NCBI GenBank assembly: GCA_030627235.1
Contig: DAOUSL010000022.1
Location: forward strand, 1-32,923
Origin: Thioploca sp.
Lineage (GTDB): Bacteria > Pseudomonadota > Gammaproteobacteria > Beggiatoales > Beggiatoaceae
Reading direction: 5' to 3'
Length of the DNA stretch: 32,923 nt
Position 1 is the first letter of the stretch. Each line of letters opens with the position of its first letter. Under the pieces are notes generated by a model, which saw only the letters and a program-made list of their open reading frames with translations, was not told the origin of the DNA and searched no databases. Below are positions 1-32,923 of the stretch, piece by piece. The translations under genes were made by a program, and so were the position numbers.

Positions 1-6
1 CACTTA

Positions 7-113
7 ATATAGTAAGATTCCTACAAAATAGTACTATAATAATAAATATTTTTATTTAAAATAAATTTATTATGTTTTTATAATAGTATGAAAATATAAT
101 AATCTTACTATAT
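7..113. repeat. 107-bp element bounded by 13-bp perfect inverted repeats
   Basis: The arm at 7-19 (ATATAGTAAGATT) is the exact reverse complement of the arm at 101-113 (AATCTTACTATAT). The 81 bases between are almost pure A/T with no coding potential that I can see. The geometry would fit a small non-autonomous element (MITE-like) or the stem of a long cruciform. No target-site duplication can be judged because the left flank is only six bases. AT-rich sequence makes long chance palindromes more likely, so this is tentative. Confidence 0.4.
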
Positions 114-120
114 ATAAGAT

Positions 121-459
121 ATATACATTGATAATGTGCAATTGGCTGTTGATGGACGATTATCTCATTGGATTCTTGCTTTACTTGATCTTTTAATATT
201 ATAATTCTTTTGTCAATGCGTAAGTCCTATAATAAAAAAAGCAGCAGCTAATCTTCCAAAAACATGAATGATTGAAACTTTAGAAGAACGAACTTTGGAA
301 GCAACTTGGATATTAGTCTTGTATCCAATAGAAGGTATGATAGACCGAGTAACTCTTTTTCCAACAAGCCTAGAATCATTAAAGAATCCAATAAGTAGTT
401 TGTATAGTATAAAAAAGAGTGATAGAGCTTGGTTTAGAATAGTTTATCCGCAAACTTGA
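121..459 (+). pseudogene. Possible decayed gene, unrecognised
   Basis: One reading frame stays open from 121 to the stop at 457-459 apart from two in-frame stops (TAA near 205 and TGA at 265-267). The residues read as ordinary protein on both sides of the stops: VQLAVDGRLSHW early and ATWILVLYPIEGMIDR later. The piece after the second stop could be read as a 63-residue ORF starting at 268, but it has no ribosome binding site and sits in the frame of the broken stretch, so I read it as a remnant. I do not recognise the family. From 460 to 607 I see only AT-rich sequence that must hold the promoter of the next gene. Confidence 0.28.
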
Positions 460-607
460 TTCATAAGTAGTGATATGTTAAGATTATTATTGGTTTAGAT
501 ATGAAATCATAGTATTTAGATACACACATTGTATTCAAAAAATAACTAAATTTATTACTCTTCAAATATACTAAAATAATATTCAAGTATATATTATAAC
601 TAATAAA

Positions 608-1447
608 ATGATAAAAAGATTTCGAAAATGGGTTAAACGTAAATTACCTTCCATTATTATATCCACATTAATACTACTATTGTTAATACTTTTCTTTTCG
701 CCAAGAATTTTCGTTACTATTAGATCTGGTGAGGCTGGAGTTTTATATTTACGTTTATTCGGTGGGACGATAACTGATTATGTATATCCAGAAGGTATGC
801 ATATAGTTTTTCCTTGGGATACAATGTATGTATATAATGTTAAAATTCAAACTACATTACATGATTTTGATGTATTAACCAATAGAGGTTTGCCGATTAA
901 ATTACAATTGGCTATTCGGTTTCATCCAGAATATGAAATGGTAGGTTTATTACATCAGCAAGTCGGTCCAGACTATGTTAATACTATTATTATCCCAGAA
1001 ATAGAATCAATCTTACGGAAAAAAATCGGGCATTTTCAACCAGAAGATATTTATATCAATAGAGATAATATTTTAACCGATATCCTCGTTAAAGCATTAG
1101 ACGGACTTGGTCAAAAATTTGTTAAAGTTAATGATGTGATTATTAGAAAAGTATCTTTACCAGAATCAATAGCTAAAGCTATTGAAGATAAATTAGTGAT
1201 GGAACAGCATTTAAAAGCTTATGATTTTAGATTATTGTCTGAAGAAAAAGAATCTGAAAGAAAACGGATTGAAGCTGAAGGTATTAAACAATATCAGCAT
1301 ATTATTTCCCAGACCTTAGATAAAAATTTATTGACTTGGCAAGGAATTAATGCAACTTTAGATTTAGCAAAATCAGATAATGCTAAAGTTATAGTTATTG
1401 GTTCTGGAGACGAAGGTTTACCAGTCATTTTGAATACTGGTCGCTAA
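608..1447 (+). CDS. SPFH/Band 7 (prohibitin/stomatin-like) membrane protein
   Basis: This 279-residue protein has one N-terminal membrane helix (about residues 13-31, preceded by the basic stretch KRFRKWVKRK) followed by an SPFH/Band 7 domain (about 35-215). The GEAGVLYLRLFGGT and PEGMHIVFPW segments are typical of prohibitin and stomatin relatives. A charged helical segment follows (EEKESERKRIEAEGIKQ), as in prohibitins, where it mediates ring assembly. Members of the family form large membrane-bound rings that organise inner-membrane microdomains or restrain proteases such as FtsH. The specific partner cannot be told. The next gene starts five bases after the stop, so the two are very likely cotranscribed. 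There is no strong Shine-Dalgarno sequence, as for many genes in this window. Confidence 0.85.
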   Translation: MIKRFRKWVKRKLPSIIISTLILLLLILFFSPRIFVTIRSGEAGVLYLRLFGGTITDYVYPEGMHIVFPWDTMYVYNVKIQTTLHDFDVLTNRGLPIKLQLAIRFHPEYEMVGLLHQQVGPDYVNTIIIPEIESILRKKIGHFQPEDIYINRDNILTDILVKALDGLGQKFVKVNDVIIRKVSLPESIAKAIEDKLVMEQHLKAYDFRLLSEEKESERKRIEAEGIKQYQHIISQTLDKNLLTWQGINATLDLAKSDNAKVIVIGSGDEGLPVILNTGR

Positions 1448-1452
1448 TTGAT

Positions 1453-4110
1453 ATGAAACAAATAATATTTTGTTTGTTATTAATTACCTTAAGCTCATGT
1501 TATGACACATATGAAGATTCTAAACAGAAAAGAGCTGAATTAGCCGATAAAACTGAAGATATTTTAATAGGAGTCGCCTGGCCGAAAGAAGATGATAATT
1601 TCATGAAGGGTGTTAGGCTCGCTATTAAAGAAGTTAATAGAAAAGGGGTAATTAACCGAAATCGTATTAAAATAATAGTTGATACTGAAGAGCAAGAAGC
1701 ATATGGCTTGCTAGTAAGAGAAGCTCAAAAAATATCCATTAAGGTAGCTAATTCATTTGCTTCTAATCCAGAAATTGTATCTGTCATAGGACATCGTAAA
1801 TCTATTTTTGCCATCCCTGCCTCAGTGGTTTATCAAAATCACGGCATGTTGTTTATTGCTCCCACTAGTACTAATCTAAATTTAACTATTCATAACTTTA
1901 GCTATATTTTTAGACTATTACCATCTAATGAAGAAATGGCTAAAGCATTAGCAAACTATTGTAATGAAGCTGATTATAAAAGATTAGTTGTACTACATGA
2001 CCGTAGTCCTTATGCGACTGAACTTGCTGATTCTTTTGTATTTAATGCTGTGGAAAAGCATAATTCTGATATTATAGTACGTCGTTCATTTTTTTCAAAT
2101 AAAAAAGATTTTACTGATTTAATAGTTGAGATAAAAAAAATTAGGCAAAAACATGAGTTTGACGCTATTTTTATATCTACTAATAGTAGTATTGCGACTA
2201 AATTATATGAGCAAAGTCGTGATATGAATATTTTAGTACCATTTATTGGGAGTGAATCCTTAGATACAGATATGTTTTGGAATACAGTTAGAGAATGGGA
2301 AATTGATAGTACTGAAAAAAAATCAGTTGCATTAACTGTATTTGATGATAAAACTGCTAATCCTGTAGTAAGAAAATTTATTCGAGAATATAAAAAGAAA
2401 TATAAAATTCCACCAGACCGTTTATCTGCATTGGGTTATGACATTATTAAGTTATTAACTCATGGTATAAAAAGAGCTAGATCAAAAGTTCCAATGAAAA
2501 TAGCAGAAGCACTAAGATATATGCCTTTTTGTGAAGGAATTACTGGTAAACATGAATTTAAACATAATGGAGATATCAAAAGTAAACAATTACATGTGAA
2601 ATTTGTACAACCAAATAATCAATTTGGGTATAAACTTATCAATGATTATAAAGATAAAATGCAAACATCAGTTAAACTACCTTATATAGAAGAATGTGGC
2701 AATATCGACTTTGATAATGATGATATACCTAATGAATTAGATGCCTGCCCAAACAATACTGAATTAGAAGTTTCACAAGGAGTATATCAAGACGGTAAAG
2801 AAAGAGGTTGCCCAGCTGATAATGATAATGATGGTTATTTAGATTATCTAGATAATTGTATGGGTACAGAACCTCATGAATTTAAAAATGGTATTGATAA
2901 ATATGGTTGCCCAACAGATACAGATAAAGACAGAGTACCTGATTATAAAGATAAATGTCCAGATAATTTATTAATTAGTTCCTGGGTGGATAAAAATGGT
3001 TGTGCCCCAGATGAAGATAAAGATGGTGTGCCAGATGATAAGGATGAATGTCTTAATAATTCTAAGAAAGAAATAGCTAATGGAGTTTTTACTACTGGCA
3101 CAAATTTTGGTTGCCCAATTGATAGTGATAATGATGAATTACCAGACTATCTTGATGAATGTGCTAATGATACTCCTTTAGAAATTAGCCAAGGTATTGA
3201 TGCACTCGGCTGTTCTTTAGATTCTGATAATGATAAAATTTTTGATTATGAAGATATATGTCCGAATAGTAGTGAAAAGGAAATAATTAATGGTATTTAT
3301 CATGAAGGCAAAATGAAAGGGTGTCCAATTGATACTGATAATGATAAAATATTAGATTATCTAGATATTTGTCCTAACAATAGCAAGAAAGAATTGAAAC
3401 GTGGAGTTGATATTCATGGTTGTCCAATTGATACTGATAATGATAAAATCTTTGATTATCAAGATAAATGTCCAAATAATGATATAAATGAATTGGCTAA
3501 AGGTGTTTATCAAAAGGGTAGAAAAAAAGGTTGTCCAATTGATACTGATAATGATAAAGTATTAGATTATCTAGATATTTGTCCAAATAATAGTGTAAAT
3601 GAACTAGCTAAAGGTGTTTATCAAAAGGGTAAAAAGAAAGGGTGTTCAATTGATACCGATAAAGATGGTGTACCTGATTATCAAGATAAATGTCCAAATA
3701 CCAGAATCGATGTTGTAGCTGATAAACGTGGTTGTGTTATTATTGAAACCGAGAATATCATAAAAAATGGTGATGATAGTTTCCCTTATAATGCTGCAAA
3801 TTTAACAGAACAAGGACAGTCAGAACTTGATATTATTATCAAAACTATAGATGACAAGTTCTTGAAAAAAATCAAAGTGATAGCTCATACTGATAATATT
3901 GGTTCACCATATTTTAATCATTTATTATCTTTGGAACGAGCAGATAATGTTGCTAAATATATGATTGATGGTGGTATTGTTCGTAAGAAGATACTTACAG
4001 TAGGAAAAGGTAAAACTCAACCATTAGCATCCAATGATACTAAGGAAGGTCGTTATCAGAATCGTAGATTTGAATTAGTCATTAATAGATTTAAAAAGAA
4101 AAATCCATAA
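1453..4110 (+). CDS. Lipoprotein: LivJ-type ligand-binding domain, TSP3 repeats, OmpA domain
   Basis: This 885-residue protein has three modules. A lipoprotein signal peptide ends in the lipobox LSSC with the lipidated Cys at 16. Residues about 36-395 form a type 1 periplasmic binding (LivJ/ANF-receptor) fold, with GVAWPKEDDNFMKG at the start and VIGHRKS and FIAPTSTN further on. Residues about 417-763 hold ten calcium-binding thrombospondin type-3-like repeats of the form DxDxDxxxDxxDxC, spaced 31-37 residues apart. Residues about 770-885 are an OmpA C-terminal peptidoglycan-binding domain (HTDNIGS, LSLERADNVAKYM, QNRRFELV). The protein is therefore probably lipid-anchored, peptidoglycan-bound and held rigid by calcium. 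No ABC permease or ATPase is nearby, so the binding domain looks like a sensor or ligand trap rather than a transport subunit. The ligand is unknown. The gene lies five bases behind the SPFH gene. Confidence 0.88.
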   Translation: MKQIIFCLLLITLSSCYDTYEDSKQKRAELADKTEDILIGVAWPKEDDNFMKGVRLAIKEVNRKGVINRNRIKIIVDTEEQEAYGLLVREAQKISIKVANSFASNPEIVSVIGHRKSIFAIPASVVYQNHGMLFIAPTSTNLNLTIHNFSYIFRLLPSNEEMAKALANYCNEADYKRLVVLHDRSPYATELADSFVFNAVEKHNSDIIVRRSFFSNKKDFTDLIVEIKKIRQKHEFDAIFISTNSSIATKLYEQSRDMNILVPFIGSESLDTDMFWNTVREWEIDSTEKKSVALTVFDDKTANPVVRKFIREYKKKYKIPPDRLSALGYDIIKLLTHGIKRARSKVPMKIAEALRYMPFCEGITGKHEFKHNGDIKSKQLHVKFVQPNNQFGYKLINDYKDKMQTSVKLPYIEECGNIDFDNDDIPNELDACPNNTELEVSQGVYQDGKERGCPADNDNDGYLDYLDNCMGTEPHEFKNGIDKYGCPTDTDKDRVPDYKDKCPDNLLISSWVDKNGCAPDEDKDGVPDDKDECLNNSKKEIANGVFTTGTNFGCPIDSDNDELPDYLDECANDTPLEISQGIDALGCSLDSDNDKIFDYEDICPNSSEKEIINGIYHEGKMKGCPIDTDNDKILDYLDICPNNSKKELKRGVDIHGCPIDTDNDKIFDYQDKCPNNDINELAKGVYQKGRKKGCPIDTDNDKVLDYLDICPNNSVNELAKGVYQKGKKKGCSIDTDKDGVPDYQDKCPNTRIDVVADKRGCVIIETENIIKNGDDSFPYNAANLTEQGQSELDIIIKTIDDKFLKKIKVIAHTDNIGSPYFNHLLSLERADNVAKYMIDGGIVRKKILTVGKGKTQPLASNDTKEGRYQNRRFELVINRFKKKNP
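2700..3735 (+). repeat. Tandem TSP3-coding repeats, the later units nearly identical in DNA
   Basis: This part of the lipoprotein gene encodes ten D/N-rich repeats starting near residues 419, 456, 488, 520, 557, 590, 627, 660, 697 and 734. The last five units share long identical DNA words such as ATTGATACTGATAATGATAA, seen three times between about 3338 and 3560. Units near 3490-3660 also share the segment encoding ELAKGVYQKG. The pattern points to recent duplication of a roughly 37-codon unit, while the first units have diverged. Confidence 0.8.
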
Positions 4111-4131
4111 ACTTTAATTTGGTCAGAAAAT

Positions 4132-4299
4132 ATGCATTATAAAATTTTGGCAGTTTCAATTGTATTAAGTTTTTTTATTGGCGTAATTGGTGCTAATCGC
4201 AAATGGGGATTTTGGGGATATTTTTTTGGATCTATTTTATTAACACCTATAATTGGCCTTTTGTTAATATTTGCTTCAGATAAAAAAACAAAAGATTAA
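4132..4299 (+). CDS. Small two-helix membrane protein (55 aa)
   Basis: This short ORF lies in the gap between two envelope genes. It encodes 55 residues beginning MHYKILAVSIVLSFFIG and ending in the charged tail SDKKTKD. Two hydrophobic stretches, about residues 4-20 and 29-48, are joined by a short basic turn (NRKWGFWGY). The second includes GSILLTPIIGLLL, a pattern I recognise from small, widely distributed inner-membrane proteins of unknown function. It starts 22 bases after the preceding stop on the same strand. No strong ribosome binding site is visible; AGAAAAT precedes the ATG. Function is unknown. Confidence 0.62.
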   Translation: MHYKILAVSIVLSFFIGVIGANRKWGFWGYFFGSILLTPIIGLLLIFASDKKTKD

Positions 4300-4355
4300 T
4301 ATAGGCTGACTTTTGTTAATTAAAAGTTGTCTTAGAAAACTATTTTAGACACAAC

Positions 4356-5114
4356 ATGGATAAATTAATAGATATAAAAAACAATAGATTATATTCTAAT
4401 GGAATTATAAGTTCAACTCATAAGTTAGATGTAAACAAGATTATTGAAACGATTCATTTATTATATAAACGTATTAATGAACGATTTCCAAAATCTAGAT
4501 TAAGCTATGTTTGTGTTGAATTATATACTGTAGCTCAAGAATCAAAAACACATTGTGAATGGCTTAAAAAACCTCAAATCATGTTGCGTATTGGGGTTGG
4601 AATAATTATTTCAATATTAGTCTTAATCTTATTATTAGGGATTAATTCTTTGGTAGATTTTTCTGCTATTCATGAAATTGAATTTGCTGATTTTTTTCAA
4701 GTTTTAGATGCGGGAATAAATACAATAATTTTGATTGGAATAGCTTTATTATTTCTTATAACATTTGAAATCAGAAAAAAACGAGAAAGGGCGATGGCAG
4801 TAGTGCATCAATTGCGTGCTTTAGCTCATGTGATAGATATGCACCAATTAACTAAGGATCCAGAACGTTCTTTTATCAATGATAAACCCACTTTTTCATC
4901 TCCTCAACAAACAATGAATGCTTTTGAATTAACACGTTATCTAGATTATTGTGCTGAGATGTTATCTTTAGTTAGTAAAGTAGCTGCTTTATATACCCAA
5001 AATTTTGATGATACTGTAGTTTTAACAGAGGTTAATGAGTTGGAAAGTTTAACAACTGGTTTATCTAGTAAAATATGGCAAAAAATTATGATTATTTATC
5101 ATTTTAAAAAGTAG
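4356..5114 (+). CDS. Membrane protein of unknown function, two TM helices
   Basis: The 252-residue product has a soluble N-terminal part (about 1-72), two predicted membrane helices (about 77-98 and 120-144), and a soluble C-terminal part. The segment just after the second helix (KKRERAMAVVHQLRALAHVIDMHQLTKDPE) is the most distinctive and, together with ELTRYLDYCAEMLSLVSKVAALY, suggests a helical cytoplasmic domain. I recall similar uncharacterised proteins in proteobacteria but cannot assign a function. It is the last gene of the same-strand envelope cluster and ends just before a bidirectional hairpin shared with the convergent phosphoribulokinase gene. No Shine-Dalgarno is evident upstream of the ATG. 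Confidence 0.75.
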   Translation: MDKLIDIKNNRLYSNGIISSTHKLDVNKIIETIHLLYKRINERFPKSRLSYVCVELYTVAQESKTHCEWLKKPQIMLRIGVGIIISILVLILLLGINSLVDFSAIHEIEFADFFQVLDAGINTIILIGIALLFLITFEIRKKRERAMAVVHQLRALAHVIDMHQLTKDPERSFINDKPTFSSPQQTMNAFELTRYLDYCAEMLSLVSKVAALYTQNFDDTVVLTEVNELESLTTGLSSKIWQKIMIIYHFKK

Positions 5115-5125
5115 TTAATATACAA

Positions 5126-5153
5126 CTGTCAGGCCTTAATAAAGACCTAACAG
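5126..5153. terminator. Bidirectional hairpin between convergent genes
   Basis: The 28 bases fold into a 12-bp stem with a 4-base loop on the minus strand (CTGTTAGGTCTT / AAGGCCTGACAG, two G-U pairs). The plus-strand version has two mismatches but is followed by ATTTGTTTTAT. It lies between the stop codons of the convergent 252-aa gene and phosphoribulokinase, as expected of a shared terminator. Confidence 0.6.
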
Positions 5154-5182
5154 ATTTGTTTTATAGAATTACTTAAATAATT

Positions 5183-6061
5183 TTAGAATTCCATCAATTT
5201 ACGACGTTTTTCCATCATGTCATTGATAATTGGTCTAAAAATGATTTGCATAGCAAAACCCATTTTACCACCAGGAACTACTAAAGTATTAGGACGAGAC
5301 ATGAATGAATCATGGATCATGGTTAATAAGTAAGCATAATCCTGGTCTCGGTATTTATTAAACCGAATTACTACCAAACTTTCATCTGCAGATGGAATCT
5401 CACGAGCGATAAAAGGGTTAGAAGTATCAACTAATGGAACCCGTTGGAAGTTGACATGACTATGAGTAAACTGTGGAGTAATATACTTCACATAGTCAGG
5501 CATACGACGTAAAATAGTATGGGTAACAGCTTCTGCTGAATAACCACGTTCATCAACATCACGCCGAATTTTTTGAATCCATTCCAAATTTACACTAGGC
5601 ACTACTCCAACAAGCAAATCTACCCACTGTGCTACATTAGTTTCTGGGGTGACAACTCCACCATGCAAACCTTCATAAAATAACATGTCGGTATGATCAG
5701 GAATATCTTCCCAAGGAGTAAAAGTGCCAGGTTCTTGTTCATAAGGTTCAGCTTCTTCTTCGTTATGTAAATATTTACGATTTTGGCCTCCCCCAGTTTC
5801 AGAATAATGGTGAAATAAATCTTCTAACTTATTAAATAAATTAGCTTCTGGTCCAAAATGACTAAGATCTTTACCTTCTTTTTCAGCAAGAGTAACCGCT
5901 TCTTTCATGCCAGCTCGATCATAGCGATGAAAGCTATCGCCTTCAATTACGGCAGCTTCATGCCTACCCCGCCGAAAAATATCCTCAAAAGCTTTTTTAA
6001 CTGTAGTAGTTCCAGCTCCTGATGAACCAGTTATAGAAACGATTGGGTGTTTTATAGACAT
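5183..6061 (-). CDS. prkB: Phosphoribulokinase
   Basis: The 292-residue protein matches the short proteobacterial phosphoribulokinase family, which phosphorylates ribulose 5-phosphate to ribulose 1,5-bisphosphate, the acceptor of RuBisCO in the Calvin cycle. The P-loop GSSGAGTTT is at residues 12-20. Family blocks follow: EGDSFHRYDR, FGPEANLF, PGTFTPWEDIP, LFYEGLHGGVV, VNLEWIQKIRRD, YITPQFTHSHVNFQRVP and LVVPGGKMGFAM. Length and all blocks agree with E. coli PrkB and class I autotroph enzymes. An AGGAG lies ten bases before the ATG. No RuBisCO or other cbb gene is next to it, so a role in carbon fixation is likely from the family but not shown by context. The symbol could equally be cbbP. Confidence 0.93.
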   Translation of the reverse strand: MSIKHPIVSITGSSGAGTTTVKKAFEDIFRRGRHEAAVIEGDSFHRYDRAGMKEAVTLAEKEGKDLSHFGPEANLFNKLEDLFHHYSETGGGQNRKYLHNEEEAEPYEQEPGTFTPWEDIPDHTDMLFYEGLHGGVVTPETNVAQWVDLLVGVVPSVNLEWIQKIRRDVDERGYSAEAVTHTILRRMPDYVKYITPQFTHSHVNFQRVPLVDTSNPFIAREIPSADESLVVIRFNKYRDQDYAYLLTMIHDSFMSRPNTLVVPGGKMGFAMQIIFRPIINDMMEKRRKLMEF

Positions 6062-6368
6062 CTATATTTTTCTCCTAAGGTTTTTATAGAAGGGATTAAT
6101 TGGAAAATAATTCCTATAAGTTTTAATGAGTTTTGCATTAATATTTATTTAATATCAAATAATTATTTTAAAAACATCATTATCATTCTTTAACAAATAA
6201 CTACTTTAAACAAAGAAACAAATAATTTATCTTTTTTAGAATTAGATTTCAGGCCATAGTTTTTTCAAATATAAATCCTGAATTCTATATATGTCAGCAA
6301 TTATAACATTATTCCAGATAAAAGGTTATTAATTAACCACAATAACTAATTTACTAAAATAATTCAAG
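6062..6368. other. Intergenic region upstream of phosphoribulokinase
   Basis: About 307 AT-rich bases separate two minus-strand genes. They must hold the phosphoribulokinase promoter and any terminator of the amidohydrolase gene's downstream end. I see a weak inverted pair TTCAGG (6248-6253) / CCTGAA (6277-6282) and a small GGAA/TTCC palindrome at 6102-6114. I could not identify a convincing CbbR (LysR-type) operator. No coding potential is seen. Confidence 0.4.
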
Positions 6369-7607
6369 TTAACTTGTCATTCTAATACCAGTCCATAAAG
6401 AACGAGTATGGAAAACTTCCTTACTAAAGCCTTGTTTATCAACCCGTAAATGCCGTTTTAGAACAAAATCAAATAATAATGGATTATAATGTCGCACTTG
6501 TTTTAAAATATTAGCTTGTGCTTCAGTAATATAATTTTCATTTGTTAATTGGCGTAAAGATACTAATGGAATTATTCCTGGCAATGGGTAATCAGAAGCA
6601 TATAATAGTCTAGAATGCCAATCATCACGTTGAATTAAAGTATTAAGACTATAAATTCGATCAATTTGAGTTATCGCTGATATATCACCAAATAGTAAAC
6701 CATTATAACGTTCTTCATCCATAAGACGAGCAAATAAAGAAAAATTACTTACTAATGGTCCGTTTACTCCTTTATCTGTATCGATATTGCTACCAAGTGA
6801 ACCACAATGAGCGATTACTACTTTAACTCCATGTTCTAAAGCTCTACGCAAACTTAAAGGATTGCCATATGTTTGGGTATTAGTACCAGCAACTGCTTTT
6901 TCATCCCCACAATGGCATAATAATGGAATTTTCCAATGTGCCATTGCTTTATAAAATCGGTCGCAAAGTGAAGAAGCTGGATTCATTCCCATTGCAGGTG
7001 GTAACCATTTTACTCCTACAGCTCCTTTGATAAAAGCTTGTTCTAAGGCTTCTACACAATCTTCACGATAAGGATGAATTGAAGCTATCCATTCAAACGT
7101 GTCTGGATATTGTTGATGAATTTTTGCTGCATAATCATTAGGAGTATGGAAGGCAGTTTTTTTAATTAAACGATTACCTTGTTCATCATAACTATGATCA
7201 AAGGCTAGTAAAATAAATTTTGTACCACGCCCAAATTGGAGATTTTTTAGACGGTTAATAAACCCTTTATCTATTGGCATGTCTGGTGTTGGGCAACAAG
7301 CATTTAGATAAAATCGAAATTGAGCATATTGTTTAATATCTAATAGGCTAAAAGAATTAGGATTAACCCAAATTCCACTATCAGTATCTCCTAAACCAAC
7401 TAAATGTACATGTCCATCCCACATTTGAGTGGTATCTATATCTTGAAATGCAGATAGTACAACTTCGTGTTGAGCTAATTGTTCTGGTAGTTGATTTTTA
7501 CAAGAATTAAAAAATTTATTGTCATCTGGCCAATATACTGAATTAGTACCTAACACAGAAATACCACCTAATCCCAATAAACCTAACAGAAAATAACGAC
7601 GTTGCAT
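6369..7607 (-). CDS. Exported amidohydrolase-family metallo-hydrolase (Tat signal)
   Basis: The 412-residue product begins with a twin-arginine-like signal (QRRYFLLGLLGLGGISVLG), suggesting export in folded form or attachment to the periplasmic face. The rest looks like an amidohydrolase-related TIM barrel (Amidohydro_2 type). It shows a metal-binding HxH motif (DGHVH, H66 and H68), later metal or catalytic blocks LLCHCGDE and VVIAHCGS, and a C-terminal ASDYPLPG block with the Asp expected to assist catalysis. The family hydrolyses or decarboxylates many substrates, and nothing here identifies which. It is transcribed divergently from the LEA-type lipoprotein gene and is followed, after about 300 bases, by phosphoribulokinase. 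No Shine-Dalgarno is evident. Tat export is unusual enough for this family to be worth noting. Confidence 0.8.
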   Translation of the reverse strand: MQRRYFLLGLLGLGGISVLGTNSVYWPDDNKFFNSCKNQLPEQLAQHEVVLSAFQDIDTTQMWDGHVHLVGLGDTDSGIWVNPNSFSLLDIKQYAQFRFYLNACCPTPDMPIDKGFINRLKNLQFGRGTKFILLAFDHSYDEQGNRLIKKTAFHTPNDYAAKIHQQYPDTFEWIASIHPYREDCVEALEQAFIKGAVGVKWLPPAMGMNPASSLCDRFYKAMAHWKIPLLCHCGDEKAVAGTNTQTYGNPLSLRRALEHGVKVVIAHCGSLGSNIDTDKGVNGPLVSNFSLFARLMDEERYNGLLFGDISAITQIDRIYSLNTLIQRDDWHSRLLYASDYPLPGIIPLVSLRQLTNENYITEAQANILKQVRHYNPLLFDFVLKRHLRVDKQGFSKEVFHTRSLWTGIRMTS

Positions 7608-7697
7608 AGAATTTTGCCAAATAATTTGGTAATTACAAATCTAATTTTTGATGAAGTTTATATTCAACATGAATAGTTATATAATATATTCTTTATC

Positions 7698-7727
7698 TTG
7701 ACTTTACAATTGATAATTAGTTATTAT
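7698..7727 (+). promoter_or_regulatory. Predicted sigma-70 promoter for the LEA-type lipoprotein gene
   Basis: TTGACT at 7698-7703 (five of six consensus bases) is followed after 18 bases by TATTAT at 7722-7727. Transcription would begin near 7734, leaving a leader of about 75 bases before the ATG at 7809. AT-rich DNA gives many -10-like words, so this rests mainly on the -35. Confidence 0.4.
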
Positions 7728-7808
7728 TTTAAATAGTAATTACTTTTTGTCGGAAACTAAAGTTACTTCAAAATATTATTTTCAACTTTATAAATAGTAA
7801 ATATTATC

Positions 7809-8279
7809 ATGTATAAATTATTAAAATTCAATATTTTTATGATTCTCATTGGTATACTAACAGCATGTGCTAATATACCTACATCTCTACAACAATTTAC
7901 TCCAGAGGTTAGTTTAAAAGGTTTTAAATTGGTTAAGCTAGGTTTATTAGAACAAGATTATCAATTGAAATTACAACTAAAAAATCCTAATCCAATTCCA
8001 ATTCCGATAACTGGTTTAAATTATGCGTTACAAATTAATGGCCAAGAATTTACTAAAGGTAGTAGCGATAAGGCTATTACTATCCCAGCTAATGGCGAAG
8101 AATTTTTGGAAATTGATGTAGCAAGTAATTTGATGAGTATTATTGGTGAATGGAAAGATTTTAAAAGCTTACTAAACAAAAAGTTTGAATATGCTTTATC
8201 TGGTGGAGTGAATGTTATGGGCACTTCAGCAGCAATTCCTTTTGATTATAAAGGTGATATTTCTTTATTACGAGACTAA
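7809..8279 (+). CDS. LEA type 2 family lipoprotein
   Basis: The 156-residue protein has a lipoprotein signal peptide ending in LTAC (Cys20), so it should be anchored in the envelope. The mature part resembles the LEA type 2 / WHy (water stress and hypersensitive response) fold: FKLVKLGLLEQDYQLKLQLKNPNPIPIPITGLNYALQ contains the typical NPNPxxIPI strand. The later ANGEEFLEIDV strand also fits. Bacterial members are small beta-sandwich lipoproteins of poorly known function, sometimes linked to desiccation or stress tolerance. It is followed by a strong intercistronic hairpin and then a small OmpA-family gene on the same strand. Confidence 0.82.
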   Translation: MYKLLKFNIFMILIGILTACANIPTSLQQFTPEVSLKGFKLVKLGLLEQDYQLKLQLKNPNPIPIPITGLNYALQINGQEFTKGSSDKAITIPANGEEFLEIDVASNLMSIIGEWKDFKSLLNKKFEYALSGGVNVMGTSAAIPFDYKGDISLLRD

Positions 8280-8288
8280 ATCTAACTT

Positions 8289-8316
8289 AAGGTTGGGGTC
8301 ACATGATCCCATCCTT
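8289..8316 (+). terminator. Intercistronic hairpin after the LEA lipoprotein gene
   Basis: AAGGTTGGGGTC pairs with GATCCCATCCTT around the loop ACAT: 11 of 12 positions pair, one of them G-U, with one T-T mismatch. It follows the stop codon by nine bases and precedes the next gene's ribosome binding site. No T-run follows, so it may be a terminator or an mRNA-stabilising structure. Confidence 0.55.
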
Positions 8317-8345
8317 TAGTCATAAATAATTGCTTAGGAGAGTAC

Positions 8346-8900
8346 ATGCGTTTTGATATTTTATTAGGTATATTAGCAAGCACTGTATTAAATTTAGCAA
8401 CAGCTGATGATTGGAATAATAGTTACCTGATTGATTCTCAAGGAAATCCAGTTGTAACCCAAGATTATGAATGTATTAAAACTCCACAATCACCCAACAC
8501 AAATTTTATGTGGTCAGATAAATGTTATAATCAAGAAAGAGCTGGTGGTAACGTAAATATTATGAATGTCAATTTGGCTGGGGATGTATTATTTGCTTTT
8601 AATAAAGCAGTTTTACATCCTCAAGCTGGAGATATTCTAAAAAGTTTAGTTGCCCAAATAAATACATATTCTTTACAAAATATTGAAGTAATAGGCCATA
8701 CTGATAACGTAGGTTCAGAAAGTTATAACCAAAAACTATCTAGCAAACGGGCAGAAAATGTAGCAAATTATTTAGTTGGATTAGGCATACCAGCCCATAA
8801 AATTTATTATCGAGGTGAAGGAGAATCAAATCCAATTATGTCAAATATTACTAAAATGGGACAAGCCCAAAATCGTCGAGTTGCAATTATAATTAAGTAA
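8346..8900 (+). CDS. OmpA-family peptidoglycan-binding protein
   Basis: The 184-residue protein has an N-terminal signal peptide (cleavage likely after ATA, residue 20) and a C-terminal OmpA-like domain from about residue 75 to the end. The domain shows the expected landmarks: FAFNKAVLHPQA, EVIGHTDNVGSESYNQ, LSSKRAENVANYL, YYRGEGESNPI and AQNRRVAII. Such proteins bind the diaminopimelate of peptidoglycan through the Asp and Arg of these motifs. The middle region (21-74) has two cysteines (C43, C61) that may form a disulfide. AGGAG lies five bases before the ATG, one of the clearer ribosome binding sites here. The protein is periplasmic; its partner is unknown. ftsE follows on the same strand. 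Confidence 0.87.
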   Translation: MRFDILLGILASTVLNLATADDWNNSYLIDSQGNPVVTQDYECIKTPQSPNTNFMWSDKCYNQERAGGNVNIMNVNLAGDVLFAFNKAVLHPQAGDILKSLVAQINTYSLQNIEVIGHTDNVGSESYNQKLSSKRAENVANYLVGLGIPAHKIYYRGEGESNPIMSNITKMGQAQNRRVAIIIK

Positions 8901-8977
8901 ATTTGTAATTCGTCCAGTTATATTTAATATAGTTAATCAAAACAACTACAAATAATTATAACTACTTATTATTAAAC

Positions 8978-9649
8978 ATGATTATTTTTAATGAAGTTAG
9001 TAAACGTTATCCAAATAGCTATCAAGCTTTACAAGGTATTAGCTTCCATTTAAAACGTGGAGAATTGGCTTTTTTAACTGGTCATTCTGGAGCTGGTAAA
9101 ACTACATTATTACGTTTAATCGCATTGTTAGAACGTAATGTTGGTGGTCAGATTTTAATTAATGGTCAAAATATAAACCGTTTGTCTAACCGTCATATCC
9201 CTTACTTACGCAGACGAATAGGAATGACATTTCAAGACCATCATTTATTATTTGATCGAACCGTATTTGATAATGTAGCTTTACCACTAGTAGTTGTTGG
9301 TTGTGGGCATAAAGAAATCCGTCGTCGAGTGAGAGCGGCTTTAGATAAAGTAGGTCTACTTAATAAAGAAAAAAGTTATCCAATAACCTTATCTGGTGGG
9401 CAACAACAACGAGTTGGAATTGCACGAGCTGTAGTTAATAAACCACCAATCATATTAGCGGATGAACCAACTGGTAATCTTGATCCCGCATTAGCTAAAG
9501 AAATTATGAATTTATTTTTACAGTTTAATCAAGTAGGAGTGACAGTATTGATTGCTTCACATGCTTTGGGATTAATTAAAAGTATAGGCCATCGTACTCT
9601 TATTTTACAACAAGGCAACTTAGTTGGAGACACTTATCCAATAAAATGA
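8978..9649 (+). CDS. ftsE: Cell division ATP-binding protein FtsE
   Basis: The 223-residue protein is a complete ABC ATPase. It has Walker [10 protein letters not shown], the Q-loop segment [18 protein letters not shown] (the DNVALPL stretch is characteristic of FtsE), signature [14 protein letters not shown], Walker B with [10 protein letters not shown], and the switch His in ASHALGL. FtsE works with FtsX at the septum to activate peptidoglycan hydrolases, through EnvC in E. coli. The stop codon overlaps the ftsX start (ATGA), so the two are translationally coupled. The usual gammaproteobacterial neighbours ftsY and rpoH are absent. No Shine-Dalgarno is visible before the start, but the N-terminus [12 protein letters not shown] is right for the family. 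Confidence 0.95.
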
Positions 9650-10581
9650 ATAAATCTCGTTCTAAAAAATCATCTTCTAGTAATGCTTGGTTATCATATC
9701 AGCTATATGTATTGCTTTCCAGTCTTGGAAATATTATACGTGTTCCTTTATCAAATATCATGATGATAGGAATGATTGGAATTGCTTTGGCATTACCAAC
9801 AGGCTTGTATTTATTATTAGAAAATGTCCAATATATCAGCCGTGATTGGGGTGGAGCTGCTCAAATTTCCTTATTTTTGCGGCATGATTTGGATAAACAT
9901 CAAGTTGATGAACTAGCAGATAGGCTATATCAGCATCCAGATATTTCTAATGTACGACTTATTACTCCTGCTGATGCGTTAAAAGAATATCAAACTTTTT
10001 CTGGTAATGCTTTGCAAGCTCTGGGTGAAAACCCTTTGCCAGCAGTATTAGTAGTTCAGCCAGCTTCTAATAATAATGCAATTAATCAAGTATTATTAGA
10101 AAAATTACAAGAATTAGTAGAAGTGGAAGTAGCTCAATTTGATATGCTGTGGGCTAAACGATTATTTGCTATGTTAAATATTGTCCAACATGGAACTTTA
10201 CTGTTAGCTATATTACTATCATTAGCAGTATTATTAATCGTTGGAAATACCATTCGTTTAGCAATTCAAAGTCGTCAAGATGAAATAGAAATTAATAAAT
10301 TAGTTGGAGCAACTGATGCTTTTATCAGACGACCATTTTTATACACTGGTTTTTGGTACGGTTTATTAGGTAGTTTGGTTGCTTGGCTATTGATAAGTCT
10401 ATCTTTATGGTCGCTACAAAGCCCAGTCAGAAAGTTAACAGCATTATACTATAGTAAATTTGAGCTAATTACTTTAGGAATCTTACCAAGCTTAACATTA
10501 TTAACAATTGGAATTTCATTAGGTTTGATTGGAGCATGGCTGTCAGTCAATAAACATTTACGTGATATACAACCGCAATAA
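9646..10581 (+). CDS. ftsX: Cell division protein FtsX
   Basis: The 311-residue protein has the FtsX layout. A cytoplasmic N-terminus precedes a first membrane helix (about 39-58) and a periplasmic domain (about 60-170) with ISLFLRHDLDKHQVDELADRL and ENPLPAVLVV. Three more helices follow near 185-205, 232-255 and 275-300. The EIEINKLVGATDAFIRRPFLY segment is the family's cytoplasmic loop that contacts FtsE. FtsX passes the ATPase cycle of FtsE to periplasmic amidase activators. It starts within the ftsE stop codon and ends just before a convergent histidine kinase gene. Confidence 0.94.
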   Translation: MNKSRSKKSSSSNAWLSYQLYVLLSSLGNIIRVPLSNIMMIGMIGIALALPTGLYLLLENVQYISRDWGGAAQISLFLRHDLDKHQVDELADRLYQHPDISNVRLITPADALKEYQTFSGNALQALGENPLPAVLVVQPASNNNAINQVLLEKLQELVEVEVAQFDMLWAKRLFAMLNIVQHGTLLLAILLSLAVLLIVGNTIRLAIQSRQDEIEINKLVGATDAFIRRPFLYTGFWYGLLGSLVAWLLISLSLWSLQSPVRKLTALYYSKFELITLGILPSLTLLTIGISLGLIGAWLSVNKHLRDIQPQ

Positions 10582-10582
10582 T

Positions 10583-10628
10583 CCTATAATTAATTGTATA
10601 AAATAAATACTTAACTTTTAATTATAGG
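10583..10628. terminator. 11-bp perfect inverted repeat between convergent genes
   Basis: CCTATAATTAA at 10583-10593, directly after the ftsX stop, is the exact reverse complement of TTAATTATAGG at 10618-10628. The right arm lies inside the last codons of the histidine kinase gene. The 24-base loop is long for an intrinsic terminator and the stem is AT-rich, so a shared terminator is only one possibility. Confidence 0.4.
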
Positions 10629-12641
10629 TAAAGAAATTATAAAAGTAGTTTGACCTGGTTTGCTTGTTACTTCAATCTTACCTTCATGTTTATCAATAAT
10701 TTTTTTCACAATATCTAAACCTAATCCGCTACCTTCTCCAGCTGGTTTAGTAGTGAAAAACGGCTCAAATATTTTAGGTTGAATTTCAGTAGGAATACCA
10801 GCACCATTGTCTGTAATACTAATTATAATTTGTTCAGTTTGTTTCACTAAATCAATTTGTAAAATCCCTTTATCATTCATTGCTTGTAATGCATTATGAA
10901 TCAAATTTGTCCATACTTGATTTAATTCATCTGGATAACATAAGATAAATGGTAATTCAGTATAATTTTTAATTATTTCAACCCCATGTTTTAATTTACT
11001 ATTATATAAAGTTAAAACTGTTTCAATCCCATCATCAATCTTGGCTGCTATTTTTTCTCCCGACTGATCATAATGAGCAAAACTTTTAAGGGCAAAAATA
11101 ACTTTACCAGCTCGTTGCACTGCAATAGTTATAGCTTGAGCACTTTTTTGTAAACTAACTAATTTATAAGCTGTATTTAATATTGTTTGGCTTTGTGAAT
11201 TTTGTAACAATGGTAAAAAATCAGTAATATTATCTTGGTAAATTCCTATATCTACCAAATTATCTGCAATAAATTCTACATTATCAATTTGTTGTTCCTG
11301 CAATATTTTAACTAAAGCTCGTCGATATTTACGCTTTTCTCTGGAGGATAGTACAACATTTTGTTGGCTAGCATGTTGGAGTAACATAAAGAAGTTTTGT
11401 TGTAAAGAAGGAGATAATAATTGAAAAAAAGTCGGCAATTGAGTTAAATTTTGGGTTAAAAAATTAGTTATATTTTCTACCGAAGAACGGATTGCACCCA
11501 ATGGAGTATTTACTTCATGAGCAACTCCTGCAACTAATTGACCAACTGCTGCAAGTTTTTCTGAATGAATTAATTCACGCTGGGTTGATTTTAAATGTTC
11601 AAGAGCTTGGGATAGTTCATGAGTTCGTTCTATAACATTCATTTCAAGAGTTTGATTATAAACATCTAATTGTTCATATCTTTGTTGCTCTAATCGCTGA
11701 ATTTCTTTATTAGCTTGGCGTAGCTTTAAAGTTGCTTTATCAATAGCTAATTTTAGTATTATTGGGGCATTAACCACTGTAAAAACTAAAATTCCTGTCA
11801 TCAACGCTAACATAATACCTATCAACCATAACCATTTTGAAATTGGTGCAGTATGAGGCCAACCATCTTTAGGAACAGCTGCTAATCGCCAAGAACCATT
11901 TGGTAAAGAAACTGTCATTATAACTGGATTATGTTTGAAAACATCGGGATTCCCAAAGAAAAAATCGCCGGTTAATCCCTCTCCATCTTTACCACGCATG
12001 GCATATTGTAAACTATCTTGTTGATTCAATAAACCAGCATCTGTAAATAGACCTTTCTGATCAATCAATAACATACCTAGACCCCAATAATATTGTTTCT
12101 CTAGTGAATCTGGAGAATTAACAAATATAGGTGGAGTGCTAATAAAAACAGTGTCTTTTTCGGATAATGCCACAGGCCCAGCTATCACAGTTTTACCAGT
12201 TTTAATAGTACGACGAATCGCACTACCTAAACCTGATACTTTCATTAGATCAGTCCCCAACATAGTAGAATTACCGTCGGTTGAATAAACATGACTAATA
12301 ACAGTACCACGAGCTAAATTTAAACTACGAATACTAGTTTGATTCTTTAATGCAATTTTGGAAATTTGAGTAAATTCTTGTTGAGTTATATCTGGATTAA
12401 TAGAAATATTAGCAATTAGACCTTGCATTAAAAATAACCTAGAATTTAAAGAAGCTTCTAAATTAGCTCGAATAGTGCTTAGTTTATTAATTACCCCAGC
12501 TCGACTTTGTTGTTTAAAGCGTTCTTTTTCTGAATACTCAAAAGCCCAGGTAGTCATCATAACTAGCAACATAGTTAAAATTGCTATATATAATGGTCGA
12601 CGATTAAAATTATTATTAAATTTCATTATTCTAAAATTCAT
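10611..12641 (-). CDS. CHASE-domain sensor histidine kinase
   Basis: The 676-residue kinase has a membrane helix at about 17-33, a periplasmic region at about 40-265 that looks like a CHASE sensor (RSLNLARGTVISHVY, STPPIFVNSP, YYWGLGMLLID), and a second helix at about 270-291. A coiled coil follows, then the HisKA helix with phosphoacceptor His375 in AGVAHEVNTPLGAIR. The catalytic domain (about 555-676) has the N box with NLIHNALQAM, G1 DNGAGIP, F box EPFFTTK and G2 GEGSGLGLDI. An insert of about 100 residues separates the two halves of the kinase core. CHASE domains in other proteins bind small molecules such as cytokinins. No response regulator is adjacent, so it is an orphan kinase. It is divergent from the MFS transporter gene. 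Confidence 0.9.
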   Translation of the reverse strand: MNFRIMKFNNNFNRRPLYIAILTMLLVMMTTWAFEYSEKERFKQQSRAGVINKLSTIRANLEASLNSRLFLMQGLIANISINPDITQQEFTQISKIALKNQTSIRSLNLARGTVISHVYSTDGNSTMLGTDLMKVSGLGSAIRRTIKTGKTVIAGPVALSEKDTVFISTPPIFVNSPDSLEKQYYWGLGMLLIDQKGLFTDAGLLNQQDSLQYAMRGKDGEGLTGDFFFGNPDVFKHNPVIMTVSLPNGSWRLAAVPKDGWPHTAPISKWLWLIGIMLALMTGILVFTVVNAPIILKLAIDKATLKLRQANKEIQRLEQQRYEQLDVYNQTLEMNVIERTHELSQALEHLKSTQRELIHSEKLAAVGQLVAGVAHEVNTPLGAIRSSVENITNFLTQNLTQLPTFFQLLSPSLQQNFFMLLQHASQQNVVLSSREKRKYRRALVKILQEQQIDNVEFIADNLVDIGIYQDNITDFLPLLQNSQSQTILNTAYKLVSLQKSAQAITIAVQRAGKVIFALKSFAHYDQSGEKIAAKIDDGIETVLTLYNSKLKHGVEIIKNYTELPFILCYPDELNQVWTNLIHNALQAMNDKGILQIDLVKQTEQIIISITDNGAGIPTEIQPKIFEPFFTTKPAGEGSGLGLDIVKKIIDKHEGKIEVTSKPGQTTFIISLPIIKS

Positions 12642-12724
12642 TAATTACCGAAATGTAGAACTGTAAATATCAGTTAAAATCACGTGGATAAATTTTAACA
12701 GAAAATGTTCTAAGTCAAGCAATA

Positions 12725-12733
12725 TGTTATAAT
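12725..12733 (+). promoter_or_regulatory. Extended -10 promoter element for the MFS gene
   Basis: TGTTATAAT gives a consensus TATAAT (12728-12733) preceded by the TGn extension. No good -35 lies 17 bases upstream, which is common for extended -10 promoters. The expected start is near 12740, about 22 bases before the ATG at 12762. Confidence 0.45.
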
Positions 12734-12761
12734 ATTAAATTATATAACTACTTTATAACTT

Positions 12762-14123
12762 ATGATTTCCAATAATATGACCTCAGGCGAACGACACGCC
12801 ACTATCGCATTAGCCAGCATCATGTCCATGCGGATGTTAGGACTATTCATGATTTTACCTGTGTTTGCCCTATATGCTCACGATCTTCCAGATGCAACTC
12901 CAACTTTAATTGGTTTAGGAATTGGTATCTATGGCCTAACTCAAGCCATCTTCCAAATTCCGTTTGGTATGTTATCAGATCGTTTTGGTCGTAAGCCTAT
13001 TATTTATATAGGTTTGATAATATTTGCCATTGGTAGTGTAATAGCAGCTTTATCCACCTCAATGGGAGGAATTATTATTGGTCGAGCTGTCCAAGGGTGT
13101 GGTGCAATTGCAGCAGCATTATTAGCCTTAACCGCTGATTTAACCCGTGAAGAACATCGTACTAAAGCTATGGCTATAATGGGCATGAGTATTGGTAGTT
13201 CATTTTTATTAGCATTGATAGTTGGGCCTATATTTTACCGTTGGCTTAGTTTACCTGGTATTTTTTGGTTAACCGCAATGTTAGCATTAGTTGGTATTGC
13301 AATACTATACCTAATGGTACCAAAACCATTAATTAGCAGTTTTCACCGTGATACAGAACCAGTTCCAGCCCAGTTTAAACGAGTATTGCAAGATACCCAA
13401 TTGCTACGTTTAAATATCGGGATTTTAATGTTACATTTGCTACTTACATCATTATTTGTAGTATTACCTATTGCATTAAAAACTGTACTTAGCATTGATA
13501 AACATTGGTTAGTTTATGTTTCTGTACTTGTAGCATCAGTTGTTGTAATGATTCCATTTATAATAATAGCGGAAAAATATAATAAAATTAAACCAATATT
13601 TGTTGGAGCAGTTGGAATCTTAGGTTTGTCTCAATTCGGCTTTAGCTATGTACACCATAGTTTAGTTGGAATTATCATAATGCTATTTTTATTTTTTACT
13701 GCTGTCAATTTTTTAGAAGCTAGTTTACCATCTTTAATCAGTAAAATTGCCCCAGCAGATAGTAAAGGTACTGCAATGGGAGTTTATTCTAGTTCTCAAT
13801 TTTTTGGAGCATTTTTAGGTGGAGTTAGTGGTGGTTGGCTACATCAACATTATGGAATTAGTTCTGTATTTGCTTTCAGTGGTACTTTGGTAATAATTTG
13901 GTTTGTATTAGCAATGACAATGCAAAAACCATCCCATTTGAGCAGTCATTTACTAAACATAGGGAAAATTGATACTAAACAAGCAAATAAATTGAATCAA
14001 TGTTTAATGCAAATTCCAGGGGTAAAAGAAGCAGTAGTAATTATTGAAGATGAAGTTGCTTATTTGAAAGTAGATCGTAAGTTACTAGATATGGAAGAAT
14101 TGGTTAAATATTCTGCAAAATAA
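12762..14123 (+). CDS. yajR: MFS transporter, YajR-like with C-terminal YAM-type domain
   Basis: This 453-residue protein has 12 predicted membrane helices. The major facilitator motif A, GMLSDRFGRKP, lies in the loop between helices 2 and 3, and GRAVQGCGAIAAALLALTADL is a typical helix 4 drug-efflux segment. After the last helix, residues about 390-453 form a small soluble domain (QANKLNQCLMQIPGVKEAVVI, then EVAYLKVDRKLLDMEELVKY) with the beta-alpha-beta pattern of the YAM domain. That domain distinguishes E. coli YajR (about 454 residues) from other MFS carriers. YajR is a proton-driven exporter with unclear natural substrate. Length and tail domain support the YajR assignment; orthology is inferred. 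Confidence 0.82.
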   Translation: MISNNMTSGERHATIALASIMSMRMLGLFMILPVFALYAHDLPDATPTLIGLGIGIYGLTQAIFQIPFGMLSDRFGRKPIIYIGLIIFAIGSVIAALSTSMGGIIIGRAVQGCGAIAAALLALTADLTREEHRTKAMAIMGMSIGSSFLLALIVGPIFYRWLSLPGIFWLTAMLALVGIAILYLMVPKPLISSFHRDTEPVPAQFKRVLQDTQLLRLNIGILMLHLLLTSLFVVLPIALKTVLSIDKHWLVYVSVLVASVVVMIPFIIIAEKYNKIKPIFVGAVGILGLSQFGFSYVHHSLVGIIIMLFLFFTAVNFLEASLPSLISKIAPADSKGTAMGVYSSSQFFGAFLGGVSGGWLHQHYGISSVFAFSGTLVIIWFVLAMTMQKPSHLSSHLLNIGKIDTKQANKLNQCLMQIPGVKEAVVIIEDEVAYLKVDRKLLDMEELVKYSAK

Positions 14124-14199
14124 GTTTATAGAGACATCACAAAATATTAATACTTCTGCTAATCATGACATTAAACTCAGATATACCTAGGATATAATT

Positions 14200-15198
14200 A
14201 TGACAACATTAAATAGTCAGGCTACATCCGAACATTTATATGTTTTAGCTCGTAATGAACAGCTTGAAACTAAAACTTTAGAATATGCGTTACAAAAAAT
14301 TGGAGTTGTGCCAGATAATCAAGCATGGCGAAGGTTTTTAGATAATATGTTTTTATTACTCGGTATTACTTTATTGTCAGTAGGGATTATATTTTTCTTT
14401 GCTTATAATTGGGTTGATATGGAGAAATTTGCTAAATTTGGTTTGTTAGAAGCCGGAATCTTTATTATGATTTTGTTTGCTTCAATAAGAGGATTGAAAT
14501 ATTTATCCGGTCAGGCAGCATTATTAGGAGCATCTATATTATTAGGATCTTTATTAGCAGTTTATGGCCAGACCTATCAAACTGGAGCTGATGTATTTGA
14601 ACTATTTCTGGTTTGGGCAGTTTTAATTCTACCTTGGGTATTGGTGAGTAGATTCGCTCCTTTATGGTTATTATGGCTTGTTTTACTCAATTTAAGCTTG
14701 GCTTTATTCTGGGAACAAGTAGTAGCTACAACTTATAATGAAACACCAATTGAATTATTTTTACTTTTGTTTTCCTTGAATGGTATAGCATTAATAATTT
14801 ATGAATTTAATCATAAACTTGAATGGTTACAAGGTAAATGGTTGGGAGGTATATTATTTATTACAACCTTAACGGTATTGCTCATGCCCACTTTAATCAC
14901 TATCGCCGATTTTGACATCATTTGGCATAAAAACCAACTATTTGGATTAGCAACAGCTTTATACATGGTAATGACAGCTTTCAGTATATGGTATTACCGT
15001 TATCAACGACATGATTTATTACTATTAGCGATTTGTTTATTAAGTATTTTAATAACATTCACTACTTGGATCGGGTTCTCATTACCATTTGATGAAATTG
15101 TACTATTTTTAGTATTGGCTATTTTAGTGATAGGCCAAGCAAGTCTAGCGACTAAATGGTTATTAAAAGTTAAACAAATTTGGCAGCAGGAGGAATGA
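14200..15198 (+). CDS. DUF2157 multi-pass membrane protein
   Basis: The 332-residue protein starts with a short cytoplasmic region (EYALQKIGVVPDNQAWRRFLDNM) typical of the DUF2157 N-terminus, then about ten hydrophobic helices. The helix pattern with LLGITLLSVGIIFFFAYNW and GQTYQTGADVFELFLVWAVLILPW is what I associate with this family. AGGA lies seven bases before the ATG. Its last codon overlaps the start of the DUF4401 gene, and a GDYXXLXY protein follows; these three commonly sit together. The function of the set is unknown, though an inner-membrane complex is plausible. Confidence 0.82.
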   Translation: MTTLNSQATSEHLYVLARNEQLETKTLEYALQKIGVVPDNQAWRRFLDNMFLLLGITLLSVGIIFFFAYNWVDMEKFAKFGLLEAGIFIMILFASIRGLKYLSGQAALLGASILLGSLLAVYGQTYQTGADVFELFLVWAVLILPWVLVSRFAPLWLLWLVLLNLSLALFWEQVVATTYNETPIELFLLLFSLNGIALIIYEFNHKLEWLQGKWLGGILFITTLTVLLMPTLITIADFDIIWHKNQLFGLATALYMVMTAFSIWYYRYQRHDLLLLAICLLSILITFTTWIGFSLPFDEIVLFLVLAILVIGQASLATKWLLKVKQIWQQEE

Positions 15199-16259
15199 TG
15201 CAACTAGGAAATCTGATTGATGAATTAATATTAAAAAAACTATTATTGCCAGATACAAAGCCCCAAATAATTACGACTCTACAACAAGAAAGAGAAGTTA
15301 ATCCTTGGTTTATAACAGCTATAGTAGGAATATCCGCTTGGTTATCGGTAATTTTATTTCTATTTTTTATATTTCTAAGCAAGATAATAAATGATGCTAA
15401 TTCTGCAATTATAGTGGGATTAATATTATTATCAGTAACAATATTCCTACATTATTCACAAAAAAATAAACTATTTATAGAGCAATTAGCCTTGGCATTA
15501 AATTTAACTGGGCAGATTTTATTCATCGGTGGAATTGGTGCTGTTGACGGCAATATAGTTTCTGCTGCATTGGTAACTTGGTTTTTAGAAATATTTATCA
15601 TATTTGTTTATAAAAATAATATTTTACGATTTTTAGCTGTATTAATAGCAACTTTAGCATCTTTGGTTTTATTATATGAATTTAGGTTATATCAAGGAAT
15701 ACATATTGTTATAATTTTATTAGCTGCTGGAGCTAGTTGGTATTGGTTAGCAGAATCAGATAATTTAACCGATAAAATTATGGCCTCGTTATATCAGCCG
15801 CTTGGATATGGATTTATAATTGGATTACAAATAGTTCTATTGCTATCTGTGATGTTTGATATACCCGACATTCCGAATATAACCTGGTGGTATTCAACAC
15901 TTGGTTTAACAATTATATTAATTATGTTAGAAATTTATATACTGGATGGATATGGTATATCTATGTCAGCTCCTCAAAGTTATGCTATTTTTGGTAGCAC
16001 TGTATTGCTTGGTTTATTACTATATCAAAGTCCGGGGATTATTGCTTCTATAATCATTTTAGTGTTAGGTTTTCAACGTGGCAATAAAGTTTTAATGGGA
16101 TTAGCAATTATATTCCTTATTCTCTTCACAATAGCATTTTACTATAATTTGAATATAACTCTACTAATGAAATCAATAACTTTAGTTACCACTGGGATAG
16201 CATTGTTGAGTTTGCGATTTATATTCAAATATATATTTCCATTAGTGCAAGGAGAATAA
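15198..16259 (+). CDS. DUF4401 multi-pass membrane protein
   Basis: I place the start at 15198, giving 353 residues beginning MQLGNLIDELILKKL. The sequence there is AGGAGG at 15188-15193, then ATG at 15195 and ATG at 15198. The first ATG is only one base from the Shine-Dalgarno, the second four bases, and the second overlaps the upstream TGA by one base (TGATG), a coupling arrangement. An in-frame TTG at 15180 lies upstream of the Shine-Dalgarno and is unlikely. The protein has a cytoplasmic N-terminus with EVNPWFITAIVGISAWLS leading into about ten membrane helices, the DUF4401 pattern. It is the middle gene of a DUF2157-DUF4401-GDYXXLXY operon. Function is unknown. Confidence 0.82.
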   Translation: MQLGNLIDELILKKLLLPDTKPQIITTLQQEREVNPWFITAIVGISAWLSVILFLFFIFLSKIINDANSAIIVGLILLSVTIFLHYSQKNKLFIEQLALALNLTGQILFIGGIGAVDGNIVSAALVTWFLEIFIIFVYKNNILRFLAVLIATLASLVLLYEFRLYQGIHIVIILLAAGASWYWLAESDNLTDKIMASLYQPLGYGFIIGLQIVLLLSVMFDIPDIPNITWWYSTLGLTIILIMLEIYILDGYGISMSAPQSYAIFGSTVLLGLLLYQSPGIIASIIILVLGFQRGNKVLMGLAIIFLILFTIAFYYNLNITLLMKSITLVTTGIALLSLRFIFKYIFPLVQGE

Positions 16260-16261
16260 AA

Positions 16262-16744
16262 ATGCGACGTGTAACAATATTTGTAATGGTAATTGTGATC
16301 TTGATAGCAATTAACTTTCAAATTTATCAGAAAGAACAATTATTAACTGAAGGTTCTACCATTTTATTAGAATTAGCTCCAGTTGATCCTCGTTCCTTAA
16401 TGCAGGGCGATTATATGATTTTGCGGTATAAAATTGCCGCTTTAGCAGAAGCAACTGGAACTGAAAAAGATGGTTTTTTAGTTATGGGATTAGATGAGAA
16501 TCAGGTAGCTCATTTTCTTCGTATCTATGATAATGAAGATTTACAACCAGTTGAATTTTTATTACGATTTCGTAAACGAGGTCGTGGAATTAATTTAGGT
16601 GCTGAATCTTTCTTTTTTCAAGAAGGACACGCTCGTTTTTATGATAATGCTCATTATGGAGAATTGAAAGTCGCAGCAAATGGTGATAGCGTATTGATAG
16701 GTTTACGAGATAAAAATTTTAAACTGTTACAAACAGATGAGTAG
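16262..16744 (+). CDS. GDYXXLXY-motif membrane-anchored protein
   Basis: The 160-residue protein has one N-terminal membrane helix (about 4-21) and then a periplasmic domain. The family motif GDYMILRY is at residues 49-56, directly after LAPVDPRSLMQ, exactly as in the named GDYXXLXY family. The remainder alternates short strands (EFLLRFRKRGRGINLG, FFFQEGHARFYDNA, ELKVAANGDSVLIGLRD). AGGAG sits in the end of the upstream gene, and the two-base gap indicates a single transcript with the two DUF genes. The function of the family is unknown; its constant pairing with DUF2157/DUF4401 suggests a complex. Confidence 0.87.
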   Translation: MRRVTIFVMVIVILIAINFQIYQKEQLLTEGSTILLELAPVDPRSLMQGDYMILRYKIAALAEATGTEKDGFLVMGLDENQVAHFLRIYDNEDLQPVEFLLRFRKRGRGINLGAESFFFQEGHARFYDNAHYGELKVAANGDSVLIGLRDKNFKLLQTDE

Positions 16745-16756
16745 GGATAAAGTAAT

Positions 16757-17011
16757 ATGCAAATGATTTCTTATTGGACAGAAATTATAGAATTTCATAT
16801 AGATAATGGTCTTGTTTTAATCATATGGAAATATAACCATAAAAATCAGAGTAAAAATGGAGATAAATATCTAGGAATTCATTGGGGTCATTATCCGCAA
16901 TCAAGAGGTATCTTAAGCCATTGTGTTATTCCAGCCACAACTAGAGATGCAATATTATCAGGATTATTGTATGGTGCTGTTACAAAGAAAAACAATGCGA
17001 AAATACGTTAA
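16757..17011 (+). CDS. Small protein of unknown function (84 aa)
   Basis: I do not recognise this 84-residue product. It lacks a signal peptide or clear membrane helix, although VLIIWKY is hydrophobic. The second half (IHWGHYPQSRGILSHCVIPATTRDAILSGLLYG) looks like a compact conserved segment. It begins 12 bases after the GDYXXLXY gene and its end overlaps the next gene by 17 bases, so it probably belongs to the same transcript. No Shine-Dalgarno is evident before the ATG. Coding status is likely but not certain. Confidence 0.55.
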   Translation: MQMISYWTEIIEFHIDNGLVLIIWKYNHKNQSKNGDKYLGIHWGHYPQSRGILSHCVIPATTRDAILSGLLYGAVTKKNNAKIR

Positions 17012-17528
17012 ACTTATTATATTAGTTGTTATTATAGTTATTACATTCGGTTTTGTAATTAACGCTTATTTTTATAATTTGGCTGAACAAGAAAGTACTA
17101 ATCTAATTCTTAGAGAACAGGTACGTACTAAGAAAATTCAACAGGAATATGCCAAAGCAATTGAGGAAGTGTTTAGATTAGAAAATAAAATAAGAGCAGA
17201 TACAAGTAAGAAGTATAAGAAAGTATCATCCGAATATTTTAATGCTATTATTCCAGCTGTGAAAGCGATTGATCTCTGTAAATGCCCTACTGATTTTCAA
17301 CAAAAACACGTTCATTATATACAAGCTTTGGAAAATGCAATAAGACTTATTAATAAATATGAAAATCGGAAGTTAATAGTAGCTTTTTCCTTGCTAAGTG
17401 GGATTGTTTCAGGGCAAGAAAGTACTTTTGAAAAGGAACACAGACAAGCTATGGAAAGATTGGATAATACATCAACTGATATTAAAATCATATCTTTAAA
17501 ATACGGTGTTCAGTCTGGATTAGATTAA
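16995..17528 (+). CDS. Single-pass membrane protein of unknown function
   Basis: An open frame extends upstream to an ATG at 16923, but the natural N-terminus is the ATG at 16995. From there the protein (177 residues) opens with MRKYVK and a membrane helix (about 5-24, LIILVVIIVITFGFVI); the longer version would add 24 residues inside the preceding gene. The rest is charged and helical (KKIQQEYAKAIEEVFRLENKIR, FEKEHRQAMERLDNT), suggesting a periplasmic coiled-coil domain. Two cysteines in DLCKC are notable. It overlaps the upstream small gene by 17 bases and ends the operon. I do not recognise a family. Confidence 0.6.
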   Translation: MRKYVKLIILVVIIVITFGFVINAYFYNLAEQESTNLILREQVRTKKIQQEYAKAIEEVFRLENKIRADTSKKYKKVSSEYFNAIIPAVKAIDLCKCPTDFQQKHVHYIQALENAIRLINKYENRKLIVAFSLLSGIVSGQESTFEKEHRQAMERLDNTSTDIKIISLKYGVQSGLD

Positions 17529-17531
17529 GAT

Positions 17532-17605
17532 CGTAGACTGGGTTAACAAGCCAAACATTATTCATCTGTATCTTCAGGTGGTAACGCCAAAACACCCATC
17601 CTACG
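17532..17605. repeat. REP-like inverted pair (degenerate) after the DUF operon
   Basis: CGTAGACTGGGT at 17532-17543 matches the reverse complement of ACCCATCCTACG at 17594-17605 in 10 of 12 positions. Each arm carries the GTAG tetranucleotide typical of REP sequences. The inside has drifted and no clean hairpin remains. Compare the better-preserved copies after amtB and at the right end. Confidence 0.5.
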
Positions 17606-17705
17606 AGATTATGCAACCTACAAGCTTAATCTTTAAGGCTAATCTTTGGCGGCTAAAGAATGGTGTTAGTGTCCAAATTAGTAGTTATTGGAATAAAATG
17701 GTCTC

Positions 17706-17748
17706 TTAATATTTACACTCATTTGACACTATTGAGTATAAATATTAA
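17706..17748 (+). promoter_or_regulatory. 16-bp palindromic operator over the abiE promoter
   Basis: TTAATATTTACACTCA (17706-17721) and TGAGTATAAATATTAA (17733-17748) are inverted repeats matching at 15 of 16 positions, with an 11-base centre. The centre holds the -35 box and the right arm overlaps the -10 box of the promoter just before abiEi. AbiEi antitoxins studied elsewhere bind inverted repeats at their own promoter and repress it, so this is the expected autorepression site. Confidence 0.75.
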
Positions 17749-17751
17749 AAT
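17723..17751 (+). promoter_or_regulatory. Sigma-70 promoter of abiEi-abiEii, possibly leaderless
   Basis: TTGACA (perfect -35) at 17723-17728 is followed after exactly 17 bases by TAAAAT at 17746-17751. The predicted start, six or seven bases later, falls on the abiEi ATG at 17758. There is no ribosome binding site, which agrees with a leaderless or nearly leaderless mRNA. Confidence 0.7.
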
Positions 17752-17757
17752 AATAGT

Positions 17758-18354
17758 ATGAATAAATTTAAAAAATTTAATTTTTTAAAAGAATTGATCA
17801 AAAAACCTATTTTTTGTACTTCAGAAGCAAGAGAGGTAGGGGTAAGTTCAAGTTTATTATGCTATTACGTACAACAAGGGCTTATTGAACGAGTGGATCG
17901 AGGGTTTTACAGAGGAACAGAATCTGTTCTTGATGTTGATTTTAGATGGGAAGATCTCATTCTTGTGACTAAAAGTATCTCTGGCGGAGTTGTATGTCTT
18001 GTTTCTGCATTGGCACTCTATGAGCTTACTGATGAGATTCCTAGAATGCATTGGATAGCAGTAGCTAATACAAAAAGTGCTCCCAAAAGAAAAGGGACAA
18101 AAATATTTAGGACAAGAAATATTGAGCTTGGGAGAACTAAAATTCAGATGGGAAGTGAAACAATCCCAATTTTTGACAAAGAACGAACCATCATTGATGC
18201 ATTTCGCTACATGGGAAAAGAAACTGCTATTAAGGCACTAAAAAATTCATTAACAACAAATAGTGAAGAAAAAATTGATCTTAAAAAACTTCAAAATTAT
18301 GCAAAAAAACTTCGAGTTAATATTACTCCCTATATTTTGGCAGTGACTATATGA
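17758..18354 (+). CDS. abiEi: AbiEi-family antitoxin / transcriptional repressor
   Basis: The 198-residue protein matches the type IV antitoxin AbiEi. An N-terminal winged-helix segment (about 1-55: FLKELIKKPIFCTSEAREVG, LLCYYVQQGLIERVDRGFY) is followed by the C-terminal antitoxin domain with VCLVSALALYELTDEIP, the PIFDKERTIIDAFRY motif, and a basic region KSAPKRKGTKIF. AbiEi represses its own promoter by binding inverted repeats, and here a near-perfect 16-bp palindrome covers the promoter. Its stop overlaps the toxin start (ATGA at 18351-18354), so the two are coupled. In type IV systems the antitoxin counteracts the toxin without stably binding it. Confidence 0.85.
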   Translation: MNKFKKFNFLKELIKKPIFCTSEAREVGVSSSLLCYYVQQGLIERVDRGFYRGTESVLDVDFRWEDLILVTKSISGGVVCLVSALALYELTDEIPRMHWIAVANTKSAPKRKGTKIFRTRNIELGRTKIQMGSETIPIFDKERTIIDAFRYMGKETAIKALKNSLTTNSEEKIDLKKLQNYAKKLRVNITPYILAVTI

Positions 18355-19232
18355 ATGAACAGGCTTTGAAAGCACGATTAAAAAATATTGCAAAGATTGA
18401 AAGTAAAACATTCAATGAAGTTTGGCTAAAACTAATTTTAGAGCGAATTCTAGTCCGGATCTACCGTTCAAATTATAGTGATAAATTCATTTTCAAGGGC
18501 GGATTGCTTCTTTCTCATTACATTGATATTGGGCGTGAAACCAAGGATATTGATTTCTTGGTGACACTAATGGATGTCACCGCCCACAACATAGAAATAG
18601 CTTTTAATGACATATGTGCTGTCAAGATGAATGACGGCTTTATTTTTTCATATTCAAATATAGATCCACTTGAACAACCTCATATGAACTACCCAGGTTT
18701 TCGGGTAAGCCTTGACCTGAATTTTGGTAAAATGAAAGATAGTATACATGTTGATGTTGGCGTGGGTGATATTGTCGAACCCAATCAGGAATCATTGGAA
18801 CTTTATCAGTATAATGGAAAGCCGATTTTTGAAGGAGCTATTTCACTGCGTGTTTATCCTGTAGAAACAATATTCGCAGAAAAGTTGGAAAGTGTCATCT
18901 CCAAAGGTGCAGTCAATAGTCGCATGAAAGATTACCATGATTTGCTTTTGCTTTGTAGGGAGAATGATTTTCTAGATATTCCTAAATTAAAAAGTAATAT
19001 TTCAAAAACGTTTGAACACAGAAAAACAAACCTAACTATACCTCTGTATTTTTCAGAAGATGATTATTCTTCAATGCAAAAACTTTATTGGGCAGGACAT
19101 AGAAGAGGACTTGGGGAAATTGCAGTTAAACTGAATATCCCCGAAAAAATAAAAAGTCTTGTTTCAGAAGTAAATGTATGGTTGATAAAAAATAATTTTA
19201 AAGATTCCAAATACAATAGCAAAACTAGGTGA
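18351..19232 (+). CDS. abiEii: AbiEii-family nucleotidyltransferase toxin
   Basis: The 293-residue protein is a nucleotidyltransferase of the AbiEii/AbiGii (DUF1814) family. The active site is clear: KGG at 49-51, then GRETKDIDFLV with the paired acidic residues D66 and D68. The C-terminal motif AEKLESVISKG followed by SRMKDYHDLLLL also matches. Related toxins transfer nucleotides to tRNA acceptor ends and block growth, giving abortive infection against phage or plasmid maintenance. No active-site residue appears lost, so the toxin is probably functional. Codon choice looks less AT-biased than neighbouring genes, which fits acquisition by transfer (visual impression only). Confidence 0.87.
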   Translation: MNEQALKARLKNIAKIESKTFNEVWLKLILERILVRIYRSNYSDKFIFKGGLLLSHYIDIGRETKDIDFLVTLMDVTAHNIEIAFNDICAVKMNDGFIFSYSNIDPLEQPHMNYPGFRVSLDLNFGKMKDSIHVDVGVGDIVEPNQESLELYQYNGKPIFEGAISLRVYPVETIFAEKLESVISKGAVNSRMKDYHDLLLLCRENDFLDIPKLKSNISKTFEHRKTNLTIPLYFSEDDYSSMQKLYWAGHRRGLGEIAVKLNIPEKIKSLVSEVNVWLIKNNFKDSKYNSKTR

Positions 19233-19574
19233 TAGACCACTATTGGTTTAGTCATGAATCTGGCTAAATTTAAATTCAGTAAATAAGTCCTAATTAAGTC
19301 TTACTCCTGACGCAAAAAACCGCACGAGAGAAGAACGGTGTTAGGCGGATAATTAATTATGAATGGTTAATAATCAATGAAAGTTAAAACTATTAGTAAT
19401 TAAACATTTGATAACTAATAAACCATATATTTTTTAATTATATTATAGCTTTTTTACATATTTTTCAATTGAATAGATTGCAGTAATACATAATAAATAA
19501 TTTATATTATCATTGAATTTAATTAAAAATTACTATAAAATGCCTTAACTCCTGATTAGGAGTGATAATGAATA

Positions 19575-19739
19575 CTGGTCATTTTAACATCGTGCATATT
19601 TACAGGATATACTATTGCGGAAACCTCTATTTTACCTACCCAAAATGGAATTAATTTTCCAATAAATTATAAAGATTAAAAAGTAATTAATTCATCTTAT
19701 AGGGAAGATAATAAAACTCTTGATGCAGTCGTAATCTGA
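19575..19739 (+). pseudogene. Decayed cytochrome P460-like gene fragment
   Basis: One frame from about 19575 reads a signal-peptide-like start (LTSCIFTGYTIAE), then PTQNGINFPINYKD, an in-frame TAA, then KVINSSYREDNKTLDAVVI and two stops. Cytochrome P460-family proteins begin their mature part with a pattern like NGI-FP-DY-DWKVI-S--R-DNKTLR. The TAA stands where their conserved Trp is expected, and the heme-binding C-terminal part is missing. This is therefore a remnant of a periplasmic P460-type heme protein. The family match is from memory and rests on about 35 residues. Confidence 0.45.
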
Positions 19740-19747
19740 TAAATTTT

Positions 19748-19776
19748 TTGTTAAAATAGCCTAATATTATTATAAT
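19748..19776 (+). promoter_or_regulatory. Predicted sigma-70 promoter for hrpA
   Basis: TTGTTA at 19748-19753 and a perfect TATAAT at 19771-19776 are separated by 17 bases. The start would be near 19783, on a small inverted repeat (AGGAA-ACATA-TTCCT, 19780-19794) that could be an operator or a 5' stem. A leader of about 138 bases follows before the hrpA ATG. Confidence 0.5.
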
Positions 19777-19920
19777 GTCAGGAAACATATTCCTAATAAA
19801 ATATTCAATATCATTAAGTAAATTATGTAAGGGCTATCCTTTATGGTTGCTATTAATGGCATTGAACCAAAATGTTAGGAATGAGAAAAACAAGATTTTG
19901 CTAAATTAGATAATAAATAA

Positions 19921-22900
19921 ATGAATTCCAAAGAGTTAAATGCTCTCAGTAATATTTACAAAGATACTATGCGTTGCGATCAATATCGCTTTCAAAAACG
20001 TATTCGTAGTTTAAAAGCTGATAATAATTCTGCTTATGAAAAGCTACTCGCTGATATATATAAATCTCTGCAACAACGTCAACTCCGCATAACTAATCTT
20101 CCAAAACCTCAATTTCCAGATGAATTGCCGATTAGTCAACATCGAACTGAAATTTATGATGCAATAAAAAGTAATCAAGTAGTTATAATTGCTGGAGAAA
20201 CTGGTTCTGGTAAAACTACGCAGATCCCTAAAATTTGTCTAGCTTTAGGACGTGGTACTTCCGGACTGATTGGTTGTACTCAACCACGGCGGATTGCGGC
20301 TCGAACTATGGCTACTCGAGTTGCCAGTGAATTAGATAGTACGTTAGGGGATATCGTTGGTTATAAAGTTCGTTTTAGTGATCGTTTAAGTCCTAATACT
20401 TATATTAAGTTTATGACGGATGGGATTTTGTTGGCTGAAACCCAAAATGACAGATTCCTTGAAAATTACGACACTATAATTATAGATGAAGCTCATGAAC
20501 GTAATTTAAACGTGGATTTTTTGTTAGGCTATTTGAAACAATTATTGCCCAAACGTCCAGATTTAAAGCTAATTATTACTTCGGCAACCATTGATACTCA
20601 ACGTTTTGCAACTCATTTTAACAATGCTCCAATAATAGAAGTTTCTGGACGAACCTATCCAGTTGAAACTCGTTATCGACCTTTATTTACTGATGCAGAT
20701 GATGAGCGGGATGTTATTCAAGGTATCTTAGATGCAGTAGATGAAATTGGTCAACGAGACGATATTCTGATTTTTTTAGCTGGGGAACGGGATATTCGAG
20801 AAACAACCGAAGCATTGCGTAAACATAAATTGCTTCATACTGAAATATTACCACTTTACGCTAGATTATCAGCATCAGAACAAAATAAAATTTTTAATCC
20901 CAGTAACTTACGCCGGATTGTATTAGCAACTAATGTAGCTGAAACTTCATTAACTGTTCCTAGAATTAAAGCTGTGATTGATCCTGGTTTAGCTCGTATT
21001 AGTCGTTATAGTATTCGGAATAAAGTTCAACGCTTACCAATTGAAAAGATTTCTCGTTCTAGTGCTGATCAACGGAAAGGTCGTTGCGGACGAATTTCTC
21101 CTGGAATTTGTATCCGTTTATATGCTGCAGAAGATTATGATTTACGAACAGAATTTACTGAACCAGAAATTTTACGAACCTCTTTAGCTTCGGTAATTTT
21201 ACAAATGTTAGCATTACGCTTAGGAGATGTTTATAATTTTCCATTTGTAGAGCCACCAACCGCTAAAATGATGAATGACGGCTTTACTTTGCTGACCGAA
21301 TTAGGAGCAGTAAATAACGACCGTAAGCTAACTGATATTGGGCGACAACTAGCTAAGATGCCAATTGACCCTAGGATTGGACGGATGGTTTTAGCGGCTA
21401 AAGAGGAAGTATGTTTACATGAAATCTTAATAATTGCCAGTGCATTAAGCATTCAAGACCCACGTGAACGACCGATGGATGCCCAACAAGCTGCTGATAT
21501 TGCTCAACAACAATTTACTAATAAGGAATCAGATTTTCTTAGTTATTTAAAATTATGGGATTTTTTTCAGGAAAACTCTAAACATTTATCTCAAAGTAAA
21601 CTCCGCAAATTATGTCGTAAAAATTTTCTGTCTTATCTACGAATGCGAGAATGGCGAGATATACATCAGCAGTTGCATACTTTTGTCCGAGAATCTGGTT
21701 GGCAAGAGAATGAATTGGAAGCAAATTATGATGCAATTCATCGAGCTTTATTAAATGGTTTATTAGGCAATATTGCTTGTAAAACTGAAGCCGAAAAAGG
21801 TAAACCTGATACTTATTTAGGGGCTAGAAACATTAAATTTTATCTCTTTCCAGGTTCTGGTCTATTCAAAAAACAACCTAAATGGACGATGGCTGGGGAA
21901 TTGGTTGAAACTTCACGTTTATATGCTCGTTGTTGTGCTAAGATTGAACCTGATTGGGTTGAAAGAGTGGCTGGAGATTTATGTCAACATCATTATTTTG
22001 AACCACATTGGCAGAAACGGCAAGCTCAAGTGGGAGCATTTGAAAAAGTTACTCTGTATGGTCTAACTATCGTAGCCAAACGACGAATTAATTATGGGCC
22101 GTTAGACCCAACTTTGGCTAGAGAAATTTTTATTCGTAATGCTTTGGTGCAAGCCGAATATAATTGTAATTCCAAGTTTTTTATCTATAATCAAGCTTTG
22201 GTAGCTGAAGTTGAAGCTTTGGAACATAAATCTCGACGACAAGATATTTTAGCTGATGAAGAACATATTTATTCTTTTTATAATACTCGAATTCCAGCAG
22301 GTATTTATAGTGGTAAAGCCTTTGATACTTGGCGAAAACCAGCAGAAAAACAGCAACCTAAATTACTGTTTTTAAACAAATCGGATTTAATGCAACATGC
22401 TGGAGATCAGATTACTCCGCAAGCTTTCCCAGATAATCTTGATTTAGGTGGAATTAACTTACCCTTAAATTATCATTTTGAACCTGGGCAGCCAAATGAT
22501 GGAGTTACTATCGATATTCCATTGAATTTATTGAATCAATTATCCCCGCAAATTTTTGAATGGTTAGTTCCAGGTTTGTTGGAAGAGAAAATTACTGCTC
22601 TATTACGTGGGATGCCAAAAGCTATTAGGAAAGCATTTGTACCAGTCCCAAATGTAGCTAAAGATGCGGTAGAAACGTTAGTAAATCCGAAAGTTAGTTT
22701 TAGACAAGGTGGTAGTTTTTTAGAATATCCAGAAGAGTCTTTATTGGAAGTTTTAGCTACTTTTTGTCATCGTCGATTAGGAAAGCCATTACCAGAACAA
22801 GTGTGGAACTTAGAAATTTTACCTACTCATTTACTAATGAATTTTCGGTTAATTGATAAAACAAAAGAGTTAGCTGTAGGACGAGATTTACTTGTTTTAC

Positions 22901-23799
22901 AACAGAAATGGGGTAATCATGCTAGCACTACTTCTCAACAACAAATTGCAGATAAAACTGGGTTAGAACGAGATAATATAACTAACTGGGACTTTGAAGA
23001 TTTACCTAAACAAGTAACGATCAAGTTTAACGACATGACAATGCAAGGTTTTCCAACTTTAATTGATCAGGAAAGCTATGTCAATTTACGAATCTTGGAT
23101 AAACCTAATTTAGTTCAACATTTAGCTGGATTACGGCGGTTGTTTTTATTAAATTTGCCAACTAAAAAATTATTGAAACAAATGCCGATCAATTCTAAAT
23201 TATGTTTGAAATATATGAAGATTGGTAATTGTGAACAGTTAAAACGTTGTATGTTAACTACTATAGTTGATACAATTTTTTTAGTCGATCCTTTGCCAAG
23301 CAAAAAATCTGAATTTGAATACCGTTTATATGAGGGTAAAACAGAATTATTACCATCTGCTGCAGAGTATGCAATTCAATTAGCTCAGGTATTAGAAGAA
23401 TACAATACTGTGAATCAACAGTTGCAAAAATTTTCTAATAATATCAAGGCAATTCCAGAAATTAAGCAACACCTCCAGCATTTAGTTTATGAAGATTTTG
23501 TCCAAGATGTATCTCTAACTCAATTAAAACATCTGCCACGTTATTTGAAAGCAATTCAGTTACGTTTAACCAGACTTGCTCATGATCCAAATAAGGATAC
23601 CAGAAAAGCTGAACCAATTATTCCACTCTGGCAAGCTTATTGGCAACGGCATACTGAAGAAAGTTCTGAACTTGTAGAATTTAGATGGATGTTGGAAGAA
23701 CTTCGGGTATCATTATTTGCTCCCGAATTAAAAACAGCTTATCCAGTTTCAGTCCATCGGTTGGAGAAGGAATGGAAATTATTGAATCATACTTTTTAG
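19921..23799 (+). CDS. hrpA: ATP-dependent RNA helicase HrpA
   Basis: This 1292-residue DEAH-box protein has the length and order of HrpA (about 1300 residues in E. coli). Walker A GETGSGKTT is at 92-100, QPRRIAART follows at 121-129, the DEAH box is at 189-192, and motif III TSAT is near 222. Then come the second helicase domain with TNVAETSLTVP and the QRKGRCGRISPG motif VI, the HA2/OB region, and a long C-terminal DUF3418 region specific to HrpA. HrpA acts on mRNA and on stalled ribosomes. No frameshift is seen. The start ATG has no clear Shine-Dalgarno, but the N-terminus aligns in length with the family. Confidence 0.96.
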   Translation: MNSKELNALSNIYKDTMRCDQYRFQKRIRSLKADNNSAYEKLLADIYKSLQQRQLRITNLPKPQFPDELPISQHRTEIYDAIKSNQVVIIAGETGSGKTTQIPKICLALGRGTSGLIGCTQPRRIAARTMATRVASELDSTLGDIVGYKVRFSDRLSPNTYIKFMTDGILLAETQNDRFLENYDTIIIDEAHERNLNVDFLLGYLKQLLPKRPDLKLIITSATIDTQRFATHFNNAPIIEVSGRTYPVETRYRPLFTDADDERDVIQGILDAVDEIGQRDDILIFLAGERDIRETTEALRKHKLLHTEILPLYARLSASEQNKIFNPSNLRRIVLATNVAETSLTVPRIKAVIDPGLARISRYSIRNKVQRLPIEKISRSSADQRKGRCGRISPGICIRLYAAEDYDLRTEFTEPEILRTSLASVILQMLALRLGDVYNFPFVEPPTAKMMNDGFTLLTELGAVNNDRKLTDIGRQLAKMPIDPRIGRMVLAAKEEVCLHEILIIASALSIQDPRERPMDAQQAADIAQQQFTNKESDFLSYLKLWDFFQENSKHLSQSKLRKLCRKNFLSYLRMREWRDIHQQLHTFVRESGWQENELEANYDAIHRALLNGLLGNIACKTEAEKGKPDTYLGARNIKFYLFPGSGLFKKQPKWTMAGELVETSRLYARCCAKIEPDWVERVAGDLCQHHYFEPHWQKRQAQVGAFEKVTLYGLTIVAKRRINYGPLDPTLAREIFIRNALVQAEYNCNSKFFIYNQALVAEVEALEHKSRRQDILADEEHIYSFYNTRIPAGIYSGKAFDTWRKPAEKQQPKLLFLNKSDLMQHAGDQITPQAFPDNLDLGGINLPLNYHFEPGQPNDGVTIDIPLNLLNQLSPQIFEWLVPGLLEEKITALLRGMPKAIRKAFVPVPNVAKDAVETLVNPKVSFRQGGSFLEYPEESLLEVLATFCHRRLGKPLPEQVWNLEILPTHLLMNFRLIDKTKELAVGRDLLVLQQKWGNHASTTSQQQIADKTGLERDNITNWDFEDLPKQVTIKFNDMTMQGFPTLIDQESYVNLRILDKPNLVQHLAGLRRLFLLNLPTKKLLKQMPINSKLCLKYMKIGNCEQLKRCMLTTIVDTIFLVDPLPSKKSEFEYRLYEGKTELLPSAAEYAIQLAQVLEEYNTVNQQLQKFSNNIKAIPEIKQHLQHLVYEDFVQDVSLTQLKHLPRYLKAIQLRLTRLAHDPNKDTRKAEPIIPLWQAYWQRHTEESSELVEFRWMLEELRVSLFAPELKTAYPVSVHRLEKEWKLLNHTF

Positions 23800-23897
23800 C
23801 AACTATAACTAAATAAATCATATTTTTACATCTTATTTAGATTGTTGATTATTATTATAGGATAATTATAATTACTTTTTACCATAAATTAATCGAT

Positions 23898-23926
23898 TTG
23901 AACAGCATTATAAAATATGTTATGCT
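23898..23926 (+). promoter_or_regulatory. Predicted sigma-70 promoter for glnK-amtB
   Basis: TTGAAC at 23898-23903 and TATGCT at 23921-23926 are spaced by 17 bases, with a TGn extension (TGT at 23918-23920). The start would be near 23933. I looked for a sigma-54 GG-N10-GC element, usual for NtrC-controlled glnK, and did not find one, so nitrogen control may be different here. Confidence 0.5.
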
Positions 23927-23948
23927 GAAATTAATACTTTCAAGTTAA

Positions 23949-24308
<360 letters not shown>

Positions 24309-24323
24309 TAGGAGATAGCTAAG

Positions 24324-25616
24324 ATGATACAAAATATAATTAAGTATTTTTGGTTATTAGCAATCTTGCCTTCAGTAACTTTTGCGGAAGACTCTTTAAG
24401 TTCTGGTGATACTGCTTGGATGCTGACAGCAACAGCATTGGTATTGTTCATGACAATTCCAGGTTTATCCTTGTTTTATGCTGGTATGGTACGCAGTAAA
24501 AATGTGTTATCAGTATTGATGCAATGTTTTGCGATCACATCATTAATGACCATACTTTGGGTATTGTATATCTATAGTTTAGCCTTTACTGATGGCGGTT
24601 CTATGAATGCATTCATAGGAGGATTGGACAAAGCTTTTTTAGCCGGAGTAGGAGTTGATTCTTTACATGGAACTATCCCAGAAACCGTGTTCATGACCTT
24701 CCAAATGACATTTGTAATCATAACCCCAGCCTTAATAGTAGGTGCATTTGCAGAACGGATGAAGTTCTCTGCCATGTTAATATTTATGACTTTATGGGCA
24801 ACCTTTGTCTATGCACCAATTTGCCATTGGGTATGGGGTGGTGGTTGGCTTGATGAATACGGAATATTAGATTTTGCTGGTGGTACTGTAGTGCATATTA
24901 ATGCTGGAGTTGCCGGTTTAGTAGCTGCAATCATGCTGGGTAAACGGAAAGGTTATCCACGAGTTGCTATGCCACCGCATAACTTGACTTTGACTATGAT
25001 AGGTGCTTCCATGTTATGGGTAGGTTGGTTTGGTTTTAATGCTGGAAGTGAATTAGCCGCTAACGGTACTGCCGGAATGGCAATGGCTGTTACTCAAATT
25101 GCAACTGCAACTGCCGCATTAGCTTGGATGTTTACTGAATGGATGTATCATGGTAAACCAAGCATGTTGGGTATTGCTTCTGGAGCAGTCGGTGGCTTAG
25201 TAGCAATTACCCCAGCTTCTGGTTCAGTTGGACCAATGGGCGCAATGGCTATTGGTGCTATAGCTGGAGTTGCTTGTTTTATATCTGCTACCAAAATTAA
25301 ATATATATTTAACTTCGATGATTCTTTAGACGTATTCGGAGTTCATGCAGTAGGTGGAATTATTGGAGCGATACTAACCGGTGTATTTGCCGCAACTGCT
25401 TTAGGTGGTACTGGTTTTGGTGCTGGTAATATTACAATGACTGATCAAGTTATAGCTCAAACTATTGGAGTGATTGTTACTATAGTTTTTACCGTAATTG
25501 TCAGTTTTATTATTTTAAAAATAATTGATATTACTATTGGTTTACGAGTTACCGAAGAGCAAGAAACAGAAGGTTTGGATATTTCTCTCCATGAAGAACG
25601 TGGTTATATAATTTAA
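24324..25616 (+). CDS. amtB: Ammonium transporter AmtB
   Basis: The 430-residue protein has a signal peptide (to about residue 21, FAED) and 11 membrane helices of the Amt/Rh family. Landmarks are GDTAWMLTATALVLFMTIPGL, FYAGMVRSKN, the DFAGGTVVHINAGVAGL segment containing the conserved Asp and the first pore His, and DVFGVHAVGGIIGA with the second. The cytoplasmic tail (EEQETEGLDISLHEERGY) is the GlnK-docking C-terminus. AmtB trimers conduct ammonium. An AGGAG is placed about nine bases before the ATG. A REP-type double hairpin follows the stop. Confidence 0.96.
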   Translation: MIQNIIKYFWLLAILPSVTFAEDSLSSGDTAWMLTATALVLFMTIPGLSLFYAGMVRSKNVLSVLMQCFAITSLMTILWVLYIYSLAFTDGGSMNAFIGGLDKAFLAGVGVDSLHGTIPETVFMTFQMTFVIITPALIVGAFAERMKFSAMLIFMTLWATFVYAPICHWVWGGGWLDEYGILDFAGGTVVHINAGVAGLVAAIMLGKRKGYPRVAMPPHNLTLTMIGASMLWVGWFGFNAGSELAANGTAGMAMAVTQIATATAALAWMFTEWMYHGKPSMLGIASGAVGGLVAITPASGSVGPMGAMAIGAIAGVACFISATKIKYIFNFDDSLDVFGVHAVGGIIGAILTGVFAATALGGTGFGAGNITMTDQVIAQTIGVIVTIVFTVIVSFIILKIIDITIGLRVTEEQETEGLDISLHEERGYII

Positions 25617-25653
25617 ATTTTTTCCCAAAATATCTTTATACAGGATAAAAACT

Positions 25654-25737
25654 GTAGGCTGAGTAGAGTGATAACGAAGCATTTTAATAAGTATTATCAA
25701 GATATTGCTGGGTTTAACTTCGTTCTACCCAGCCTAC
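25654..25737. repeat. REP-type inverted pair (BIME-like) after amtB
   Basis: The outer arms GTAGGCTGAGTAGA (25654-25667) and TCTACCCAGCCTAC (25724-25737) match as an inverted repeat at 13 of 14 positions. The right unit, read on the minus strand (25737 to 25707), is GTAG followed by a hairpin GCTGGGT / ACCCAGC with an internal GAACGAAGT loop. GTAG plus hairpin is the hallmark of REP sequences mobilised by RAYT transposases. Two inverted units form a BIME-like pair that may also terminate amtB transcription. Confidence 0.7.
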
Positions 25738-25873
25738 ATTTAACTATTAAAAAAATCAATATATTATATTTTTTATTCTGTAAAAAGAATATTTTGTTAA
25801 AAAAGAAGTAAAATTACTATTAAGACTTTTTTCATTAGAAATTACAACAAGACGATAGAGATATTAAAGATTA

Positions 25874-27178
25874 ATGCAAGATACTATTGTAGCTATAGCC
25901 ACTCCAATCGGACGTGGTGGAATTGGAATTGTCAGAGTTTCTGGTTCTTTAGTCGCCAAAATAGCTAATATCATATTGAAGCAATTACCAAAACCACGTT
26001 ATGCCACCTATAGTAATTTCTGCGATAAAAACAGCAAATTAATTGACCAAGGAATCGCTCTTTACTTTCCAGCTCCTAACTCTTTCACTGGTGAAGATGT
26101 TTTAGAATTTCAAGGACATGGTGGTTCAGTAGTAATGGATTTATTGCTTAACACTATAGTTAGCTTAGGAGCTAGATTAGCCCGCCCAGGTGAATTTTCT
26201 GAACGTGCTTTTTTAAATGATAAATTAGATTTAGTTCAAGCTGAAGCTATAGCCGACTTAATTGATAGCAGTTCTGATCAAGCAGTTCGTTGTGCTTTAC
26301 GTTCTTTACAAGGAGAATTTTCTGCTCAAATTAATGAATTAGTTAAAAAACTTATTTGGTTACGCAGTTATGTTGAAGCTGGGATTGACTTTAGTGATGA
26401 AGAAATTGATCTGTTAGCTGATGGACAAATTGTTATAAAAATTGAAAAACTAGTTGAAAAACTTGATATTGTTTTAGCTAAAGCTCAACAAGGTTTTTTG
26501 TTAAAAGAAGGAATGCAAATTGTGTTGGTTGGCGAACCAAACGTTGGTAAATCTAGCTTACTTAATTGTTTAGCTGGTAGAGATACCGCTATTGTAACTC
26601 CATTACCAGGAACTACTCGGGATGTAATTAAAGAGCAAATTCAAATAGATGGAATGCCATTGCATATAACTGATACAGCTGGTTTACGAGAAACAGATGA
26701 TGTAATCGAGCAAGAAGGAATTCGGCGGACGAAGTTAGCAATAGAAGCAGCAGATTTAGTAGTATTATTATTGGATGACAACTCAAATCAGAATTATAGT
26801 CAAGCTTTGTTGGATAAATCACCTTTAATAATTCATAATAAGATTGACCTTAGTAATCACTCAGCTGGTATTCAGGATGGTATTTTATACCTATCAGCTA
26901 AAACTGGGGAAGGTATTGATATTTTAAAGAAATATCTAAAGGAAAAAATGGGTTTACAAAACAATACTGAAGGTAATTTTATGGCTCGTCGTCGTCATTT
27001 GGATGCTTTACAGAGAGCTAAATTATCATTGACTATCGCATTAAGTAATGTTGCTGCCTTTGAAATATTAGCTGAAGAACTTCGCCAAGCTCAACAAGCA
27101 TTGAATGAAATAACTGGTGAATTTACCAGCGATGATTTATTAGGAGAAATTTTTTCAACATTTTGTTTAGGCAAATAA
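25874..27178 (+). CDS. mnmE: tRNA modification GTPase MnmE
   Basis: The 434-residue protein has all three MnmE parts. The N-terminal tetrahydrofolate-binding domain starts [23 protein letters not shown] helical domain encloses the G domain, which has G1 GEPNVGKSS (220-228), the TTRD switch (247-250), G3 DTAG (267-270) and G4 NKID (322-325). The C-terminal FCLGK carries the catalytic Cys. With MnmG it adds the aminomethyl (or carboxymethylaminomethyl) group to U34 of certain tRNAs. It is some 20 residues shorter than the E. coli protein, with a short loop after G4. Its usual neighbours yidC, rnpA and rpmH are not here. No clear Shine-Dalgarno precedes the ATG. Confidence 0.95.
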
Positions 27179-27219
27179 TTCATATATGTTCTATTTTTAG
27201 ATAAACTACAGTAATATAA

Positions 27220-27234
27220 GCAATTAAAAATTGC
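27220..27234. terminator. Small hairpin between convergent genes
   Basis: GCAATT and AATTGC pair around an AAA loop between the stop of mnmE and the stop of the convergent channel gene. The stem is short and AT-rich without a clear T-run, so a role as terminator is weakly supported. Confidence 0.25.
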
Positions 27235-27242
27235 CATAAAAG

Positions 27243-30200
27243 CTAATCACAATCGTTATCTAATCCAAAATAATCTCCAACTCCATCTAACATTTCTCTA
27301 TAAATTACATCTTTTTCGGAAGGAGTTGAGTTCAATTTGGATTGGGTTTTTAGCTTACGTTGAGTTAACACTTTACTAATTAATTTAGCTACTTCTGGTT
27401 GTTCACTAATTAACGGAACAATATCATCTTTGATTATTTCTAATAATATTGTCTCAGTCATGGTAAGAATGGTAGCAGTTCTTTTTTGGCCAGTGAATAA
27501 TGCCATCTCACCAAAGAAATTTCCAGCTCCTAAACGAGCAACATCAATAATTTTATCGTCTTCTAATTTTACTTGTACTACCACAACTCCTTCTACAATT
27601 ACAAATAAAGAGTTGCCAACATCACCTTGTTTAACTACAGTTTCTCCTTCGGAAAATCGATGTTGTCGCATTCGTTCACTAAGATAAGTTTTAATCTCTT
27701 CTGAAAATGGTAAAAATATATCCATCTCATGCAATAATGCCATTGGTTTACTAGCTTCATCTAAACTTCTAGATTTGATACCTTGAAAAGTTTGTACTTC
27801 TTGACGAACTACTGGTGGCACAATTCCAGCTCGATTTAAATGAATCCAAACCCGTTTAAATACAGCTTGGTTACAGGATACTTTCTTACCATAATCATTC
27901 ACATAAAAGAGTATAGTATATTCTGCTGCCCAATCAACAAATTTTTTAAAACGACAGGTAGGATGAGGTTCTTTTAACACATCATCAGTTGATAAAGTTG
28001 CATCCAATAATATTTTTTCTACTCGTTCTGGAGGATGAGCATAGTCGATTCTAATGTTAACTGAAGACTGGCAAAGTTCTTCTGTATAATTATAATTATG
28101 AATCACCGCTTCTGAAGCAACGCTATTGGGAACACTTAATACATAGCCTGCATCAGTTAATAATCTAGTAGTTCTCCAAGTAATATCAACCACTTTACCT
28201 TCATGAAAGACTTTGCCTAATTGAATTTTTATTCCATCATTAACTCTAAACGGTCGTTCTACGTTGATAACTATTCCAGAAAAAATGTTAGAAATATTAA
28301 TCTGAATTGCCAAACCAATAATCATAGCAATCACTCCAGAAGTTGCTAATAAGCTGGTAAGTGCCTGATCATAAACAAAAGCTACGATTCCAAAAAATGC
28401 TAACATGTAAACTATGAAAGCAATAAATACTCTGACTACGGTTGGAACTGGTTGACTCGTGCTATTTTCTAAAGGTCCCCAAACAAAATGTTTGATAATT
28501 AAATTGGTTAAAAATGCTGGAGTTAGCCACCATAATACATCAAATATTAAGATTATATAACGTAAATGACCATTTGTTCCAAATGCTAATAATTCTAATA
28601 AAATTATTTCACTAACTAATAATAATATAAGTGTACATGCAACTTGTAACAACCATATATATTTGAATAATTTGATAAATTTCTTTTCAGCTTGCAGTAA
28701 TATTAATAAGACAATAAAACTTATTGCGGCTAATTCAATTGAGGTATAAAAAGGTAAACGTCCTCGTAAGGTAAATTGACTATTTTTTATAGTTAAAGAA
28801 ATATTAAATTTAGAAAATTCAATCTGTTGGTCTGGCATATTTAAGTATTTTAAACTGCCAAGAGAGCTTTTATGAATATTATTTTGAAAAAATCGAATGT
28901 TTTTAATTTTCCATTCTGATGCCATTTCTAAAATCTGAGACTGTTGAATTTTATCTAATAAAGATTGATTGGTTATTCCCATGCCTAACACATCGGTAAC
29001 ATAAATTAAATTGTTACTAGTCAAATCTTTATGATGAAAACTCATTCCTAATTCATATTGTTGATAAGCATAATAATCAGTAAAAAACTGGCTTTTAAAT
29101 TTACCTTGTACATGATATAAATGATTAGTTTGATCTCCTAGTTTTTCAATAATTGGCTTTCCTAACTGAATGGAATCAACAGCATTTATAAATTCAATAT
29201 TTTGAGTCTTTAAATTGCCTTGAAATCGGAACCATAAATGAAAATCCATGGTATAAGTTAAATTATTAGTGTCAAGTTCACTTATTTCATTTAACTCAAT
29301 CCCAACATATACTACCTTGGTTTTATACATATATTTATTGCCAATCAAAGCAATTCGTTCTTTAGCAATTTCAGTCTCTAAATCAGGTAATTGATTGACA
29401 TATGGTACGTCTTGCAACTGAGTTGAAGCGGAAATAATATTGCCATTTCTAAATACTCCGATAGAAACAGGTTTCATTGAGTCGCCATTTTTATCAAAAT
29501 AATTAAACCCAGTAAGCCCTCTAAAACCTTTATTAATATCGTTCATACTAGCTAGATAATCCCGAATTTTTTGTCTATCTTCTCCTAGATTTTGACCAGT
29601 AATATTAGTTGCTTCAATCGCTCTTAATAAAGTTAAAGTAGAATCAGTAGCATAAGCTCCAGCCCAACCAGGCTCTTCTTGATAAGTAGTTTGGTATTGT
29701 TCTCGAAATTGTTGAGCTTTCTTATTGGCAGTATCAAAAATTAATGGAGTTGCCACATAGATATTATTGGTATAATAACCAGGACTAGTTTTTTCTATAG
29801 GAAATTGATTAAAACCATGGATAAAAGTTTTTTCTGAAAAGCTAGTTTCACTGATAATTCGATTAGTTATCCCAGCTTCTTTCATTAATTTTACTAATTT
29901 AATTCCCTCTACAGCTTGGACAGCAAGAAAGATTACTCCTGCATCTGATTTATTTTTTAAACAATTAATTATTTTAGCAAGAGCTTTATCTAAATTAGCA
30001 TCTGCACTATCAAATTTCCATCTATAATTAACTTTACCATCCATTTGAATCGTTGTTTCTGCAAATACATCAGCTAGATAAGCACCATAAGCTGCTTCCT
30101 CTTGAATAATTGTTACACTATCTTGTTTAAATACTTTTTTGACATAATTAGCGAGGAATTGACCAGATGATTTTGCATTAAAAATAGTTCTAAAATACCA

Positions 30201-30614
30201 ATCATTATTTAGAGTTACATTGACATTAGTAGAACCTGGACTAATAGCTGGGATTTTATATTGTTTGTAAATTTCTCCTCCACTGATAGAAGCAGAACTA
30301 TACCAATGACCAATTACTGCAATCGCTTTATTTTGTTCAATAATAGCTAGTGCTTGTTGTTTAGCTTGAGTTTTATCATTTTTATCATCGAAGCTATTTA
30401 ACAAAATTTGTCTGCCATTTACTCCTCCTTTGGCATTGACTTTATCCAATTGTAATTGAATTGCTTGAGTCATCAATTTACCAGCAGCGGCTCCATTGCC
30501 AGACATAGGCCCAATAAATGCTATGTATATAGGTTCTTGTTTTAAATAATAATTTACTCCTACCAGACTTAATGTAATTATGATTATAATAGAGATACTA
30601 ATTAGATATTTCAT
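27243..30614 (-). CDS. Composite channel: binding-protein domain, pLGIC-like domain, MscS pore, cNMP domain
   Basis: This 1123-residue protein has four modules. After a signal or anchor helix (4-20), residues 29-400 are a LivJ-type binding domain (IAFIGPMSGNGAAAGK, AVIGHWYSSAS, ISPGSTNVNVT). Residues 430-612 resemble the extracellular domain of pentameric ligand-gated channels: VYVGIELNEISELD, a charged strand DFHLWFRFQG, GKFKSQF, then YYAYQQYEL where the Pro-loop motif YPFDxQ would stand. RGRLPFY at 617-623 matches the pre-M1 junction. Helices follow from 622, and 753-783 (LLATSGVIAMIIGLAIQINI, SNIFSGIVI) is the MscS pore helix, with the MscS beta domain next (ERPFRVNDGIKI). Residues about 965-1080 are a cyclic-nucleotide-binding domain (FGEMALFTGQKRTATI). 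MscS proteins with such a domain are the bCNG class. Ligands are unknown. Confidence 0.85.
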   Translation of the reverse strand: MKYLISISIIIIITLSLVGVNYYLKQEPIYIAFIGPMSGNGAAAGKLMTQAIQLQLDKVNAKGGVNGRQILLNSFDDKNDKTQAKQQALAIIEQNKAIAVIGHWYSSASISGGEIYKQYKIPAISPGSTNVNVTLNNDWYFRTIFNAKSSGQFLANYVKKVFKQDSVTIIQEEAAYGAYLADVFAETTIQMDGKVNYRWKFDSADANLDKALAKIINCLKNKSDAGVIFLAVQAVEGIKLVKLMKEAGITNRIISETSFSEKTFIHGFNQFPIEKTSPGYYTNNIYVATPLIFDTANKKAQQFREQYQTTYQEEPGWAGAYATDSTLTLLRAIEATNITGQNLGEDRQKIRDYLASMNDINKGFRGLTGFNYFDKNGDSMKPVSIGVFRNGNIISASTQLQDVPYVNQLPDLETEIAKERIALIGNKYMYKTKVVYVGIELNEISELDTNNLTYTMDFHLWFRFQGNLKTQNIEFINAVDSIQLGKPIIEKLGDQTNHLYHVQGKFKSQFFTDYYAYQQYELGMSFHHKDLTSNNLIYVTDVLGMGITNQSLLDKIQQSQILEMASEWKIKNIRFFQNNIHKSSLGSLKYLNMPDQQIEFSKFNISLTIKNSQFTLRGRLPFYTSIELAAISFIVLLILLQAEKKFIKLFKYIWLLQVACTLILLLVSEIILLELLAFGTNGHLRYIILIFDVLWWLTPAFLTNLIIKHFVWGPLENSTSQPVPTVVRVFIAFIVYMLAFFGIVAFVYDQALTSLLATSGVIAMIIGLAIQINISNIFSGIVINVERPFRVNDGIKIQLGKVFHEGKVVDITWRTTRLLTDAGYVLSVPNSVASEAVIHNYNYTEELCQSSVNIRIDYAHPPERVEKILLDATLSTDDVLKEPHPTCRFKKFVDWAAEYTILFYVNDYGKKVSCNQAVFKRVWIHLNRAGIVPPVVRQEVQTFQGIKSRSLDEASKPMALLHEMDIFLPFSEEIKTYLSERMRQHRFSEGETVVKQGDVGNSLFVIVEGVVVVQVKLEDDKIIDVARLGAGNFFGEMALFTGQKRTATILTMTETILLEIIKDDIVPLISEQPEVAKLISKVLTQRKLKTQSKLNSTPSEKDVIYREMLDGVGDYFGLDNDCD

Positions 30615-30867
30615 GGTTGCTTATACGCTTATCTTAAAAGCAAATGGTCAATAGAATAAGTAGTTATTTTATCATGAATTAGTTATTTTTTTTGTTGATT
30701 ACGTTCTGCTAATTAGACCTACAATATATGGATTTGTGACTAGAATATTTATAGTGGGAAGTAAAATTATTAGGATTGTTTAAATAATGATCAAATATAT
30801 TACTGCTTGTTTTTCTCTTATATCTAACTTATATTATTAAAACACCAATCAATAATTAAAAAATGTT

Positions 30868-32835
30868 ATGAAACTGTTAATATTTATCTTACTAATAACC
30901 TCTACACATAGTATTATTGCGGAAAGTTTTACTATTGATACTAATAATCGTGAGGAAGTTCGGAATTTTTTTAATACTATATATCAAGCTTCAGAAAATA
31001 TACCAATAAGCTGGACTGGAAATATAGAACAATGTATTCCTGGAACTATATCGCAAGAATATCGTGATGCAATTGAATTGCGAATTAATTTTTTCCGGGC
31101 TATGGCTGGGATTCCAGCTGATATAAAGCTAACTGCTGAATTAAATCATAAAGCCCAACAAGCGGCTCTCATGATGGCTGCTAATAACCAAATTAATCAC
31201 TATCCTGATAAAACTTGGAGTTGTTATACGGATGACGGTGTGGAAGCAGCAAGATCATCAAATTTATCACTTGGGAGTATAGGTTCGCAAGCTGTTTTTG
31301 GCCAAATGGAAGATGCAGGTGATAATAATAAACCTGTTGGTCATCGTCGTTGGTTGCTTTATCCATTCACTACCAAAATGGGTACTGGAGATGTTAAAGG
31401 AGCTAAAGATTGGACTAGTATTGCTAATTCGATTTGGGTATTTGATGATGATAAACGTATCTCTCGTCCTATCACTAGGGATGAATTTGTAAGCTGGCCT
31501 CCAAGTGGATTCGTTCCTTATCAATTGACCTTTCCACGTTGGTCATTTTCCTATCCAGATGCTGATTTTAACAACGCTAAAGTAACTATGCAACAACAAG
31601 GACAGACAGTATCATTAAAAATTATTCACAAAGATAATAGTAGTTCGATTGGGGATAATACATTAGTTTGGGAACCAAATATTTCTGCTCAAACCACGGA
31701 TATTATATATTTTATTGCTATTAATAACGTAATGGTTAATGGTATTGCCAAGCAATTTAATTATACAACGACTATAATTGATCCATCTATATTTGGAGTA
31801 GATTCTATTTTGCCAGCTATTTCCGGTACTAGTCAACCTGTTGTTAATCAAGATAATATTTATGATTTTAATCCTGTCCATAATGCTACAGGCTATCAAT
31901 TATTGCAAGCCAAACGGAAAGTATTTACCCAACAAGAAGGAGCAGAAACTGGTATCAATAATTTAACGACTGATGTATCATCTGGTTATCAAATTATTAC
32001 TACTGATATCCAAGCAAATGGTTCAGCATCTTTCCATCTAGCTCATCCTAAACCATCAAAAGAGCAGATTTTAACTTTTAACCATACATTTTTATTGACA
32101 GATAGCAGTAAACTTAATTTCTCTAGCAGATTAGGATTAGCATCATCAGATCAAATAGCCAAAGTCCAAGTTTCAACTGATGACGGCCAAATTTGGCAAG
32201 ATATTTTTACTCAAGCAGGGACTGGTGATTCTGGAGAAAATGGTTTCAGTAATCAAACAATATCATTAGCTAAATTCGATAATAAATCAATTCAATTACG
32301 GTTCAACTATTTTCTTGAAACTGGAACTTACTATCCTCAAACAGATTCTGGGATAGGTTGGTATATTGATGATATTACTTTTACTAACGTGGAAGAATTA
32401 ACTAATCGTGCTATAACGGATATTCCATTAACAGATTCTTTTATATTTAATCCAGCAGAAATTGGTGATTATGCCTTGCAAATGCGAGCCAAAGTATATG
32501 AAAAATATCCTCTTGAATGGGGGAACACTAAATTAGTCACTGCCCAACTTGATAGTTCAGATGCAGTATCAATCCCATCAGTTCCAAATCTTACCCTTAC
32601 TAAAATCGGTAAAATAGTAACAGCTACTTGGGATATTATTGCTGAAACTACTGGTTATAATTTGTATTATGCTCCTTATCCAGATGTTAATTATATTAAA
32701 CATATTGATATGGAACAACAAATTAGTTTTTCTGTAGAACTTACAATAGGAACGGCTTTTTATGTAGGGATAACTGCTTATAATAAAGTTGGTGAGAGTG
32801 GTTATTCTAATATTGAATATTTTATTATTGATTAG
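30868..32835 (+). CDS. Secreted CAP/SCP-domain protein with jelly-roll-like and FN3-like domains
   Basis: The 655-residue protein has a signal peptide (about 1-19, IIAES). Residues about 65-195 look like a CAP/SCP domain: RINFFRAMAGIPADIKL, NHKAQQAALMMAANNQINHYP and GHRRWLLYP carry the expected helix and His/Glu-region pattern. Residues about 400-508 resemble the beta-jelly-roll module found after secreted metalloproteases and in MAM-like domains (KVQVSTDDGQIWQDIF, GIGWYIDDITF). Residues about 570-650 look like a fibronectin type III domain (NLTLTKIGKIVTATWD, AFYVGITAYNKVGESGYSN). The protein is likely secreted or surface-exposed and binding rather than enzymatic, but the role is unknown. It is divergent from the composite channel gene, with about 250 bases between. 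Confidence 0.75.
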   Translation: MKLLIFILLITSTHSIIAESFTIDTNNREEVRNFFNTIYQASENIPISWTGNIEQCIPGTISQEYRDAIELRINFFRAMAGIPADIKLTAELNHKAQQAALMMAANNQINHYPDKTWSCYTDDGVEAARSSNLSLGSIGSQAVFGQMEDAGDNNKPVGHRRWLLYPFTTKMGTGDVKGAKDWTSIANSIWVFDDDKRISRPITRDEFVSWPPSGFVPYQLTFPRWSFSYPDADFNNAKVTMQQQGQTVSLKIIHKDNSSSIGDNTLVWEPNISAQTTDIIYFIAINNVMVNGIAKQFNYTTTIIDPSIFGVDSILPAISGTSQPVVNQDNIYDFNPVHNATGYQLLQAKRKVFTQQEGAETGINNLTTDVSSGYQIITTDIQANGSASFHLAHPKPSKEQILTFNHTFLLTDSSKLNFSSRLGLASSDQIAKVQVSTDDGQIWQDIFTQAGTGDSGENGFSNQTISLAKFDNKSIQLRFNYFLETGTYYPQTDSGIGWYIDDITFTNVEELTNRAITDIPLTDSFIFNPAEIGDYALQMRAKVYEKYPLEWGNTKLVTAQLDSSDAVSIPSVPNLTLTKIGKIVTATWDIIAETTGYNLYYAPYPDVNYIKHIDMEQQISFSVELTIGTAFYVGITAYNKVGESGYSNIEYFIID

Positions 32836-32864
32836 ACATCTTACCTAAATAAGGTTAAATAAAT

Positions 32865-32895
32865 GTAGGATGCAATGAACGAAGTGAATTGCATC
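32865..32895 (+). repeat. REP-type element: GTAG plus hairpin
   Basis: GTAG (32865-32868) is followed by GATGCAAT and ATTGCATC (32869-32876 and 32888-32895), a perfect 8-bp stem around a loop containing GAACGAAGTGA. The loop is shared with the copy after amtB, while the stem sequence differs but remains paired. It follows the last gene's stop by 29 bases. The 28 bases to the window edge show nothing further. Confidence 0.7.
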
Positions 32896-32923
32896 AATCG
32901 TGTTAATATAACTCGAAAGATTC

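Follow-up and report, generated by a model that had tools for sequence, protein, structure and literature searches.

A Thioploca channel gene that couples a PBP-I and Cys-loop receptor-type periplasmic half to an MscS-type pore and a cyclic-nucleotide-binding domain

To what kind of channel does a protein belong whose periplasmic half points to one channel superfamily and whose pore points to another? This question is raised by a single gene in Thioploca sp. (contig DAOUSL010000022.1), found within a 32,923-nucleotide stretch of DNA hereafter called the window (Table 1). The frame opens with ATG, has no internal stops, and encodes a protein of 1123 aa. In its full-length, single-chain AlphaFold model (pLDDT 85.5, pTM 0.62), an N-terminal membrane helix is followed by a PBP-I domain, a ligand-binding domain (LBD), five membrane helices, a vestibule, and a cyclic-nucleotide-binding (cNMP) domain. 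Pfam matches to the PBP-I, both MscS, and cNMP domains all exceeded the curated cut-offs. Combined with sequence matches in the PDB and the predicted fold of the LBD, these matches verified the original prediction, which had placed four modules in this order in one chain: a LivJ-type binding domain (29-400), a beta-rich domain resembling that of pLGICs (Cys-loop receptors; 430-612), an MscS pore helix and beta domain (from about 753), and a C-terminal cNMP domain. The architecture of the window protein, namely PBP-I, pLGIC-type LBD, MscS core, and cNMP domain, is certain.

Table 1. Features of the window protein and its gene (positions are those of the window)
Feature	Residues	Position	Strand	Basis
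Whole gene: PBP-I + pLGIC LBD + 5 TM + MscS core + cNMP	1123 aa	27243..30614	-	
N-terminal membrane helix (anchor or signal)	2-23	30546..30611	-	hydropathy; helix 2-23 in model
LivJ-type PBP-I domain	28-400	29415..30533	-	Pfam Peripla_BP_6; PDB 4gnr
pLGIC (Cys-loop receptor) type ligand-binding domain	421-611	28782..29354	-	Foldseek/VIA, BLAST, hhalign
Lost Pro-loop position, YAYQQY ([FY]PxDxQ in true pLGICs)	515-520	29055..29072	-	
Membrane helices	622-645, 647-677, 682-719, 725-747	28374..28751	-	model; hydropathy
MscS pore helix (TM3 equivalent)	752-786	28257..28361	-	Pfam, PDB MscS, model
MscS beta + C-terminal vestibule domains	787-935	27810..28256	-	Pfam MS_channel_2nd/3rd
Cyclic-nucleotide-binding domain with FGEMALFTGQKRTAT phosphate-binding motif	951-1093	27336..27764	-	Pfam cNMP

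The N-terminal module was assigned to the LivJ type by Peripla_BP_6 (residues 28-385, E 6e-40) and by PDB 4gnr (E 2e-22). Ser106, at the amino-acid carboxylate site of LivJ-type PBP-I domains, was conserved in 86 of 93 chimeras, as we call proteins in which this periplasmic half is carried on an MscS pore. Conservation of the acidic LivJ residue Glu226 was not found at its assigned column (Glu in 14 of 93 chimeras), and specificity for alpha-amino acids is therefore not claimed. Genes adjoining the chimeras, checked for a clue to the ligand, offered nothing consistent.

Segment 400-620 had no Pfam match, Neur_chan_LBD included. The LBD structure was predicted with AlphaFold from an alignment of 83 chimera sequences only, true pLGICs being left out, and the resulting model (pLDDT 84.9, pTM 0.77) matched GABA-A subunits, ELIC, sTeLIC, and a nicotinic receptor at Z 14.9-15.4, with exclusively Cys-loop receptors among the matches listed. 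The best 50 Foldseek matches of the model were all pLGICs or acetylcholine-binding proteins (AChBP; E about 1e-9). Closer relatives are encoded in the source genome itself, where P0008-P0010 combine PBP-I, an LBD, and a 4-TM pore; jointly these proteins gave weak matches to Neur_chan_LBD and Neur_chan_memb that fell short of the curated Pfam cut-off; joining neighbouring pieces brought one of the proteins up to it. BLAST aligned the window protein with two of these three over 658 aa (35% identity) and 639 aa (32%), the alignments stopping at the first membrane helix, beyond which the pores differ. A chimera-only LBD profile found no pLGIC in the PDB by sequence, returning a single weak and unrelated match (E 0.095), and hhalign of the chimera LBD against four canonical pLGICs alone was not significant; with two further pLGICs, relatives of the PBP-I type, in the comparison, the probability was 96.9. 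At the sequence level, the link between this LBD and pLGICs thus depends on PBP-I pLGIC intermediates. Judged by its predicted fold and these homologs, the middle domain is a pLGIC extracellular domain.

The pore is of another kind. E. coli MscS matched residues 719-945 in a PDB sequence search, and Pfam identified MS_channel_2nd (774-842, E 4e-14; the MscS beta domain) and MS_channel_3rd (852-931, E 2e-10; the MscS C-terminal domain), while Neur_chan_memb had no match in the window protein even at E 1 and our own 4-TM model matched none of the chimeras. The original prediction would have been refuted had profile searches of the middle segments yielded no pLGIC-like or MscS match; both kinds of match were obtained, the pLGIC one through the predicted fold. 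In the structural model, the fifth and last membrane helix after the periplasmic part is the MscS pore helix, and this odd number of helices puts the vestibule and cNMP domain on the cytoplasmic side, the arrangement known from MscS. The likeness to E. coli MscS extends across the whole core (pore helix, beta domain, and vestibule), but the window protein has two further membrane helices and periplasmic receptor domains that span about 600 residues.

With its MscS core intact, the protein could still be a mechanosensitive safety valve, its pore opened by tension and its periplasmic and cNMP domains only shifting the threshold. E. coli MscS gates by tension, as does Ss-bCNGa, a member of the bCNGs, to go by a title cited in PMC4560390. 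We nevertheless consider a safety valve unlikely, since some MscS subfamilies are without mechanosensitivity (PMC4560390) and the genome's three ordinary MscS/MscK-type genes and seven chimeras exceed what osmotic relief needs.

Nearly all of the chimeras have also lost the feature by which a Cys-loop head addresses its own pore. Retention of the PxD of the Pro-loop separated the two groups sharply: it was present in 30 of 30 LBDs on a 4-TM pore versus 1 of 93 LBDs on MscS. In pLGICs the Pro-loop meets the M2-M3 linker of the pore and so links the LBD to it; a pore swap removes that M2-M3 loop, and the motif would then be expected to disappear as well. The chimeras thereby isolate a part of the sensor that serves only the old pore. 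As the tests for a pLGIC pore and a Pro-loop both failed, the window protein was not filed as a pLGIC. By the criterion of the pore it is a member of the MscS superfamily, with a pLGIC-derived periplasmic half. The one chimera that retains the PxD (YPIDKH; L081, from a Desulfonema limicola bin) may preserve the ancestral form.

Loss of the coupling motif in 92 of 93 chimeras, along with variation at the carboxylate-site Thr of LivJ (T in 53 and V in 22 of 93), would also fit periplasmic domains that no longer gate by ligand and act as a scaffold for oligomerisation or surface contact, leaving an MscS channel controlled by cNMP from inside. This seems improbable given the conserved PBP-I site Ser, the retention of both periplasmic domains across several phyla, and the absence of a cNMP domain from about half of the chimeras, and Pro-loop loss would accompany the change of pore in any case.

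The cNMP domain of the window protein (cNMP_binding, 985-1070, E 4e-20) contains the phosphate-binding motif (FGE...R; E1036, R1045), which was conserved in 42 of 53 such domains. In the source genome, 20 class III nucleotide cyclase domains score above the cut-off, and together these observations make a cytoplasmic cNMP signal plausible. The domain is nonetheless optional, being present in two of the seven chimeras of the source genome (the window protein and P0005) and in 54 of 98 overall. Chimeras bearing it did not form one clade in the MscS tree, and parsimony required eight changes of presence; on this phylogeny, the domain was apparently gained or lost more than once. At 14 loci (L011:5445-12134, L059, L061, L062, L064, L065, L067, L069-L074, and L078), a chimera without the domain lies directly upstream of one that bears it, on the same strand, with open frames 26-1350 bp apart. 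These tandem pairs suggest mixed-subunit channels, although heteromers are inferred. In Desulfoluna spongiiphila (L087), a chimera without a cNMP domain is preceded by a gene with a dCache sensor and followed by one for a sodium:sulfate-type symporter with an N-terminal cNMP domain (L087:7648-9555).

Given the unusual architecture, its occurrence in other genomes is of direct relevance. The source genome (G000, 4.6 Mb) is a draft of 471 contigs, and its fragmentation is the one point in favour of two genes having been joined by an assembly error or by recent accidental fusion. That explanation is already refuted: the same genome carries six paralogs with the same order, making seven chimera loci beside at least four pLGIC-type genes, and same-order homologs occur in several phyla, some of them in isolates and in one complete genome. 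When each species was represented by a single genome, the scan yielded 75 chimera loci, 25-90% identical, in Thioploca, Halobeggiatoa, Parabeggiatoa, Thiomargarita, Azospirillum, Paracraurococcus, and Magnetococcales, in the Desulfobacterota Desulfamplus, Desulfonema, and Desulfoluna, and in bins assigned to Leptospirales, Phycisphaerae, and Cloacimonetes. Assignments of bins may be wrong, but the complete genome of Desulfonema magnum and the isolates of Desulfoluna and Azospirillum do not come from binning. Same-order homologs in Thiotrichales, which the original prediction had proposed to seek, thus exist, and its caveat that the frame might join two genes through misassembly does not apply. 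After removal of duplicates, profile annotation distinguished 98 distinct chimeras from 33 LBD + 4-TM proteins, and no protein in either set carried both pores. Three chimera genes look damaged or divided by a change of frame (L118:4425-7389 in Parabeggiatoa; L044 and L123 in Thiomargarita) and may be pseudogenes or sequencing errors.

Phylogenies of the two halves were consistent with one origin. The tree of the periplasmic half split chimeras from pLGICs with 0 of 123 sequences misplaced (support 0.98). That of the MscS half recovered the chimeras as monophyletic (support 0.90), adjoining bCNG-like proteins, 490 and 533 aa long, that combine MscS with a cNMP domain. With outgroups only modestly sampled and the rooting untested, a single fusion that joined a PBP-I pLGIC to a bCNG-like MscS channel fits both trees and is well supported. 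The chimera is a natural pore swap between two unrelated channel superfamilies, and shows that a Cys-loop-type sensor can persist on a foreign pore over long evolutionary times.

Both putative parents have been described. PBP-I-fused bacterial pLGICs (ART-LGICs) were reported by Tasneem et al. 2005, according to whom the bacterial forms keep the LBD and 4-TM core (PMC549065). They share with the chimeras a homologous PBP-I and Cys-loop-type LBD in the same order (32-35% identity within the source genome) and differ in that they retain both the Pro-loop and the 4-TM pore of pLGICs. The bCNGs, described as an MscS pore with a C-terminal cNMP domain (Caldwell et al. 2010, as cited in PMC4560390), share the succession of MscS core and cNMP domain, and the nearest relatives found for the MscS half are bCNG-like, but bCNGs are without PBP-I and pLGIC domains. 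MscS subfamilies with added ligand-binding domains have also been described (PMC4560390). DeCLIC likewise has a pLGIC LBD with an additional N-terminal periplasmic domain; however, the N-terminal lobes of DeCLIC reportedly resemble domains other than a LivJ-type PBP-I, and its pore is that of a pLGIC (PMC12664993). The original prediction likened the protein to ionotropic glutamate receptors, and the shared PBP-I fold, which forms the amino-terminal domain of those ligand-gated channels (PMC549065), stands. The parallel in overall build is looser than proposed, as glutamate receptors are tetramers with an unrelated pore, a PBP-II ligand domain, and no pLGIC LBD, and the closest relatives are instead the PBP-I-fused bacterial pLGICs, which this same genome also encodes. 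No published description of a fusion between a pLGIC head and an MscS pore was found in the open-access literature, to which the search was limited; a passing mention in the survey of 15 MscS subfamilies by Malcolm and Maurer is not excluded.

We therefore favour, at a probability of roughly 70%, the reading that the gene product is one subunit of a ligand-gated channel built from the periplasmic half of a PBP-I pLGIC and the MscS half of a bCNG-like protein, its function being inferred. Subunits would form a ring, probably a heptamer, around an MscS-type pore, and the PBP-I domain, the LBD, or both would bind a small solute that is likely to be an amino acid or a related compound. The solute-bound LBD would move against the extra membrane helices and shift the opening of the pore, while cAMP or cGMP at the C-terminal domain would set the gain from inside; variants without a cNMP domain would probably co-assemble with the cNMP-bearing ones encoded alongside. 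Ligand gating, ligand identity, and subunit number are all inferred. That one protein integrates periplasmic ligand and cyclic nucleotide signals, as originally proposed, is likewise an inference that has not been shown and for which there are no functional data.

How most MscS relatives gate, the bCNGs among them, is poorly understood. Heads of pLGICs are pentamers and MscS pores are heptamers, so one of the two rings must change. Only tentatively can the proposal be extended to a separate ligand-gated class, in which heptameric Cys-loop heads on an MscS pore read solute, tension, and cNMP, and paired subunits form heteromers. The chimeras make testable both a pentamer-type sensor ring on a heptamer pore and true ligand gating of MscS pores, and the homologs in Azospirillum and Desulfoluna isolates allow bench work. 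The many copies in giant sulfur bacteria and their relatives suggest a chemosensory system based on ion channels.

Further PBP-I fusions were encountered. A third kind couples PBP-I, a pLGIC LBD, and a 4-TM pore to a C-terminal SBP_bac_1 domain, placing binding proteins at both ends; it was found at L127:2630-6142 (contig C429 of the source genome) and L130:1981-5544 (Pfam E 2.5e-31 and 3e-37, respectively), in frames of about 1170-1210 aa, and L140, L141, and L142 are similar in length. The window itself holds another unusual fusion, at 1453-4107 on the forward strand next to a Band_7 gene, which encodes an 885-aa protein with PBP-I, thrombospondin type 3 repeats, and a C-terminal OmpA domain.
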